DNA from: Oceanicaulis sp. HLUCCA04
Lineage (GTDB): Bacteria; Pseudomonadota; Alphaproteobacteria; Caulobacterales; Maricaulaceae
NCBI GenBank assembly: GCA_001314625.1
Contig: LJSH01000002.1
Coordinates: 30,458 to 94,457, forward strand
Direction: 5' to 3'
DNA length: 64,000 nucleotides
Part shown: one piece after another, positions 1-64,000 of the stretch
Layout: the number at the start of each line of letters is the position of its first letter
Numbering within the stretch: position 1 is the first letter of the stretch
Program-made: the position numbers and the translations under genes
Notes under the pieces: generated by a model
Database searches by the model: none
The model's input: only the letters and a program-made list of their open reading frames with translations
Told to the model about the DNA's origin: nothing

Positions 1-417
1 GCGGCAGGCTATCTGGTGTGCGCAGGCTGGGCCGTGCGCGCTGATATGCTCGAACGCCTCGCCGACGCCATACGCGAGGCCCGCAAAAACCATCCGCGCG
101 GCTGGTTTTCTCTCAATGACACCATGATGGCGTTGCTGGGCACGCCCGCCCCGGCGCTGGAGGAGATCGTCCGGTCACTGGGCTATACGCGCACCCGAAA
201 GGCCGCAGACGGCCAGCCGGATCTGTGGGCACCCCGGCGCCAGCCACGCGCCGCGCCCCGGCCACCCGGCCCGTCCATGTCGGCGCCAGACCCATCAGGC
301 CCGTTCGCCCAGCTGGCCGGGCTGGGCCTCACGGGGACAGCCGCGCAAGGCCCGAATGCCCGGTCACGGCGCAAGCGAAAAACCCCTCGCCGTAAAAGCG
401 CAGGCCCGGCCCGATGA
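1..417 (+). CDS. C-terminal end of a DEAD/DEAH-type helicase (5' truncated)
   Basis: The reading frame is open from base 1, so only the last 138 codons are present and the N-terminal ATPase core lies outside the window. The visible part has a compact segment ending in a small helical region with the words RGWFSLNDTMMALLG and SLGYTRTRK, then a proline/arginine-rich basic tail. In Caulobacterales a Suv3-like superfamily 2 helicase usually sits directly before the S4-protein/fdxA/carD cluster, and the same neighbours follow here. The family call rests mainly on that context and on the tail; no Walker motif can be seen. The stop overlaps the next start by 4 bp (ATGA), suggesting translational coupling. 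Confidence 0.55.
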   Translation, partial: AAGYLVCAGWAVRADMLERLADAIREARKNHPRGWFSLNDTMMALLGTPAPALEEIVRSLGYTRTRKAADGQPDLWAPRRQPRAAPRPPGPSMSAPDPSGPFAQLAGLGLTGTAAQGPNARSRRKRKTPRRKSAGPAR

Positions 418-716
418 GCGATGATGCCAAGGATAATGCCGGTGTCCGTATCGATATCTGGCTGTTCCGGGCAAGGTTTGCCAAGTCGCGCGCCGTGGCC
501 GCCGAGCGCATAGCCTCCGGGCGGATCAGGCTGGAGCGACAGGGCCAGATCAACCCTGTCAGAAAACCCGCCCAGACCGTTCAGCCCGGCGATTTCCTGA
601 CCTTGCCGCTGAAGTCCGGGCCCTTGCGTATCGAGATATGCGCGCTCGGCACACGGCGCGGGCCGGCAGCCGAGGCCATGGCACTTTACCGCGTGGTGGA
701 TATCGCAGGGCCGTGA
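414..716 (+). CDS. S4-domain RNA-binding protein (Hsp15/HslR-like)
   Basis: A 100-residue protein with an S4 domain near its N-terminus: the words IDIWLFRARFAKSRAVAAERI and SGRIRLE fit the S4 pattern of R-x-D-x-WL-x-x-x-R-x-x-K-(S/T)-R. S4 proteins of this size (Hsp15 type) bind rRNA or stalled 50S-nascent chain complexes. The length is typical for the family and the rest of the chain has the expected beta-rich half (PGDFLTLPL). The start overlaps the helicase stop by 4 bp, so the two are probably one operon, with fdxA 78 bp further on. The role is inferred from the family; nothing here fixes the RNA target. Confidence 0.8.
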   Translation: MSDDAKDNAGVRIDIWLFRARFAKSRAVAAERIASGRIRLERQGQINPVRKPAQTVQPGDFLTLPLKSGPLRIEICALGTRRGPAAEAMALYRVVDIAGP

Positions 717-794
717 TTGACAAAAGCAGGTTCCGGTTCCATGTCCGGCTCGGCCCTTGCCCGCACGACGCCCTCAGGATAACGCTGCAACGCC

Positions 795-1136
795 ATGACC
801 TATATCGTCACCGATGCCTGCATACGCTGCAAGTTCACCGATTGCGTGGAAGTCTGCCCGGTCGATTGCTTCTATGAGGGCGAGAACATGCTCGTCATCC
901 ATCCCGACGAGTGCATTGATTGCGGCGTATGCGAGCCCGAGTGTCCTGTAGAGGCGATCAAGCCTGACACTGAAGACGATCCCGATGGCAAATGGCTGGC
1001 GCTGAATTCCAAGTATGCGTCAGAATGGCCGAACATCACCCAACTCAAAAGCCCGCCAGCAGATGCTGCTGAATTTGAGACTGTTACCGGCAAGCTGGAG
1101 AAATACTTTTCAGCCAAACCGGGCTCAGGCGATTAA
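795..1136 (+). CDS. fdxA: 7Fe/8Fe ferredoxin FdxA
   Basis: A 113-residue bacterial-type ferredoxin. The N-terminus carries two cluster motifs: C-x2-C-x4-C-x3-CP around residues 9-21 ([18 protein letters not shown]) and C-x2-C-x2-C-x3-CP around residues 40-50 ([14 protein letters not shown]). The longer first spacing and the extra cysteine in CPVDC fit the [3Fe-4S]/[4Fe-4S] FdxA type. The C-terminal half ([16 protein letters not shown]) is the family's helical tail. It is a soluble cytoplasmic electron carrier. It follows the S4 gene and precedes carD, an arrangement common in alphaproteobacteria. Confidence 0.95.
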
Positions 1137-1187
1137 CCTTATGTTTACTGGAGTAACCACTTTCTTAAGCGTTCGCAAACGCAGCAA

Positions 1188-1216
1188 TTGAATTTCTGTC
1201 ACGATTGTGTTAGGAT
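1188..1216 (+). promoter_or_regulatory. Candidate sigma-70 promoter for carD
   Basis: TTGAAT (1188-1193) and TAGGAT (1211-1216) are separated by exactly 17 bp, about 160 bp upstream of the carD start. The -35 matches 5 of 6 and the -10 matches 4 of 6 consensus bases. The gap between fdxA and carD is 241 bp and A+T-richer than the genes. Prediction by eye only. Confidence 0.4.
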
Positions 1217-1377
1217 TTTTGCGTTCGATAACCGCGCCCATAGCGGACCCGTCAGGGATACTGCGTTGATCTGATCTATTGTCTTTATCACCACTTCCCC
1301 GGCCTCCGGTCGGCGGGAGCGCTATTGACGATTGTCAGTTTCCTGAGAGTTCGTGCGCGCTGGCCAAGAGAGTGTCG

Positions 1378-1896
1378 ATGACCAAGAAAACCGCCAATGA
1401 CAACAAGACCTTCAAAAAAGGTGATTATATCGTCTATCCGGCCCACGGCGTAGGACGTGTGACCGGGGTGGAAAAGGAAACCGTGGCAGGCTTCGATATC
1501 GAAGTTTATGTGGTCTCCTTCGAGCAGGACAAGATGACACTGCGGGTGCCAACCGGGAAAGCTGTCGCATCGGGCATGCGTGCGCTTGCCAATGACAAGG
1601 TGCTGGCCGATGCGCTGAAAACCCTGCGGGGCAAGGCGCGCGTGAAACGCACCATGTGGAGCCGCCGCGCCCAGGAATACGAAGCCAAGATCAATTCCGG
1701 CGATCTGATCTCCATTGCCGAGGTCGTGCGCGACCTTCACCGCCATGAAGACCAGCCCGAGCCCTCCTATTCCGAGCGCCAGCTTTATGAGTCCGCGCTC
1801 GACCGTATGGCACGGGAAGTAGCCGCCGTGGAGAAAGTCGACCGCGACAAGGCGCTCGAAATTCTCTCGTCTTCGCTGCAGAAGAAAGCCGCGTAA
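1378..1896 (+). CDS. carD: CarD-family transcription factor (CdnL)
   Basis: 172 residues. The N-terminal Tudor-like RNA-polymerase interaction domain is clear: FKKGDYIVYPAHGVGRV (about residues 10-26), then the strand-rich part with the word LRVPTGKA. The C-terminal helical DNA-contact domain has MWSRRAQEYEAKINSGD and the SERQLYESALDRMA helix, near-invariant in CarD/CdnL proteins. CdnL stabilises open promoter complexes through the RNAP beta subunit and in Caulobacter supports rRNA transcription. The ATG at 1378 is chosen because an AAGAGAG Shine-Dalgarno precedes it and the conserved domain starts soon after; upstream in-frame sequence looks non-coding. A strong terminator follows. Confidence 0.92.
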   Translation: MTKKTANDNKTFKKGDYIVYPAHGVGRVTGVEKETVAGFDIEVYVVSFEQDKMTLRVPTGKAVASGMRALANDKVLADALKTLRGKARVKRTMWSRRAQEYEAKINSGDLISIAEVVRDLHRHEDQPEPSYSERQLYESALDRMAREVAAVEKVDRDKALEILSSSLQKKAA

Positions 1897-1921
1897 ACCA
1901 CGCTTTTCCAGTGTGAATATC

Positions 1922-1953
1922 AAAACACCCCGCCCGTCACGGCGGGGTGTTTT
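1922..1953 (+). terminator. Rho-independent terminator after carD
   Basis: A perfect 13-bp stem AAAACACCCCGCC (1922-1934) pairs with GGCGGGGTGTTTT (1941-1953) across a 6-nt loop and continues into T-rich sequence. It lies 25 bp after the carD stop. The A-tract and T-tract are symmetrical, so it could act in both directions. Confidence 0.9.
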
Positions 1954-2075
1954 CGTTTGAATCAGGACTGGCACTGCAGCCGGTTGCCCGATTGTGGCGT
2001 AATCATGATCCAGCGAACGGCGTTCACCGTATAGGCGGTTATTCGTTCCTTTGTCGTCTAGAAGGAGTAGCGCTT

Positions 2076-2969
2076 ATGCCCAGCCAGCCATCACCGCGCC
2101 GGAGCGCCGATCCCGACCGGCAGTTCATGAAGGCCGCCATGGCCATTCCCTTGCTGGAACGTGAGGAAGAGCTGGCGCTGGCAACCGCTTGGCGTGACAA
2201 TGGCGATGAAGAAGCCCTTCACAAGCTTACGACTGCCTATATGCGCCTTGTGATCGCGGTCGCGGCGCGCTTTCGTCAGTACGGCCTGCCCTTCCCCGAC
2301 CTGGTCCAGGAAGGCAATATCGGGCTGATGCAAGCTGCGGCGCGCTTTGAACCGGAACGCGGTGTGCGCTTTTCCACCTATGCGACCTGGTGGATCCGCT
2401 CCTCGATCCAGGATTATGTCCTGCGCAACTGGTCCATCGTGCGCACCGGTACCACCGCCGCGCAAAAATCGCTCTTTTTCAACCTGCGCCGGCTGCGCGC
2501 CCTGATCAGCGATATAGGCGGCGGTGCCATGTCGTCGGAAAACCGCGCCTATGTGGCCGAAGCCTTGCGGGTCGGAGAGGACGATGTCGATGCAATGGCG
2601 GCCCGCCTGGCCGCTGTCGACCGCTCTCTCAACGCGCCGTTTTCCGAAGACGGCGAAGGCGAATGGCAGGACCTGCTGGCCGACGAGCGGCCGGACCCTG
2701 AACGCGCCGTGATGGAGACGCGCGATGCCGCCACCCGCGAGGGCTGGATCGGTCAGGCCATGAGCCGCTTGAGCGAGCGTGAACGCCTTATCATCACCAA
2801 GCGCCGTCTCGTGGAAGATTCGGTCACGCTCGAAAAACTGGGCGAGGAGCTGGGCATTTCCAAGGAGCGGGTCCGCCAGATCGAGCATCAGGCCCTTATG
2901 AAACTGAAATCCTCGCTCACGGAAATCGTCGGTGACCCGGAAGAATCCGGTCTGGTTCCAGCGGTCTAG
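2076..2969 (+). CDS. rpoH: RpoH-family alternative sigma factor (sigma-32 type)
   Basis: 297 residues. Region 2 shows LVIAVAARFRQYGLPFPDLVQEGNIGL and the FSTYATWWIRSSIQDYVLRNW core-binding/-10 helix. The RpoH-box version QKSLFFNLR follows at once and marks heat-shock sigma factors. Region 4 ends with LGEELGISKERVRQIEHQAL, the -35 recognition helix-turn-helix. The ATG at 2076 has a strong AAGGAG 10 bp upstream. Alphaproteobacteria often carry two RpoH paralogues, for heat shock and for oxidative stress; its place next to fdxA/carD rather than chaperones would fit a secondary RpoH, but that is inference. It converges on the next gene with a 13-bp gap. Confidence 0.9.
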   Translation: MPSQPSPRRSADPDRQFMKAAMAIPLLEREEELALATAWRDNGDEEALHKLTTAYMRLVIAVAARFRQYGLPFPDLVQEGNIGLMQAAARFEPERGVRFSTYATWWIRSSIQDYVLRNWSIVRTGTTAAQKSLFFNLRRLRALISDIGGGAMSSENRAYVAEALRVGEDDVDAMAARLAAVDRSLNAPFSEDGEGEWQDLLADERPDPERAVMETRDAATREGWIGQAMSRLSERERLIITKRRLVEDSVTLEKLGEELGISKERVRQIEHQALMKLKSSLTEIVGDPEESGLVPAV

Positions 2970-2982
2970 GCTGAAACACGCG

Positions 2983-3822
2983 CTAGCGGCGTTCGTCTTC
3001 GCGTCCGGGGAGTCTGGCTGGCCGGGGCGCATCCAGCACTTCCATCGCTTGCGGATGATCCAGCCAGATCATCGGTCCGTTCTCCTCATAGAGCCAGCCA
3101 CGCACACGAATGACCGCGCCCTCCAGACCGGCCAGATCAATACCCGCTTCTTCAAACCCGCTCTGGTCGCGTCGCATGACCTGAACAGTAAAGTCACTGC
3201 GCCACTCAGTCCCGAAATTGAGATAGATGCGGCCATCGCGCGCGGACCCGGTAGAGATCACCCGGCCCTCGACGATCTGCACGCTGTCGAGAAAGGGGGC
3301 GAGCGCATTGGGGTCCACCCCATGCACCCGCAAATCATGATGGGCCCACGCCCCGAGCCCTGCCTCGCGCGCACGCGCTTCAATGACAAGCCGCTGTGAT
3401 GTCGGGCGGGTATGATCGCCATGGCTTTCCACCATGGCCCAGCCTTCAGCCACCAGCCGGTCCTGAAAACTGCCTGCCGGGCCTGTGAGCTCGGCAATCA
3501 GGACCCCATGCCGGTTTCTGCCGGGCCCGGCCTCTTCAAGCCGCAGATCGCCGCCTGCGGCATCGACAAGGTCTTGCAGAGCCTCGCGGGCCAGTGCCGC
3601 CGAAGGCTCGGTGTCAGGCGCGGCAATCCCCGCCAGCCGGACCTCGTCACGCACACCGTCGCGCCAGAGCACCAGCCGGTCACCGGACACCGCTTGCACG
3701 CTATCGATCTGTTCGGCTTGAGCGGGCAGGGCCGGCGCATCGGGCGAAGAGGCATCGCCACACGCCATGGCAAGCCCTGTTGCCAGGCACACAATCGCTT
3801 TGCGCCATAAATGCACTGTCAC
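2983..3822 (-). CDS. Staphylococcal-nuclease-fold secreted protein, probably catalytically inactive
   Basis: 279 residues from a GTG at 3822. An N-terminal hydrophobic segment ends in LAMAC, a weak lipobox, so it is probably exported or lipid-anchored. The SNase (thermonuclease) fold is recognisable: SGDRLVLW, then VRLAGIAAPDTE, a helix AREALQDLV, the strand pair RNRHGVLIAELTG and the helix RLVAEGWAMV. Compared with S. aureus nuclease the first active-site Arg is kept (VRLAG), but Asp40 aligns with Ala, Glu43 with Asp (APD) and Arg87 with Val (HGVL). A C-terminal region of about 100 residues (FGTEWRSDFTVQV ... IRVRGWLYEENGPMIWLDHP) is an OB-like add-on. The start is uncertain. It is the last gene of a leftward group. 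Confidence 0.75.
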   Translation of the reverse strand: MTVHLWRKAIVCLATGLAMACGDASSPDAPALPAQAEQIDSVQAVSGDRLVLWRDGVRDEVRLAGIAAPDTEPSAALAREALQDLVDAAGGDLRLEEAGPGRNRHGVLIAELTGPAGSFQDRLVAEGWAMVESHGDHTRPTSQRLVIEARAREAGLGAWAHHDLRVHGVDPNALAPFLDSVQIVEGRVISTGSARDGRIYLNFGTEWRSDFTVQVMRRDQSGFEEAGIDLAGLEGAVIRVRGWLYEENGPMIWLDHPQAMEVLDAPRPARLPGREDERR

Positions 3823-3892
3823 TGCCCCGCCCCGCTTCACCCCAGTCTGGCAAGAGCCCGCGCCGGAGTGAAGCGGTTTTTGGCAACATGCC

Positions 3893-4273
3893 CTAGAAGA
3901 ACAGGGCCGCGGCGATGAAAGCGAAAAAGAAGCCGACACTCCACACAATAGCGGCCGCGATCAGCACGATTCCACCCCACCGGCGCATCCGGGTACAGGC
4001 AGCTGCCTGCTTCGAATCAGCCGGGCAGTGTGCATTGCGGGTAAACCAGCGCATGGCGAGGGCGGCCAGCAACAACCCGCCGGAAAGGGCAAAGAGCGGC
4101 CCTTTCCACGCCGTGAAGGCCACAAGACCGGGCACGTTGGCAACGAGCCCGGCCATCACCGCACCGGCTCCCATCGTCACCAGCAAGGCTGGCAGGGCGC
4201 AACAGACAAGCGTGGACAAGCTGGCAAAGAGCGCCAGCGCAGGCCCGCCCGTTTCACGTAAGGCCAGCCGCAT
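3893..4273 (-). CDS. MerT-like small inner-membrane metal transporter
   Basis: 126 residues with three or four hydrophobic segments (about 11-32, 36-54, 58-76, 100-125). The first carries the vicinal pair STLVCCALPALL (C24, C25) typical of MerT/MerC mercuric-ion channels. A second cysteine pair, C83 and C93, lies in the cytoplasmic loop NAHCPADSKQAAACTR, where MerT has its second pair. In MerT such pairs pass Hg(II) from a periplasmic carrier through the membrane. The start overlaps the preceding gene's stop by 1 bp (TAATG), so the two are coupled. Substrate is unproven: no merA or merR is visible, and copper or another soft metal is possible. Confidence 0.65.
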   Translation of the reverse strand: MRLALRETGGPALALFASLSTLVCCALPALLVTMGAGAVMAGLVANVPGLVAFTAWKGPLFALSGGLLLAALAMRWFTRNAHCPADSKQAAACTRMRRWGGIVLIAAAIVWSVGFFFAFIAAALFF

Positions 4274-4647
4274 TACAACGCCTCCGGCCGGGAAATACCG
4301 TCAGCCTGGTAGCCTGCGCGGCGGATCAGGTCAGTAATGGTGGCATCATCCATGGTCTGGCCTTCATGCAGCACGAATGTCAGCGTCTTGGCGTCCAGAT
4401 CAACGGTAGCCGCGGCAACCTCGTCCCGGCGCTCGAACGTGCGGGTCATGGCCAGCGCACAGAAATCGCAGACCGCGCCGAGGACATCGACCACGACAAG
4501 CGATCCACCTCCGACCAGCGCTTCCTGCATAGCCGGGGTTAGCTGGCTTTCGTGCAGTGCCTCATCCTGAGCCAGCACGGGCGCAGATATTGCCAGTACC
4601 GGCAAGACGGACAGGGCAAGAGCGAGAGTGATATTGCGTACAGACAT
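4273..4647 (-). CDS. Periplasmic HMA-like metal-binding protein (MerP-like)
   Basis: 124 residues with a Sec signal peptide (about 1-26, ending APVLAQ) and a heavy-metal-associated fold. The metal site is VLGAVCDFCALAMTRTF with C60-x2-C63, where MerP and copper chaperones have GMTCxxC. The words VAAATVDLDAKTLTFVLHEGQTMDDATITDLIRRAGYQ follow the beta-alpha-beta pattern of HMA domains. It is probably a periplasmic carrier that delivers the ion to the MerT-like protein encoded 1 bp downstream. AAGGAG lies 7 bp before the ATG. The CDFC variant and the N-terminal extension make it divergent from classical MerP. Confidence 0.7.
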   Translation of the reverse strand: MSVRNITLALALSVLPVLAISAPVLAQDEALHESQLTPAMQEALVGGGSLVVVDVLGAVCDFCALAMTRTFERRDEVAAATVDLDAKTLTFVLHEGQTMDDATITDLIRRAGYQADGISRPEAL

Positions 4648-4675
4648 GTGAATTCTCCTTGGAATGATGAGCCGC

Positions 4676-5320
4676 CTAGAAGCGGTACTGAAGCTGGAAA
4701 AACGGCGTGTCTTCGGTCACCGACCAGCCGATTTCGGCCAGAACAGGACCTTGAAAGAAACGAATAAGCGGCGTTACCCCAACGGGTTCATCCGCTTCCG
4801 GGCTGTGTTCGACCTGGACCATCAGCCAGGTGTGAAGCGCCCCGTAATTGGCCACATAGGGTGCAAAACCAGCGCGAGCTGCCTGCATGGCCGACGCTCC
4901 GGTCGTGTCACCGGCAAAGCTCCGGGCCATGTATGAGACAAACCATCGCCGGGTCTCCCAGTCGGCCATGATGCCGACCGAGCCCGCCGGTCCGGCACCG
5001 GCCGGATTGCCATCGACGCCATAGGCAAGGCCCGCCGCACCGGATAGATAGATATTGGCCTGATAGTCCGCACCGAACCAACGCTTGGCGAGCCAGGTCA
5101 GCTGTGCACCGTGAAAGACATGGTCGTCGTCCCGGTGCCATTCGCCGCGGTAGCCAATGGAATAGCGATGGTGGGGCGTGTAGTGGCCCCATATTGCACT
5201 CATACTGCGGTCGTGTTCGGCAATTGCCGTCCACCCGCCCTCATAGGAAACCGGGCGCGCAAGGGCAGGCGCACTCAGGCCAAGCGCCAGCAAGGCGCTT
5301 GCAGATACAAAAGCTTTCAA
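4676..5320 (-). CDS. Putative outer-membrane/periplasmic protein in the metal cassette
   Basis: 214 residues. A signal peptide (LSAPALA cut near residue 21) is followed by a beta-rich, aromatic chain with no further membrane helices, ending in QLQYRF; a terminal phenylalanine is the usual outer-membrane barrel signal. Many histidines and acidic residues occur early (EHDRS, WGHYTPHHRYS, EWHRDDDHVFHG), which could bind metal. The start is TTG at 5320, backed by GGGGAAGGA 6 bp upstream; no ATG gives a signal peptide. It lies 28 bp upstream of the HMA-like gene in the same direction. I do not recognise a named family. Confidence 0.6.
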   Translation of the reverse strand: MKAFVSASALLALGLSAPALARPVSYEGGWTAIAEHDRSMSAIWGHYTPHHRYSIGYRGEWHRDDDHVFHGAQLTWLAKRWFGADYQANIYLSGAAGLAYGVDGNPAGAGPAGSVGIMADWETRRWFVSYMARSFAGDTTGASAMQAARAGFAPYVANYGALHTWLMVQVEHSPEADEPVGVTPLIRFFQGPVLAEIGWSVTEDTPFFQLQYRF

Positions 5321-5399
5321 GGGATGTCCTTCCCCGATGATCTCTTCTGATAGACGCGCGGACCCGCGAACGGGCAGGCGTCGGCATGGTCAGGAGGGA

Positions 5400-5768
5400 T
5401 CAGGCACGGGGAGGGGGCGGGTCGTGCGCAACAAGGCCCGGACGGGCGGCTTTCATCGCGAAAAGGCGCACCCTACCCTGATGTGTAGGTGCATCCGGAG
5501 CCGCAAGCGCGGTAAAGAGCCCCGCTGACAGCGCACAGTCCATACACGCCGCTCCGCCGGTGCAATCATCATGACCATGAAGCGCAATATGATCGTGGGT
5601 TTCAGACCCGCTTGCCGGTTTGTGACAGGGTGGCTGGCTGTGTTCAGGACCTGGGCTGGAGGCGGTGCTGGTTTCGGCCACAGCCCGTGCATCTTGCGCC
5701 AAAACGCAATTGGCCGTGCCGGTAATGGCAAAGGCAAGGACCAGGAGACCGACAATAAGTCCGCGCAT
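5400..5768 (-). CDS. Small secreted Cys/His-rich protein, probable metal binder
   Basis: 122 residues from the ATG at 5768. An N-terminal hydrophobic segment (LIVGLLVLAFAITGTA) is followed by a region rich in His and Cys: HSQPPCHKP, HDHIALHGHDDC and GGAACMDCALSAG. That spacing resembles DUF2946/CopL-like proteins near copper or mercury genes. The tail is proline-rich and basic. It is the first of four small envelope genes transcribed leftward (79-bp gap to the next), downstream of the TonB receptor gene. The metal-binding role is inferred from composition and context. Confidence 0.55.
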   Translation of the reverse strand: MRGLIVGLLVLAFAITGTANCVLAQDARAVAETSTASSPGPEHSQPPCHKPASGSETHDHIALHGHDDCTGGAACMDCALSAGLFTALAAPDAPTHQGRVRLFAMKAARPGLVAHDPPPPRA

Positions 5769-5870
5769 TAAGTGATGGTAGCGCAAAAACGCAGCTGACG
5801 TCCAGTCAGGCGCGGTGACAGGACCCACTGGGTAAGGTAGCGGTTCGAGACGACGCCCGGATCGAGCCAC

Positions 5871-5897
5871 GCATTCCCGCCAGAGTGGCGGGGATGC
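5871..5897. repeat. 27-nt near-perfect hairpin, REP-like
   Basis: GCATTCCCGCCA (5871-5882) pairs with TGGCGGGGATGC (5886-5897) over a GAG loop, 12 bp with one T-G pair. It sits between the TonB-receptor terminator and the Cys/His-rich gene. It may be a repetitive extragenic palindrome or an operator/leader hairpin for the metal genes; further copies would have to be sought outside this window. Confidence 0.5.
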
Positions 5898-5900
5898 GAC

Positions 5901-5939
5901 AAAGGCGGCAGGTAGCGGCGCTTCAAGCCGCCACCTGCC
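5901..5939 (-). terminator. Terminator-like hairpin after the TonB receptor gene
   Basis: GGCAGGT-A-GCGGC (5907-5919) pairs with GCCGC-C-ACCTGCC (5927-5939), a 13-bp stem with one wobble on the minus strand and a 7-nt loop. Three T residues follow on the minus strand. It begins 25 bp after the receptor stop codon. Confidence 0.65.
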
Positions 5940-5963
5940 GATCCGGTATCATGGGCAAGGCGG

Positions 5964-8816
5964 CTAGAAAGTCGCCCGGATACCCAACGCAGCAGAGAAG
6001 CCATACTCCTCGTACTGGACGTTTACATTGCGCCGTCCGGTATAGCTGTAGAGCGGGCGGTCATTCAGGTTGGAGGCCTGTCCGAAAATCTGGAATGTGT
6101 CATTGATCCGGTAGGACGCTGTCAGGTCGACCGACACGTGATCGTCGATAAACACGTCCTGCAGCGGATCTTCAGGATCACCGATCTCGTCCAGGAAGCG
6201 GTCACGATAGGCCACCGACAGGCGGGTCTGGAAGCCCGCCCGGTCATAACCCAGCGAGGCGTTCGCCACGTTTGCCGACTGGCCCGGCAGCGGCGCGCCG
6301 CGCGAACCGCCATCGGGGGTCGGCACATCGGCATCGGTCTCCACGCGGGTATAGTTGGCCGAGACGATAAAGCCTTCGAGCAGCGGCGAGAAAACATCCA
6401 GCTCCTGCTGGAAGCCGATCTCAAGGCCGTAGAGATAGGCATCGTCGCCATTGATGAAGGTGACGTACTCGTCAAAACCGGCAAAATCACCCTGCCCGGC
6501 CAGATCAGCCGTGTAGACCGGGTTCTGCAGCCGTTTGCCGAACACGCCCACCGAGATCAGGCCCAGCCCGCCGGTATAGTACTCGACGGCCAGGTCGACA
6601 TTGTCCGCCGAAAAGCGCTCAAGATCAGGGTTGCCGGCCTCTGCCGCGGCTTCGCCATCCTCGCGCTCGACCACACCGGCCGGACGGTTCTGTTCAAAGA
6701 TCGGCCGCACCACGGAGCGGAAATAGGCCGCGCGCACCAGCACGTCCTCGCTCAGCTCATAGCGCGCATTCAGGCTCGGCAGAAGGTCCGTATAGCTGTC
6801 CTCGGCTTCGCTGGGCGTCAGGCTGAGCTCGCCCGTATCCTCGTCGAGCAGGATCTGGTTGCCGCGCGTATCATACTCGGTGTGCTCGACCCGCAAGCCG
6901 CCGACAAGACGCAGCGCGCCGATATCCGCGCCTGCCATGGCGTAGGCGGCATAGATATCCTCGTTGGTCGTGTAGTCTTCGAAATTGGAGTCGATGAAGC
7001 TGCCCTCTTCATCAAAATCGTCTTCAAACAGGGCAAGATTATTGCGGACATAATCACCGATCAGGCGCGGATAGGCCTGCGGCGCGATGGTTCCGAGCGG
7101 ATAGTCGATATCCGGGTTGAGGAAGTCTGCAACCGTCAGATTGCCATCTCCGCCGCCATAGACAAACGCGTCCAGCTGGCCGGTCTTCTCGCGCCACGAA
7201 CCTTTGACGCCGAACTGAATATAGCCCTGGTGCATGCCGGCAAACAGCATTTCGCGGCGGGCATCCAGCCGGGCGCTCCACTCGGTATCCTCGGTCAGAG
7301 ACGATTCAAACACGATCTCGTCAAGCTCATAGAGCGACGCATCCGAAAAGGCTGCCGCATCCGAGGTGATGATCTGCGGGCGCCGGGGATCGGTCAGATC
7401 GGTGCCGATCTGCGCGACGCCGGAAAAATCGGCGACAAAGATCGGCTCGATATAGTCAGGATTATCTTCCCCGGCGTCCGAATAACCAACCTGGTAGTTG
7501 AACGTCCAATCGTTAGCGCGCGTCTCGCCGCCAGCCACGACCGAGAAGATTGTCTGGGTTTCCTCGCGCTCGGAGACGTAGGATTCCACTTCCTGATTAT
7601 CGAACAGCAGCCGGTTGCCGTCTGCCGAGGCGACATTGGCCCCGTCATCAGGATCAGCCTCATAAACCGTACCGCCCTGGATCTCGTCATCGGCGAACTC
7701 CGAATACAGGGTACGGATGAACAGGTCCTGATCGTTATTGACGCGCCAGTCGAGATTCACCGAACCGCCCAGACGCTCACGGACCAGAACATAGTCGCGC
7801 GGCTCGATGACAACCGGGAAGGTCACGCCGGCTACCTCGTCCAGCCCGTCCCCGTTTTCCACACCGTCCGAACCGAGCCGGCGGCGGAAATGGCTGAGCG
7901 AGGCGGAAATGCCGATCTGACCGCCACTGTCGAGATCATAGATGTCGGAGAACGACCCGTTGATGCGCGGGCTGATCTGTTCACGCAGATCGTTATAGCT
8001 GCCTTCCAGGCTGAGCGAGCCGGAAAAACCGTCACGGTCAAAGGCAGTGGCCGTCTCAACATTGATGGCGCCGCCAATACCGTCACCATCCATGTCCGGG
8101 GTCAGGGTCTTGGTGATCTGGAGCGTCTCGAGCAACTCTGACGGAATGACGTCCAGCGCGAGGGAGCGCTCATTGCCGTCCGCGGTGGTAACCCGTTGGC
8201 CGTTGATGGTGGTAGAGTTCAGATTGGCGTTGGCGCCCCGGATCGTGATCGAGCGGCCTTCGCCCTGGTCGCGGCTGATGGACACGCCGGAAATGCGCTG
8301 GGCGGCCTCGGTGACATTCTGGTCGGGGAACTGGCCGATATAGTCGGCGGTGATAGCGTTGAGAAGATTGTCCGCATTGCGCTGACGGTTCAGCGCGCGC
8401 GAAATGTTGGAGCGCTGTCCCACGACGAGGATATTCTCGATCGCGCGCACATCGTCACCGATGGCAATCGCTACTTGTGTGCGCCCGGTGGCAGCAACAC
8501 TGACCGTCTGCGTCACCGGCTCGGCGCCCAGATAGGTGACCACCAGCGTATAATCGCCCGGCGGCACATCGGAGAACTGGAAGCGCCCCGCGCGGTCAGT
8601 CGTCCGCGTAAGGTTGAGCTCCTCGATCCGGACGGCAGCGCCGCTGAAATAGTTCTGGCCCTGTACATCGGTGACCCGGCCCTCGAGGCCGCTCGCCGCC
8701 TGGGCCTGAGCCGCAGCCGAACCGGCCGTTGTTAGCACCAGACCGGAGCCGCCCATCAGGGCGCAGGCCATTGCGGCTATGGATACGCCCAAAAGGCGCT
8801 GGCTACGAAATGGCAT
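5964..8816 (-). CDS. TonB-dependent outer-membrane receptor (TIGR01782, Xanthomonas/Caulobacter type)
   Basis: 950 residues. Signal peptide (about 1-37, ending in AAAQAQA), then a carboxypeptidase-regulatory-like domain (GRVTDVQGQNYFSGAAVRIEE ... DVPPGDYTLVVTYLG, about 43-115). The plug carries VTEAAQRISGVSISRDQGEG, SITIRGANANLNSTTING and TKTLTPDMDGDGIGGAIN, the last being the signature of the Xanthomonas/Caulobacter TIGR01782 group. The rest is a 22-stranded barrel ending in LGIRATF with terminal Phe. A strong GAGGGAG precedes the ATG at 8816. Substrate cannot be read; the group mostly imports sugars or phosphorylated compounds with TonB energy. It is divergent from a secreted metallophosphoesterase, suggesting release of phosphate or phospho-esters. 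Confidence 0.93.
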   Translation of the reverse strand: MPFRSQRLLGVSIAAMACALMGGSGLVLTTAGSAAAQAQAASGLEGRVTDVQGQNYFSGAAVRIEELNLTRTTDRAGRFQFSDVPPGDYTLVVTYLGAEPVTQTVSVAATGRTQVAIAIGDDVRAIENILVVGQRSNISRALNRQRNADNLLNAITADYIGQFPDQNVTEAAQRISGVSISRDQGEGRSITIRGANANLNSTTINGQRVTTADGNERSLALDVIPSELLETLQITKTLTPDMDGDGIGGAINVETATAFDRDGFSGSLSLEGSYNDLREQISPRINGSFSDIYDLDSGGQIGISASLSHFRRRLGSDGVENGDGLDEVAGVTFPVVIEPRDYVLVRERLGGSVNLDWRVNNDQDLFIRTLYSEFADDEIQGGTVYEADPDDGANVASADGNRLLFDNQEVESYVSEREETQTIFSVVAGGETRANDWTFNYQVGYSDAGEDNPDYIEPIFVADFSGVAQIGTDLTDPRRPQIITSDAAAFSDASLYELDEIVFESSLTEDTEWSARLDARREMLFAGMHQGYIQFGVKGSWREKTGQLDAFVYGGGDGNLTVADFLNPDIDYPLGTIAPQAYPRLIGDYVRNNLALFEDDFDEEGSFIDSNFEDYTTNEDIYAAYAMAGADIGALRLVGGLRVEHTEYDTRGNQILLDEDTGELSLTPSEAEDSYTDLLPSLNARYELSEDVLVRAAYFRSVVRPIFEQNRPAGVVEREDGEAAAEAGNPDLERFSADNVDLAVEYYTGGLGLISVGVFGKRLQNPVYTADLAGQGDFAGFDEYVTFINGDDAYLYGLEIGFQQELDVFSPLLEGFIVSANYTRVETDADVPTPDGGSRGAPLPGQSANVANASLGYDRAGFQTRLSVAYRDRFLDEIGDPEDPLQDVFIDDHVSVDLTASYRINDTFQIFGQASNLNDRPLYSYTGRRNVNVQYEEYGFSAALGIRATF

Positions 8817-9087
8817 CACAAAAACTCCCTCTGGTATCCACCCGAAAATCAGAAGCAAAACCCGCCATGCGGCGCGCGTCGCCGCAACGTGAACCGACAT
8901 GAGAAAGGTGACGCCGGCATCACTGATCGATGAAGCTGATATGAATTGTTGATGATGGTTTTCTGACAGCCTGTGATGACAGACCCGGACTTGGCGCCGT
9001 CACTTGTTTCACTATGCTGTCACACAACGCAGTCATGTTCCGCGCCGGGTATTGCTGTCTGCTGTTCACAAGGAGAGGTATTTCACC
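8817..9087. promoter_or_regulatory. Divergent control region, TonB receptor / metallophosphoesterase
   Basis: 271 bp between two divergent starts. It contains several CTGTCA-type half sites: TGACAG (8963), ATGACAG (8977), CTGTCAC (9016) and CTGTCT (9055). Such words build PhoB boxes, but here pairs are spaced 13 bp rather than the usual 11 bp. A clear AAGGAGAGG serves the rightward gene. No convincing -35/-10 pair was picked. Confidence 0.4.
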
Positions 9088-9975
9088 ATGATCAGGCAAT
9101 TTCGTGCCGGTGTTTTCGCCGCGCTTGTCGCCATCACATCATTCCATGGCGTGGCTGCTGCGCAGGCGCAGGCGGGGGATGACCAAGCACCCGACGGCAT
9201 CGTGGCGCGCTTTGCCGTACTGGGAGATGCCGAGCCGAAACCGTGTGCCCTGTTTCCCGGCGTGGAAGCAGCCGTAGAAGACGTCAACGCACTGGCAGAA
9301 AGCGGGCGGATAGATTTCGTCGTCGGGGTCGGCGACATCGCCCACAAAGCGACCGAGATCCAGTACGAGAATGCCACGCCGGCGCTGCAATCGCTGACCC
9401 GGCCCTTCTATCCCATTATGGGCAATGAAGAGCACAACGGAACGGTAGAGTGGTATCTTGAGTTTGCCAGCCAGTGGAACCCGGAGGTCACGGCGCCAAG
9501 CTATCTGCGCGATCTGGACTCATTCGTGATGGTCCACGCTTCTCCCGACTTCAGCCGTGATTTCGAAGACGAGGGCATTGACTGGATGATCGAGCAGATC
9601 GAGGCGGCAGCGCCGAGGCCGGTCTTCCTGGTGGTTCATGCTGCCCAGGCCGGCGCGTATCCGGAAGACCCCGAGAAGGGTGTTCACAATCCGCGTTTTC
9701 AGGAGGTTGTCGATCAGCCGAACCTGGCGGCGGTGATTTCCGGTGACCTGCACATGGACATGGACCGCACCGTCCACTCACGCCAGATCGGCGACGTCCA
9801 TTATCTTCACATGCCGGCGCTGGAGCGCACCAAAATCCCGGACGAAACCCGTCATACGCCGATGTACCGGGTGTTCACCGTGTACGAGAGCGGCGAGGTC
9901 CAGGTCGACACGTACGAAACGGGCAATCTGGAGCCGCTGGACCGGCACGAATACCGCTTCACTCTGCGGCAATGA
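9088..9975 (+). CDS. Secreted calcineurin-like metallophosphoesterase
   Basis: 295 residues with a signal peptide (about 1-27, HGVAAAQAQA). Metallophosphoesterase motifs appear in order: FAVLGDAEP, DFVVGVGDIAHK (GD motif), YPIMGNEEHNG (GN-H/E), FLVVHAAQ (His) and AVISGDLHMDMD (G-x-LH). Together these would hold two metals and hydrolyse phosphate esters in the periplasm. The first block reads GDAEP where many relatives have D-x-H, so metal 1 coordination may vary. The start at 9088 has AAGGAGAGG 9 bp upstream. Divergent transcription with a TonB receptor suggests joint use of an organic phosphate source. Confidence 0.85.
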   Translation: MIRQFRAGVFAALVAITSFHGVAAAQAQAGDDQAPDGIVARFAVLGDAEPKPCALFPGVEAAVEDVNALAESGRIDFVVGVGDIAHKATEIQYENATPALQSLTRPFYPIMGNEEHNGTVEWYLEFASQWNPEVTAPSYLRDLDSFVMVHASPDFSRDFEDEGIDWMIEQIEAAAPRPVFLVVHAAQAGAYPEDPEKGVHNPRFQEVVDQPNLAAVISGDLHMDMDRTVHSRQIGDVHYLHMPALERTKIPDETRHTPMYRVFTVYESGEVQVDTYETGNLEPLDRHEYRFTLRQ

Positions 9976-10059
9976 CCGGCTTTCCTGGCGTCTGCCTCCC
10001 GCGCCTGTGCGACACCCGTCATGACAGGCCGGGCGGCGTTGGCTAATGTACGTGCCAGT

Positions 10060-10136
10060 GTCCCCGTAGCTCAGCAGGATAGAGCATCAGATTCCTAATC
10101 TGGGGGCCACAGGTTCGAATCCTGTCGGGGACACCA
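10060..10136 (+). tRNA. tRNA-Arg (anticodon CCT)
   Basis: A complete 77-nt cloverleaf. Acceptor GTCCCCG pairs with CGGGGAC and a CCA end is encoded (10134-10136). D arm AGCTCAGCAGGATAGAGC, anticodon stem TCAGA/TCTGG with loop TTCCTAA giving anticodon CCT, and T arm ACAGGTTCGAATCCTGT are all present. It would read AGG arginine codons, rare in this high-GC genome. It stands alone, with no integrase or att duplication visible nearby. Confidence 0.95.
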
Positions 10137-10290
10137 TTTTCACCGCGCTTCCTGGCGTCCGCGCCTTCGGGCTCGCCGGCAAGGACGAGAAAACTTTGCG
10201 CTTTTTGCGCTGCAGCACGCAATAAAGCATTGCCGCCGCGATCATTACGCCCCTAACCTCGCAAACAGGGATTGCAGGGCAAGGTCACGC

Positions 10291-10710
10291 ATGGGCAACA
10301 CCACGCATACACCAAGCATTCTTCTGGTTGAGGATGACGACACCGAAGCGGACCTGTTTTCGCGGATGTTGTTGAAGAAATCACCAGATTCCACACTGTC
10401 GCGCGTTGCCACCGGCAGAGAGGCGCTTGAGCGGCTGGCGGCCGACACGCTGCCCGATTGTATCGTGCTCGATCTGCGCCTGCCCGGGGAAGACGGGATC
10501 TGGATTCTCGAGCGCCTGCTGGAATCACCTGAATGGCGCGCCATACCCGTTATCGTGTTTTCCGGCGATGTCTCCCTGCTGGGTCCGGCCTCAAGCCAGT
10601 ATCCCAATGTCGCCTCCAGCGTGCGCAAGCCGCACAGCGTTGAGGAATATGAGTCCACCTTGCTGATTGTCTGCGCCATAGTCGGCGCGACGGTATCAAC
10701 CGGCACCTGA
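10291..10710 (+). CDS. Single-domain response regulator (CheY-like receiver)
   Basis: 139 residues made only of a receiver domain. The acidic pocket is LLVEDDDTEADLF, the phospho-acceptor is D61 in CIVLDLRLPGEDG, the switch Ser lies in IVFSGD and the conserved Lys is K113 in SVRKPHS. No output domain is present, so it works by protein-protein contact or phosphate transfer, as in the DivK/CpdR type or a phosphatase-linked receiver. No histidine kinase is adjacent. It converges on the GAF gene with a 5-bp gap. The sequence does not look like DivK, so the partner is unknown. Confidence 0.85.
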   Translation: MGNTTHTPSILLVEDDDTEADLFSRMLLKKSPDSTLSRVATGREALERLAADTLPDCIVLDLRLPGEDGIWILERLLESPEWRAIPVIVFSGDVSLLGPASSQYPNVASSVRKPHSVEEYESTLLIVCAIVGATVSTGT

Positions 10711-10715
10711 AGCGG

Positions 10716-11273
10716 TCACGCGCTGAGTTTGCGCATCTGCGGTTCGCTTGCGGACATGTCCTGGTGCTGAAGACGGCGCTGAATGTCTTTCAGCTCAAGG
10801 CTTTGACGATGCGCGGTAATGGCGTGCATGACAGCGTCTGCCAGATGGCCAAGCAGACGTAGCTGCGCGTCATCAAGACGGCGCGGGACGGTATCCAGGA
10901 TACACAAGGTTCCCAGCGCATAGCCGTCACAATCAATCAGCGGCGCACCGGCATAAAAGCGCACATGCGGCGCTCCTGTGACGAGAGGATTGGCGGCAAA
11001 GCGGCGGTCGCGCGCGGTATCTGGCACGACCATCGGCTCGAAGCCTTCAATCGTATGCGTGCAGAACGAGATGTTGCGCGTCGTCTCGCGCAAATCCACA
11101 CCGAGCGCGGATTTGAACCATTGCCGGTCTGTATCCACGAGGGAAACCAGTGCAATCGGCACGTCAAACGCCAGCGCCGCTGCCCGCGTCAGGCAGTCGA
11201 ACGCGGGATGGGGCGCCGTATCGAGTATGGCACACGCCTTGAGCGCTGCGATGCGTTGGAGTTCCGAATTCAC
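10716..11273 (-). CDS. GAF-domain sensory protein
   Basis: About 185 residues from a GTG at 11273. The GAF domain begins almost at once: ELQRIAALKACAILDTAPHPAFDCLTRAAALAF, then VDTDRQWFKSALGVDLRETTR, ISFCTHTI, VVPDTARDRRFAANPLV and VRFYAGAPLIDCDGYALGTLCILD, the standard order for the free-standing phytochrome-like GAF family. A short C-terminal coiled coil follows (LELKDIQRRLQHQD). There is no kinase or GGDEF domain, so it may feed a separate kinase. The start is uncertain: no good ribosome-binding site precedes 11273, and a GTG at 11360 would add 29 unlikely residues. Confidence 0.75.
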   Translation of the reverse strand: MNSELQRIAALKACAILDTAPHPAFDCLTRAAALAFDVPIALVSLVDTDRQWFKSALGVDLRETTRNISFCTHTIEGFEPMVVPDTARDRRFAANPLVTGAPHVRFYAGAPLIDCDGYALGTLCILDTVPRRLDDAQLRLLGHLADAVMHAITAHRQSLELKDIQRRLQHQDMSASEPQMRKLSA

Positions 11274-11441
11274 TATGTAGCATCCACTGAGCAGAGTCAC
11301 TGAATGGCTATATGCTCTGAACACTGCGCAACCGTAAATGATCCTGCACAGCGCGGACACGAGTTTGTGACCGGCCCGATTGCCAATCAGGCGCAGCGGT
11401 CTCTAGTCTGGCCTTGAAGAACGGAAACGGAGAGCACGCGC

Positions 11442-12233
11442 ATGGATCTGACCGGCAAGACAGCCATTGTGACCGGGGGCGCCAGCGGAATCGGGCTGGC
11501 GGTGGCGAAGGCGCTGCACGCGAGAGGCGCGAAAATCGCGATAGCAGACCTTAATGCCGGTGCGGCCGCAGAGGCTGGCAAGGCGCTCGGCGGGTTTGGC
11601 GAAGCGGTCGATGTCAGCGATGAAGCCGCGCTCGTTCGCTTTATCAACAAGGTCGAGCGTACGCTGGGCCCGGTCGATATCTATATGTCCAATGCCGGCC
11701 TGGGCGTGACCGATGGCCCGGGATGGGGCGCAGGCGATGCACCTAACGCCTCATGGGATCTGTGCTGGCAAGTCAATGTCATGGGCAGCGTGTTTGCGGC
11801 GCGCCATCTCGCCCGCGCCATTGCCGCCCGCAAGGGATATTTCGTCATTACCGCATCGGCGGCCGGGCTGCTGGCCCAAATCGGTGATGCGCCCTATTCG
11901 GCAACGAAGGCAGCGGCCGTCTCGTTTGCGGAGTGTCTGGCCATCACCCATGGCGATGACGGCCTGAACGTCCACTGCCTGTGTCCTGAAGGGGTCCGCA
12001 CCCCTCTCGTCGAAGGCATAGAAGGCGGCGCGCAAGGGCTTGGCGGCTATCTGGAAGCCGATGAGGTGGCCGAAGCGCTGCTCACGGCAATGGAAGAGCG
12101 CCGCTTCCTGGTCATGACCCACGAAAACACGCCCGCCTATGTGGCCACCAAGGGTCAGGACCGCGATCGCTGGGTCGGTGGCATGCGCAAGCTGCGCCGT
12201 ATGCTGGTGGAAAAGCTTGGACGGCCGATGTAG
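11442..12233 (+). CDS. Short-chain dehydrogenase/reductase
   Basis: 263 residues, a classical SDR. Cofactor motif TGGASGIG (about 11-18), the ADLN acidic turn after beta-2 (favouring NAD over NADP), SNAGLG, catalytic Ser in ITASAAG and the YSATK pair (Tyr and Lys). The tail LVMTHENTPAYVATKGQDRDRW resembles SDR proteins that act on lipid or steroid-like alcohols, but the substrate cannot be deduced. GAGAG lies before the ATG. It is a single gene converging on the response regulator with an 8-bp gap. Confidence 0.88.
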   Translation: MDLTGKTAIVTGGASGIGLAVAKALHARGAKIAIADLNAGAAAEAGKALGGFGEAVDVSDEAALVRFINKVERTLGPVDIYMSNAGLGVTDGPGWGAGDAPNASWDLCWQVNVMGSVFAARHLARAIAARKGYFVITASAAGLLAQIGDAPYSATKAAAVSFAECLAITHGDDGLNVHCLCPEGVRTPLVEGIEGGAQGLGGYLEADEVAEALLTAMEERRFLVMTHENTPAYVATKGQDRDRWVGGMRKLRRMLVEKLGRPM

Positions 12234-12241
12234 GGGCAGGC

Positions 12242-12928
12242 TCAGGCCTTCAGCCGGTATCCGCCCGTATCGGTGATCAGAAGGCGCGCCTTGCCGGGAT
12301 CGGGCTCGATCTTCTGGCGCAAGCGATAGATATGGGTTTCCAGCGTGTGGGTATTGGCCTCGCGGTGATATCCCCAGACCCGGTCGAGCAATTCATCGCG
12401 TGCGACCGGCTTGCCGCCGGCGCGGTAGAGATATTTCAGAATGCTCGTCTCTTTTTCCGTCAGTCGGATGCGTTTGCCGTCATTATTGATCAGCTGCTTC
12501 ATGCCGGGCGTGAACACGTAAGGCCCTATATTGAGCACAGCGTCTTCCGACGCCTCATAGCGCCGCAGCTGGGTACGCACACGCTCCAGAAGCACGCGAA
12601 ACGCGATAGGCTTGGCCAGAAAGTCGCTCGCGCCCGATTGCAGCCCCTTCACATGGTCCTCATCACCGGACTGGGCGGTGAGAAGGATGATCGGCACCGT
12701 CTCGCCTTCATCGCGCAGGGCGGCGCAGGCATCCCGCCCGTCCATATCCGGCAGGCCGACATCGAAGATGACGATGTCGGGACTGTCCTGGCGGATTCGC
12801 ATCATGCCCTCACCGGCCGTGGACGCGGTAATGACGGCAAACCCGTCCTCAAAACCGAACTGCTCGGCCAGCGCTTCGCGCAGATCGGTATCGTCATCAA
12901 TGATCAGAACGGTCTTTTCACCGGCCAT
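12242..12928 (-). CDS. cenR: OmpR-family response regulator, CenR-like
   Basis: 228 residues. The receiver (about 6-118) has DDDTD, phospho-acceptor D56 in DIVIFDVGLPDMDG and K106 in SDFLAKPI. The C-terminal winged helix (about 130-226) has LTEKETSILKYLYRAGGKPVARDELL, THTLETHIYRLRQKIEPDP and TDTGGYRL. Sequence flavour and location near the origin recall CenR, the essential envelope regulator of Caulobacter, but CenK is not in the window and the name is a judgement. The ATG at 12928 has GGGAGG about 10 bp upstream. A possible envelope role fits the divergent L,D-transpeptidase gene 116 bp away. Confidence 0.6.
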   Translation of the reverse strand: MAGEKTVLIIDDDTDLREALAEQFGFEDGFAVITASTAGEGMMRIRQDSPDIVIFDVGLPDMDGRDACAALRDEGETVPIILLTAQSGDEDHVKGLQSGASDFLAKPIAFRVLLERVRTQLRRYEASEDAVLNIGPYVFTPGMKQLINNDGKRIRLTEKETSILKYLYRAGGKPVARDELLDRVWGYHREANTHTLETHIYRLRQKIEPDPGKARLLITDTGGYRLKA

Positions 12929-13044
12929 GGCAGACCAAGCCTCCCTGATGGGCGTCAACGCGTGAGCATAGTGTGCGTCGAACCGTCACGCCAACTGCCT
13001 GCCGCCGCTTGCCAAACGGCCAGGATAACCGCCAGTCTGGCGCT

Positions 13045-13566
13045 ATGAAGCTCGTCGCCCACAGCGATAATATCCTGTTGGCCAATGGCCGCGCCTGGCC
13101 TTGCGCGCTAGGGCGGTCCGGTGTGGTTTCTGCCCGGACCAAGCGTGAAGGAGACGGGGCAAGCCCGGCGGGAATCTGGCCCGTCCGGCGGGTGCTCTGG
13201 CGTCCAGACCGGCTCGAACAGCCCCGCACCAGCCTGCTCTTTCAGCCGATTGCGCCGGATGATGGCTGGTGCGATGCGCCCGATGATCCGGCCTATAACC
13301 GGCCCGTTCGCATGCCTTGGCCCACCAGCCATGAAGTTATGACACGAACGGACGGTCTATACGACGTCGTAGTCATATTGGGGCATAATGACAGCCCGCC
13401 AATACCGGGTATGGGTTCAGCCATATTCCTGCATTGCGCCAGCCCGGATTATCAGCCGACCGAGGGCTGCATTGCCCTGGCAAGGACAGACTTGCTGACA
13501 CTGCTCGCGGGTATGACCCAGGCGAGCACGGTTGAGATCTCAGCCAGTCCTGCGCCTACAGAATAA
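13045..13566 (+). CDS. L,D-transpeptidase (YkuD) family protein
   Basis: 173 residues consisting of a YkuD catalytic domain with no signal peptide. The active site is [20 protein letters not shown]: the His and the Cys in TEGC match the H-x14-(S/T)-x-GC pattern of L,D-transpeptidases that cross-link or modify peptidoglycan stem peptides. Earlier words such as [25 protein letters not shown] are the family's N-terminal strand (K-REGD-x-x-TP-x-G). The lack of an export signal is common in this subfamily. Its stop overlaps the convergent hslU stop by 11 bp. It is divergent from the CenR-like regulator. Confidence 0.85.
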
Positions 13567-14857
13567 ACTTCGACAGGTCCGCATTGGCCGCCAGCGACTT
13601 CACGCGGTCATGCACATAGTCCGCATCGATCACCAGCGACTCGCCCGAACGGTCGGACGCGGTGTAGCTGATCTCCTCGACAAGACGCTCCAGAATCGTG
13701 TGCAGGCGCCGCGCACCGATATTCTCCACGCTGGCATTGACCTCGGCCGCATAGTCGGCAATCGCCTCGATAGCGCTGTCGTCCAGGCTCAGATCGAAGC
13801 CCTCTGTTTTCATCAGCGCCACATATTGCGTCACCAGGCTGGCTTCCGGCTCGGTCAGGATGGCGCGGAAATCGTCACGCGTCAGGGCTTTCAGCTCTAC
13901 GCGGATAGGCAAACGCCCCTGCAGCTCGGGCAGAAGATCACTGGGCTTGGTCACGTGAAACGCACCCGACGCGATGAACAGCACATGGTCGGTTCTGACG
14001 GGTCCGTGCTTGGTTGCCACCGTCGCACCCTCGATCAGCGGCAGGAGATCACGCTGGACCCCTTCGCGCGACACATCGGCGCCGCGCGCTTCGGCCCGCG
14101 CTGCGATTTTATCAATCTCGTCGAGGAACACGATGCCTTCGTTTTCAGCCAGACGCACGGCCTCGGCCTGGATCTGGCTGTCATCGAGCAGGCGGTCGGC
14201 CTCTTCCTGCAAGAGCGGCTCATAGGCTTCGCGCACTGTGGTGCGGATCGTCTTGCGGCGGCGGCCCATGCCTTTTCCGAGCATATCGCCCAGATTGATC
14301 ATGCCGACACCGCCCATGCCGGGCAAATCCAGCCCCTGCAGCGGATTGGCATCATCGGCCAGCTCGATCTCGATTTCCTTGTCGTCTATCTCGCCAGCGT
14401 GAAGCTTGCGCCGGAAGCTGTCGCGTGTCGTCGTGCTGGCGCCGGGCCCCACCAGCGCGTCCAGCACGCGCTTTTCGGCAGCTTCCTGCGCGCGGGGGCG
14501 CACCTCTTCGCGGCGGCGCTCGCGCACCAGCGAGATGGCAATCTCGACCAGATCGCGCACGATGGAATCGACATCCCTGCCGACATAGCCAACTTCGGTG
14601 AACTTGGTGGCTTCGACCTTCAGGAAGGGCGCACCGGCAAGGCGGGCCAGACGGCGCGAGATTTCGGTCTTGCCCACGCCGGTCGGGCCGATCATCAGAA
14701 TGTTTTTCGGCGTGATTTCCGCGCGCAGCGATTCGTCGACGCGCTTGCGCCGCCAGCGATTGCGCAGCGCAATGGCGACCGCCTTCTTGGCGTCGTGCTG
14801 GCCGATAATGTGGCGGTCCAGTTCAGAGACAATCTCGCGTGGCGACAATTCGGTCAT
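13556..14857 (-). CDS. hslU: HslU, ATPase subunit of the HslUV protease
   Basis: 433 residues, normal length. AAA+ motifs: Walker [10 protein letters not shown] (about 57-65), the GYVGRD pore loop, I-domain (about 110-240), Walker [11 protein letters not shown], sensor 1 LFIASGAFH and C-terminal sensor 2 [11 protein letters not shown]. The tail ends LSKFIL, the peptide that docks into HslV. HslU unfolds proteins for the HslV threonine protease. Unusually, hslV is not next to it: the upstream gene (85-bp gap) is queG, and no hslV is seen in the window. Confidence 0.96.
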
Positions 14858-14942
14858 CAGGAGCCCTTGACGTGTGTGGAGCGGAACGACGCCGGTCATG
14901 TAGGCAGCCCCGGCGCGCCGGGAAACCCTTCAAACCCAGGCA

Positions 14943-16064
14943 CTAGCACATGGTGCCATTCCATTCGGCGCGCACATCATGGTCGCTCTCACCGCCAAGG
15001 CGGGCATCGCGCTCGGCGGCAAATCGCCCCTCGTCTAGACGCGACAGCGCCCAGACGGCCGCTCCGCGCACCAGAGCAGCCTCGTCATCGAGCCGGGCAA
15101 GCACCGCGTCCAGCGCATCCGCACCCGACCCATTGCCCAGCGCAATCAGCACGTTGCGCACAAATCGGTCGCGTCCGATACGCTTGACGGGCGACGCGGT
15201 GAAGAACGTGCGGAAGGCCGCATAATCAAGCCGGGAGAGCTCCGTGAGCAATGGCGCTTCCAGCTCCGCGCGCGGCTGAAACGCCATTTCGCCGGTTTGC
15301 GCGGCGAACTTGTTCCACGGGCACACCGCCAGACAGTCATCACAGCCATAGATGCGATTACCCATGGCGGCGCGAAATTCCGCCGGTATCGGGCCTTTGT
15401 GTTCGATCGTCAGATAGGAGATGCAACGGCGTGCATCGAGCTGGTAGGGCGCAGGGAATGCATGGGTCGGGCAGATATCAAGGCAGGCACGGCAGGTGCC
15501 GCAATGATCACTTTCCGGCGCGTCCGGCTCCAGCACAGCCTCGGTCAGCATGACACCCAGAAACAGCCAGCTGCCCCATTCACGGCTGACCAGATTGGTG
15601 TGCTTGCCCTGCCAGCCAAGGCCGGAACGCTGGGCAAGCGGCTTTTCCATCAGCGGCGCGGTGTCCACAAACACCTTCACCGCGTGGCCGGTCTCGCCAT
15701 GGAAGGCCCGCGCCATCTGTTTGAGGCGCTTCTTGATGAGGTCGTGATAGTCGCGATTGCGCGCATAGACCGAAACGACCGCCCTGGCGGTGTCCTTAAG
15801 GTCTTCAAGCGGGTCATGATCGGGCCCGTAATTGAGCCCCACAACTACCGCCGAGCGCGCCTGCGGCCACATCGCGGCGGGGTGAACGCGGCGCTCCAGC
15901 GTGTCTTCCATCCAGCCCATGGTGCCGTGATGGCCTGCCTCAATGAAGCGGCGAAGATGCGCGCCCGCCTCCCAGGGTTCGTCAGCCCGGGCGATGTGAA
16001 CGGCGTCAAATCCGGCCTCGCGGGCCAGCGCCCGTGCCTTTTGCGGCAGCATTGAAAGCGTCAT
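14943..16064 (-). CDS. queG: Epoxyqueuosine reductase QueG
   Basis: 373 residues. It reduces epoxyqueuosine to queuosine at tRNA position 34 with cobalamin and two [4Fe-4S] clusters. The cluster ligands are visible: CGTCRACLDICPTHAF (C-x2-C-x2-C-x3-CP), the lone Cys of ARRCISYLTIEHKG and YGCDDCLAVCPWN. The N-terminal half has the catalytic Asp in VFVDTAPLMEKPLA and the GLGWQGKHTNL word. A C-terminal HEAT-like tail (LVRGAAVWALSRL) is also typical. Start and upstream smr stop overlap by 4 bp, so queG follows mltA and smr in one leftward operon. Confidence 0.95.
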   Translation of the reverse strand: MTLSMLPQKARALAREAGFDAVHIARADEPWEAGAHLRRFIEAGHHGTMGWMEDTLERRVHPAAMWPQARSAVVVGLNYGPDHDPLEDLKDTARAVVSVYARNRDYHDLIKKRLKQMARAFHGETGHAVKVFVDTAPLMEKPLAQRSGLGWQGKHTNLVSREWGSWLFLGVMLTEAVLEPDAPESDHCGTCRACLDICPTHAFPAPYQLDARRCISYLTIEHKGPIPAEFRAAMGNRIYGCDDCLAVCPWNKFAAQTGEMAFQPRAELEAPLLTELSRLDYAAFRTFFTASPVKRIGRDRFVRNVLIALGNGSGADALDAVLARLDDEAALVRGAAVWALSRLDEGRFAAERDARLGGESDHDVRAEWNGTMC

Positions 16065-16624
16065 GCACGCAGCATGACATAGAACGCGCCCGCCCCGCCA
16101 TGGCGGGCATGGGCCGGTGCATACCCGCTGACCAGGACACCAAATTCCGGCTCTGCCAGCCAGAGCGGGACCGAGCGGCGCAAGACACCCGGAAGAGAGC
16201 GCTCATCAGGCTGCCAGGGCTCGAACCGGCGCGAATCCTCTGCCCGCGCGTTTGCGCCCTTGCCAGTGATGACCAGAATGGTGCGATGGCCTTTCATGGC
16301 CGCACGCGACAGAAAGGCCAGCAGCATCTGGCGGGCCCGCGCAGCCGTCTCGCCATGCAAATCTATGCGGGCATCAATCTCCACCCGCCCCCGGCGCACC
16401 TTGCGTTCAGCGCCGCGGTCAGCCGGCGTCCGGCCTGATACAGAACCGGTGTTGAGCGCCGGGACAGCGCCGCCGGTGGAGCGCTGGAACAGGGCTGAAA
16501 ATGTTTCATCGCCAATCTGCCGCGGTACGCGCGCCTCTCCAGCCGGCAAAGGCCGTGCCGTGCGGGCGACCTTGCGCCACAAGGCCCGCTCGTCAGGTGT
16601 CAGCGTTCGGCCCGGACCCGCCAT
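16061..16624 (-). CDS. Smr-domain protein
   Basis: 187 residues. A charged, probably disordered N-terminal half leads into an Smr (MutS2-related) domain from about residue 80: IDARIDLHGETAARARQMLLAFL, ILVITGKGANA, GVLRRSVPLWL and YAPAHARHGGAGAFYVMLR. The LHG and TGKG words are the hallmark. Free-standing Smr proteins are proposed DNA/RNA endonucleases; the exact role in alphaproteobacteria is not established. It lies between mltA (6-bp gap) and queG (4-bp overlap). Confidence 0.88.
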   Translation of the reverse strand: MAGPGRTLTPDERALWRKVARTARPLPAGEARVPRQIGDETFSALFQRSTGGAVPALNTGSVSGRTPADRGAERKVRRGRVEIDARIDLHGETAARARQMLLAFLSRAAMKGHRTILVITGKGANARAEDSRRFEPWQPDERSLPGVLRRSVPLWLAEPEFGVLVSGYAPAHARHGGAGAFYVMLRA

Positions 16625-16630
16625 TGCTAA

Positions 16631-17854
16631 TCAGGACACCGGGCCAAGCCGGCGCGCCAGACGGTTTGGCAAAAGCAGATGCCAGCGCGCGAAACTGTTC
16701 TGGCGTCCGGCAATCTGTCCGGCCTCATCACCCCAGCCAAAAAACAGATCCCCGCGCACCGGACCGGTGATGGCCCCGCCGGCATCCTGTGCAATGACCA
16801 GTCCGCCCCATGGTCCCTGGCCCGAAACCTCGCCTTGCACAAATACCGGAACGCCCCAGGCATGATAGGCCGGATCGACCGCCAGGCTGGCCATCGGTGT
16901 CAGGGGCACGCCCTGCGAGCCCACCGGGCCGGCCTCGGGATCGGGTATCTCCTGCATGTCGAAGAACACATAGCGCGGGTTTTCATTGAATAGCGGGGTC
17001 CAGGCGGCGGGTCCGTTCCGGTTGAGCCAGCTTTCGATATGGTCCTTGGAGGCTTGTCCGGGCGGCAATTCCCCCCGGTCCAGTAGCAGCCGTCCGATCG
17101 AGACATAAGGATGCCCGTTATGGGCGGCAAAGGCCGCCCTGCGCTGGCTGCCATCGTCAAACCTGAGGCGTCCGGAGCCTTGAATCTGCATGAAGAACAC
17201 GTCAACCGGCCGCCCCCAGGCGAGCGGCACGCCGATATTCATCGCCTCGATCTCGGCGCGCGGGCGGGCCGCGTCGGCGCCGCCCTGATGGGCGGTATCC
17301 AGCCCGGCAATAAGCTGGGACAAATCCCCGCGCGGCGTGGCGCCCGGCCGTGCCCGGATCGCCATGGAAAACTCGGTGTCCGGGTAGCGGCGCACATCGA
17401 CCATCGGCTCGTAATAGCCTGTCAGGCGGCCATCACCGCCAACAGCAACCGGCGTAAAGCGGGTTTCGAAAAACTGCCGCGCAGCGGGGGCATCCGGACT
17501 GGAAGCAATCAGTTGGAGCGCGTCCTCACAAACCGCGTGCCAGTCCCCCGCACGCCCGGCATAGGACGCCCGGTCGCTGAGCGCGCGGTCAGCCGGGCGG
17601 CGCAAAATCGCCTCGCAGCTGCGCCCGAAGGAGACCAGCGCTGCGCGCGCGTCATGCCTCTGCCAGCCATCGAGAGCGGCAAAGCCGGAGAGGGGACGCA
17701 GATCGAGAGAGGACGCTGCGGGCCGTTGATCCGGCACCGACGGGCCAGGCGAACCGGCGCAGGCCTGGATAAAACAGGCGCAGACAAGCGCAGCTAAAGC
17801 GTCAGGCCGGGCGAACCGCAGAAAGCTGCCAGTTGGGGTTATCGCTCGTGACAT
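16631..17854 (-). CDS. mltA: Membrane-bound lytic murein transglycosylase A
   Basis: 407 residues from the ATG at 17854. The N-terminal hydrophobic stretch ALAALVCACFIQACAG ends in a lipobox-like QAC, predicting a lipoprotein. The MltA domain follows (FFETRFTPVAVGGDGRLTGYYEPMVDVRRY, GVPLAWGRPVDVFFMQIQGSGRL), then the 3D domain with VFVQGEVSGQGPWGGLVIAQDAGGAITGPVRGDLFFGWG, which contains the conserved Asp residues. It cleaves glycan strands to 1,6-anhydro-muropeptides. The start lies 53 bp inside the upstream Tim44-domain gene; a TTG at 17863 is less likely because its Shine-Dalgarno spacing is too short. Confidence 0.92.
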   Translation of the reverse strand: MSRAITPTGSFLRFARPDALAALVCACFIQACAGSPGPSVPDQRPAASSLDLRPLSGFAALDGWQRHDARAALVSFGRSCEAILRRPADRALSDRASYAGRAGDWHAVCEDALQLIASSPDAPAARQFFETRFTPVAVGGDGRLTGYYEPMVDVRRYPDTEFSMAIRARPGATPRGDLSQLIAGLDTAHQGGADAARPRAEIEAMNIGVPLAWGRPVDVFFMQIQGSGRLRFDDGSQRRAAFAAHNGHPYVSIGRLLLDRGELPPGQASKDHIESWLNRNGPAAWTPLFNENPRYVFFDMQEIPDPEAGPVGSQGVPLTPMASLAVDPAYHAWGVPVFVQGEVSGQGPWGGLVIAQDAGGAITGPVRGDLFFGWGDEAGQIAGRQNSFARWHLLLPNRLARRLGPVS

Positions 17855-18485
17855 CGCGCTCAAAGCTCCAGATCTCGGCTACCGGGTGCAAGGCCGCGAT
17901 ATCGCCCGAAACCACACTGCCGTCGGCAGACCGGGTCTCATGGGCGATCTCGGCGACGAATCGCACCTTGATCTTGGCCTTGGGGCCGTTAAGGGAAGCT
18001 TCCTGCAGGCGCGCTTCCCTGATGCGGTCAATCTCTGTGGTCAGCACATCGCCGCGCTCTTCGCGCGCCGTGATGGCTTCGCGATAGGCGGTCATCACAC
18101 GCGGCGCGAGCAACGGCTCAAGCGCGGCGGTATCACCCTTGGCAAAGGCGTTGGCGATCATGGAGTAGGCTGCGCGCGCACCCTTGATGAACTCGTAGGC
18201 GTCAAAGGATGGATCCATCTGGGCAATCGCTTCGAGCCCGTCATAGGCACCCTCATCGACATCAACGGTGCTGAAAGAGGCCTGTTCACGAACCGGCGGC
18301 TCAGCTTGAAGGCCCTGTTCGCGCACGGGAATTGCGGTTTCGCGCGCACCGGCCTTTTCGGCCTCTTCACGCGCATGCTCCTCATGGGAACGTCCGACCG
18401 GACGGCCCAGCGCCATATAAAGGCGCACACCGATGAATACGGCGAGGCCAGCAAAAAAGAGTATCTGCAATAATTCCACGCGCAT
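17802..18485 (-). CDS. Tim44/TimA-domain membrane-anchored protein
   Basis: 227 residues. An N-terminal membrane helix (LLQILFFAGLAVFIGVRLYMALG) is followed by an acidic, low-complexity linker and a C-terminal Tim44-like domain from about 90: FDAYEFIKGARAAYSMIANAFAKGDTAALEPLLAPRVMTAYREAI, then VRFVAEIAHETR and AEIWSFERDV. Bacterial relatives (TimA) sit by secB and mltA in alphaproteobacteria, as here, and are the ancestors of mitochondrial Tim44. Function in bacteria is poorly defined. The start at 18485 fits family N-termini better than the ATG at 18494. It is divergent from secB. Confidence 0.85.
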   Translation of the reverse strand: MRVELLQILFFAGLAVFIGVRLYMALGRPVGRSHEEHAREEAEKAGARETAIPVREQGLQAEPPVREQASFSTVDVDEGAYDGLEAIAQMDPSFDAYEFIKGARAAYSMIANAFAKGDTAALEPLLAPRVMTAYREAITAREERGDVLTTEIDRIREARLQEASLNGPKAKIKVRFVAEIAHETRSADGSVVSGDIAALHPVAEIWSFERDVTSDNPNWQLSAVRPA

Positions 18486-18704
18486 GCACCTCATGGCCGT
18501 CCGCCGGCTGGCGGATAAACTGCCGTCCCTGTCTATCCATATAGGCCGTCAGGGCGTTCAGGTCAGCCCGCACAATGCAGGCTGACGCCAGACCAGCCGC
18601 GCCAGAGCTGCAACTTGCCCGCTGGGCCCCGGCATGCTAACCGCCGACACCTTGCACGGGAAGCGCGCCTGATAGCGGCCCGCCCACAGGAGTTTATACC
18701 CGAT

Positions 18705-19208
18705 ATGGCTGACACCCCGAACACGCCCGACCAGAATGCCAATCCGGCCAGCGCACCCAGCGTGCGCATTCTCGGCCAGTATGTGAAGGACCACTCCTTC
18801 GAAAATCCAGGCGCTCCGGAAACCCTGCGCGGCAACGCCGCGCAGCCCAATATTGATCTGGGAATCGATGTTCGCGTGCGGGCTCTGGACGGCGAAACCT
18901 TCGAGGTGGAGCTGCTGCTGTCAGCCAAGGCCCTGCGCGAAAACACGACCCTGTTTGTCTGCGAGCTGAGCTATGCGGGCCTGTTCCAGATCCGCGGCAT
19001 GGACGAGCAGGCGCGCGAAGCCTTCCTGCTGGTCGAAGCGCCGCGCCTGACCTTCCCCTTCGCCCGCCAGATCGTCGCCAACTCCACCCAGGAAGGCGGT
19101 TTCCCGCCTCTGATGCTGGAGCCGGTCGATTTCGCCGCCCTTTATCGCCAGCAGCTGGCCCAGCGGGCACAAGGCGGCAGCGTCAACCCGCCGGCAGGCA
19201 ACGCCTAG
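18705..19208 (+). CDS. secB: Protein-export chaperone SecB
   Basis: 167 residues. SecB family signatures: VRILGQYVKDHSFENPGAP near the N-terminus, IDLGIDVRVRAL, LFVCELSYAGLFQI and the near-invariant FPFARQIVANSTQEGGFPPLMLEPVDFAALY. It keeps preproteins unfolded and hands them to SecA. The ATG at 18705 has CAGGAG 10 bp upstream. It is the only rightward gene left of the origin between timA and hemE, facing convergently toward dnaQ with a 36-bp gap. Confidence 0.97.
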   Translation: MADTPNTPDQNANPASAPSVRILGQYVKDHSFENPGAPETLRGNAAQPNIDLGIDVRVRALDGETFEVELLLSAKALRENTTLFVCELSYAGLFQIRGMDEQAREAFLLVEAPRLTFPFARQIVANSTQEGGFPPLMLEPVDFAALYRQQLAQRAQGGSVNPPAGNA

Positions 19209-19244
19209 GCGCCATCAGCGTCAAAGCTTGAGCGTAGACCCGGT

Positions 19245-19931
19245 CTAGACTCCGAAGTTTTTCCAGACCCGGTCATCGCCCATTTCAGCGACGAAGGCCG
19301 CATGACGGGCCCGCTCGTCCCCGGTGCTGGCCGGCGCAAGCGGTCTGGGGCGCTGCGGACGTGGCGTGTAGCGCACGGTCCTGTCCGCGCCTTCCAGCCC
19401 GGAAAGGTCAAGCGCGCGCGTGCGCCCGCCATTGAGCTCAAGGTAAACCTCGGCCAGCAAATAGGCATCGATCAGCGCGCCGTGCTTGGTCCGGCTTTCC
19501 AGCGAGATGTCGAAACGCTTGCACAAGGCGTTGAGGTTGGCCGGTGAACCGGGAAAACGCTCGCGCGCCATCTCGGCCGTGTCCTTGAAACGGTTGTCCG
19601 GGTAGGGCTGCAGGCCTGCGCGGGTGAGCTCCATATTGATGAAGCTCCGGTCAAAGGGCGCGTTGTGCGCCACCATCACATCATCGCCGACAAAGGCGAG
19701 AAACGCGTCCGCCACCTCTTCAAATCGCGGCTTGTCACGCAGCATTTCGCGGGTATGGCCGGTAATGGCGGTCACTTCGGCCGGGATATCGCGGTCCGGA
19801 TTGATCAGGGCATGAAATTCACACCCCGTCGCGATCATGTTGACGACCTCGACGCAGCCCAGCTCGGTGATCCGGTCCCCCTCCAGCGGGTAGAGCCCGG
19901 TCGTTTCGGTATCGAATATGATCTCTCTCAT
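19245..19931 (-). CDS. dnaQ: DNA polymerase III epsilon subunit (3'-5' proofreading exonuclease)
   Basis: 228 residues. ExoI motif IIFDTETTGL (residues 4-13) with the catalytic Asp/Glu, ExoII VMVAHNAPFDRSFINME, and ExoIII-epsilon KHGALIDAYLLAEVYLELNGG with its His and Asp. A short tail carries the polymerase-binding region. It is the last gene in a tight leftward run maf-aroE-coaE-dnaQ, each overlapping the next by 4 bp, consistent with a single transcript leading away from the origin. Confidence 0.96.
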   Translation of the reverse strand: MREIIFDTETTGLYPLEGDRITELGCVEVVNMIATGCEFHALINPDRDIPAEVTAITGHTREMLRDKPRFEEVADAFLAFVGDDVMVAHNAPFDRSFINMELTRAGLQPYPDNRFKDTAEMARERFPGSPANLNALCKRFDISLESRTKHGALIDAYLLAEVYLELNGGRTRALDLSGLEGADRTVRYTPRPQRPRPLAPASTGDERARHAAFVAEMGDDRVWKNFGV

Positions 19932-20536
19932 AGGGCCTGATTGTGCGATTGTTTGCGCAAATCTTCCAGAATGGCGCGCACCTGCCGCCGGGCATCGTCC
20001 ACACTTTTCGAGGTGTCCACGACATAATCGCCGCGCTCGCGCTTGAGAGCATCGGGCGTCTGGCGCGACAGGATCATGTCGAGCTTGTCCTCGTGCATCC
20101 CGTCGCGGGCCAGCACACGCTCACGCTGGATGTCTGCCGGTGCCGAAACGACAACGATGACATCGACATGTCCCTCCATGCCCGTCTCGAACAATAAGGG
20201 GATGTCAAACAGCACACACCACGCACCGTCTTTATCCGCCCTCTCCAGAAAGGCCGCGCGCCGCGCCGCAACCAGCGGGTGAACGATGGATTCCAGCTTC
20301 GCAAAATCTTCCGGATGAGTGTTCAGGTGATTGCTCAGCGCGCCCCGGTCGACCTGCCCGTCCACAACCGCATCGGCAAAGACCTCCCGCAAAAGCGGCA
20401 CGGCCTCACCGCCCGGCGCATACATCTGCGCCACCGCTGCATCAGCATCAAACACCGGAACGCCTTCCTGCGCGAACAGGCTGGCGGTCGTGCTCTTGCC
20501 CATGCCGATTGAACCGGTCAGCCCGATTGTGATCAT
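19928..20536 (-). CDS. coaE: Dephospho-CoA kinase
   Basis: 202 residues. P-loop IGLTGSIGMGKST (residues 3-15), then FDADAAVAQMYAPGG with the substrate-binding Asp, and LFDIPLLFETGMEGHVD, all diagnostic of CoaE. It phosphorylates the 3'-hydroxyl of dephospho-CoA in the last step of coenzyme A synthesis. It overlaps dnaQ and aroE by 4 bp each. Length and motifs are normal. Confidence 0.95.
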   Translation of the reverse strand: MITIGLTGSIGMGKSTTASLFAQEGVPVFDADAAVAQMYAPGGEAVPLLREVFADAVVDGQVDRGALSNHLNTHPEDFAKLESIVHPLVAARRAAFLERADKDGAWCVLFDIPLLFETGMEGHVDVIVVVSAPADIQRERVLARDGMHEDKLDMILSRQTPDALKRERGDYVVDTSKSVDDARRQVRAILEDLRKQSHNQAL

Positions 20537-21369
20537 CGCCGTGCCTCCAGGGCCGCCTCGAGCAGATCGCGCACCGCAACGCTATCGGGCGGCGGAGTGC
20601 CGAAAAAGGCTTCAAAGGCAGGCGGGGCCTGCCCGATCAGCATGGACAGCCCGTCCACCGCCCTGAGGCCCGCAGACCGCGCAGCCGCAAGCAGCGGCGT
20701 CTCCAACGGCGTGTAGACCATGTCAAACACCGCCGCATTGCTGGCAACGCCCGAGAGGGACAAGGTGAGCGGCGGCTGACCGGCCAGGCCGAGACTGGTG
20801 GCATTGATGACGAGGCTGGCATCTTCCAACGCGCGGTCAGCCTCTTCCAAGGTGAATATGTCTGCCTTGCAGCCCAGCGCCGCCGCGAGCGTCCGGGCGC
20901 GGTCAGGACTGCGATTGACGATCCGCACCGGAACGCCAGCCTGTCTGAGAACATACAGTGCAGCACGCGCGGCGCCGCCTGCGCCGATAAGAACGGCCGC
21001 ACGCTCACCGCCCTGCCAGCCCGCCTCGTCCAGTGCAGCCTGCACGCCGGTAATATCACTATTGTCAGCGATCATTTTGCCGCCGCCAAACACCAGTATA
21101 TTCGCCGCGCCAACGGTTTTTGCCGCCGCACTCGCCTCGTCAGCCAGTGTCAGCGCGGCTTCCTTGTGGGGCAAGGTTATGTTGACGCCCGAATAGCCAT
21201 CCTCGCTCAGCCGGGCGATGCACGCTTTGAGCCCTTCGGGCGGTGCCGGGATGCGTTCATAGGATCCGCGCATCCCGGCAGCTTCAAGCCAGGCCTCCAT
21301 CATCAACGGTGACAGCGAATGCGCGACGGGCCAGCCGATAACCCCTGCCCTGACGGATCTTCCGGTCAC
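20533..21369 (-). CDS. aroE: Shikimate dehydrogenase
   Basis: 278 residues. Substrate-binding SLSPLMMEAWLEAAGM near the N-terminus, catalytic Lys in GVNITLPHKEAAL, the DNSDITG word, and NADP-binding LIGAGGAARAALYVL with NRSPDRA after beta-2. It reduces 3-dehydroshikimate in aromatic amino acid synthesis. It belongs to the maf-aroE-coaE-dnaQ chain with 4-bp overlaps at each end. Confidence 0.95.
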   Translation of the reverse strand: MTGRSVRAGVIGWPVAHSLSPLMMEAWLEAAGMRGSYERIPAPPEGLKACIARLSEDGYSGVNITLPHKEAALTLADEASAAAKTVGAANILVFGGGKMIADNSDITGVQAALDEAGWQGGERAAVLIGAGGAARAALYVLRQAGVPVRIVNRSPDRARTLAAALGCKADIFTLEEADRALEDASLVINATSLGLAGQPPLTLSLSGVASNAAVFDMVYTPLETPLLAAARSAGLRAVDGLSMLIGQAPPAFEAFFGTPPPDSVAVRDLLEAALEARR

Positions 21370-21953
21370 GCTGGTAACACGCCATGCGTTCTGAGCGCGG
21401 CCAGCAAAGGCAGCAGCGGCAAGCCGAGGACGGCAAAAAAATCGCCCTCAACCGCTTCGAAAAGCTGCGCACCCAGCCCTTCATAGGCATATCCGCCAAC
21501 GCCTGCGGTCAGGATCGATCCTGCCTCCTCCATATACCGGTCCAGAAACGCATCGGAAAACGCCCTTACCCGCATGACGCAGCGGCTCTGGTGCTGCCAG
21601 ACAATCTTACCGTGCAGTGCCAGCACAAGCCCGCCAACAAGAGCATGGGTCTGGCCACGCAGCATGAGCAGGCGCGCGCGTGCCTCGGTGTGGTCGCGGG
21701 ACTTGTCATAGGCGCGGCCATCGAATTCCAGCACCTGATCGGCGCCCAGGACCAGCTTGGCGGGATGGCGCGGGGAAACAGCCAGCGCTTTCTGAGCTGC
21801 CAGTTCCAGAGCCAGCTCGGCCGGCGTGCCGCCAAACCCCGCCTTGACGGCGCCCTCGTCTATATCAGCCGGATCAATGTCGAACGGCACGGCAGCCTTG
21901 GCGAGAATCGACCGGCGCGATGCCGAGCCCGATGCCAGTACGAGCTTCGTCAT
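21366..21953 (-). CDS. maf: Maf-family nucleoside triphosphate pyrophosphatase
   Basis: 195 residues. N-terminal LVLASGSASRRSILAKAAVPFDI is the Maf signature loop; KLVLGADQVLEFDGRAYDKSRDHTEARARLLMLRGQTH carries the catalytic Asp and Lys. Maf proteins hydrolyse non-canonical or methylated NTPs and are linked to septum control. The gene starts 10 bp after the ppsR stop and overlaps aroE by 4 bp. Which of the two bacterial Maf subfamilies it belongs to was not resolved. Confidence 0.94.
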   Translation of the reverse strand: MTKLVLASGSASRRSILAKAAVPFDIDPADIDEGAVKAGFGGTPAELALELAAQKALAVSPRHPAKLVLGADQVLEFDGRAYDKSRDHTEARARLLMLRGQTHALVGGLVLALHGKIVWQHQSRCVMRVRAFSDAFLDRYMEEAGSILTAGVGGYAYEGLGAQLFEAVEGDFFAVLGLPLLPLLAALRTHGVLPA

Positions 21954-21963
21954 GACGTCCCCC

Positions 21964-22806
21964 TCAAAGCTCGCCGCGATGTTCGGTCAGAAGATTGATG
22001 ATCTTGGCGGCGGTCTCTTCGATGGAGCGCCGCGTGACATCAATCGTTGGCAGATTGTGGCGTGCATACAGGCGCTTGGCGAAGATCAGCTCATCCTTGA
22101 CGGCGGTCTCGTCGATATAGTCGGTCGAACGGTCTTCATTGAGGTTCAACAGGCGGTTCCGGCGGATCTGGACGATGCGCTCGGGGGTGGCGTAAAGCCC
22201 GACAATGACAGGCTTTTTCAGATTGAACAGATTGGGCGGCAGCGGCGTTCCAGGCACCAGAGGAATGTTCGCCGCGCGGACGCCGCGATTGCCCAGATAG
22301 ATGGAGGTCGGCGTTTTTGACGTCCGGCTGATACCCAGAAGAATGACATCCGCGCTCGCCAGATCGTCGCCCTGGCCGTCATCGTGCGCCATGCAGTAAT
22401 TCATCGCCTCGATCCGGCGATAATAATCGGCATCGAGCGTACGCTGCGCGCCGGCGCGCCCGGTCATGGGTGCCCCCAGATAGGCCGACAGCGTGGTCTC
22501 GACCGGATCAAGAACTGCAATGGCGGGCATGCCGAGCTCTGCGCAACGGTTTTCCAGCGTTTCGCGCAAATCAGGATTGACGACCGTATACACCACGATA
22601 CCGGGAAAGGACGCGACATGATCCAGCGCCCGGTCCATCTGGCGCGGGGAGCGCACCAGGGCAAATAAATGCTCGATGGGCTGGCCGCGCTCGAACTGGG
22701 CGGCAGACGCACGCATCACGCCCATCAGGGTTTCGCCTGTCGAATCCGATATCATGTGAACATGAAAATACGTCTTCATGTCCGGCAAACGCGCAGAACT
22801 CGCCAT
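21964..22806 (-). CDS. ppsR: PEP synthase/PPDK regulatory kinase-pyrophosphorylase (PPSR, DUF299)
   Basis: 280 residues. Family words: FHVHMISDSTGETLMGVMRA, the P-loop-like LLGISRTSKTPTSIYLGNRG, and AANIPLVPGTPLPPNLF; the tail DVTRRSIEETAAKIINLL is also standard. PPSR proteins use ADP to phosphorylate, and phosphate to dephosphorylate, a threonine of PEP synthase or pyruvate phosphate dikinase. A purine-rich AAAGAAG precedes the ATG at 22806; an ATG at 22779 is possible. This is the first gene left of the origin, as its Caulobacter counterpart CC_0001 is, to my recollection. Confidence 0.93.
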   Translation of the reverse strand: MASSARLPDMKTYFHVHMISDSTGETLMGVMRASAAQFERGQPIEHLFALVRSPRQMDRALDHVASFPGIVVYTVVNPDLRETLENRCAELGMPAIAVLDPVETTLSAYLGAPMTGRAGAQRTLDADYYRRIEAMNYCMAHDDGQGDDLASADVILLGISRTSKTPTSIYLGNRGVRAANIPLVPGTPLPPNLFNLKKPVIVGLYATPERIVQIRRNRLLNLNEDRSTDYIDETAVKDELIFAKRLYARHNLPTIDVTRRSIEETAAKIINLLTEHRGEL

Positions 22807-23075
22807 GTCTTCTTTCAGGATATCCCGGCCATAATTGGCCTGCCCAACGGATAGACCGTTCTGCCCGCCCTGTGAACAACATGTCGGCAAGCCGGCCAGA
22901 CTATCCCCGCTAACAGCCCCACCGGGCGGTATGCGGCCAGATCATCAGACCTGCCCACATTGTAGCCCCGCTGATCCCCGGATGGCGCTCACGATGCGGC
23001 GCAAATCCGGCGCGATGTGCATTATGCCCGGCGATAGCTGGCCCATTTTAGCGGCAAGGCCGTCCAGCCAATATT

Positions 23076-23090
23076 TTAACCATTTGTTAA
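23076..23090. promoter_or_regulatory. CtrA binding site in oriC
   Basis: TTAACCATTTGTTAA is an exact TTAA-N7-TTAA full site, and its left half extends to the favoured TTAACC. A second, imperfect site TGAA-N7-TTAA follows at 23097-23111. In Caulobacter CtrA binds such sites in Cori and blocks initiation in swarmer cells. The sites sit inside the A+T-rich tract expected to melt. Confidence 0.85.
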
Positions 23091-23201
23091 AAGGTATGAA
23101 TTTTGAGTTAACCGCGCAGTTCACACTTCGGCATCAGCAGATCTGAAAAACCTGTTTCCACAGGCTGTGAACTGAACGGATAAAAGGGTAATCAGACCGG
23201 G

Positions 23202-23210
23202 TTATCCACC
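23202..23210 (+). promoter_or_regulatory. DnaA box
   Basis: TTATCCACC matches the DnaA consensus TTATCCACA at 8 of 9 positions. It lies about 110 bp from the CtrA site and close to the A+T-rich tract at 23232-23262. Other candidates in the region are weaker. Confidence 0.7.
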
Positions 23211-23322
23211 CTATCGGCAGCCCTACGACTCCACTCTTTCAAGATTCTCTTTTTTAAAGAGCTCACAGAAGAGGTGGGAAATCCGGCAAAGCCCGGCTCC
23301 TGCGCAACAGGACATCGCGTTC

Positions 23323-24345
23323 ATGACACATCGCCCCCTCCTTCAGGTTCTTTCAGGCCAGACCTTGAGCCCTCCGCCTGTCTGGCTGATGCGCCAGGCC
23401 GGGCGATACCTGCCGGAATACCGTGCGGTCAGGGCAGAGCAACCCGACTTCATTGCGTTTTGTCTCAACCCGCAAGCGGCTGCCGAGGTGACATTGCAAC
23501 CCATCCGGCGCTACGGGTTTGATGCCTCGATCGTCTTTGCCGACATTCTGCTGATACCCCATGCGATGGGCCAGAAGGTCTGGTTTGAAAAGGGCGAGGG
23601 CCCTCGCCTCAGTCCGATGAGCCTTGAACAGCTCGCCGCTCTGAAACCCGAAGGCGCGGCAAAACGCCTGTCTGCCGTTTGCGAGACATTGACGCGGGTG
23701 CGCGCAGGGCTGCCCGAGACATGCACATTGATCGGGTTCGCCGGGGCACCCTGGACAGTGGCAACCTACATGATTGAAGGCGGCGGCTCGAAGGATCGCT
23801 GGAAAGCCCGCACTGCGGCCTGGTCTGAACCCGGCATGATGGACCGGCTGCTGGCAAATCTGGCAGATTCCACGGCCGATTATCTGATCGAACAGGCAAA
23901 ATCGGGCGCCGATGTCCTGAAACTCTTTGAAAGCTGGGCAGAAGGCTTGCCGGCGCCCCTGTTTGACAGGGTCGTGATCGCGCCGACACGGCGCATTGTC
24001 CAACGCGTCCGCGCTGCGGGAATAACCGCCCCGATTATCGGCTTTCCCAAAGGTGCAGGGCCCCACTATCCGCGCTATGCAGCCGAGACCGGCATTGATG
24101 CCATCGCGACCGATCACGGGCTGGATACGGGCTGGGCGGTAAACAACCTGCCCGCATCCATGCCGGTCCAGGGCCAGCTCGATCCGGCGGTTCTCAGGGC
24201 AGGCGGTGCGGCGCTTCAGTCCGAGGTCAGGCGTTTGCTCGACGCGTGGGCAGGGCGGCCCTATGTGTTCAATCTCGGTCACGGGATAAATCCTGATGTG
24301 CCGCCAGATCATGTGAGCGAGCTGCTGGCCCATATTCGCGGCTGA
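23323..24345 (+). CDS. hemE: Uroporphyrinogen III decarboxylase
   Basis: 340 residues. The N-terminal signature PPVWLMRQAGRYLPEYR (Arg residues that bind substrate carboxylates) and the second signature GFAGAPWTVATYMIEGGGSKD are both intact; the C-terminal YVFNLGHGINPDVPPDHV is also family-specific. The enzyme removes four acetate carboxyls from uroporphyrinogen III in haem synthesis. It starts at the right edge of the origin region, as in Caulobacter, where the promoter of hemE runs through the origin. hemH follows after 31 bp. Confidence 0.97.
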   Translation: MTHRPLLQVLSGQTLSPPPVWLMRQAGRYLPEYRAVRAEQPDFIAFCLNPQAAAEVTLQPIRRYGFDASIVFADILLIPHAMGQKVWFEKGEGPRLSPMSLEQLAALKPEGAAKRLSAVCETLTRVRAGLPETCTLIGFAGAPWTVATYMIEGGGSKDRWKARTAAWSEPGMMDRLLANLADSTADYLIEQAKSGADVLKLFESWAEGLPAPLFDRVVIAPTRRIVQRVRAAGITAPIIGFPKGAGPHYPRYAAETGIDAIATDHGLDTGWAVNNLPASMPVQGQLDPAVLRAGGAALQSEVRRLLDAWAGRPYVFNLGHGINPDVPPDHVSELLAHIRG

Positions 24346-24376
24346 GCGCGCGTAGTTCCGGGAGCCGGAGGACACG

Positions 24377-25441
24377 ATGGGCCGTAAAATCGCTGTGGTA
24401 TTGTTTAATCTGGGCGGCCCGGACGGGCAGGCCACCGTAAAGCCCTTCCTGCGCAATCTGTTCAATGATCCGGCGATCATCTACGCGCCCTGGCCGGTGC
24501 GGCCGTTTCTGGCCTGGCTGATCTCGACCACGCGGGGACCCAAAGCGGCGAAAGAATACGCCAAGATGGGCGGCGGCTCTCCCATTGTGCCGGAAACGCA
24601 GCGTCAGGCCGCTGCGCTGACAAAGGCGCTGGAAGCCGCGCTGCCCGGTGATGAAGTCCGCTGCTTTCTGGCTATGCGCTACTGGCACCCTTTCACCAAG
24701 GAGGCCGTCGAGGCCGTCAGGGACTGGGGCGCTGACGAAACCGTGCTGTTGCCGCTATACCCCCAGTTTTCAACGACGACCACGGGCAGTTCGCTGAAAG
24801 CCTGGCGTGATGCCGGCGGCGGGGATGCCCGCACAATCTGCTGCTTTCCCACCGAGCCGGAATTCATTGCCGCACACGCGGCCCTGATCCGCAAGGCGTG
24901 GGAAGAGGCCGGAAAGCCGGACAATGTCCGGGTTCTGCATTCAGCCCATGGTTTGCCGGAAATAACGATCCAGCGCGGCGATCCCTATCAGTGGCAGGTG
25001 GAGGAGACGGTCAAAAGAGTGACGGCCCTGCTTCCAGAGCTCGGCGATCACATCACCTGTTTCCAGTCCAAGGTTGGCCCGTTGAAATGGATCGGCCCAT
25101 CCACCGAGCAAACGGTTGAAACGGCCGCCCGCGAGGGCAAGCACATCATCCTGTCGCCTATTGCCTTCGTCTCCGAGCATATCGAGACACTGGTGGAGCT
25201 CGATGAGGAATATGCAGAGCTTGCGCACGCACACGGGGCGCAAGGCTATACCCGCGTGCCGGCGCTGGGTGTAGCGCAAGGCTTCATCTCGGCGCTGGGC
25301 GGGCTTGTGGTCTCGGCACTCGCCGGGCCATCTGGCCTGAAGCCGCCATCAGGAAACATGATCTGCCCGGCTGAATTCGGGCGCTGCCCGTGCCGCGAAG
25401 CAGGCTATAAACCTGCCAAGAGCGAAGATGAGGCTGCCTGA
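24377..25441 (+). CDS. hemH: Ferrochelatase
   Basis: 354 residues. VVLFNLGGPDG near the N-terminus, the metal-site His in VLHSAHGLPEITIQRGDPY, FQSKVGPLKWIGPSTE and SPIAFVSEHIETLVELDEEYAELA with the second catalytic His and Glu. It inserts Fe(II) into protoporphyrin IX. The C-terminal tail contains three clustered cysteines (MICPAEFGRCPCREAG); some bacterial ferrochelatases, including the Caulobacter one, carry a [2Fe-2S] cluster, and these may be ligands. GGAGCCGGAGG precedes the start; the stop overlaps hemJ by 1 bp. Confidence 0.95.
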   Translation: MGRKIAVVLFNLGGPDGQATVKPFLRNLFNDPAIIYAPWPVRPFLAWLISTTRGPKAAKEYAKMGGGSPIVPETQRQAAALTKALEAALPGDEVRCFLAMRYWHPFTKEAVEAVRDWGADETVLLPLYPQFSTTTTGSSLKAWRDAGGGDARTICCFPTEPEFIAAHAALIRKAWEEAGKPDNVRVLHSAHGLPEITIQRGDPYQWQVEETVKRVTALLPELGDHITCFQSKVGPLKWIGPSTEQTVETAAREGKHIILSPIAFVSEHIETLVELDEEYAELAHAHGAQGYTRVPALGVAQGFISALGGLVVSALAGPSGLKPPSGNMICPAEFGRCPCREAGYKPAKSEDEAA

Positions 25442-25887
25442 TGGATTTCCTTCTGCCCGCCTATGATGTGTTCAAGGCGCTGCACGTGATTTCGGTCATC
25501 TTCTGGATGGCCGGCATGCTCTATCTGCCGCGCCTTTTCGTCTATCATCACAGCGCTGCGCCGGGCGGTGAGTTGGAGACCGCGCTCCTCAAGCAGGAAA
25601 AGAACCTCAACAGGATCATCATGGCGCCGGCCCTGATTGCGGTCTGGTTGTTTGCGATCCTGATGCTGGCGGCGAACCCTGCCTTGTTCAGCCAGAGCTG
25701 GTTTCATGGCAAGCTGTTACTGGTCATAGCCCTGTCGGGTGTCCACGGCTTTTACGCCGCGAGCACAAAACGCTTTGCCAGAGGCGAGCGCCCACGCACC
25801 GAGCGCTTCTGGCGCGTGATGAATGAAGTGCCCGCCATCGCGGTCATCCTCATCGTTCTGCTGGCGGTTCTGAAGCCTTTCGCTTGA
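25441..25887 (+). CDS. hemJ: Protoporphyrinogen IX oxidase HemJ
   Basis: 148 residues with four hydrophobic helices. HemJ words: FKALHVISVIFWMAGMLYLPRLFVYH (with the conserved His and Arg), the basic KQEKNLNRIIMAPALI and the helix WFHGKLLLVIALSGVHGFYAAS. HemJ oxidises protoporphyrinogen IX to protoporphyrin IX, the step before ferrochelatase. Its start overlaps the hemH stop (TGATG), so hemE-hemH-hemJ form a haem operon. No HemG or HemY is seen nearby. Confidence 0.92.
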   Translation: MDFLLPAYDVFKALHVISVIFWMAGMLYLPRLFVYHHSAAPGGELETALLKQEKNLNRIIMAPALIAVWLFAILMLAANPALFSQSWFHGKLLLVIALSGVHGFYAASTKRFARGERPRTERFWRVMNEVPAIAVILIVLLAVLKPFA

Positions 25888-26164
25888 CGCGATAACGCGC
25901 TTGTGTCACGCCTATCGCTCACCGTCCGCAAGCGGGCGGCTTCCCCCCTTATCGTGCAGGCGCAGGACTAAATCCTCCGCAGCTCTGCATGTCCGCTAAA
26001 CACATTCCCGCACACGGCCTGTCTGGCCGATATTGCCGGGACCGGAATCTGCAAAAGGCTGGCTGGACACGCGTGCGTGTTCATCCCGTCTTGCAATACA
26101 GTCGGCCGTCCGGCCTGGCTGGTTTCGCGTCGCGCTGTTGCTGGCTATCCAAGAAGATCTCCCC
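25888..26164. other. Intergenic region/leader before rho
   Basis: 277 bp without a credible gene. A 7-bp hairpin CCGTCCG/CGGGCGG with CAAG loop (25922-25939) lies soon after hemJ but lacks a T-tract. The remainder is probably the rho promoter and a long 5' leader; rho leaders are often autoregulated, but nothing specific is visible here. Confidence 0.4.
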
Positions 26165-27493
26165 ATGACCGATGAAAACGACACACCAGAAACTGAAACT
26201 GAAGACAATTTCGCGCCGGTCCCTGACGGGCGGCGTATGTCCTTGCAGGAATTGAAGGAAAAGTCTCCGGCCGACCTTCTCCAGCTTGCCGAGAGCCTCG
26301 ATATCGAGAACGCAGCCTCGCTTCGCAAGCAGGGCATGATGTTTGCCATCCTCAAGGCGCTGGCCGAGCAGGGCGCGGAAATACACGGCGGCGGAACGCT
26401 GGAAGTTCTACAGGACGGTTTCGGATTCCTGCGTTCACCGGAAGCCAATTACCTGGCCGGCCCTGATGACATCTACGTGTCGCCCAACCAGATCCGCAAA
26501 TTCGGTTTGCGCAACGGCGATACGGTCGAGGGCGAAATTCGGGCACCGCGCGACGGGGAGCGCTATTTCGCGCTTTTGAAAGTCAACGCGATCAATTTCC
26601 AGCCGACCGAACAAGCCAAGCACAAAGTTCATTTCGACAATCTGACGCCGCTCTATCCCGATAGCCGCTTCATCATGGAAAACCCGGATCCGACCCGTAA
26701 GGACCGTACCGGGCGCGTCATCGATATCGTCGCTCCGCTGGGCAAGGGCCAGCGGGCCCTGATCGTGGCTCCGCCGCGCACCGGCAAGACGATGGTCTTG
26801 CAGAATATCGCCCATGCCATCGAGACCAATCACCCTGAATGCTATCTCATGGTGCTGCTGATCGATGAGCGCCCGGAGGAAGTCACCGACATGCAGCGCA
26901 CGGTGAAGGGCGAGGTGATTGCCTCAACCTTTGACGAACCGGCGACACGCCACGTCCAGGTCGCCGAAATGGTCATCGACAAGGCCAAGCGCCTGGTCGA
27001 GCATGGCCGCGATGTGGTGATCCTGCTCGATTCCATTACCCGGCTGGGCCGCGCCTACAACACGGTGGTCCCGAGCTCGGGCAAGGTGTTGACCGGCGGT
27101 GTCGACGCCAATGCCCTGCAACGCCCCAAGCGCTTCTTCGGGGCTGCCCGCAATATCGAGGAAGGTGGCTCGCTGACCATTATCGCCACCGCCCTGATCG
27201 ATACCGGCAGCCGCATGGATGAGGTGATCTTCGAGGAATTCAAGGGCACGGGTAACTCTGAAATCGTGCTTGACCGCAAGGTCGCCGACAAGCGCGTCTT
27301 CCCGGCTATCGACATCCTCAAGTCAGGCACCCGCAAGGAAGAATTGCTGGTCGACAAGAAGAGCCTGGCCAAGACCTATGTGCTGCGCCGTATCCTCAAC
27401 CCGATGGGGCCGCAGGACGCGATCGACTTCCTGCTCGGCAAGCTCAAAGAGACCAAGACCAACGACGAATTCTTCGATTCGATGAATACCTGA
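26165..27493 (+). CDS. rho: Transcription termination factor Rho
   Basis: 442 residues from the ATG at 26165. The N-terminal Rho domain has [23 protein letters not shown]; the cold-shock-like RNA-binding fold has [25 protein letters not shown]. The ATPase core carries the P-loop APPRTGKTM, Walker [17 protein letters not shown], the Q-loop [14 protein letters not shown] and the R-loop. It is a hexameric RNA-dependent helicase that ends transcription. Length is close to other alphaproteobacterial Rho proteins. It lies on the right arm between the haem operon and mnmE, as in Caulobacter. Confidence 0.97.
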
Positions 27494-27515
27494 TACCTGG
27501 TCTTCCGTCGCATCC

Positions 27516-27555
27516 GGCCGGTCCGTTCCGCGCAGGAGCGCGGACGGCCGGCCTT
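27516..27555 (+). terminator. Long GC-rich hairpin after rho
   Basis: GGCCGG-t-CCGT-t-CCGCGC pairs with GCGCGG-ACGG-CCGGCC around an AGGA tetraloop, 16 base pairs with two single-T bulges. It starts 23 bp after the rho stop. The T-tract is short, so it may act as a 3'-end stabiliser or a weak intrinsic terminator. Confidence 0.6.
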
Positions 27556-27644
27556 GCGGGCCTGCAGGCCGCCGCGCGGAAGTCTGTGCTTTCCCGTTGC
27601 GCAAATGGCGCTAATCTCGCCGCAAAATTTCGCGGGAGACATCC

Positions 27645-28274
27645 ATGAGCCACGACGCAAATCTGATCTTGTTCCATGCCCCCATGACCCGCTCCATTCG
27701 CGCCCGCTGGGCGATGGAGGAGATGGGCTTGAATTACCGGCTGGAGCGTGTCGCCTTTGACCGCGGCAATGTGGGCGGTGATGAATACCGCAAGATCCAC
27801 CCCTTGCAGAAAATCCCGGCCCTGAAGGATGGCGAAACGGTCATTCTGGAGTCGGTCGCAATCCTGGAATATCTGATCAACCGCTATGGCCCGACGCCGC
27901 TGCGTGTTGATCCCTCAGAGCCGGACTATCCGCGCTATCTGGAATGGCTCCACTATGCCGAAGGTTCGCTTGGCATGCCGGTCAATCTGTTGCTCGCCCA
28001 CACTACCTTGCTGCCCGAAGCCCAGCGCAATGAGGGCATAGCCCGCTGGGCGAAGAAGGAGGTGGAAAAGCATCTTGAGCTGATCGCCACGCGTGGGCTT
28101 GAGGGCCGTGAGTGGCTGGCCGCACGCCGCTTTACCGCCGCCGATATTTCGGTTGGTTACCTCTTGTATCTTTTGAAGATTATCCGCCAGCTCAAAGACG
28201 CCCCGCCTGCCATTCAGGCCTATTGGGAGCGTCTGATCGCCATGGAAAGCTGGCAGAAAGCCAGCACAGAGTAG
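27645..28274 (+). CDS. Glutathione S-transferase family protein
   Basis: 209 residues. The thioredoxin-like N-terminal domain has FHAPMTRSIRARWAMEEMGLNYRLERV, then the cis-Pro/glutathione-binding words KIPALKDGETVILESVAILEYL. The all-helical C-terminal domain includes the TAADISVGYLLYLLK N-capping motif. The catalytic position is Ser or Thr (PMTRS) rather than Cys, fitting a beta/theta-like GST. No neighbouring gene hints at a substrate. GGGAG precedes the ATG. Confidence 0.88.
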   Translation: MSHDANLILFHAPMTRSIRARWAMEEMGLNYRLERVAFDRGNVGGDEYRKIHPLQKIPALKDGETVILESVAILEYLINRYGPTPLRVDPSEPDYPRYLEWLHYAEGSLGMPVNLLLAHTTLLPEAQRNEGIARWAKKEVEKHLELIATRGLEGREWLAARRFTAADISVGYLLYLLKIIRQLKDAPPAIQAYWERLIAMESWQKASTE

Positions 28275-28326
28275 GTAACGCGTCTGCGTTCCGTTCTGAC
28301 CCTGGAACGCCGTGTTCTTATCAAGT

Positions 28327-28401
28327 GGGTCCCGGTTCGGGGACCGGGACCCCGGTGGTTGATCCATACCTCTTAACCGGGTTCCCGGGCTTGACCCGGG
28401 A
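28327..28401. repeat. Paired GC-rich palindromes (REP-like element)
   Basis: Two hairpins in the gap after the GST gene: GGGTCCCGGT/ACCGGGACCC (28327-28336 and 28343-28352, 6-nt loop) and TCCCGGG/CCCGGGA (28383-28389 and 28395-28401, loop CTTGA). Each is followed by the word GATCCATAC (28361-28369 and 28400-28408). The pattern resembles intergenic REP-like repeats common in alphaproteobacteria. They could also serve as bidirectional terminators between convergent genes. Confidence 0.55.
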
Positions 28402-28473
28402 TCCATACAAACGCTCTGTCGTTTCCCGGTCGCGCTGAAGGCTTGCCCGGAATGATGCGGGGCCCAGATCCCT

Positions 28474-29154
28474 CTAGCCCAGATGCTTGTCGAAGAACGC
28501 CATGGTGCGGTTATTGGCCGTCTCGGCGTCAGCCTTGTCGAAATGTGCGCCGCCCACGCGCGCAAAGGCGTGATCGCGGTCGGGATAGTGGTGCAGCTCC
28601 ACTTTCGGGTTGGGTTTGAGCGCATCCATCACGGCTTTCTGCGCATCTGGCGGCACGAACTGGTCCTTGCCTGCGATGTGCAGGAGCAAGGGCGCGCTGA
28701 TCTTGCCAGCCTCCCCCAGCCGGTCCTGAATGCCGACCCCGTAATAGCCGACACTGGCATCGCAATCTGTGCGGCAGGCGGTCAGATAGGCCAGTAATCC
28801 GCCCAGGCAGAAGCCGACAGCGCCGACTTTCCCGGCGCCTTCATTTCGGGCGTACGCAATCGTGGCGGCGATGTCCTCCACACCCTTGTCGGGATCAAAT
28901 TTCCCAAACAGATCAAAAGCCTGCTTCCATTCGGCGTCGGTCTTGTCGGTCAGCTCGATACCCGGCTCGATCCGCCAGAACAGGTCCGGACAGATCGCGC
29001 GATAGCCACTGGCCGCGAGATCGTCGCAGATATCGCGCATCACCTGATTGATCCCGAAAATCTCCTGAATGACGATGATGGCGGGGCCTTTCCCGCGCGC
29101 ATAGGCGCTGAAACTGCCGTCAGGTGTCGTGATCGTGAGGGTTTCGGCGGACAT
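28474..29154 (-). CDS. Dienelactone hydrolase family protein
   Basis: 226 residues. Alpha/beta-hydrolase with the dienelactone-hydrolase nucleophile elbow VGFCLGG, where Cys replaces the usual Ser, the Asp in HIAGKDQFVPP and the His in YPDRDHAFAR. The N-terminal oxyanion region IIVIQEIFGINQVMRDICDDLAASGYRAICPDLFWR is typical. The family opens lactones in aromatic degradation, but many chromosomal members have other substrates. The ATG at 29154 has AAAGGAG 7 bp upstream. It lies convergent to the GST gene across the repeat element. Confidence 0.9.
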   Translation of the reverse strand: MSAETLTITTPDGSFSAYARGKGPAIIVIQEIFGINQVMRDICDDLAASGYRAICPDLFWRIEPGIELTDKTDAEWKQAFDLFGKFDPDKGVEDIAATIAYARNEGAGKVGAVGFCLGGLLAYLTACRTDCDASVGYYGVGIQDRLGEAGKISAPLLLHIAGKDQFVPPDAQKAVMDALKPNPKVELHHYPDRDHAFARVGGAHFDKADAETANNRTMAFFDKHLG

Positions 29155-29237
29155 GTCGTCTCCTTTGGTGTTTGGCGCGGCGCCCCCTATGATGGCATGA
29201 CACGGCGCGTGGTCGCGCAAGCCAAGACGAGGCAGGC

Positions 29238-29480
29238 ATGAAGGTCAATATCAATATCGAATGCACTCCGGCCGAGGCGCGGAGCTTTTTCGGCTTGCCG
29301 GATGTCACCCCGCTCAATGAGCAGCTTGTTGAAGAGATGAGCAAGCGCATGGGTGCCAATATCGACGCGCTCGAGCCCGACGCGCTGATGCGAAACTGGA
29401 TGACGATGGGCGGGGAATGGCAAAAGCAATTCCTCTCCCTGATGGGTGAAGCGGCCAGTGGTGGCGGCAACAAGCGCTAG
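29238..29480 (+). CDS. Small conserved protein, DUF6489-like
   Basis: 80 residues beginning MKVNINIECTPAEARSFFG, with an amphipathic helical middle (LNEQLVEEMSKRM) and the tail MRNWMTMGGEWQKQFLSLM. This matches a small protein common next to mnmE in alphaproteobacteria and annotated DUF6489; its word PAEARSFFGLPDV recalls phasin-adjacent small proteins. Function is unknown. It starts 83 bp from the divergent hydrolase gene, and mnmE follows after 46 bp. Confidence 0.7.
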   Translation: MKVNINIECTPAEARSFFGLPDVTPLNEQLVEEMSKRMGANIDALEPDALMRNWMTMGGEWQKQFLSLMGEAASGGGNKR

Positions 29481-29526
29481 CGGCCCGCGCGGGTGCAGCA
29501 GCGTCTGACGGGCAGCGATATTCTCC

Positions 29527-30852
29527 ATGTCTGATACGATTTTCGCTCTGGCCAGCGGAGCTGGCCGCGCCGGCGTCGCGGTGGTGCGCGTGTCCGGCCC
29601 TCAAGCAGGCGCGGCGCTTCAGGCGCTCTGCGGCAGCTTGCCAGCGGCGCGGCGCGCTGTCCTCAGGACCCTGAAGGATCGCGGCGGTGCTGTGATCGAC
29701 AAGGCGTTGCTGCTCTGGTTTCCGGGGCCGGCAAGTTTCACCGGCGAAGATGTTGCGGAGTTTCATATCCATGGCGGCGCGGCGGTGATCGAGGCGCTGT
29801 CGGCGGCCTTGCTGACCGAGGGGCTTCGGGCAGCGGAACCGGGCGAGTTTTCACGGCGCGCCTTTGCCCATGGACGGATGGATCTGACCGAGGCTGAAGG
29901 GCTGGCGGATCTGATCGACGCGGAAACGCAGGCCCAGCGCCTTCAAGCACTGGCGCAGATGGATGGTGCTCTGGCTTCCGTTTACGGCCACTGGCGTGAC
30001 GCCCTGATTGACACGCTCGCGGCCATTGAGGGCGAGATTGACTTTCCTGATGAGGACGATGTGCCCGAAGGCTTGTCGGAGCGGGCCGGACCCCCGCTGA
30101 CAGATTTGTGCCGGAGCATGCAGGCCCATCTGGCCGACAATCATCGCGGTGAACGGGTCCGGGACGGCTTTACGATTGCGGTCATTGGTGAGCCGAACGC
30201 TGGTAAGTCAAGCTTTATCAACCACTTGGCCAAGAGAGACGCTGCCATTGTCAGCGAGATTCCCGGCACTACCCGCGATATTGTCGAGGTACGGCTGATC
30301 CGGGCCGGGTTTGTCGTGTATGTGGCCGATACGGCCGGGCTGCGCGAGGCGTCCGATGTGATTGAGGCGGAGGGTGTCCGGCGGGCGCTGGCGCGGGCCG
30401 AGAGCGCGGATATGCGCTGTCTGGTGGCCGATGTTTCACGTGAAACACCCGGGCACGGCATCCTGGCCATGCTGCGTGGCGGCGACGCCGTACTGTTCAA
30501 CAAGACGGATATCGCGAACCGCAGCGCTGCCGTCCCCGATGGCGTGACGGCGTTTCGTGTATCGGTGACACAAGGTCTGGGACTGGATGCGTTCGAGGCC
30601 TGGCTTGACGGTGAGCTGACCACGCGTCTGGGCGGATCGGAGGCTGCGCCCCTGTCGCGTGCGCGCCATCGCCAGCTCGTCGAGCGGGCCTTGGAATCGC
30701 TTCAGCAGGCGCTCGCGCTTCTGGACGTACGGCCGGAGCTTGCGGGCGCTGAGGTGAACCGGGCCATCCGGGCCTTGGGCGAGCTTACCGGCGCGGTGGA
30801 TATCGAGGATGTCCTGGACCGGGTGTTCAGCCAGTTTTGCATCGGCAAATAG
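29527..30852 (+). CDS. mnmE: tRNA modification GTPase MnmE
   Basis: 441 residues. The N-terminal formyl-THF-binding domain starts [22 protein letters not shown] and has [26 protein letters not shown]. The G domain carries [11 protein letters not shown] (G1), GTTRD (G2), DTAGLR (G3) and FNKTD (G4). It ends FCIGK, whose Cys is the conserved C-terminal residue. With MnmG it makes 5-carboxymethylaminomethyl-uridine at wobble U34. The gene contains a perfect parS site at 30432-30447, read as Val-Ser-Arg-Glu-Thr. Confidence 0.96.
30432..30447. other. parS: parS centromere site 1 (inside mnmE)
   Basis: TGTTTCACGTGAAACA, a perfect 16-bp palindrome and the consensus ParB-binding site. It lies within the mnmE coding sequence as in-frame codons for Val-Ser-Arg-Glu-Thr. 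It is about 7.3 kb from the CtrA box in oriC and 3 kb from parA. Confidence 0.95.
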
Positions 30853-30925
30853 GCTGCGACCTCGACTTGCGCGCCCCATTCGGGTAGAGACGCGCTCCCG
30901 GCGGGCTGGCCGGAGCATGAGAGCC

Positions 30926-32824
30926 ATGACCGACACGATACTGAGCGCCGCTGAGGCGTCACACAAAACCTGGGATGTCATTGTTATCGGTGGCGGCCAT
31001 GCGGGCTGCGAGGCCGCGAGCGCGGCTGCGCGCCTGGGCGCGGCAACCCTGCTTCTGACCCACAAGGCGGCCAGCATTGGCGAGATGAGCTGCAATCCCG
31101 CGATTGGGGGGCTCGGCAAGGGCCATCTGGTGCGTGAAGTCGATGCGCTGGACGGGTTGATGGGCCGCGTCGCCGATGCGTCCGGGATCCAGTTCCGTAT
31201 GCTGAACGCGTCCAAGGGCCCGGCCGTGCGCGGACCCCGGACGCAGTCGGATCGCAAGCTTTATCGCGAGGCGATGCAGGCAGCGCTCGCGCAGCAGGCC
31301 AATCTGCGTATCGTCGAGGCGGCGGCGGAAGACCTCATTGTCGAACAGGGCCGCTGCGCCGGTGTGATTGATGGCGATGGCCGTAGCTATCGCGCCGGAG
31401 CGGTCGTCTTGACGACCGGCACCTTCCTGAAAGGCGTCATCCATCGCGGCGACGAGCGTATTCCGGCAGGCCGGATGGGTGATTTGCCGTCTATAGGCCT
31501 GTCAGACCGGCTTTACGGGCTCGGCCTGTCCATGGGGCGGCTGAAAACCGGAACACCTGCGCGCCTTGATGGCGCGACCATTGACTGGTCCGGACTGGAC
31601 ATGCAGGCCGCCGATCCCGAGCCGGTGCCTTTCTCGTTTCTCACCGATAGCATTTCGGTCCAGCAGATTGCATGCGGCATCACGCGCACGACCGTTCAGA
31701 CGCACAAGATTATTGAAGAGAATCTGGGCCATTCGGCGGTGTATGGCGGCAAGATTTCCGGGCGGGGCCCGCGTTATTGTCCTTCTATCGAGGACAAGAT
31801 CGTCCGCTTTGCGGACCGGACCAGCCACCAGATTTTCCTTGAACCGGAAGGGCTGGACGACGACACCGTCTATCCGAACGGGATTTCCACCTCACTGCCG
31901 GATGCGATTCAGGACGCCTTCCTGCAAACCATTCCCGGTCTCGAGAAAGTGAAAGTCCGCCGCTACGGCTATGCCATCGAATACGATTATGTTGATCCGC
32001 GCGAGCTGGATGCCACGCTGGGCGTCAAGCGCCTGCCGGGCCTGTGGCTGGCTGGACAGATCAATGGCACAACCGGATATGAGGAAGCGGCTGCCCAGGG
32101 ACTGATGGCCGGCCTCAACGCCGCCTTGGCGTGTACGAGCGCCGCGCCATTCATCCTTGACCGCTCCCAGGCCTATATCGGTGTGATGATAGACGATCTG
32201 ATCACGCGCGGCGTGACAGAGCCTTATCGCATGTTTACGTCGCGCGCGGAGTACCGGCTGTCCTTGCGCGCCGACAATGCCGATCAGCGGCTGACCCCGC
32301 TGGCAATCGCTCTGGGGGCGGCGAGTGTTTCACGTGAAACATTCTATGCCGCGCGGGCGGTGGCTCTTTGCGAGGCGCGCGGCTTGCTGGACCGTTTGTC
32401 GCTCACACCGACCGAGGCCGCAAAAGCCGGACTGGCGATCAATCAGGACGGCAAGCGCCGTTCGGCGATGGAGCTGGCGGCGCATCCGCAAGCCGGTTGG
32501 GACGCAATTACCCGGATCTGGCCGGAGATCGCGGCTCTGGAGCGGCCAATTGCCCGGCAAATGCAGAACGAGGCCGTCTATTACGGCTATCTGGATCGGC
32601 AGGAGGCTGATGTACTCGCGTTCCGCCGCGATGAAGGCGTGCGCATCCCCGCTGATTTCGACTATCGCACCGTTGGCGGGATGTCTCACGAGGTGCGTGA
32701 GAAGCTGGAACGCGCCCGTCCGGCAACTTTGGGTCAGGCGGGGCGCGTGGAGGGTGTGACACCTGGCGCACTGACGGCCTTGCTGGCGCATGTCAAACGG
32801 CTCGATCGGCGGCAGGCGGGCTGA
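30926..32824 (+). CDS. mnmG: tRNA uridine-5-carboxymethylaminomethyl modification enzyme MnmG
   Basis: 632 residues from the ATG at 30926. FAD-binding [21 protein letters not shown], then [27 protein letters not shown] and the second signature [24 protein letters not shown]; the helical C-terminal domain closes with [12 protein letters not shown]. It works with MnmE on wobble uridines. An ATG at 30917 is an alternative start. The stop overlaps rsmG by 1 bp (TGATG). A second parS lies at 32326-32341. Confidence 0.96.
32326..32341. other. parS: parS centromere site 2 (inside mnmG)
   Basis: TGTTTCACGTGAAACA, identical in all 16 positions to sites 1 and 3. It falls in mnmG in the region between the FAD domain and the C-terminal helical domain, again read as Val-Ser-Arg-Glu-Thr. 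It is 1.9 kb from site 1 and 0.55 kb from site 3. Confidence 0.95.
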
Positions 32825-33471
32825 TGAATCACGAACGTGCGTTCGATGCAGCCGCATTTCAGGCCCGGACGGGTGTTTCACGTGAAACACTGGATCGCTT
32901 CATCGTCTGGCACAGGCTGCTCGAAGAATGGTCCCGCCACACCAATCTTGTCGGGCGGGCCACGCTGGACGACTTCTGGTACCGGCACGCGCTCGATAGC
33001 TGGCAATTGCTGGATCTGGCGCCGGACGGAGCGAGTCATTGGGTCGATATCGGAGCTGGCGCGGGCTTCCCGGGCCTCGCCATCGCCTTTGGACTAGAAG
33101 ACCGGCAGGTGACGGGTCGCAAGGTCACGCTGGTGGAATCGGTCGGCAAGAAGGCGGCGTTTCTGCGCGCTGTGCTCTTGCAGACTGGTGTGACCGCCGA
33201 GGTGATTTCCGATCGGGTCGAGGCGCTCAGCGCGCCACCCTCTTGCGATGTCGTGACCGCCCGGGCGGTGGCGTCTCTGGACAAATTGCTCGGATATATG
33301 GCGCCATTTGTGGATAACGGCGCAATAGCGCTGATTCCCAAGGGTGCGCGCCACGTGGAGGAATTGACCCAGGCGCGTAAAAGCTGGAACTTCGAGGAGC
33401 GCCTTCATCCCAGCGTGACCAGCGATGAAGCCGCCATTATCCGCATTGAAAGGCTGAGCCGTGTCCGTTGA
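32824..33471 (+). CDS. rsmG: 16S rRNA m7G527 methyltransferase RsmG
   Basis: 215 residues. SAM-binding motif WVDIGAGAGFPGLAIAFGL, upstream helix HTNLVGRATLDDFWYRHALDSWQLL and downstream VTARAVASLDKLLGYMAPFV are all characteristic of GidB/RsmG. It methylates G527 of 16S rRNA. Start overlaps the mnmG stop; its end overlaps the parA start by 11 bp. parS site 3 lies near its 5' end as codons for Val-Ser-Arg-Glu-Thr, just before the word LDRFIVWHRLLEEW. Confidence 0.95.
   Translation: MNHERAFDAAAFQARTGVSRETLDRFIVWHRLLEEWSRHTNLVGRATLDDFWYRHALDSWQLLDLAPDGASHWVDIGAGAGFPGLAIAFGLEDRQVTGRKVTLVESVGKKAAFLRAVLLQTGVTAEVISDRVEALSAPPSCDVVTARAVASLDKLLGYMAPFVDNGAIALIPKGARHVEELTQARKSWNFEERLHPSVTSDEAAIIRIERLSRVR
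32874..32889. other. parS: parS centromere site 3 (inside rsmG)
   Basis: TGTTTCACGTGAAACA, a perfect palindrome 50 bp into rsmG and about 590 bp upstream of parA. With sites 1 and 2 it makes a cluster spread over 2.4 kb. All three share the same codon frame. Confidence 0.95.
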
Positions 33472-34318
33472 ACCGCGTTCCGAGACAGCGTCGCCCGAAC
33501 GGGCGCCGAAAGTGATTGCCATCGCCAACCAGAAGGGCGGCGTCGGCAAGACGACCACGGCCATCAACCTGGCTACCGCGCTCGCGGCCATCGGCAAGCG
33601 GGTCATCGTTCTCGACCTCGATCCGCAAGGCAATGCCTCGACAGGCCTTGGCGTCCCGCGCACCGAGCGCAAGGCGACAAGCTATGATGTGCTGGTCAAT
33701 GAACGTCCAATGGAAGAGGCGCTCATTGACACCGCCGTCCCGGGCCTGGGTATCATCCCGTCCGATGTGGACCTGTCGGGCGCCGAGCTTGAACTCTCCG
33801 CGGCGCCGCGCCGGTCTTACCGCCTGCGCCACGCCGTCGACAGATTCCGCCGCTTCCTGAGCGCCCGGGCAACCCATTGTGACTATATCCTGATTGATTG
33901 CCCGCCCTCGCTGAACCTGCTCACGGTCAACGCGATGACCGCGGCCGATTCGGTACTGGTTCCCCTGCAGTGCGAGTTCTTCGCGCTGGAAGGGCTTAGC
34001 CAGCTTATGCGCACGGTGGATCTGGTGCGTGGCAATCTCAATAAAAACCTTGTTATACAAGGGGTTGTGCTGACAATGTATGACCGGCGCAATAATCTCT
34101 CGGCGCAGGTGGCTGCCGATGTCCGCACCCATTTCGGTGATCGTGTCTATGAGACGGTGATACCGCGCAATGTGCGCGTCTCCGAAGCTCCCTCTTTTGG
34201 CAAGCCAGTCCTGCTTTACGATCTCGCCTGTCCGGGCTCGCAAGCCTATGTGCGGCTGGCACGTGAACTGGTCCGTCAGGAACGCAGCGCCGCCGGCGCC
34301 CAGGCGGTGCCCGCATGA
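33461..34318 (+). CDS. parA: Chromosome-partitioning ATPase ParA
   Basis: 285 residues from a GTG at 33461. Deviant Walker A IANQKGGVGKTTTAINLATALA, the switch word DLDPQGNASTGLG and the Walker B-like YILIDCPPSLNLLTVNAM identify a type Ia chromosomal ParA without an N-terminal regulator domain. ATP-bound ParA dimers coat the nucleoid and pull ParB-parS complexes poleward. AAGG lies about 8 bp upstream of the GTG, inside rsmG. The stop overlaps parB by 4 bp. The set rsmG-parA-parB is standard for alphaproteobacterial chromosomes. Confidence 0.97.
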   Translation: MSVEPRSETASPERAPKVIAIANQKGGVGKTTTAINLATALAAIGKRVIVLDLDPQGNASTGLGVPRTERKATSYDVLVNERPMEEALIDTAVPGLGIIPSDVDLSGAELELSAAPRRSYRLRHAVDRFRRFLSARATHCDYILIDCPPSLNLLTVNAMTAADSVLVPLQCEFFALEGLSQLMRTVDLVRGNLNKNLVIQGVVLTMYDRRNNLSAQVAADVRTHFGDRVYETVIPRNVRVSEAPSFGKPVLLYDLACPGSQAYVRLARELVRQERSAAGAQAVPA

Positions 34319-35220
34319 GTGCGAATGACCGCTCGCGTGGCCTTGGCAGAGGCCTGTCTGCGCTGCTGGGTGAGGGCGAGGACGCTGACATTTTGCGCAG
34401 CGAGGAGGATGCCGCCAGTCAGGTGTCTGCGTCCGGCGCGCGAAGTCTGTCACTGGATCTGATCGAGCCCAATCCCGACCAGCCCCGCAAGCGCTTCTCG
34501 GAAGACGAGCTGACCACCCTGTCGGCCTCGATTGCCGAACGCGGCGTGTTGCAGCCCATTCTGGTGCGGCCGTCCAAGGGTAAGACCGGGCACTACCAGA
34601 TCGTTGCGGGCGAACGGCGCTGGCGTGCGGCCCAGCGGGCGCGTCTGCATGAAATTCCGGCGGTTATCCGCGAGCTGACGGACCGTGAAACGCTCGAAAT
34701 CGCTATTGTTGAGAATGTTCAGCGTCAGGATCTTAACGCAGTGGAGGAAGCTCGCGGCTATCGCCAGCTGATCGAGGCGTTTGGCCATACCCAGGACGAT
34801 GTCGCGCGCGCCGTCGGGAAATCGCGCGCCCATATCGCCAACACGCTGCGGCTGCTTGCTTTGCCGCCCGCCGTTCTTGACCATCTCGAAGCCGGGCGCC
34901 TGTCCGCCGGTCATGCCCGCGCCATTGCGACAGCGGGCGACCCCGCTGCGCTGGCAGAAAAGATCATTGCAGACGGGATGTCGGTGCGCGGTGCCGAGGC
35001 GCTCGCCCGTAAGGAGCAGGCACCCGAGCGCAAGGCCCGTGCCGGTCGGATGGAAAAGGCCCAGAAAGACGCCGATACGCGGTCGCTGGAAGCTGATCTT
35101 GCCGAGCGGCTGGGGCTTGATGTGGAAATTTCCCATCGCGGCGAGGCGGGCGAAATCCGGATTCGCTACTCGACACTGGAACAGCTCGACGATCTGTGCC
35201 GCCGCCTCTCATCGCGCTAG
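34315..35220 (+). CDS. parB: Chromosome-partitioning CTPase ParB
   Basis: 301 residues. A short N-terminal ParA-contact segment (SRGLGRGLSALLGEGED) is followed by the CTP-binding domain: LIEPNPDQPRKRFSEDEL, IAERGVLQPILVRP, IVAGERRWRAAQRA (the GERR-RA clamp motif) and IVENVQRQDLNAVEEA. The helix-turn-helix that reads parS is VGKSRAHIANTLRLLALP. The C-terminal dimer domain ends DDLCRRL. It loads at parS, slides as a CTP clamp and marks the origin region. It converges with holA across 24 bp. Confidence 0.97.
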   Translation: MSANDRSRGLGRGLSALLGEGEDADILRSEEDAASQVSASGARSLSLDLIEPNPDQPRKRFSEDELTTLSASIAERGVLQPILVRPSKGKTGHYQIVAGERRWRAAQRARLHEIPAVIRELTDRETLEIAIVENVQRQDLNAVEEARGYRQLIEAFGHTQDDVARAVGKSRAHIANTLRLLALPPAVLDHLEAGRLSAGHARAIATAGDPAALAEKIIADGMSVRGAEALARKEQAPERKARAGRMEKAQKDADTRSLEADLAERLGLDVEISHRGEAGEIRIRYSTLEQLDDLCRRLSSR

Positions 35221-35244
35221 CGTCTGCCAGATACACGGTTGCCG

Positions 35245-36273
35245 CTAGCGTGGCGGTGCTGCCGCGCGGGCAAGACGCAGCAAGGTCTCGCCGGCCAAAG
35301 CCTCGGCCGGTGCGCCCGACCGCTTGATCGCCCGTTCGGTCTCAAACGCAATACTGCGGGCACGGGCAATCCGGGCGCGGCTCCATAGCCGCGCCGCGGC
35401 CTGAAAGCGCTGGGCGGGCGGGCCAAAACGCGGCGCACCGGCCCGCGCCATCGCCGCCTGATCGGCGCCCATGAGGTGATAGCGCTCTATCTGGTCGATC
35501 TTTCGCTGCAGGGCCCGCACGATGGCAACCGCGCTGGTACCGGCCTCCAGTGCCCGCTGATACTGGATATCGGCCTGTATGATATCGCCGCCAAGAGCGG
35601 CATCGACGACCTTGTCGAGTGCAGTATCGGCACTTTCGGTAGATATCGCCGCCAGATCTTCAAGCGTGATCTCACCGCCATCTGGCCCTTTGTAAAGGAT
35701 AAGCTTTTCGATCTCCGAGCGGGCCAGCTCCCGGTCGCCTTCCAGGATTGCGGCGAGCGCATGACGCGCATCGGGCGCCAGCGACAGGCCATCGGCCCGG
35801 AAGCTTTCCTCCGCCATGCCAACCAGGTCGCGCGCATTGTCTTCATAGCAGGCGATGGCCGCAGACTTCTTGCCGTCCTCTGCCGCCTTGCGCAGCTTTG
35901 ACGCCTTGGTGAGATTGCCGGTTTCCACCACCAGGCGGCCTTCGGCAGGGGCGGCACCGGCTTCAAACTCGCTGATCCAGCGTCCAACCGCAGCATTGTC
36001 GCCGTTCAGCCGCACCCGCACCAGCCGTTCTCCGCCCATCATCGACATGGCCGCCATCGCGTCCGCCAGTGCTGCCGGATCGGTCTTCAGATCCTCCTCC
36101 GTCAGGCGCGTGACGTTGAACGGATCATCCGGGTCGGGTGATATGGCCGAGGACAGGACGCGCGCCCGTTCGCGCACGAGGCCGGCATCCGGGCCGTAAA
36201 TCACAAAGACACGCAATTCGGGAGGGGGAGATTTTACAAGCCGGTCAATAGTTCCGCCGGACGGCTTGACCAT
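35245..36273 (-). CDS. holA: DNA polymerase III delta subunit
   Basis: 342 residues. Delta-subunit order is visible: N-terminal RVFVIYGPDAGLVRERARVL, then VRLNGDNAAV, the clamp-loader fold with GDRELARSEIEKLILYKG and the C-terminal helical collar (LQRKIDQIERYHLMGAD). It opens the sliding clamp in the clamp loader. The gene starts 3 bp after the lptE stop, so lptE-holA form an operon, conserved widely. leuS, usual upstream of lptE, is not present. Confidence 0.9.
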   Translation of the reverse strand: MVKPSGGTIDRLVKSPPPELRVFVIYGPDAGLVRERARVLSSAISPDPDDPFNVTRLTEEDLKTDPAALADAMAAMSMMGGERLVRVRLNGDNAAVGRWISEFEAGAAPAEGRLVVETGNLTKASKLRKAAEDGKKSAAIACYEDNARDLVGMAEESFRADGLSLAPDARHALAAILEGDRELARSEIEKLILYKGPDGGEITLEDLAAISTESADTALDKVVDAALGGDIIQADIQYQRALEAGTSAVAIVRALQRKIDQIERYHLMGADQAAMARAGAPRFGPPAQRFQAAARLWSRARIARARSIAFETERAIKRSGAPAEALAGETLLRLARAAAPPR

Positions 36274-36275
36274 GG

Positions 36276-36812
36276 TCAGGGGTTCCCGGCAGGCGCCGTA
36301 TCCGGCTGAACCTGGATTTGCTGGCGAACCCGCAAACCCGCAAGGACATCGCGCACAATGGCGTCCGACAATATTTCGGCCGCCCGGCGTTCAGCATTGG
36401 TCCGCGCCGAGATCAGCGCATAGGGTTCGCGCGGCGTCTCAAAGACCACGCGCTCGGTAACCCGGCCGCTTAAAATCTCTTCGCCGGTCCGGGCGAGCCG
36501 GTAACTGGCGCGGATATTCAGTGCCACACGGCTGGCCTGGCCGTCGGCCGAAACACCCAAGGGTACTTGGGCGGTCCGCAACGACACAGACAGAGCCGAA
36601 GCCGGGTTTCGCGCGGTTCCGGTGCGCTCGATCAGGGCTGTCTCGGTCAGATAGGCCAGCCGGGCGTCTCCGCTGACGCTGATGCTCATATTGTCCAGCG
36701 TCTGCGCCGCCCCGCCGCCATAAAGCGGCTGAAAGCCGCACCCGGCCAGAAGCAGGCAGGACATTGCCAGCATCAGTGTCAGGCCAGGTACCGGCAATGC
36801 GCGCATCGTCAT
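36276..36812 (-). CDS. lptE: LPS-assembly lipoprotein LptE
   Basis: 178 residues. Signal peptide with lipobox CLLLAGC giving a lipidated Cys near residue 26, followed by GFQPLYGGG, the LptE hallmark just after the anchor. The rest is the beta-rich fold (AYLTETALIERTG, VALNIRASYRL, VVFETPREPYALISAR) with a C-terminal helix. LptE plugs LptD in the outer membrane and supports LPS export. AAGGAAAC stands 5 bp before the ATG. It precedes holA, the usual order. Confidence 0.9.
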   Translation of the reverse strand: MTMRALPVPGLTLMLAMSCLLLAGCGFQPLYGGGAAQTLDNMSISVSGDARLAYLTETALIERTGTARNPASALSVSLRTAQVPLGVSADGQASRVALNIRASYRLARTGEEILSGRVTERVVFETPREPYALISARTNAERRAAEILSDAIVRDVLAGLRVRQQIQVQPDTAPAGNP

Positions 36813-36839
36813 GTTTCCTTGCGCCTCGGGTCCGCCCGG

Positions 36840-37325
36840 TCAGGAGGACGGAAGCTGGGCAATCCGAAGCTGCCGGGCACGGGTCAGGATGGCGTTCTCA
36901 AGCTGAATGCGTGTTCCCGGATCGACCGTTGCATCGGTCCATTCACCGGTTTCGCTATTGCGGGTCTGGCGGAAGAGCTGAACGCTCAGCGCATCGGCGC
37001 GCAGCCGGCTGTCAAGAATGTAGGCCGTGGCCTTGAAGCGCTCTTCGGGCGCTTCGGGATTGGCATACCAGTCAGTGATGATGACGCCGCCAAACGGGTC
37101 GATCTGGTCAAGCGGCATGAAAGACAATGTGTCCAGCGTCGCGCGCCACAGGAATGTGTTTACGCCAATGCCCGCATCCGGCCCGTCTGCGCTTGGGCCG
37201 CTGCCCAGCAGACCGCCGAACAGGCCGCGATTATCGCTTTCGGTACTCGACCGAGATGCACAGCCTGCTGCCATACTGGCAATGGCGACAACACTCAGAA
37301 CCGTTAAAATCGGCCGTGAGAGCAT
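36840..37325 (-). CDS. DUF3576 domain lipoprotein
   Basis: 161 residues from the ATG at 37325 (GGAGG 9 bp upstream). Lipobox MAAGC at about residue 22, then a variable linker and the DUF3576 core: IGVNTFLWRATLDTLSFMPLDQIDPFGGVIITDWYANPEAPEERFKATAYILD, ending with the helix IQLENAILTRARQLRIAQ. The family is restricted mostly to alphaproteobacteria, often by leuS-lptE-holA, and is probably an envelope lipoprotein of unknown function. It is 27 bp upstream of lptE and in the same direction. Confidence 0.88.
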   Translation of the reverse strand: MLSRPILTVLSVVAIASMAAGCASRSSTESDNRGLFGGLLGSGPSADGPDAGIGVNTFLWRATLDTLSFMPLDQIDPFGGVIITDWYANPEAPEERFKATAYILDSRLRADALSVQLFRQTRNSETGEWTDATVDPGTRIQLENAILTRARQLRIAQLPSS

Positions 37326-37642
37326 GGGGCAAACCTCCAGGGAAATCGGTAAAACTTTGATGTGTGTAAAGCCAACGCGGACAACAAAGACCAGAGCGGG
37401 CCCAAGCGCAACCCGTGACATGTTTCTATAGCACGCAGCCGGGCCGTGGCCAGACCTGTCATGGCAGCCGTGTGCACGGCCCGGGGCACAGGGTTAACCG
37501 TTGCACTCTTGTGACAGTCCGATGTGCAAGCCTGCTGACCCACGGGCGCTGCCTTGACCTCATGACCGGCCCGCGCTCATCTGATCGCTGCGTGTCCGGG
37601 GGAAAAGCGGGGGCGCCACGGCGAGGCCGCGAGAGAAGGTCC
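37326..37642. other. Divergent intergenic region (DUF3576 / porin)
   Basis: 317 bp with no credible gene. TTGACC (37554-37559) followed after 17 bp by TCATCT is a possible but weak promoter for the rightward porin gene. GC-rich repeats such as GCACGGCCCGGGGCAC suggest local secondary structure. A single TTAACC word near 37496 has no second half, so it is not a CtrA full site. Confidence 0.35.
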
Positions 37643-38878
37643 ATGATGAAAGCGCGATGCGCTGATGTGCTGGCCCTTGTTGCTCTCGCGGCCGCGCCTG
37701 TTCCCGGACTGACAATGGCGGGCGCGGCGCTGGCGCAGGATGTTCCTGCTGCGTTCGATACCAGCATTGAATTTGACGCAGACATTCTTCTCTCTCCCGG
37801 TGCAACGGACGCGGCGAATGCCGGGCCCTATGGCGAAATCCGCCTGGGTCTCACGACTGACCGCATTCTTGAAAACACGCACCAGATCGGATTTGCCGGC
37901 ACGCTTGTGGCGCGGCGCGATTCCGGGCGTGCGGGGCTTGGCCAGAGCGTTGGCGACTGCCCGCCAGGCATTGCTGACTGTTTCAGCGTTGGCGGCCTCG
38001 CCCCGGTTGGCACGTTCAGCGGTCTGACGGCCGTTTCAGGCATTGCCGGCGACGATCCCGCCATCGGCGTCGAGACGGCCTTCGTCTACTGGCGCGGCGG
38101 GTATGTTGAGGTGCGTGGCGGCTACGGGCCTGGCGCTGCCGCGCTGGAGAGCGAACCCTTGCCCGGTGCTTTCTGGCTGATGCGCGCCGATGCGGCGCGA
38201 ATCGACCCGTCGGGCCGCAATCTTGCCTCCACCACCAACACGCTTTCCGGTCACGCTCCCAAAATCCTCGTCCAGAGCGTCCGGCTCGCGGGTTTTCGCG
38301 CCGCCGCCTCTTTCACACCCGACCGCGATGTTTGCGGCGCAACGTATTGCCGTGCGGATCCGGTGCCCGGTGTGCTGGCCGCGGCGCGGGTCCGGCACAT
38401 TGCCGAGCTCGGCCTGTCTTTCGATCACCGGTTTGCGCAAGCCGGGGTGCGCTGGACGGCGGGTCTGGGTCTCTCGCATGGCCAGGCATCCGGCCCCGAT
38501 AGCATATTCTACGAAGACCCCTGGGCATTGTCGGCCCGCATCATTCGCAGCGAGGGCCCGTGGACGGCCGGTGTCAGCGCCCTGATCAGCAATGAGGGTG
38601 TTTCAGGCGCCGCCTACCGCGCCCAGTCCGCGTCCGTTTCCTATGAAAGCGGAGACTGGTTGTTCAGCCTTGAAGCGTCCGGCGCCCAATCGAGCCTTGT
38701 TCACGCCCGCAGCCATACCCTGATGGCCGCGGCGTCGCGTTTTATCGAGCCGGGCATTATTGTGGGTGCGGGTATCGAGCACACCGATGCCGAACGCGCG
38801 GCCGTCCAGGGGGGGGTGCGAACCGGGGATTCCAGTGCCGGGACACGGGTCTTCCTCGAAGCAGGGTTGCGCTTTTGA
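37643..38878 (+). CDS. Outer-membrane porin-like protein
   Basis: 411 residues. Signal peptide (LTMAGAALAQ, cut near residue 30), then a long beta-rich chain with alternating aromatic strands (YGEIRLGLTTDRI, HQIGFAGTLVARRD, AFVYWRGGYVEVRGGYGPG, GWLFS-type strands) and the C-terminal strand VFLEAGLRF ending in Phe. This is a Gram-negative general porin architecture (Porin_4-like). The pair CGATYC and another Cys pair (DCPPGIADC) may form extracellular-loop disulfides. No pore selectivity can be inferred. AAGG precedes the ATG. Confidence 0.75.
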   Translation: MMKARCADVLALVALAAAPVPGLTMAGAALAQDVPAAFDTSIEFDADILLSPGATDAANAGPYGEIRLGLTTDRILENTHQIGFAGTLVARRDSGRAGLGQSVGDCPPGIADCFSVGGLAPVGTFSGLTAVSGIAGDDPAIGVETAFVYWRGGYVEVRGGYGPGAAALESEPLPGAFWLMRADAARIDPSGRNLASTTNTLSGHAPKILVQSVRLAGFRAAASFTPDRDVCGATYCRADPVPGVLAAARVRHIAELGLSFDHRFAQAGVRWTAGLGLSHGQASGPDSIFYEDPWALSARIIRSEGPWTAGVSALISNEGVSGAAYRAQSASVSYESGDWLFSLEASGAQSSLVHARSHTLMAAASRFIEPGIIVGAGIEHTDAERAAVQGGVRTGDSSAGTRVFLEAGLRF

Positions 38879-38976
38879 CACGCTTTGCCCGGATTCACAC
38901 GCGGTGGCGCATCTAAACTGTTGGGTTCGGCCCGTTCCTGGCCTATCGTCCTAGTCAGTAGTGTTCGGAGAAGACC

Positions 38977-39540
38977 ATGCGTCTGTCCCTTTCAGTCCTG
39001 ACGGCTTTGCCGGCCGCGATGGCGCTTGCCACCGCGCCGTCGGCTTATGCCGCCGATGAAGGGGCCGCAGAGGGCTTCAATCTGCGGGGCACCGCCTTTT
39101 CCGACCTGACCTCGCTCGAGCGCTTGCAGGATCTGGCTGATCAGGCTCAGGCCGATCAGCAAGAAGCGCCCCGCGCGCCGGATGCGCGCCGTGACGCGCT
39201 GCTTTCCATGCCGGACACACCCACGGCCTCGGCAACTGCGTGGCAGCAGCGCTTCACGATAGCGCCCGCTGGCCGTATGGCTTCGGTCTGGGGCGAGCAG
39301 GCAGAGCAGTTCCGTTTCTCTGCGGGGGAACGCTGGGGCATCTCGCTGGGCATTTCCCAACGTATGCGCGGACAATCCTTCGAATTGCAGGATGTCAGCG
39401 CCGGGGCGTTTTATGCGCTGACTGACCGGGTGCGCATTGGCGGTGAATTCCGCTTCACCGCTCCCGAAGAAGACATTTTCGGTGAAGAGCCTGATAGCCG
39501 CGCGCCGCAGCTGCGCTTTGAATCGGCTTTCCGCTTCTAG
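38977..39540 (+). CDS. ntrZ: NtrZ-like periplasmic regulatory protein
   Basis: 187 residues with a signal peptide (ATAPSAYA cut near 26). A Gln/Ala-rich helical segment (LERLQDLADQAQADQQ) is followed by a beta-rich C-terminal half: WGISLGISQRM, FELQDVSAGAFYALTDRVRIGGEFRF and the end LRFESAFRF. This pattern resembles NtrZ, the periplasmic regulator of the NtrY sensor kinase in Caulobacter, but no ntrYX genes are near, so the name is tentative. It ends directly against the stop of the next, convergent gene. Confidence 0.55.
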   Translation: MRLSLSVLTALPAAMALATAPSAYAADEGAAEGFNLRGTAFSDLTSLERLQDLADQAQADQQEAPRAPDARRDALLSMPDTPTASATAWQQRFTIAPAGRMASVWGEQAEQFRFSAGERWGISLGISQRMRGQSFELQDVSAGAFYALTDRVRIGGEFRFTAPEEDIFGEEPDSRAPQLRFESAFRF

Positions 39541-40299
39541 TCACTCTCCCTTCGCGCAAGACTGCCGGCACAGCGTCTCCACGCTGGCGATAAGCCGTTC
39601 AATGTCAGCCGGGCCAGACAGCCGGTGATCGCCGCCCTTGGTCAGGTGGAGGCTGACATCGCTGGATTTGAGCGCCTCACACACCGCCATTGCGTGCTGC
39701 CAGGGCACATCGGCGTCGGCCATGCCCTGCAATATGCGAACGGGCCCGTCAAAGCCGATACCTGAATCAAGCAGCAGCCATTGGCGCGCCTCTTCAATAA
39801 GGCCGCGTGTGATGATGCGTGGCTCACCATAGTCTGACGGCTCGGCCCACTCGCCGGCCTCCATAATTTGCTGGCGCACGGCGTCGGAAAGCCGGTCCCA
39901 CATGAGCTTTTCGGTAAAATCGGGCGCGGGCGCGACCAGCACCAGACCCGCGACACGCTCTGGCCGGGCCAGCGCCGCCAGCAAGGCGATCCACGCACCC
40001 ATCGAAGATCCCACAAGGATTTGCGGACCGTCCGTGAGGGTGTCTATCACCGCCAGCGCATCCTTGCGCCAGTGCCCGACGCGCGCATCGCGCCAGTCTC
40101 CGTTGCTCTGACCGTGCGCGAAATAGTCGAAACGCACAAAGGCGCGGCCCTCCCGATGCGCCCAGCTGTCCAGCGCCAGCGCCTTGGTGCCTTCCATGTC
40201 CGAGCGCAGACCGCCGAGCCAGACAATGCCCGGTCCGGTGCCGGAATGGCGGGCGTAGGCGAGGTGGAGGCCGTCGCCCCGGTCAAGAAGCTGTGTCAT
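39541..40299 (-). CDS. Alpha/beta hydrolase
   Basis: 252 residues. N-terminal LHLAYARHSGTGPGIVWLGGL holds the oxyanion turn, nucleophile elbow LVGSSMGAWIALL (Ser), acid in GMADADVPW and His in KGGDHRL. This is the serine-hydrolase family called acyl-CoA/BEM46-like in alphaproteobacteria; palmitoyl-protein thioesterase ABHD10-like members look very similar. Substrate unknown. Its stop codon abuts the ntrZ-like stop with no spacing. It starts 112 bp from the divergent glycosyltransferase operon. Confidence 0.88.
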   Translation of the reverse strand: MTQLLDRGDGLHLAYARHSGTGPGIVWLGGLRSDMEGTKALALDSWAHREGRAFVRFDYFAHGQSNGDWRDARVGHWRKDALAVIDTLTDGPQILVGSSMGAWIALLAALARPERVAGLVLVAPAPDFTEKLMWDRLSDAVRQQIMEAGEWAEPSDYGEPRIITRGLIEEARQWLLLDSGIGFDGPVRILQGMADADVPWQHAMAVCEALKSSDVSLHLTKGGDHRLSGPADIERLIASVETLCRQSCAKGE

Positions 40300-40411
40300 G
40301 GGGAGCCTTTACCTGGCCGTTGGCGTTTGCCCGTTGGATGGCCCATCTTTATGACTAGCCCTCGCGGGTTCAACCGCTTCACCGCACATATATCCGGAAC
40401 GCGCAACGCCG

Positions 40412-41569
40412 ATGAAAATTCTCCAGCTAATTCCGGAGCTTGACGCAGGCGGGGCAGAGCGCACCACGATTGATGTGGCCGAGGCTATTGTGCAGGCAGG
40501 CGGCGAGGCCTGGGTGGCGAGCCGTGGCGGGCGGCTCGAAAGCGAGCTGGAACAGGCAGGCGGCAAGCTGGTCCGGCTCGACATGAAAACGAAAAATCCG
40601 TTCACGATCCGGGCGAATGCCCGCCGCCTCGCCGCACTGGCATCCGGTAACGGCATCGGCATCATTCATGCCAGATCCCGGGCGCCGGCATGGAGCGGCC
40701 TGTGGGCGGCGCGCCAGGCCGGCATCGCTTTCGTGACCACCTATCACGGCACCTATAATGCGCGCACTTCGGTGAAGCGCCTTTACAATTCGGTGATGGC
40801 GCGCGGCGATGCGGTAATCGCCAATTCGCGTTTCATTGCCGAGCATGTGCGCATCGAGCACGGCGCGGTGCTGGCAGCCAAGCGCGCCGATCTCTCGCAT
40901 CTGCATGTAATTCCGCGCGGCGTGGACTTTTCGCGGCTGGATCCCGCGCGCGTCGACGCGCTGCATGTCGAGGGGTTGCGGGCCACCTGGCTCGATGGCC
41001 GTGAGGCGCCCATTATCCTTTTGCCCGCGCGTCTGACGGCATGGAAAGGCCAGCAGCTGGCCATTGAAGCCCTCGCCCGCTTGAAGGGCCGTCTGGACGG
41101 CCCCTTGCCGGTTCTGGTGTGTGCAGGCGATGCGCAAGGACGCGGCGACTATGTTCACAGCCTGCGCGATCAGGCTGCCGCGTCCGGAGTGGCCCTGGTC
41201 CTTCCCGGGCATGTGGAAGACATGGCCAGCGCCTATATGGCCGCCGATATCGTCATCAATCCCTCGACCGACCCCGAAGCCTTCGGCCGCACGCTGGCAG
41301 AGGCGATGGTGATGGAACGCCCCGTCATCGCCGCCGCCCATGGCGGACCGCTGGAGATACTTTCAGACAGCGAAACCGGCTGGCTGTTCAGGCCTGGTGA
41401 TCCCGATGCTCTGGCAGCGCGTATCCATGCTGTATTGACGACTGATGCCGCAACGCGAAAATTGCGCGGGCAATCGGCCCGCCAACGTGTTATCGCCCAC
41501 TATTCGCGCAAGGCGCTGCAGGGATCGACCTTGCAGGTATACAAAGAGCTTCTAGACTGTCGCCAATGA
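40412..41569 (+). CDS. Glycosyltransferase family 4
   Basis: 385 residues, GT-B fold. N-terminal LIPELDAGGAERTTIDVAEAI, the linker DVVIANSRFIAEHV-like segment (AVIANSRF), nucleotide-binding VIPRGVDFSRLDP and ILLPARLTAWKGQQLAIEAL, and the donor-site signature NPSTDPEAFGRTLAEAMVMERPVIAAAHGG with E-x7-E. Retaining transferase acting on LPS core, capsule or a similar envelope glycan. Its stop overlaps the next glycosyltransferase by 4 bp, so both act in one pathway. Confidence 0.92.
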   Translation: MKILQLIPELDAGGAERTTIDVAEAIVQAGGEAWVASRGGRLESELEQAGGKLVRLDMKTKNPFTIRANARRLAALASGNGIGIIHARSRAPAWSGLWAARQAGIAFVTTYHGTYNARTSVKRLYNSVMARGDAVIANSRFIAEHVRIEHGAVLAAKRADLSHLHVIPRGVDFSRLDPARVDALHVEGLRATWLDGREAPIILLPARLTAWKGQQLAIEALARLKGRLDGPLPVLVCAGDAQGRGDYVHSLRDQAAASGVALVLPGHVEDMASAYMAADIVINPSTDPEAFGRTLAEAMVMERPVIAAAHGGPLEILSDSETGWLFRPGDPDALAARIHAVLTTDAATRKLRGQSARQRVIAHYSRKALQGSTLQVYKELLDCRQ

Positions 41570-42552
41570 TCGAGACCGAGCCGCCAAAGGAACAGGTACT
41601 GGTCGTCCATGAGGGCGATTTGCGCGCGACGGTGCGCATGATGGCGGCTGCGCGTCTGATCCGCGACCATCACCGCAAGGCCCGCATCACCTTCCTGACC
41701 ACCGCCGAGTATGAAGGTCTCGTCAAATATTGCCCGTATTTCAATGCGGTAGAGACAAGTCTTCATCAGACTGCGAAGAAGGGCTTTATCGAGCGGGTCA
41801 AGATGGCACGCGCGTCGAAATTCGATGTCGTCTATGATCTGTGCGGGTCTGAAGCGGCCCGCAAGCTGAAAGGCGCGATGCGCCTGTCGCGCGGACAGTG
41901 GATTGACTGCGCGCCGGATCCCAAATCGCCGGCACACCCGTCCGAGCAGATTGCCGAGCGTCTGGGCCATGCCGGCATTGGCCGCACTGGCTACCAGCTT
42001 GGCGAGGCGCCCCCGCCTCTGCTGGACTGGGTCGATTTTGTCGCCAAGCGTTCGCGCACGCTGGAGCCGGCCTATTTCGGCCTTCAGGGCCAGTATGCCC
42101 TGTTTGCGCCTGCCGGAGACGAGGCGCAGCCAGCCTTGCGCTGGCCAAAAGAGCGCTGGGCTTCGCTTGCGCACGCCTTGAAGGAAAAAGGCGTCGAGCC
42201 GGTGATCGCCGGTGGTCCGTCGGCCCGCGAGATCGGACGCTATATCGCTCATGTCACGCCCGGCGCGCGCGACCTGACGGGCCGGGCCAATCTGGTCCAG
42301 CTTGCCGGGCTGGGCCGTAAGGCCAGTTTTGCCTTCGGTGAAGATGTCGACCTTTTGCACTTGCTGGTGGCGGCAGGCTCACCTGCTGTAATGTTCCATC
42401 CCGGTGCTGAAGCGCCACACATGGCATCCCCGCGCGGTCCGGAAAGCGTAATTCTCATGCACGCGCCGACACTTGCGCAGATTTCGGTCGAAGAGGCCGT
42501 TCAGTCCATGCGTGTGGCCGGCGGGTTTGCCCGTAACCCGGAAGCGGCCTGA
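41566..42552 (+). CDS. Glycosyltransferase family 9 (heptosyltransferase-like)
   Basis: 328 residues. ADP-heptose:LPS heptosyltransferase fold: QVLVVHEGDLRATVRMMAAARLI at the N-terminus, FDVVYDLCGSEAARKL, then the Rossmann half with YALFAPAGDEAQPALRWPKERWASLAHAL and the donor loop LHLLVAAGSPAVMFHPGAEAPHM. Family 9 enzymes add heptose to lipid A-Kdo core. The acceptor here is not known. It is coupled to the GT4 gene by a 4-bp overlap, and infC follows after 145 bp. Confidence 0.85.
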   Translation: MIETEPPKEQVLVVHEGDLRATVRMMAAARLIRDHHRKARITFLTTAEYEGLVKYCPYFNAVETSLHQTAKKGFIERVKMARASKFDVVYDLCGSEAARKLKGAMRLSRGQWIDCAPDPKSPAHPSEQIAERLGHAGIGRTGYQLGEAPPPLLDWVDFVAKRSRTLEPAYFGLQGQYALFAPAGDEAQPALRWPKERWASLAHALKEKGVEPVIAGGPSAREIGRYIAHVTPGARDLTGRANLVQLAGLGRKASFAFGEDVDLLHLLVAAGSPAVMFHPGAEAPHMASPRGPESVILMHAPTLAQISVEEAVQSMRVAGGFARNPEAA

Positions 42553-42697
42553 ATGTCTTGATTTTACCAGCCATCCCGCGATATGCGCTTGCATCGAAAG
42601 CGCGCATGTGCGCGTTGACCCGTGTTGAGAGTTTTGTTTGCCGGGAGAGGGAGCATGTACCGGCTCCCCGGTCCGGTGCTGTAACAGGAGAAGACGC

Positions 42698-43237
42698 ATA
42701 GCCCGACGCCCCCACGCCGCGCCACCTGCCAAGAAGGACGGTCCGCGCACCAATGGAGATATCCGCGTTTCGCGGGTGCTTCTGATTGACGAAAATGGCG
42801 AGAAGCAAGGTGAGATGCCTATTGAGGCCGCGCTGGAAGCGGCTGCCGAGGCAGGCCTTGACCTGATCGAGGTGTCACCGAACGCCAACCCGCCGGTCTG
42901 CAAGCTGGCCGATTACGGCAAGCTCAAGTTTCAGGAGCAGAAGAAAAAGGCGGAAGCCCGCAAGAAGCAGAAGACGCAGGATATCAAAGAGATAAAGATG
43001 CGTCCCAATATCGATACGCACGATTACGAGGTGAAAACCAAATCGATGCGCCGCTTCTTCGAAGATGGCGACAAGGTGAAAATCACTTTGCGCTTCCGTG
43101 GCCGGGAAATGGCGCACCAGGATCGCGGCATGATCATTTTCGATCGCGTGAAGGCCGATTTTGGTGATATCGCCAAGGTGGAGTTTGAGCCCAAACTCGA
43201 AGGCCGCCAGATGATCATGGTGATGGCGCCGCGCTAG
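42698..43237 (+). CDS. infC: Translation initiation factor IF-3 (ATA start codon)
   Basis: 179 residues. Start is ATA at 42698, preceded by AACAGGAG with good spacing; no ATG, GTG or TTG gives a sensible N-terminus with a Shine-Dalgarno. N-terminal domain [25 protein letters not shown] and [16 protein letters not shown]; the linker is lysine-rich; C-terminal domain [45 protein letters not shown]-3 rejects non-AUG starts, so an AUA start (AUU in E. coli) gives autorepression. A strong terminator follows. Confidence 0.95.
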
Positions 43238-43262
43238 GGCGCGTGCCTGTCCAATCCTTATC

Positions 43263-43300
43263 AAAAAGGCCGGTGGCGTTCAGGCGCTGCCGGCCTTTTT
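43263..43300 (+). terminator. Rho-independent terminator after infC
   Basis: AAAAAGGCCGG (43263-43273) pairs with CCGGCCTTTTT (43290-43300); an inner GCG/CGC extends the stem. The five-T tract directly follows the GC stem. It starts 25 bp after the infC stop and may act in both directions. Confidence 0.93.
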
Positions 43301-43332
43301 GCGTTCAGAAGGCTTGGACATTGCGAATTTGA

Positions 43333-43366
43333 ACTCTAGGCACCGGCAGGGATTTGCGCCTAGAGT
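43333..43366. promoter_or_regulatory. 9-bp inverted repeat upstream of the four-repeat protein gene
   Basis: ACTCTAGGC (43333-43341) and its exact complement GCCTAGAGT (43358-43366) are separated by 16 bp, 47 bp before the start of the secreted repeat-protein gene. It could be an operator for a dimeric repressor or a 5'-leader hairpin. It is too far from a T-tract to be a terminator. Confidence 0.45.
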
Positions 43367-43413
43367 CCGGCCCGTATTGCATGTCCGGTATCGGTCATCT
43401 CAGGGGGACTTCC

Positions 43414-45186
43414 ATGAAAAATGTCGTATCGCTAAGCGTGCTGGCAGCGGCCATCGCTGCACCGGGTGTCTGGGCCCAGACGCCGGCCGGCGCTGTTGAG
43501 GCCCGCCATGGCGCCGTAACGCTGTCGGCAGGCTTTCCCGACGATCCGCGCACATTCGCCGTGCAGGCGGGCGGTGCGATGCCCGCTTACCGGCTCGGTG
43601 GCGACGGGTGCGCAGGGTTCGTGACGCAGGCGCCGACCTTTGCACTGACCTATGAGGATGCCGGGGATGTGTTTGACCTGTTCCTCTCGGCCGCATCCGA
43701 GGCGGACACCACCATGGCCGTGCGCACGCCCGCCGGGGCGTGGCTGTGTGATGATGATGGCGGCGCTGGCGGCTTCAACCCCGGCATTACCGTGGAAAGC
43801 CCGGATAACGGCCAATACCAGATCTGGGTAGGCACGTATGCGCCCGGTCAAGGCTATCCCGAGACAGCCCTGCACATTTCCGAGCTGGCCTATTCTGACG
43901 CCAACCCGTTCGTCCGCACCGTCAATGCCGAGGCAGAGGCCGGTACGGCGCTCTCGCTGCGCGCCGGCTTCCGCGATGACCCGGCCAGCATTGAGGTTTC
44001 CCAAGGCGGCAGCGTGCGCCTCGGCCCGCTTGGTACAAGCTGTGTGGGCTTTGCCGATGAAGCCCCGGCGGCCCGCCTCAGCTACCGTGCCGGGCGATAC
44101 CGGCTTTACATCTCAACCGAAAGCGAGCGCGATGGCACCATTGCCGTGCGCGCGCCTGATGGCAGCTGGCATTGCGATGATGATGGTGCCCGTGATTTCA
44201 ACCCGGGTGTGGTTTTCAGCGAGCCAGCCTCAGGCGACTATCTCATCTGGGCGGGCACCTATGACGAATCCGAAGCCGGAACCGCCATGTTGCACATCTC
44301 CGAAGTCGGGTATGCCGGGATCGACAATTCCGTTGATGTTTCGGCCGATCCGGTACATGGCCAGGTGCGCCTGTCTGACGGCTTCTCGCCCAATCCCTTT
44401 AGCGCGCAAGTGCAATCGGGCGGGCCTGTCGAGGCTGAGCTTGCCTTGTCCGGCCACACCATCGTTGACGGGCTCTGCTATGGCAATGTGACGCGCGCGC
44501 CCAGTTTTCGCCTGACCTGGAATGGCGCGGGCGAGCCGCTTTACATTTCCACGGCAAGCGAAAGCGACACGGTTCTGCTCGTCAACGCCCCCGATGGCGG
44601 CTGGTGGTGCAATGATGACGCTGCAGGCGATCTCAATGCCGGCATCGTAATCGAAGACGCGCCTGCGGGTGTCTACGACATCTATGTCGGCGCATTCCAG
44701 CCTGAAACCGCGCCTGCTGATCTCTTCATCTCGCAAACCGGATTCGGGGCCGAGGCCGTATCAATGCGCGCCGACCCGTCGCTGGAGCCGCGTCACGGCG
44801 CTTTCACGCTGGACCCAGCTGAGTACGCCCTGCCTTACGAACAGGAAGTCGAGGCGGGGGGGCCTTTGCGCGCCTATCAGGCCGGGTTCAACACGACCGA
44901 TTACTGCGTCGGCTATGTCACCCGCGAGCCCAGTCTTGTGATCAACTGGGCCCCTGCGGAGCCAGCCCCGTTTACGATCTATACCGATGCCGAACGCGAC
45001 ACGACGCTGGCCATTCAGCTACCCGATGGCAGCTGGCGCTGCGATGATGACGGTTCAGTGGGCGTCAATGCCGGTCTCAGCTTTGCTGACGGCGCGCCGG
45101 GCCTCTACCGGGTCTATGCGGGCACTTACGGATCGCAAGCCGGTGCGGCCCGCGTGATCGTCGCCGAAGGCGAAGCACCGCGCTAG
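43414..45186 (+). CDS. Secreted protein with four tandem disulfide-paired repeats (unassigned)
   Basis: 590 residues with a signal peptide (APGVWAQ, cut near 22). Four similar units follow at about 31-160, 173-300, 312-444 and 458-586. Each starts with [10 protein letters not shown]- or HGAFTL-type words, has one Cys about 36-43 residues in, then (A/T)PDGSWxCDDDG with the second Cys, then G-x-Y-x-(I/V)-(W/Y)-(V/A)-G-T-Y. Cys pairs: 66/112, 210/254, 355/399, 498/543, spacing 44-46. The Asp-rich D-D-D-G turns may bind Ca2+. Units recall PPC-like beta-sandwiches, but I recognise no named family. AGGGGG precedes the ATG. Confidence 0.75.
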
Positions 45187-45208
45187 GCCCGCGTCCGCGT
45201 GCGATTTG

Positions 45209-45241
45209 GAGGCGCGAAGCCCTTGCGTTTCGCGCCTCTTT
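45209..45241 (+). terminator. Terminator after the four-repeat protein gene
   Basis: GAGGCGCGAA (45209-45218) pairs with TTCGCGCCTC (45229-45238) over a 10-nt loop, followed by TTT. It lies 22 bp after the stop codon. Confidence 0.75.
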
Positions 45242-45250
45242 GCGTATAAC
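45223..45250 (+). promoter_or_regulatory. Candidate promoter for rpmI-rplT
   Basis: TTGCGT (45223-45228) and TATAAC (45245-45250) are 16 bp apart and about 100 bp before rpmI. They overlap the terminator of the preceding gene. No L20-operator pseudoknot was recognised in the remaining leader. Confidence 0.4.
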
Positions 45251-45352
45251 CACGCGCTCTTTAGTCCGGTTGGTCAGGCCCACGACATGCCTGTCAGCCG
45301 TTTACCGGCTCGCTGCGCGCCCGGCGTGCGGCACCCATATCAGGAGACCGAA

Positions 45353-45556
45353 ATGTCGAAACTGAAGACCAAAAGCGGCGCCAAGAAGCGCTTCAAGGTG
45401 ACTGCGACCGGCAAAGTGCTGGCCGCCCAATCCGGCAAACGTCACGGCATGATCAAGCGGACGCCCAAGCAGATCCGCAACAAGCGCGGTACCGACACAT
45501 TGTCGGCGCCCGACGCGAAGATCGTGAAACAGCACTACCTGCCCTACAGCCGCTAA
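45353..45556 (+). CDS. rpmI: 50S ribosomal protein L35
   Basis: 67 residues. [20 protein letters not shown] at the N-terminus and [17 protein letters not shown] in the middle are the L35 signatures; basic throughout. The ATG at 45353 has CAGGAG 10 bp upstream. rplT follows after 42 bp as in nearly all bacteria. In E. coli infC, rpmI and rplT are one operon; here infC is 2.1 kb away with the repeat-protein gene in between. Confidence 0.97.
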
Positions 45557-45598
45557 GGCCTGGCCGGTACACACCGAACGTTTTAAAGGACTTATACC

Positions 45599-45958
45599 AT
45601 GTCACGCGTCTCTGCAGGACCCGCTTCCCACGCCCGTCACCGCAAGGTGATCAAGGCTGCCAAAGGCTATTATGGCCGCCGCAAGAACACATTCCGCGCC
45701 GCCAATCAGGCCGTGGAAAAAGCCGGCCAGTACGCTTACCGCGACCGCCGCGTCAAGAAGCGCAATTTCCGCTCTTTGTGGATCCAGCGCATCAACGCCG
45801 CTGCCCGCCTCAATGACCTCACCTATGCCTCGTTTATGAACGGGCTCAAGAAGGCCGGTATCGAGCTTGACCGCAAGGTGCTCTCCGATATCGCCATTCG
45901 TGAGCCCGAAGCCTTCACCGCCCTGGCTGACCAGGCGCGCACGGCTCTCGAGGCGTAA
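45599..45958 (+). CDS. rplT: 50S ribosomal protein L20
   Basis: 119 residues. N-terminal [60 protein letters not shown]-type sequence is split here by motif words [19 protein letters not shown] and WIQRINAA, all diagnostic. L20 is an assembly-initiating 23S rRNA binder. AAAGGA stands before the ATG. A strong terminator follows, then pheST. Confidence 0.97.
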
Positions 45959-45998
45959 GGGACGATCCGGGCTGACTGACAGCCCGTCAAGGATCAGG

Positions 45999-46032
45999 AA
46001 AGCCCGCCCGCGAGCCCCGCAGGCGGGCTTTT
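45999..46032 (+). terminator. Rho-independent terminator after rplT
   Basis: AAAGCCCGCC (45999-46008) pairs with GGCGGGCTTT (46022-46031), 10 bp, 13-nt loop, T-tract TTTT. It lies about 40 bp after the rplT stop, separating rpmI-rplT from pheST. Confidence 0.9.
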
Positions 46033-46120
46033 GTCTGTCGGCCTCCAGCCAGTGTTTGAACCGGTCCGCCAAAAGGGTCTAAGACCTCACGGACTCCCCT
46101 CACCTGAAATGAGATGCGTG

Positions 46121-47203
46121 ATGACGACACCTGATGACCTTGCTGCGCTGGAAGCGCGCTACACGGCGGCGATAGGGGCTGCCGGTGATCTTGCCGCTCT
46201 GGACGAGGTGCGCGTTGCCGCGCTTGGCAAGAAGGGCGAGCTGAGCCTCAAAATGCGCGATCTTGGCGGTATGAGCCCGGAGGAGCGCAAGGTGTTCGGC
46301 CCCGCGCTCAACGGGCTGAAAGACCGGCTCACACAGGCAATCGACGCAAAGAAAACAGCCCTTGAGGCCGACGCTCTCAATGCCGCGCTCAGCACCGAGC
46401 GCGTCGACATCACCCTGCCCGCGCCGCGCGAGCCGAAAGGCTCGCTGCATCCGGTCAGCCAGGTCATGGAAGAGCTGGCGGTCATCTTCGCAGATATGGG
46501 CTTTGCGGTTGCCGAAGGTCCGGACGTGGAAGATGATTTTCACAATTTCACCGCGCTGAACTTCCCCGCGGACCATCCCGCGCGCGATACCCATGACACC
46601 TTCTTCATGGAGGCGGGCGAGGATGGAACGGCCAAGCTCTTGCGAACCCATACCTCGCCGGTGCAGATCCGCACGCTGATGAACTCAGAGCCGCCGGTGC
46701 GCATTATCGCACCGGGCCGGGTCTATCGCTGCGACTGGGACCAGACCCATACGCCCATGTTTCACCAGGTCGAGGGGCTGGTGATCGACAAGGACACCCA
46801 TATGGGTCACTTGAAAGGCTGCCTGATCGACTTCATCGCGGCCTTTTTCGAGACCGACGAGGTGGAGGTGCGCTTCCGCCCCCACCATTTCCCCTTCACC
46901 GAGCCCAGCGCGGAAATGGATGTGCGCTATGAGCGTGTCGGCGATGCCGTAAAGGTCGGCTCCGGCGATAAATGGCTGGAGATTCTCGGCTGCGGCATGG
47001 TGCATCCCAATGTCATCAGGGCGTGCGGGCTGGATCCGGATGTCTATCAGGGATTTGCCTTCGGCATGGGCGTGGACCGGCTCGCAATGCTCAAATACGG
47101 GATGAGCGATCTGCGGCCCTTCTTTGAGCCGGACCCGCGCTGGCTTTCCCATTATGGATTCTCGCCGCTATTGCAGGCCAATCTCGCGACCGGACTGAGC
47201 TAG
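46121..47203 (+). CDS. pheS: Phenylalanyl-tRNA synthetase alpha subunit
   Basis: 360 residues from the ATG at 46121. The N-terminal coiled coil ([36 protein letters not shown]) precedes the class II core: motif 1 [21 protein letters not shown], motif 2 [23 protein letters not shown] and motif 3 [18 protein letters not shown]. It charges tRNA-Phe with PheT as an alpha2-beta2 tetramer. An ATG at 46109 is a possible alternative start. pheT follows after 12 bp. Confidence 0.97.
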
Positions 47204-47215
47204 GAGACTGCACCG

Positions 47216-49609
47216 ATGAAATTCACCCTCTCCTGGCTCAAGGACCATCTTGAGACCGACAAAAGCCTCACCGAAATCGCCGATGCGATGACGATGGCAG
47301 GGCTCGAGATCGAGCATATCGACAATCCGGCCGACAGGCTGGCCGCGTTCACCGTGGCTCATGTGAAAGCTGCCGAGCCGCACCCCGACGCGGACAAGCT
47401 GCGCGTCTGCACCGTTGAAACGGTGGATGGCGTCAAGCAGATCGTCTGCGGCGCGCCCAATGCGCGCGCCGGCATGACGGCGATCTATGCGCCGCTGGGC
47501 GCGTATATTCCAGGCCTCGATTTCGCTCTGGATGCGAAACCGCGCAAGATCCGCGGCGTGGAAAGCCATGGCATGCTGTGCTCCACCAAGGAGCTCGAAG
47601 CGGGCGAGGACCATGACGGCATTGCCGATTTGAAGGGCGACTGGCCCGTGGGTACGCCCGCCGCCGAGGCGCTGGGCTTCAATGATCCCGTCATCGATTT
47701 CGAGGTAACCCCGAACCGGCCTGACTGGCTGGGCGTGCACGGCATCGCGCGTGATCTTGCTGCCGCCGGTGTCGGCACGTTCAAGGACGCTGAAATCGAA
47801 CCGGTAAAGGGCACATTCCCCTGCCCGGTGACCATCGAGACCGCCTGGCCGGAGGCCTGCCCCGTATTTGCGGGCCGGGTGGTGAAGGGCGTCAGGAACG
47901 GCCCCTCGCCTGACTGGCTGCAAAAGCGCCTGAAAGCCATCGGCCTTCGCCCCATCAACACGCTGGTCGACATCACCAATCTGATCTCGGTAGAGCGGGC
48001 CCGCCCGCTGCACGTCTATGATCTTTCCAAGATTGGCACGACCATTCGTGCGCGCATGGGTCATGGCGAGGCCGACCGCTTCGAAGCGCTGGACGGACGC
48101 GAGTATGACCCGCAGTCACACCATTGCGTGATCGCCGATGACACAAGGTGTCTCGGCCTCGGCGGCATTATGGGCGGGGAATATTCCGGCTGCACGGGTA
48201 CTACCACGGACGTGTTCATCGAAAGCGCCTGGTTCGAGCCCTCCAATATCCGCACGACCGGTCGTGAAACAGGTATTGTATCGGATGCACGCTATCGCTT
48301 CGAGCGGGGTGTGGACACCGGCTCGGTTTTGCCGGGTCTCGAACTCGCCACCCGCCTGATCCTTGATCTGTGTGGGGGTGCGGCGTCTGAAGTGTATGTC
48401 GCGGGCGAAGTGCCTGCCGAGCCGGCTTCGATAGCCTTTGACCCGGTGCGGGTGGGCCGTCTGACCGGGCTTGATATGTCACATGACCGCATTGCCAGCA
48501 TTCTTGGCGCGCTGGGCTTCGGGGTGGACCGTTCCAGCCCTGTCTGGAGCGTATCAGTGCCAAGCTGGCGGCGAGATTGTACGCAAGCGGCCGATCTGAT
48601 CGAGGAAGTGGCGCGCATTGAGGGCTATGACCGCCTGCCGGCCACCAGCCTGAAACGTCCTGCCGGACGGTTCGAGGCGCCAGCCACGCCGATGCAGAAC
48701 CGCGTGCGCGCCGCGCGCCGGGCGGCCGCAAACCGGGGCTACCAGGAAGCGGTGACGTGGTCCTTCTGTCATGAGGATGAGGCCGTGCTGTTCGGTGGAC
48801 ACGGGGCGGGCCTGAAACTGGCCAATCCGATCTCGTCAGAGCTCAATGTGATGCGCCCGTCTTCGCTGATCCATCTGCTCACGGCCTTGCAGAAGAGCCT
48901 AGACAAGGGCCTCGAAGACCCGCGCTATTTTGAAGCCGGGCCGATCTATCTCGATGACTCCCCGACTGGCCAACGAACGGTCGTATCAACAGTGCGGCAA
49001 GCCGATGCCGTGCGGGACTGGAAAGGCGGCACGCAGCCGGACGTGTTTGATGCCAAGGCCGATGCGCTGGCCCTGCTGGAGGCTGCCGGTGCGCCGGTGG
49101 CCAATCTGCAGGCCGCCCCCGAGGCGCGTGACTGGTGGCATCCCGGACGCTCTGGCGTCCTGCGCCTGGGTCCAAAAAACGTGCTGGCTGAATTTGGCGA
49201 GATTCATCCCGGCGTATTGAAGGCGCTGGGCGTCGAGGGGCGCGTCCTCGCGGCCGAGATTTTTCTCGATGCCATTCCCGCATCCAAGGCGAAGGCTCTC
49301 AAATCGCGCCCGGCGCTGGCTTTGAGCGATCTGATGCCGGTACGGCGCGATTTTGCCTTCCTGATGCCGGAGGAGGCCGCGGCAGGCGATCTCATCCGTG
49401 CGGTGGCCGGCGCCGACAAGCAGATGGTATCCGGCGTCACCCTGTTTGACCGCTATGTCGGCAAAGGCGTGCCCGAGGGCCATGTCTCGCTGGCGCTGGA
49501 AGTTACGTTGCAGCCGCACGGCAAGACTCTCACCGATGCCGAGATCGAGGCGGTATCCAGCCGAATCGTCTCAGCGGCAGAAAAGCAGGGTGCAAGGCTG
49601 AGAGGCTGA
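47216..49609 (+). CDS. pheT: Phenylalanyl-tRNA synthetase beta subunit
   Basis: 797 residues, full length. N-terminal MKFTLSWLKDHLETDKSL, the tRNA-binding OB domain (HPDADKLRVCTVETVDG, about 55-150), B3/B4 editing domain (about 210-380, with RPINTLVDITNLI), B5 domain and the C-terminal ferredoxin-like anticodon-binding domain ending DAEIEAVSSRIVSAAEKQGARLRG. Editing removes mischarged Tyr. The stop abuts a TTG start of the next gene. Confidence 0.97.
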   Translation: MKFTLSWLKDHLETDKSLTEIADAMTMAGLEIEHIDNPADRLAAFTVAHVKAAEPHPDADKLRVCTVETVDGVKQIVCGAPNARAGMTAIYAPLGAYIPGLDFALDAKPRKIRGVESHGMLCSTKELEAGEDHDGIADLKGDWPVGTPAAEALGFNDPVIDFEVTPNRPDWLGVHGIARDLAAAGVGTFKDAEIEPVKGTFPCPVTIETAWPEACPVFAGRVVKGVRNGPSPDWLQKRLKAIGLRPINTLVDITNLISVERARPLHVYDLSKIGTTIRARMGHGEADRFEALDGREYDPQSHHCVIADDTRCLGLGGIMGGEYSGCTGTTTDVFIESAWFEPSNIRTTGRETGIVSDARYRFERGVDTGSVLPGLELATRLILDLCGGAASEVYVAGEVPAEPASIAFDPVRVGRLTGLDMSHDRIASILGALGFGVDRSSPVWSVSVPSWRRDCTQAADLIEEVARIEGYDRLPATSLKRPAGRFEAPATPMQNRVRAARRAAANRGYQEAVTWSFCHEDEAVLFGGHGAGLKLANPISSELNVMRPSSLIHLLTALQKSLDKGLEDPRYFEAGPIYLDDSPTGQRTVVSTVRQADAVRDWKGGTQPDVFDAKADALALLEAAGAPVANLQAAPEARDWWHPGRSGVLRLGPKNVLAEFGEIHPGVLKALGVEGRVLAAEIFLDAIPASKAKALKSRPALALSDLMPVRRDFAFLMPEEAAAGDLIRAVAGADKQMVSGVTLFDRYVGKGVPEGHVSLALEVTLQPHGKTLTDAEIEAVSSRIVSAAEKQGARLRG

Positions 49610-50956
49610 TTGGCAGATCCGGGCACATTCGCCGACAAGGCTGCAAAGCCGGTCTATGACCTCCTCCATGACGAGGATGCGGGGCGGATGTGCGCGGACA
49701 TTCCCGAGGCCGCCTGCGCGCACCAGCCGCGCAATTTCGTCATCTCGGCTCTGGCGCTGTCGCTGACCAAGACCGGCGACCGGCTGATGGACCCCAAGAT
49801 TGTCCTCGCCTGGATGGTCACGGCGCTGGGTGCTCCGGCAGCGATCATCGGCCTTTTATCGCCTGTCCGCGAGGCGCTGGCCCTCCTGCCACAACTCTTC
49901 ATCGCCCGTATCATCCGCCAGCGTCCGCGCCGCAAATTCTTCTGGTCGCTGGGCTCTGCCGGACAGGCCGCGGCGCTTGTGCTGATGGCCTTTTGCGCAG
50001 GTCTGCTTCAAGGGTGGCCGCTGGGTTTGGGCGTGCTGGCGTCGCTGGCCCTGTTCGCGCTCAGCCGGGGTGTCTCCTCGGTCTCCTACAAGGATGTGCT
50101 GGGTAAAACGGTGGCAAAGTCCCGGCGCGGCGCGGTCGCCGGATACGCGGCCAGCATTGGCGGAATTGCTGCCAGCGCGCTGGGCGTCTGGCTGATGGTG
50201 CGCCAGGCCAATGGCAACGACCCGGGCGCGGCGTTCTTTGCGGGAATATTGCTGGCGGCCGCTTGTCTCTGGTTGCTGGCGGCAGCGCTCTACCTGCTTC
50301 TGGCCGAAGCACCCGGCTCCACGACAGGCGGTGCCAACGCCTTTGACGCTGTGCGCGAGCAATTGGCGCTGGTGTGGAAGGCGCCGGATCTGCGTGACTT
50401 CCTGATCGTGCGGGCCCTGCTCATCTCCACGGCGCTGGCCACCCCCTTCTATGTCGCCATTGCGCAAGGCCAGACGGGCGCGGACCTGTCCGGTCTGGGT
50501 GGATTCCTGCTCGCGGGCGCACTGGCAAGTGTGGCGGGTGGATGGGTCTGGGGGCGGGCAGCGGACGCTTCCAGCCGGCTTGTGATGGCGGCTGCGGGTT
50601 TGCTGGCGGCTCTTGTGGCCGCCTTGGTGCTGGTGGTGCTGTTACTGGATCTGCCGCTATCGTCCAGCCCGGCCTTTTTCATCGGCGCGGTCTTCCTGCT
50701 GGCACTGGCCCATGAGGGCGTCCGGCTCGGACGGTCGACCTATCTGGTCGATCTGGCGACCGAAAAGACCCGCGCCAGCTATACAGCCGTGTCCAATTCT
50801 GTGATCGGCGTATTGTTGATGATGATGGGCGCAATCGCCGGGGCCGCGTTCAGTTTCGGCGCTCCGTACGCGCTGGCAGCGCTGGGCGTGTGCAGCCTTG
50901 CCGCCAGCATCATGGCGGTGCGCCTGAAGCCTGTCTCTGGGACGCAGGAGCGCTAG
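49610..50956 (+). CDS. Major facilitator superfamily membrane protein
   Basis: 448 residues with about 11-12 hydrophobic helices. A charged cytoplasmic N-terminus of about 40 residues leads into helix 1 (FVISALALSLTKTGDRL). Loop 2-3 carries IARIIRQRPRRKFFW, in the place of the MFS loop motif, and the second half repeats the pattern (GGWVWGRAADASSRLVMAAAGLLAAL, then VRLGRSTYLVDL). Substrate unknown. The start is probably TTG at 49610, directly behind the pheT stop, with GAGAGG just upstream, implying coupling. It converges on eipA, overlapping by 4 bp. Confidence 0.75.
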   Translation: MADPGTFADKAAKPVYDLLHDEDAGRMCADIPEAACAHQPRNFVISALALSLTKTGDRLMDPKIVLAWMVTALGAPAAIIGLLSPVREALALLPQLFIARIIRQRPRRKFFWSLGSAGQAAALVLMAFCAGLLQGWPLGLGVLASLALFALSRGVSSVSYKDVLGKTVAKSRRGAVAGYAASIGGIAASALGVWLMVRQANGNDPGAAFFAGILLAAACLWLLAAALYLLLAEAPGSTTGGANAFDAVREQLALVWKAPDLRDFLIVRALLISTALATPFYVAIAQGQTGADLSGLGGFLLAGALASVAGGWVWGRAADASSRLVMAAAGLLAALVAALVLVVLLLDLPLSSSPAFFIGAVFLLALAHEGVRLGRSTYLVDLATEKTRASYTAVSNSVIGVLLMMMGAIAGAAFSFGAPYALAALGVCSLAASIMAVRLKPVSGTQER

Positions 50957-51612
50957 AAAGGCAAGATATTGCGTTGTCTGGAATAGGCCAGATAACCCAC
51001 ATTCGCACCCGCACGGAAACCGACACCCGACCGGATCGGCGCCAGGGTGACGTAATCGGCGCGCTGATAGTTCACGCCCATGCCGGCCACGAAATAGGCG
51101 GTGCCTTCCACGCCGGGAAAGCGCTGATAGATCCGGTCGGGGTCATCCAGATTGTAAATCAGCGTGAAGACGCGGCTGGCATTGCCACCGGCATCAAACC
51201 CCACTGACGGGCCTTGCCAGAAGACGCGCTGGCGCCCTGTTTCGCCGCGCAGCACCATGTCGCCCTGACCGTAGCGCAGGCCGACGCCCATCGCGCCTGA
51301 GGCTTCTTCCCCGATGATATAGCCGACCGGCTCGCCCAGATCGGCAAAGATGCGCTCGACGAGCACACCGGCTGCCTCGGCGGTGACGCCAAAGAAGTCC
51401 GATACCGCGATGGCGATCTCTTCGCTGTCATAGGTTTCGCGCTCCGCCGCCGGTGTACCGGCATCGGCCGATTGTCCACCCGCATCCTGACCGCGCTCTG
51501 GCGCCGCACGCCCTGACGGCATGGAGGCACATCCTGCCAGCAGCGCGGCGCAAGCAGCCGCAATCGCGGCCAGCTGAAGGCTATGGGCAAACGGCAATGG
51601 AAGGCGCGTCAT
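50953..51612 (-). CDS. eipA: EipA-like envelope protein (DUF1134), predicted lipoprotein
   Basis: 219 residues from the ATG at 51612 (GGAG 9 bp upstream). Lipobox ALLAGCASM near residue 27, an acidic linker, then the DUF1134 domain: EEIAIAVSDFFGVTAEAAGVLVERIFADLGEPVGYIIGEEASGAMGVGLRYGQG, VFWQGPSVGFDAGGNASRVFTLIYNL and YFVAGMGVNYQRA. EipA of Brucella is an envelope-integrity factor controlled by CtrA. The lipid anchor differs from periplasmic Brucella EipA. A full CtrA box lies 81 bp upstream. Confidence 0.85.
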   Translation of the reverse strand: MTRLPLPFAHSLQLAAIAAACAALLAGCASMPSGRAAPERGQDAGGQSADAGTPAAERETYDSEEIAIAVSDFFGVTAEAAGVLVERIFADLGEPVGYIIGEEASGAMGVGLRYGQGDMVLRGETGRQRVFWQGPSVGFDAGGNASRVFTLIYNLDDPDRIYQRFPGVEGTAYFVAGMGVNYQRADYVTLAPIRSGVGFRAGANVGYLAYSRQRNILPF

Positions 51613-51692
51613 GGCAATCTCCGAAAAGACGAGACCGGACCGGAAATGGTCGGCCACCTGTCAGCCCCGCCTTCATCCATGCTGCGCCCCGG

Positions 51693-51707
51693 TTAAGGCG
51701 TGATTAA
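51693..51707. promoter_or_regulatory. CtrA binding site upstream of eipA
   Basis: TTAAGGCGTGATTAA is an exact TTAA-N7-TTAA site, 81 bp upstream of the eipA start in the 160-bp gap between eipA and the BLUF gene (both leftward). It fits known CtrA control of eipA in Brucella. Only one other exact site was found in this window, in oriC. Confidence 0.7.
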
Positions 51708-51772
51708 GGACGCTGCCGGGCGGCAGGCAGGGCTGGTCTTGCCATCAAAGCATCGGCCAGCCCTTTCGTTCC

Positions 51773-52234
51773 CTACCGGGCTGGGCGGAGCTCCCCATCG
51801 TCTGGCGGCAGCCCGTCAAAAGCCGAAAGTGTGTTGAAGCGCACAAACAGCATATGCAGCTCGGGCGACAGGGCCTCGGGCAGGTACGCGCTCAAGGCCT
51901 GCGTGGTGACCGCAAGACTACGCTGATCGCCGCCCTTGCCTGTGCGGGCAAAGGCCATCGACCAGCCGGCGAACAAGCGCGTATCGGCCGCCTGCGATAG
52001 CACGGTGATCACCCCTGAATGCCGGCTGTCCTGCCCGATGGAGTCAAAGACCCGCTCGACACTTGCCGGTGGTCCCTCGAGCAACTGCATGAAGTTGAAA
52101 CCGTTATAGCTCAGAAGGCCGGTAATTCCCTCGATTTCGTTGCGTGCGCGTGCTGTGGCAACAATAGCGTCAATATCTGTCAGCATGAGGTCCGGATTGG
52201 CCGTGCTGACATACACAAGGCGTGAAATACCCAT
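51773..52234 (-). CDS. BLUF-domain blue-light photoreceptor
   Basis: 153 residues. The flavin-binding BLUF domain occupies residues 1-95: Y8 in SRLVYVSTA, N32 in RNEIEGITGLL and Q50 in GFNFMQLLEGP, the triad that makes the light-driven hydrogen-bond switch, plus VERVFDSIGQDSRH and LFAGWSMAF. The helical C-terminal extension (about 100-153) fits short PixD-type BLUF proteins that signal through partners rather than an enzymatic domain. It starts at 52234, 149 bp from the divergent lepA. No obvious effector is adjacent. Confidence 0.92.
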   Translation of the reverse strand: MGISRLVYVSTANPDLMLTDIDAIVATARARNEIEGITGLLSYNGFNFMQLLEGPPASVERVFDSIGQDSRHSGVITVLSQAADTRLFAGWSMAFARTGKGGDQRSLAVTTQALSAYLPEALSPELHMLFVRFNTLSAFDGLPPDDGELRPAR

Positions 52235-52382
52235 GAATTTCCTTGTTTGGCGGACCCTTGTCCCCCGGTCACACCCGATCCCGCAGCAAGGATAAGCCCA
52301 CAATCGTGACGATTTAAAGTCTGCGTTGCCGTGCCGCCTAATGCGCTTGGCGCAAGGGCTTGGCAGTGCTAGTTCCCCGCTC

Positions 52383-54187
<1,805 letters not shown>

Positions 54188-54191
<4 letters not shown>

Positions 54192-54604
54192 GGGGAGAGA
54201 AATTGATGGAGGCGGGCTTTCAGTGTGTCCAAGTGCTTGGTCTCGCATTCCCAGACAGTGAGGACAGACCAGCCGACGGCTTCTAATGCCGCTAGGTTGC
54301 GTTGGTCGCGTGCCACATTGCGTGAGAGCTTTTTCTCCCAATAGTCCAGATTGGACCTTGGCTTCCGGGCAATCTTGCAGACGGGATCGTCATGTTGATG
54401 CCAGAAGCATCCATGGACGAAGATTAATTTCCGCCGTGGGCCAAACACCAGGTCTGGCTTACCCGGCAAGCCCTTGCGGTGAAGCCGGTAGCGGTAACCC
54501 ATCCCGTGAACGAGCGAACGCACTATCCGCTCGGGCTTCATGCCCTTTGAGCGGATGGCGGCCATATTGCGGCTACGGTGTTCGGGGGTGAGTTTATCGG
54601 TCAT
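54188..54604 (-). CDS. vsr: Vsr very-short-patch mismatch repair endonuclease
   Basis: 138 residues. Opens [21 protein letters not shown] (the Vsr N-terminal region that binds DNA), then the catalytic core [28 protein letters not shown] with Asp, the zinc-binding-like VHGCFWH, and [14 protein letters not shown]. Vsr nicks T in T-G mismatches arising from deamination of 5-methylcytosine, protecting genomes that have a Dcm-type methylase. It is the last gene of the restriction module (methylase, NaeI-family nuclease, Vsr) and overlaps the nuclease stop by 11 bp. Confidence 0.94.
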
Positions 54605-55460
54605 CAGGCCTGAAACGGAAACGCTTAGCGTGGCGCGATTTGGATTGGATTGCCTTTAATGCGTCCTGCGTCCGTGGCCGGTAAGCCATAACGAAATCCT
54701 TGCCGAGGTTAAGCTTAAGCAGCTTCAACAGCGGGCCATCTTGTGAGCCGTTTAAGACAATAATCCCTTGCGGATGAAGGTGGTCGCGGGCGCCTTGGTT
54801 GGCTCTAATCCTCTTCATGTAGTCGTGTTGGCGGGCTACGGCGTGAATGGTGCTGCGGTGGATTGGAAGGCCCGTGAATCGTTCAAACAGTCTTACGATC
54901 CGCTCTGTTCCTCCCGACGGTTCGAAGATGTGCTGCGCCTCCTCCTCGGTGAGCGTTTCCCAGATATTCGGTGGAAATGGCTCATTTTCTGCAATCCAGA
55001 CAATGTTTTGTTTTCCGGCGGCGCTGACCTGAAGTTTTCGGTCGCGGTTTGGCCGGGTGGTAAGACTGTTGGGTGAGGCCTCAAGTAGCCCGATCCAATA
55101 GCGTGCTGCGGTTTCACTAACCCGGCAAAGAAGACATACTTGTCCTACCGCCTCTGGCGGGATCATCCAGTTGCTCTGCGTGGTGAATTTTACATCGACG
55201 TCATGCGGTCCGATCCGGAAATCTAGGTGGCCTCTCGGGAAGTCGAGATAATAGCGTAGTGCCGCCTCGACCTTTATGCCCAGCACCGCCTTCTCATTCG
55301 GCTCAAGCTGATTGAGGCGCAGACGCCGGGTGCGCGGCGCGTCAATTAGTTCGTCAATCGCTTGCCGAAAAAGGAATGGGAGTTCTTTGCGAAAAGCCTT
55401 TTCACCACCGCCGGCAATGAAAATCCGTTCGCGGACGTCAACGAGAGCGTTGCTCATCAT
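54594..55460 (-). CDS. NaeI-family type II restriction endonuclease
   Basis: 288 residues. The word GHLDFRIGPHDVDVKFTTQSNWMIPPEAVGQVCLL matches the NaeI catalytic region (acidic residues, then D-x-K in VDVKF), and the whole chain fits the NaeI family length. The C-terminal half (EEEAQHIFEPSGGTERIVRLFERFTGLPIHRSTIHAVARQHDYMKR) recalls the second, topoisomerase-like DNA-binding domain by which NaeI-type enzymes need two sites. Start is the ATG at 55460 or the adjacent ATG at 55457. The region is less GC-rich than the neighbours. Recognition site is unproven; GCCGGC would be the NaeI precedent. Confidence 0.8.
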   Translation of the reverse strand: MMSNALVDVRERIFIAGGGEKAFRKELPFLFRQAIDELIDAPRTRRLRLNQLEPNEKAVLGIKVEAALRYYLDFPRGHLDFRIGPHDVDVKFTTQSNWMIPPEAVGQVCLLCRVSETAARYWIGLLEASPNSLTTRPNRDRKLQVSAAGKQNIVWIAENEPFPPNIWETLTEEEAQHIFEPSGGTERIVRLFERFTGLPIHRSTIHAVARQHDYMKRIRANQGARDHLHPQGIIVLNGSQDGPLLKLLKLNLGKDFVMAYRPRTQDALKAIQSKSRHAKRFRFRPDDR

Positions 55461-55514
55461 GCCCCTCAAGCTGTTGCTTGAGGTTGAAGCTGGGCCAGAC
55501 CGGTTGACTGTGCG

Positions 55515-56498
55515 TTAAGCCACCGTCCTCACCTGATAGATTTGGCCTGGAGCCATCAGCGCGTCAGCCAACTTCGCGGATACTGCACGAGCTACGGGCG
55601 GCGGGAACGCATTTCCAACCTGCCGGTAGGCGGCCGTTTTCCGGCCCGAAAACTGCCAATCGTCTGGGAAGCCTTGAATACGGGCGACCATCCGGACGGT
55701 CAGGCGTGGCATGCCCACAAAATCAGGATCAGGCGCCTCTTCAGCGATGGACTTTCCATTTACGCCCAGCGTTGCCCAGGCATTACGTGCGCGTGTCGGC
55801 CCTAAGTCGGGTCCGCCATGCTTTTTTGACCCGCCAACGATGGTAGGCGCGATTTCATTGGCCCGCTCCCGCCACGCGTCCACGCCCCGCCAGCCATTGG
55901 CACCCATTAAATCGTCGAGGGTTTCGCCGACCGTTGGTGGATTGAACAGTTTGGGTGTTGGCCACTCGAACTGTTCCTTGAACGCATGCCGGACGGCAAC
56001 AATGATGACGCGAGGCCGCAACTGCGGCACGCCGAAATCCGAGGCGTTCAAAAGCCGCCAGTCACACCAATATCCGAGCTTTTGAAGCTGCTTCTTCAGG
56101 TCCGCCCGGTAATCCTCGAATACAGCACCGAGGAAGCCGCGGACGTTCTCGATCATCACCGCGCCGGGGCGGGTTTCATCAATGATGTCAAGCGCAGCGG
56201 GAAAAAGATTGCGCTCATCAAGCGCTCCAAGCTGCTTGCCTGCAATGGAAAAGGGCGGGCAGGGCAGCCCTCCGGCAACAAGGTCCACGCCTTTATAGGC
56301 AGAAACATCAAACTGCCGGATATCGCCCTCAAAAACCTCCCAGTCTGGACGGTTTAGGCGGAGCGTGGCGCAAGCATCGGGGTCAATCTCAGCCACGCAT
56401 TCATGCCCAAACCCGGATTGCTCCAGCCCCAGTGCTTGCCCGCCAGCTCCTGCGCACAGTTCCAGCGAAGACAACATGTTTCTGTGTGGATGAAGCAC
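55515..56498 (-). CDS. DNA (cytosine-5) methyltransferase
   Basis: 327 residues from a GTG at 56498 (GGGAGA 8 bp upstream) or an ATG at 56477. Motif I LSSLELCAGAGGQALGLEQSG, motif II region EIDPDACATLRLN, catalytic motif IV VAGGLPCPPFSIAGKQL, motif VI VMIENVRGF, motif VIII LRPRVIIVAV and, at the end, motif IX-X RIQGFPDDWQFSG and AAYRQVGNAFPPPVA. Order I-IV-VI-VIII-X is unpermuted, with a target-recognition domain between VIII and IX. It should protect the partner nuclease's site. First gene of the module and divergent from the copper-chaperone region. Confidence 0.93.
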   Translation of the reverse strand: MLHPHRNMLSSLELCAGAGGQALGLEQSGFGHECVAEIDPDACATLRLNRPDWEVFEGDIRQFDVSAYKGVDLVAGGLPCPPFSIAGKQLGALDERNLFPAALDIIDETRPGAVMIENVRGFLGAVFEDYRADLKKQLQKLGYWCDWRLLNASDFGVPQLRPRVIIVAVRHAFKEQFEWPTPKLFNPPTVGETLDDLMGANGWRGVDAWRERANEIAPTIVGGSKKHGGPDLGPTRARNAWATLGVNGKSIAEEAPDPDFVGMPRLTVRMVARIQGFPDDWQFSGRKTAAYRQVGNAFPPPVARAVSAKLADALMAPGQIYQVRTVA

Positions 56499-56599
56499 GG
56501 CAGTGTTCTCCCGGTTTGCGAAGCAAGCCTACGGTGATTTGCTTTTCAACCAACAGAACAATAGAAGAACATTTGGTGATTGTCATCCTTCTCAACATC

Positions 56600-56633
56600 A
56601 AAAAGCCGCCGGATCATCTCCGGCGGCATTTTT
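56600..56633. terminator. Bidirectional terminator after the PCuAC gene
   Basis: GCCGCCGG (56605-56612) pairs with CCGGCGGC (56620-56627) over a 7-nt loop, with an A5 tract before and a T5 tract after. It is 72-105 bp past the stop of the leftward chaperone gene and works on the minus strand. It separates the restriction module from the core genome. Confidence 0.88.
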
Positions 56634-56704
56634 CGTGCTTCGAGGCCTGGATGGCACGAATCCCGAACCACACGGAGATGCGAGCGGGAGGTTTGAGGCC
56701 GAGC

Positions 56705-57373
56705 CTACTCGTCCCCGCCCTCTTCCGGCGCCGGCTCGTGGACATCACCGCCCTGATGGGCGTCTTCATGGTGCGCATCTTCATGGTCCATCTCGCCATG
56801 GTCCATCGTGTCCGCATCAGCGGGGCTGGCATCGGCTTCCGGCGCGGTTGCGCTTAGAGGCAGGCGCACGGTCGAGCTGGCACCGCTGGCAAATTCCAGC
56901 GTTACTTCCACCTTGCCATCAAGGCTTGCGGTATCCACGCCAAAAATCATCAGATGATCGCCGCCCGGCGCGAGCGATATCTCGGTTTCGGCGGGCAGGT
57001 CGATGGCTTCCACCTGACGCATGCGCATCACTTCGCCATCATGCTCCATGGTATGAAGCTCCACGCGCCCGGCAATCGGAGAGCTGGCCGCGACGAGCTG
57101 GTCGTCTTGGGCGCCGGCGCGCAGGGTGATGTAGCCTGCTGTCACGTCGCGTCCGCCGGGCGGGGTACGCACCCAGCCGGAAAGGATTTGGGGGGCAACA
57201 GCCTCCTGCGCGGCAATGCCGGCTTCGCTGGCAACCTGCGCGCTGGCGCTGCCGGTCCCGTCGTTTTCGGCGGGCGCAGGCGACTCACCGCACGCCGTGA
57301 GTATCAGGGCGCTGACACACACAGTGCAGCCCAGCAGGGCGAGCGGGTTTTTCTTCAGGGCAGGGTTTCTCAT
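56705..57373 (-). CDS. Copper chaperone PCu(A)C-domain lipoprotein
   Basis: 222 residues from the ATG at 57373. Lipobox LILTAC near residue 26 and a disordered acidic linker lead to the PCuAC fold: SGWVRTPPGGRDVTAGYITLRAG, ELHTMEHDGEVMRMRQVEAIDLP and APGGDHLMIFG, giving the copper ligands H-x-M ... M ... H-L-M. A His/Asp-rich tail (DTMDHGEMDHEDAHHEDAHQGGDVHEP) could bind extra metal. PCuAC hands Cu(I) to cytochrome oxidase or stores it in the periplasm; no ScoI gene is adjacent. A bidirectional terminator follows. Confidence 0.9.
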   Translation of the reverse strand: MRNPALKKNPLALLGCTVCVSALILTACGESPAPAENDGTGSASAQVASEAGIAAQEAVAPQILSGWVRTPPGGRDVTAGYITLRAGAQDDQLVAASSPIAGRVELHTMEHDGEVMRMRQVEAIDLPAETEISLAPGGDHLMIFGVDTASLDGKVEVTLEFASGASSTVRLPLSATAPEADASPADADTMDHGEMDHEDAHHEDAHQGGDVHEPAPEEGGDE

Positions 57374-57520
57374 GGGCGCTCCAGCGTGCAGGGGCGAAGC
57401 AATCAGAGGCTGCGGGCTGCAACGGCGCTCCGCCGGACCGTCACACCTGGGCACCAGAACTGGCCTGTACCGGGCCTAGAGGCAAGCCCTGCAGGTGCCC
57501 CTGCCCGGTCATCGCGGCGA

Positions 57521-58558
57521 TCAGCCGCGCCAATAGCCGACCAGATCGCGTGCCTCGGCGATCACCGGCGCGGCGACATTGGCCGCCTTTTCAGCCCCCG
57601 CGTTAAGGACGCGGTCAATCTCGGCCCGGTCGGAGAGCAGTCGCGCATAAGTGTCCGCGATGGGCGCCAGGAACTCCACGGCCACTTCGGCCAGACGCGG
57701 CTTGAACACGCCAAAGCCTTGCCCGGCATATTCATTGAGCACGCTCTGGCTGGTGGAGCCCGTCAGGGCCGCGTAGATGCCGACCAGATTTTTCGCTTCC
57801 GGGCGGCCTTCCAGCTCTGCCGTGCTGGCGGGCAGGGGCTCCGGGTCTGTCTTAGCCTTCTTGATCTTGCGCGCGATAGTGTCCGCATCGTCGGCCAGAT
57901 TGATGCGCGAATTGTCGCTTGCGTCGGATTTCGACATCTTCGCCGTGCCGTCTTTAAGCGACATGATGCGCGCGCCATCGGGCATGATGACGGGTTCGGG
58001 CAGCGGGAACACCGCCTCGCCCTTGCCGAAATCCCGGTTGAAGCGTGCGGCAATGTCGCGTGACAGCTCCAGATGCTGCTTCTGGTCCTCGCCGACCGGC
58101 ACATGGGTCGCCTTGTAGACGAGAATGTCTGCCGCCTGCAGGACCGGATAGGTGAACAGGCCGACGCTGGCGCGTTCGGCATCCTTGCCGGCCTTGTCCT
58201 TGAACTGGGTCATGCGCTCCAGCCAGCCGAGCCGGGCCACGCAGTTGAATATCCAGGCGAGTTCTGCGTGTTCGCGTACCGATGACTGGGCAAAGACCGC
58301 GCTGCGCGACGGATCGACGCCTGCGGCCAGATAGGCAGCCGCCACATTGCGTACCGCGTCGGGCAGGGCCGCCGGATCGTGCGGCATGGTCATGGCGTGC
58401 ATGTCCACCACACAGTAGAAGCAGGGCACGCCGCGCTCCTGCAGTGCCACCCAGTTCTTCAGCGCGCCCAGATAATTGCCAAGATGCAGCGCGCCGGTCG
58501 GCTGCATGCCCGACAGGATGCGTTCAGGGCCATTGTACTGGCTGGGTGTCTCGCTCAT
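57521..58558 (-). CDS. trpS: Tryptophanyl-tRNA synthetase
   Basis: 345 residues. Class I signature HIGH variant [16 protein letters not shown] (about 21-36) and the KMSKS motif in [13 protein letters not shown]. The Rossmann core [15 protein letters not shown] and [35 protein letters not shown] are family-specific. The C-terminal helical anticodon domain follows. It is downstream of murJ with a 104-bp gap; the order glnD-murJ-trpS is conserved in alphaproteobacteria. Confidence 0.97.
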
Positions 58559-58662
58559 GGATCAGGTCCCGGGTGCAGGGCAAGGAAGGTAGAAAGGGTG
58601 AATTCCGGCGCTGGTTTAGCGGGGCCGCGCACAAGGCTCAAGCAGGCAGCGCTTTTGACGGT

Positions 58663-60258
58663 TCAACTGTCACTGGCGGGAAGGGCCTTGGTGTCCCGGC
58701 GAGGCTTCAGCGCTTCTGCCAGCTCGCCGATCCTGACCGCGCCGAGGGCCAGGCTCGCCGCTGCGAAAACGCCCAGCCCCGCACACACAACGAGCCCCAT
58801 ACTGACCATGGCCAGCAGGTGAGACGGCACGAAGGGAAGCACGCCCGACATGAGGCCGGGCATCCAGCGGGCCAGCGCCCAGATCGCACCGGCCATGATC
58901 ATCGACGCGAGCAGGAGCTTGGGCACGGTGCGCAGCAGCCGGGCATCGATACGCAATACCCCGCGTGCGCGCAGCGTGACCGCCAGCAGACCGGCATTGA
59001 CCCAGCCGGCCAGGCTGGAGGCAATCGCCAGCCCGATAAAGCCCAGCCCGCCAAAGAAGAGCGTCAGCGCGAAGACAAAATTGACGGCCACTGCAATCAG
59101 GGCGAACCGCATCGGCGTCTTTGTGTCTTCGCGGGCGAAAAAGCCCGGTGCGAGAACCTTCACCAGCACGAAGGCTGGCAGGCCAAGCCCGGCAATCGCC
59201 AGCGCCACGGCGGTATTGCTGGTATCGGCCGCTGTGAATTGTCCGCGCTGATAGAGCCCGGCCGTGATCAGGTCGGGGATGACCAGAAAGGCGAAGGCGG
59301 CCGGCAAGGTCAGCGCCAGCGACACCTCCACCGCGCGGTTCATGGCAAAGCGCCCGCCCTCATCATCGCCGGAGCGCACGCGGCGTGTCAGGTTGGGCAG
59401 AAGCGCAATGCCCATCGCAATACCGATCATGCCCAGCGGCAGCTGGTAGAGGCGCTCGGCATAGTTGAGCCAGGAGCGCGCGCCCTCCTCCAGCGTGGCA
59501 ATGGATGAGGTGACCACCACATTGACCTGCATCGCGCTGGCCGCCAGAGCGCCGGGAATACCCAGCGCCAGCAGGCGTTTCACACGCGGGGTCAGCTTTG
59601 GCGGCAACAGGCGCAGACGCAATTTTGCCCGCATCGCCGCTGTCCATAGCAGCGCCACCTGCAGCACACCGGACGCCGTCACCGAAACCGCCAGCCAGAT
59701 CACCAGCTCGCCGGGCGGTCCGGGATTGAAGAACAACACCGCGATCATGGCGATGTTCAGGAGGACGGGCGCCCCGGCGGCCATGGCAAAGCGGCCATTA
59801 CTGTTCAGCCCGCCTGAAATGAGCGCGGTCACAACCATCGCCAGCAGATAGGGCATCATGATCTGCAAGAGCAGCACGGCCAGCGCCAGCCCGTCAGGAT
59901 CGCCCACGCGGCCGGGAAAGAAGATATAGGCCAGCCAGGGCGCAAACACCTGGAACACGATCACCAGCAGGGCGGTGAACGTTGCCATGAAGGAGAGCGC
60001 CTCGGAGGCGAACCGGTCGGCTTCGGCCCGGTCCTTGTCTTCCAGCTCGCGCGCATAGAGGGGTACGAAGGCGGCATTGAACGCGCCTTCTGCCAGCACG
60101 CGCCGGAAGGTGTTGGGTATGGTCATCGCCTGGAAGAATGTGTCGGCGATGGGTCCGGCGCCCAGTCGTGCGGCGGTGAGGATTTCACGGGCCAGCCCGG
60201 CAATCCGGCTGAGCAGTGTGAGAATGCTGATCACACCCAGATTGCGCAATAATCGCAT
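58663..60258 (-). CDS. murJ: Lipid II flippase MurJ
   Basis: 531 residues, 14 predicted membrane helices. N-terminal LLRNLGVISILTLLSRIAGLAREILTAARLG (the MurJ/MviN signature) and FRRVLAEGAFNAAFVPLYARELEDKDRAEAD. The central cavity Arg residues and the hinge SWLNYAERLYQLPLGMIGIAMGIALLPNLTRRVRSGD are clear. It moves lipid II across the cytoplasmic membrane for peptidoglycan synthesis. The start lies 4 bp after the glnD stop, so both genes are co-transcribed. Confidence 0.95.
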   Translation of the reverse strand: MRLLRNLGVISILTLLSRIAGLAREILTAARLGAGPIADTFFQAMTIPNTFRRVLAEGAFNAAFVPLYARELEDKDRAEADRFASEALSFMATFTALLVIVFQVFAPWLAYIFFPGRVGDPDGLALAVLLLQIMMPYLLAMVVTALISGGLNSNGRFAMAAGAPVLLNIAMIAVLFFNPGPPGELVIWLAVSVTASGVLQVALLWTAAMRAKLRLRLLPPKLTPRVKRLLALGIPGALAASAMQVNVVVTSSIATLEEGARSWLNYAERLYQLPLGMIGIAMGIALLPNLTRRVRSGDDEGGRFAMNRAVEVSLALTLPAAFAFLVIPDLITAGLYQRGQFTAADTSNTAVALAIAGLGLPAFVLVKVLAPGFFAREDTKTPMRFALIAVAVNFVFALTLFFGGLGFIGLAIASSLAGWVNAGLLAVTLRARGVLRIDARLLRTVPKLLLASMIMAGAIWALARWMPGLMSGVLPFVPSHLLAMVSMGLVVCAGLGVFAAASLALGAVRIGELAEALKPRRDTKALPASDS

Positions 60259-60262
60259 AAGG

Positions 60263-63085
60263 TCAGCGTCCTATGCTGGATTCTGCGCGCTGGCGTTCCG
60301 GGGCGCCGCTGGAATCGACCTCGCCGGGTCCAAGCACGCGCATCAGGGCTGTGGCGATCTGCTTTTCCTTTTGCGGATCGCAGATCTTCTCGCCTTGTTC
60401 GGTGACATAGAAGACATCGACGGCACGTTCGCCATAGCCATCAATCCGGGCGGCCTGAATGGAAAAGCCCAGATCGGTGATCGCGCGCGCCAGATCGTGC
60501 AACAGGCCCGGCCGGTCGCGCCCTGACGCCTCGATCACGAGCGCGCCGTCTGCGGCCTGTCCTTCCAGATTCACATAGGGGCTGACGGTGAACGCTGCTT
60601 CGCGCCGCGCGACACGCCGGGCCGGGATCACCGATTCCTCTTTCAGACCATGGCGGGCCGCGCTGTCGACATGGGCGCGCAGCCGGTCCAGCGCGGACAG
60701 GTCAGACCAGCCATAGGGTTTGCCGCCCAGCTCCTGAACATAGAACACATCAAAAGCGATACCGCCGGTCGTGGTGGCAACCTGCGCGCCCACCACATTC
60801 GCCCCGGCCAGCGCCAGCGCACCGGCAATATCGGCAAACAGCCCGTCGCGGTCCGGCGCCAGTATCAGCACTTCGGCAGCAGAACGGCGCCGGTCAACCC
60901 TGACCCCGCATGCCACGCCGCGCCCGTTTGCCTCTGCTGCACGCACAAAGGCGGCGTGGCGCAGCCGGTCGCTTTCGGCAAAGGACAGCCAGTAGCTGTC
61001 ATCAAGGCTGGCTATCCACCGGCCAGCGAACTCCGGATCAATCCGCTCCATCTCGGTGCGGAACAGATTGCGGGCGCGATCAGCGCGGGCATGAAGCCGT
61101 GCGCGGGCCTCGTCCTCGTCTGCGCGCTCGCCGCCTGCCAGCACGGCGGCTGTGGCTTCGTAGAGATCGCGCAGCAGCTGGGCCTTCCAGCCATTCCAGA
61201 CACCCGGCCCGACGGCGCGGATATCGACCACGGTCAGCACAGTCAGAAGCCGCAGCCTTTCCATATTGGCCACGCGCCCGGCAAAATCGAGCACGGTGCG
61301 CGGGTCGGACAGGTCACGGCGCTGGGCGGCATCGCTCATTTCAAGATGGTTGGCGATCAGCCAGGCGACCAGAGCGGTCTCGGCCTCGTCAATACCCAGC
61401 CGGTCGCAAGCGATGCGTGCGCGCTGGGCACCTTCAATGCACTGATCACCACTGCCCTTGCCGGTATCATGCAACAGGACCGCCAGGTGCAGCGCCCGGC
61501 GGTGAGCGATGTGGGGGAAGATGCGCGTTGCCAGCGGATGATCGCCGGCCAGCTTGCCCTGCTCGATTTCGCGCAGCAGGCCCAGCGCGTTCAGCGTGTG
61601 CTCGTCCACGGTAAAGTGGTGATACATGTTAAACTGGGTGCGCGCGACAATATCGCCAAATTCGGGAATATAGGCGCCCAGAAGACCCGCCTCGGTCATT
61701 GCGCGCAGCGTGATGCGCGGATCATCGGATTCCAGCAAGGTAGCAAAGAAGCTGCGTGCAGCACGGGTGTCACAGCGGAAACTGTCATCGACCAGACGCA
61801 AGGACCGCGACACAAGCGCTACCGCATCGGGATGCAGGTCGAGATGGCGCGCAGCGGCCATTTCGAACAGGGTCAGCATCAGGACCGGGTCTTCCTCCAC
61901 GCGCGCCGGGTCGGCAAAGGCGAGGCGGCCCGAGCGCACGGTAAACCCGGCCTCTTCCAGCGCGGCATCGCCCTTCTGATTGCCGTCGGCGGGCAGAAAA
62001 CGGCCGATGCCGGAGGGCGGATCTTTCAGCTCGTCAGCTTCCAGCTTGGCGCAGACAAGCCGGGTCAGCGCGCCGACATCAATGGCGCGGCGGAAATAGT
62101 CGCGCATGAAATCCTCGACACCCAGCGTTTCCTCGCTGTCGGCATACCCCATCAGGCCGGAAATTTCCGGCTGGGTGTCAAAGGTCAGCCGGTCATCCTT
62201 GCGGCCATTGAGCGTGTGCAGGTGAAAGCGTGCCGTCCAGAAGAAATCCTCGGCGCGCAAGTACCGCTCCACGTCCTGAACGGTCAAAAGCCCACTTGCG
62301 ACCCAGCGCTCCATGGCGTCATTGCCGTAGAGCACCTGCGCCAGCCAGCGCAAGGTCTGCAAGTCGCGCAAGGCGCCCTTGCCATCCTTGATATTCGGCT
62401 CGACGGCATATCGGCTGTCGCCCTGCCGGTCGACGCGGGTATCCCGTTCGCTCAGCTTGGCAGCGATGAAGCCGGCCATCGCGGTGCGGGTGCGGTGGGC
62501 GCGGTCAAATTTCAGGCGCAGCGTGCTGACCAGGCGCTCATCGCCGGAGACCAGCCTCAGATCCAGAAGCGCGGTGCGTTCCGACACGTCATCTGCCGCC
62601 AGCGCCAGCGCCTCATCGACCGTGCGGATCGCGCCTCCGCCAATATTCAGTCCGCAGTCCCACAGCACATAAAGCATGCGCTCTGCTATCGCTCCGGCCC
62701 CTTCTCGCGGCGGTGTGCCGGTGACGAGGAGAAGGTCGATATCCGATTGCGGGGCCAGCTCTCCGGCGCCCCAGCCGCCCAGCGCGCATACGGCAAGGCC
62801 CGGCGCCGTCGCGCCCGCATCGTCAAAATCGGTGGCCACCGAATCAAACAGCGCGCGCACGGCCGCATTCATCACCCCGGAAAGCGCGCGCGCCGCCTCC
62901 AGCCCGCCCGTATTGCCCGACAGCTTGCTGGCGGCATGCAGGCGTCCTGCGGCGATAAATTTCTTCAGGCGCCCGATCCCGGCCTGACGCGAGGCGGGAT
63001 GCTCCCAGCCCTCACGGGTGGCAGCGGCAAGCTCTGCGCGCAGGCGCAGGCCATCAAGCGAAGCGGGAAGGGCAGAAAGGCGCAT
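60263..63085 (-). CDS. glnD: [Protein-PII] uridylyltransferase / uridylyl-removing enzyme GlnD
   Basis: 940 residues. Nucleotidyltransferase domain with VCALGGWGAGELAPQSDIDLLLV (usual GGYGRGEL; here Trp-Gly-Ala) near residue 100; HD phosphodiesterase with HHFTVDEHTLNALGLLREIE and VLLHDTGKGSGDQC; two C-terminal ACT domains (DGLFADIAGALALAGANVVGAQV, DRPGLLHDLARAITDLGFSIQAAR). It adds UMP to PII when glutamine is low and removes it when high. Four bp separate it from murJ. Length is normal. mutS, frequently adjacent, is outside or absent. Confidence 0.95.
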   Translation of the reverse strand: MRLSALPASLDGLRLRAELAAATREGWEHPASRQAGIGRLKKFIAAGRLHAASKLSGNTGGLEAARALSGVMNAAVRALFDSVATDFDDAGATAPGLAVCALGGWGAGELAPQSDIDLLLVTGTPPREGAGAIAERMLYVLWDCGLNIGGGAIRTVDEALALAADDVSERTALLDLRLVSGDERLVSTLRLKFDRAHRTRTAMAGFIAAKLSERDTRVDRQGDSRYAVEPNIKDGKGALRDLQTLRWLAQVLYGNDAMERWVASGLLTVQDVERYLRAEDFFWTARFHLHTLNGRKDDRLTFDTQPEISGLMGYADSEETLGVEDFMRDYFRRAIDVGALTRLVCAKLEADELKDPPSGIGRFLPADGNQKGDAALEEAGFTVRSGRLAFADPARVEEDPVLMLTLFEMAAARHLDLHPDAVALVSRSLRLVDDSFRCDTRAARSFFATLLESDDPRITLRAMTEAGLLGAYIPEFGDIVARTQFNMYHHFTVDEHTLNALGLLREIEQGKLAGDHPLATRIFPHIAHRRALHLAVLLHDTGKGSGDQCIEGAQRARIACDRLGIDEAETALVAWLIANHLEMSDAAQRRDLSDPRTVLDFAGRVANMERLRLLTVLTVVDIRAVGPGVWNGWKAQLLRDLYEATAAVLAGGERADEDEARARLHARADRARNLFRTEMERIDPEFAGRWIASLDDSYWLSFAESDRLRHAAFVRAAEANGRGVACGVRVDRRRSAAEVLILAPDRDGLFADIAGALALAGANVVGAQVATTTGGIAFDVFYVQELGGKPYGWSDLSALDRLRAHVDSAARHGLKEESVIPARRVARREAAFTVSPYVNLEGQAADGALVIEASGRDRPGLLHDLARAITDLGFSIQAARIDGYGERAVDVFYVTEQGEKICDPQKEKQIATALMRVLGPGEVDSSGAPERQRAESSIGR

Positions 63086-63230
63086 GGTGCAGCGTCTTAC
63101 GCTATTGCCGGCGCGCCGTCAGCCATCCTTTCGTGCGATATGTTTCAAATGCAAGTTGGCGGACTTTGCCTTTCGTGCGTGGCTGGCGTGTGCAAGATTC
63201 CGGTCCCGGCCCGGAACAGGGATTGTGCGA

Positions 63231-64000
63231 ATGAAATGGCAAAACATGCTGGCCGTGCTCGTGGTGTCGGCAACTGCGTGCGGAGCACCCTCGCGCGCGC
63301 CCGTGCCGCCATCCCTGCAAGAGGACATCGTTCTTCCGGCATTTCCAGGAGACCAGCCTGACGCGCCCGTCCTTGACCCTGTTGCCGTGATGATTTCTTC
63401 GAACCAGGCGGGGCGCGAGCGCGCACTTGATCAGGTTTTCCAGCCGCGCAGCGATCTGCCGGAATGGCGTTACGCCCTTCCCCTCGACTGGGAGGCGGAC
63501 CCGTTTGGCGATATCAACTGGCGGTTCCAGCTTCATGCTTGGCGAATGCTCAACCCGCTGGCTGACCGGCATGCGCGCGATCACGATCAGGCTTATTTCG
63601 ACCGGGCGGTCGACATAGCGCGCGACTGGAAGTCTTGGCACGAGACCGGGCATACGCCGCTGAGCTGGCAGGACATGGCAACGGGATTGCGGGCGTCAAT
63701 GCTGGCCTATTTGGTGCGTGAGGCCCGCTCGGGCCGGGCGGAAATCAGCGGTGAGGCCTGGAGCGATCTCATCCAGCTAGCCCGTGCTCATGGTGAAATC
63801 CTGACACGCCCAGACTTCATACCCGATGATAATCACGGTATTTTCGCGGCCCACGGCCTGATGGCCCTGTGCCAGACGCTCGGCGAGCTTTCCGAGTGTA
63901 GGCAAGGCCGCACTCTGGCATCACACCGCATGGACGAACTGTTCAGCGCTCAGTTTCTCGCCGACGGCGTCCATGCCGAGCATTCCCCGGATTATCACTG
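63231..64000 (+). CDS. Heparinase II/III-like (alginate-lyase-type) lipoprotein, 3' truncated
   Basis: The frame stays open from the ATG at 63231 to the window edge, giving 256 residues without a stop. An N-terminal hydrophobic segment ends in a lipobox-like SATAC, so the product is probably lipid-anchored. The word RYALPLDWEADPFGDINWRFQLH and then PDFIPDDNHGIFAAHGLMAL match the N-terminal helical toroid of heparinase II/III-family lyases, where N-H-G is conserved; DGVHAEHSPDYH lies near the edge. These enzymes cleave uronic-acid polysaccharides. The C-terminal beta domain is missing, so activity cannot be judged. Divergent from glnD. Confidence 0.75.
   Translation, partial: MKWQNMLAVLVVSATACGAPSRAPVPPSLQEDIVLPAFPGDQPDAPVLDPVAVMISSNQAGRERALDQVFQPRSDLPEWRYALPLDWEADPFGDINWRFQLHAWRMLNPLADRHARDHDQAYFDRAVDIARDWKSWHETGHTPLSWQDMATGLRASMLAYLVREARSGRAEISGEAWSDLIQLARAHGEILTRPDFIPDDNHGIFAAHGLMALCQTLGELSECRQGRTLASHRMDELFSAQFLADGVHAEHSPDYH

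Follow-up and report, generated by a model that had tools for sequence, protein, structure and literature searches.

Intragenic parS sites are already established, as described in the available text of studies on Caulobacter crescentus (PMC5815017) and Pseudomonas aeruginosa (PMC4368675). In Caulobacter, parS sites lie in essential genes or genes with a high fitness cost, and hence could not be ablated by the authors (available text of PMC5815017), while parS sites in coding sequence of P. aeruginosa were mutated without a change in the protein (available text of PMC4368675). The parAB genes of Hyphomonas neptunium are located ~7 kb from hemE, and purified ParB of this species shifts the exact 16-mer considered here, but not a 2-base mutant (available text of PMC6650430).

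Three palindromes next to parAB

Here we analyzed a stretch of 64,000 nucleotides from Oceanicaulis sp. HLUCCA04 (the window), whose RsmG was closest among the named loci to that of Oceanicaulis (62% identity), followed by those of an uncultured Robiginitomaculum, Hyphomonas johnsonii, and Parvularculaceae (43-47%). Five genes follow one another on the forward strand: mnmE (29527-30852; NF003661, 544.8 bits, cut-off 380), mnmG (30926-32824; TIGR00136, 791.9 bits, cut-off 524.85; the frame is open from 30809 and the start at 30926 is assumed), rsmG, also called gidB (32824-33471; TIGR00138, 110.1 bits, cut-off 99.5), parA (33461-34318), and parB (34315-35220; TIGR00180, 194.9 bits, cut-off 58.45). 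HemE (gene at 23323), MnmE, MnmG, and RsmG scored above the NCBIfam equivalog cut-offs and ParB above a domain cut-off; the ParA-superfamily matches all fell below the cut-offs of the NCBIfam models matched, and parA was named by the common order mnmE-mnmG-rsmG-parA-parB.

The gap upstream of hemE (22891-23322, no strand assigned) is the putative oriC region, as judged from DnaA-type and CtrA-type matches and a nearby minimum of the cumulative GC skew (near 24-30 kb). With motifs that we take to be those of DnaA and CtrA, an 8-base DnaA-type match was found at 23202 and a CtrA-type match at 23076, both inside this gap; a second CtrA-type match at 51693 was outside it, and what we take to be the 9-base DnaA motif was absent from the gap and found on the other strand at 33309.

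The palindrome TGTTTCACGTGAAACA was found as exact copies (no strand assigned) at 30432-30447 in mnmE (codons 303-307), at 32326-32341 in mnmG (residues 468-472, counted from the start at 30926), and at 32874-32889 in rsmG (codons 18-22), and the window held no other match even at three mismatches or fewer. Shuffled windows (n=100, up to three mismatches) contained 0.11 matches on average and never three, and the sites are kept across families, so that chance occurrence is refuted by the shuffles and the conservation together and retains a practically negligible probability. In the whole genome (2,758,551 bases, 9 contigs), exact parS was present only at these three sites, with one 2-mismatch copy ~17 kb left of the window; thus, no exact copy of parS was found outside a gene in this organism. 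The three sites cluster within 2.5 kb, and their ends are about 3.0, 1.1, and 0.6 kb upstream of parA at 33461. The earlier note had described three identical parS sites read as VSRET in mnmE, mnmG, and rsmG, within 3 kb of parA, which the exact matches, the frames, and these distances confirm; it had also placed them 7-10 kb right of oriC, a distance that holds as measured from a putative oriC, the gap before hemE.

The cognate parAB genes are near the sites. With residue numbering anchored by GKSR at 170-173, the ParB carries R173, T179, A184, and G201 (Caulobacter numbering), which make up the parS-specific set in Caulobacter ParB, as well as the contact residues Q162, G170, K171, S172, N178, and R204 (available text of PMC7383237), and its score of 212.5 with the Noc model TIGR04285 was below the cut-off of 315. 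By its sequence, this ParB is of the parS-specific, not the Noc-specific, residue type. That the palindromes instead are sites of another protein or an RNA hairpin is very improbable, as they match the parS consensus exactly beside parAB, parS is also found between genes in the same operon of relatives, the ParB residues match the parS-specific set, and an EMSA with the same 16-mer was positive in H. neptunium (available text of PMC6650430).

All three sites are read as GTT TCA CGT GAA ACA (i.e., VSRET). The palindrome is alike on both strands and contains TGA in one frame, leaving VSRET or FHVK as the only codable readings; with two frames open, the prior for all three sites agreeing in frame is 1/4, so that the agreement is by itself weak evidence, and we gave this coincidence little weight because a stop occupies one of the three frames. 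In nine window genes, including the three hosts, GTT, TCA, CGT, GAA, and ACA account for 14%, 11%, 19%, 46%, and 17% of the codons of their residues, and the chance of VSRET being spelled exactly thus from window codon usage is 2.3e-4 (~2 per ten thousand).

Codon choice at the sites across Alphaproteobacteria

We compared the locus with an order set (RsmG in 60 of 61 genomes including the window's own, with the rsmG region read in 59), a named set of 14 alphaproteobacterial loci (15 of 63 loci, from which L105 was dropped because it duplicates L081), and a class-wide set (100 of the 121 additional genomes in which RsmG was matched; 11 of 134 genomes had no match), giving 174 alphaproteobacterial RsmG with the window. 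As 18 of the 21 omitted class-wide genomes had E-values of 2.5e-25 or worse, fast-evolving genomes are under-sampled. The outside-class set comprised 88 loci, i.e., 40 of 65 non-alpha phylum genomes with a GidB match plus 48 other loci (L109-L156).

VSRET was present at the homologous RsmG column in 128 of the 174 rows (the window, 43/59 of the order set, 9/14 of the named set, and 75/100 of the class-wide set), and all 128 were within two bases of parS, with no mismatch in 99, one in 17, and two in 12. Exact inner 15-mers were observed in 102 of 127 RsmG, compared to 0.195 expected from each locus's codon usage, and the mean number of inner mismatches was 0.22 versus an expected 4.58. At the five columns, GTT, TCA, CGT, GAA, and ACA made up 98%, 87%, 99%, 93%, and 80% of the codons of their residues, with a codon entropy of 0.06-0.98 bits; other conserved RsmG columns with four or six codons had 1.59-2.51 bits (except one Leu at 0.89), an Ile column 1.54, and conserved two-codon columns 0.68-1.00. 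Six of the 46 RsmG without VSRET keep parS within two bases (ASRET, VSHET twice, VPRET, VPRGT, and VSCET), L208 has VPRET at three mismatches, and the others have varied residues; of all 46, 24 have Ser or Thr as the second residue and 23 have Glu as the fourth. Across five operon proteins (173 loci), VSRET occurred 207 times, 206 of them within two bases of parS, the single exception being the MnmG of L102 with three mismatches.

In 163 of 174 loci, the region read contained the palindrome at one mismatch or fewer, and an exact copy was present somewhere in 49 of the 61 order genomes (12 were without one), where a reversed-pattern control gave 0 matches. No VSRET near the RsmG N-terminus was found in the 88 non-alpha loci, although L147 and L154 lack coverage there.

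One reading of this conservation is that RsmG, MnmG, and MnmE need VSRET as a protein motif, with the palindrome as a by-product. The peptide does fit the start of an RsmG helix very well (rank 2 of 211 with parS-free alphaproteobacterial profiles and 6 of 211 with outgroups), but codon choice is nearly fixed although four of the five residues have four or six codons, every VSRET in RsmG is at most two mismatches away from parS, the 46 rows without VSRET have varied residues, and the same DNA is read as FHVK in the MnmG of other families. We therefore rejected the motif on the codon data, and its remaining probability is only a few hundredths at most. These sequence data indicate that the DNA site, and not the protein, dictates VSRET, i.e., that selection at the level of ParB writes the peptide, and that in RsmG this holds through most of the class. 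Selection on the DNA, as the earlier note had proposed, is thus supported; since VSRET is nearly never present without the palindrome, the outcome that the note had named as speaking against it (the pentapeptide without the palindrome in most relatives) did not hold.

The statement that the site is always read as V-S-R-E-T stood for the window's three sites and was rejected as a rule, because parS is read as FHVK at the MnmG 474 place, six codons on from the window's MnmG site, in 25 of 159 rows, as well as near MnmG starts, and because parS lies between operon genes in some other families. By comparison, the VSRET place at MnmG 468 was occupied in 16 of 159 MnmG rows and the MnmE 303 place (parS at two mismatches or fewer) in 13 of 147 MnmE rows. 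Both readings can occur in one locus, as in Hyphomonas johnsonii (L096), with an FHVK site in MnmG and a VSRET site in RsmG. Outside the class, betaproteobacterial loci had intragenic parS in the C-terminal part of MnmG (VSRET) and often at the RsmG end (FHVEQ), and one non-alpha family had FHVKH both where mnmG starts and within the open frame of parA. The RsmG site (at one mismatch or fewer) was a median of 569 bp upstream of parA (n=120), and the next parS upstream of it was typically ~0.5 kb or ~2 kb away (n=106); Caulobacter ParB in E. coli spreads at most ~2 kb around a single site (available text of PMC5815017).

Ages of the sites and their fit to the host proteins

We mapped the sites onto a FastTree MnmG tree of 193 rows (34 non-alpha), on which the alphaproteobacteria are all on the same side. 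The RsmG site (parS within two bases), present in 126 of the 159 alphaproteobacteria on the tree, required 20 changes versus 30.3 with shuffled labels, and when gains were costlier than losses, the cheapest history had all its change inside the alphaproteobacteria, as losses. By our reading of the costs, this would be a single basal gain followed by 20 losses (the three-way root of the rooted tree counts a basal gain twice), while some regains may have occurred under equal costs of gain and loss. The MnmE 303 site required 1 change (13/146; 12.5 in shuffles), the MnmG 468 VSRET site 4 (16/159; 15.5 in shuffles), and the MnmG 474 FHVK site 11 (25/159; 23.7 in shuffles). Most simply, the rsmG site would have a single ancient origin at the base of Alphaproteobacteria with ~20 losses since, and the window's three sites are of three different ages, those in mnmG and mnmE being later additions in this lineage.

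In an AlphaFold2 model of RsmG (mean pLDDT 94.8), V18-S19-R20-E21-T22 is a helix start, with helix 20-36 beginning one residue after Ser19, which may cap this helix. Similarly, V468-T472 of MnmG forms the first turn of predicted helix 468-490 (mean pLDDT 91.6). In the alignment, MnmG natively follows approximately the pattern R-x-x-x-F-x-x-K near 468-474; the Arg of VSRET falls on the conserved Arg in the window's lineage, whereas in other families the F and K of FHVK, six codons further along, coincide with the conserved Phe and Lys.

The fit of the encoded peptides to their hosts was scored at 18 insertion places, which omit MnmG residues 0-11, MnmG clusters 426 and 621, and MnmE 186 and 305; MnmE 51 and 52 were treated as one place, the FHVK-139 entry is one site reading FHVEQ, and several places are one locus each. 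With parS-free alphaproteobacterial profiles, the mean percentile was 0.88 (KS p 1.6e-7), with FHVK at MnmG 474 ranking 1 of 629 and VSRET at RsmG 18 ranking 2 of 211. As these profiles may hold rows with site-bearing ancestors, non-alpha profiles (71 RsmG, 30 MnmG, and 13 MnmE rows) were also used, and the mean percentile was then 0.66 (p 0.011), with ranks of 6/211 for RsmG 18, 4/629 for MnmG 474, and 20/437 for MnmE 303. The window's MnmG 468 place was average with the non-alpha profiles (percentile 0.55), and MnmE 303 reached percentile 0.73 with parS-free alphaproteobacteria, where it beat 0.17 of its anagrams. Over all places, the anagram control gave p 0.006 with parS-free alphaproteobacteria and p 0.13 (not significant) with non-alpha profiles. 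Tolerance by the protein, the other pressure proposed in the earlier note, thus helps choose places, most clearly in RsmG and at the MnmG FHVK place, and the picture is mixed for the window's own mnmG and mnmE sites.

Variants at C5 or G12 of parS (S to P or E to G) were fewer in the VSRET frame than between genes over all loci (8/208 versus 16/114, p 0.0015) and also within the order set (2/87 versus 7/42, p 0.005), but not significantly so in the class set (5/106 versus 6/66, p 0.34); the test ignores shared ancestry and, given the non-significant class set, is suggestive only. A comparison of synonymous and non-synonymous mismatches against intergenic sites gave p 0.08 and was not taken as proof. 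These variants bear on the reading that VSRET in RsmG has, since its fixation, also become useful to the protein, so that DNA and peptide are both selected now. The site is held at one RsmG column in 128 of 174 rows, amino acid-changing variants are rarer in the VSRET frame over all loci, and L208 keeps the near-variant VPRET at three mismatches to parS; yet the difference in variants was not significant in the class-wide set, and the peptide was mostly replaced in the ~20 losses on the tree. We regard such double selection as unlikely, though far from negligible.

We favor the following account, which we hold to be correct as a whole with a probability of roughly 0.93. The three palindromes would be the parS sites of the chromosome, on which ParB, encoded 1.4-3.9 kb downstream, would load, slide outward, and build a partition complex that ParA moves. 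Selection for ParB binding would hold the 16 bases, thereby forcing the five residues VSRET; the sites would be in coding DNA because the stretch beside parAB is nearly all genes, and the hosts would tolerate VSRET because the sites came to lie in loops or at helix starts where this peptide is acceptable. The rsmG site would date from the base of Alphaproteobacteria, followed later in this lineage by those in mnmG and mnmE. The account builds on the sequence, frame, codon conservation, and distribution of the sites and on the predicted structures of two proteins; ParB binding and a function in segregation in this organism are presumed in it. More broadly, it is likely that rsmG has carried a centromere since the alphaproteobacterial ancestor, with VSRET, which resembles a conserved motif of this rRNA methyltransferase, as an imprint of segregation, and that new parS sites settle preferentially at positions and in frames for which VSRET or FHVK already suits the residue preferences of the host.

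Meaning and comparison with known systems

In the literature searched, we found no description of the class-wide conservation of parS in rsmG, the VSRET imprint, or the use of two frames in MnmG, and no co-mention of VSRET with parS or of rsmG with parS, ParB, and chromosome segregation; the rsmG site may be in print, e.g., in Livny et al. 2007, reportedly a survey of parS sites. Co-mentions of parS, gidB, and Alphaproteobacteria were found for PMC6315104 and PMC2099444; the main text of the former, as far as available, does not contain gidB.

The locus presents one DNA stretch with two codes in which the non-protein code would be in charge, and the conserved VSRET of RsmG should accordingly not be taken for a functional protein motif. 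Synonymous recoding of these almost invariant codons should abolish each centromere without altering the protein, and could meet the obstacle to ablation in Caulobacter, where the sites are in important genes (available text of PMC5815017). The sites also offer a class-wide record of gain, shift, and loss of centromere sites, and this evolutionary pattern deserves a specialist's look.

Among the described systems, H. neptunium resembles the window in having parS upstream of parAB and an identical 16-mer bound by ParB in vitro, and differs in having two parS rather than three (available text of PMC6650430). Caulobacter, also an alphaproteobacterium, has its parS cluster ~8 kb from ori with the five strongest sites within 5 kb, and five strong plus two weak sites in all, compared to three in the window; reading frame, the peptide encoded, and conservation in other species are not taken up there (available text of PMC5815017). 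P. aeruginosa, a gammaproteobacterium unlike the alphaproteobacterium studied here, has parS1-10, and nine of these ten predicted sites are most likely in coding sequence (available text of PMC4368675).

Intragenic parS sites in MnmG, RsmG and MnmE of other lineages

Among six betaproteobacterial loci and two similar ones (L139, L144, L146, L151, L152, L156, L272 and L273), all eight carry parS in the VSRET frame within the C-terminal part of MnmG, with 0-2 mismatches to the 16-bp palindrome, and the end of RsmG reads FHVEQ or FHVEP in five of the eight. The MnmG C-terminal and RsmG-end parS of these loci thus form an intragenic site set of their own. Exact parS was also found in MnmE of two AT-rich alphaproteobacterial loci (L219 and L228; GC 0.33 and 0.39, respectively), directly past a TKxD/NKxD-type motif, a further loop hosting an embedded parS.

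parS in the parA open frame, and a fourth parS-like palindrome in the source genome

In eight loci of one non-alphaproteobacterial family (L288-L293, L295 and L296), parS with 0-1 mismatch is read FHVKH in the parA open frame, adjoining the end of rsmG, and seven of them have a further FHVKH parS (0-1 mismatch) near the start of mnmG. Three members of family f3, which belongs to the source's order (L071, L075 and L091), are without the RsmG site, and their parA open frame holds a one-mismatch parS, read VSRET or VPRET.

The source genome itself has a fourth parS-like palindrome with two mismatches (TGTTTCACGTGCCACA), which lies at C1:13663 (contig C1), some 17 kb to the left of where the window begins.

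A second codon-constrained spot in rsmG

Besides the VSRET site, the only other six-codon RsmG column with low codon entropy is the Leu of a Glu-Leu pair in the C-terminal part (window 33361-33368). Most alphaproteobacterial loci write this pair GAA TTG: GAA encodes 82% of 172 Glu and TTG 85% of 126 Leu at this pair, and AC often follows directly, giving GAATTGAC. No clear second promoter element to accompany GAATTGAC in rsmG was seen; this motif within rsmG is possibly a promoter element for parAB.
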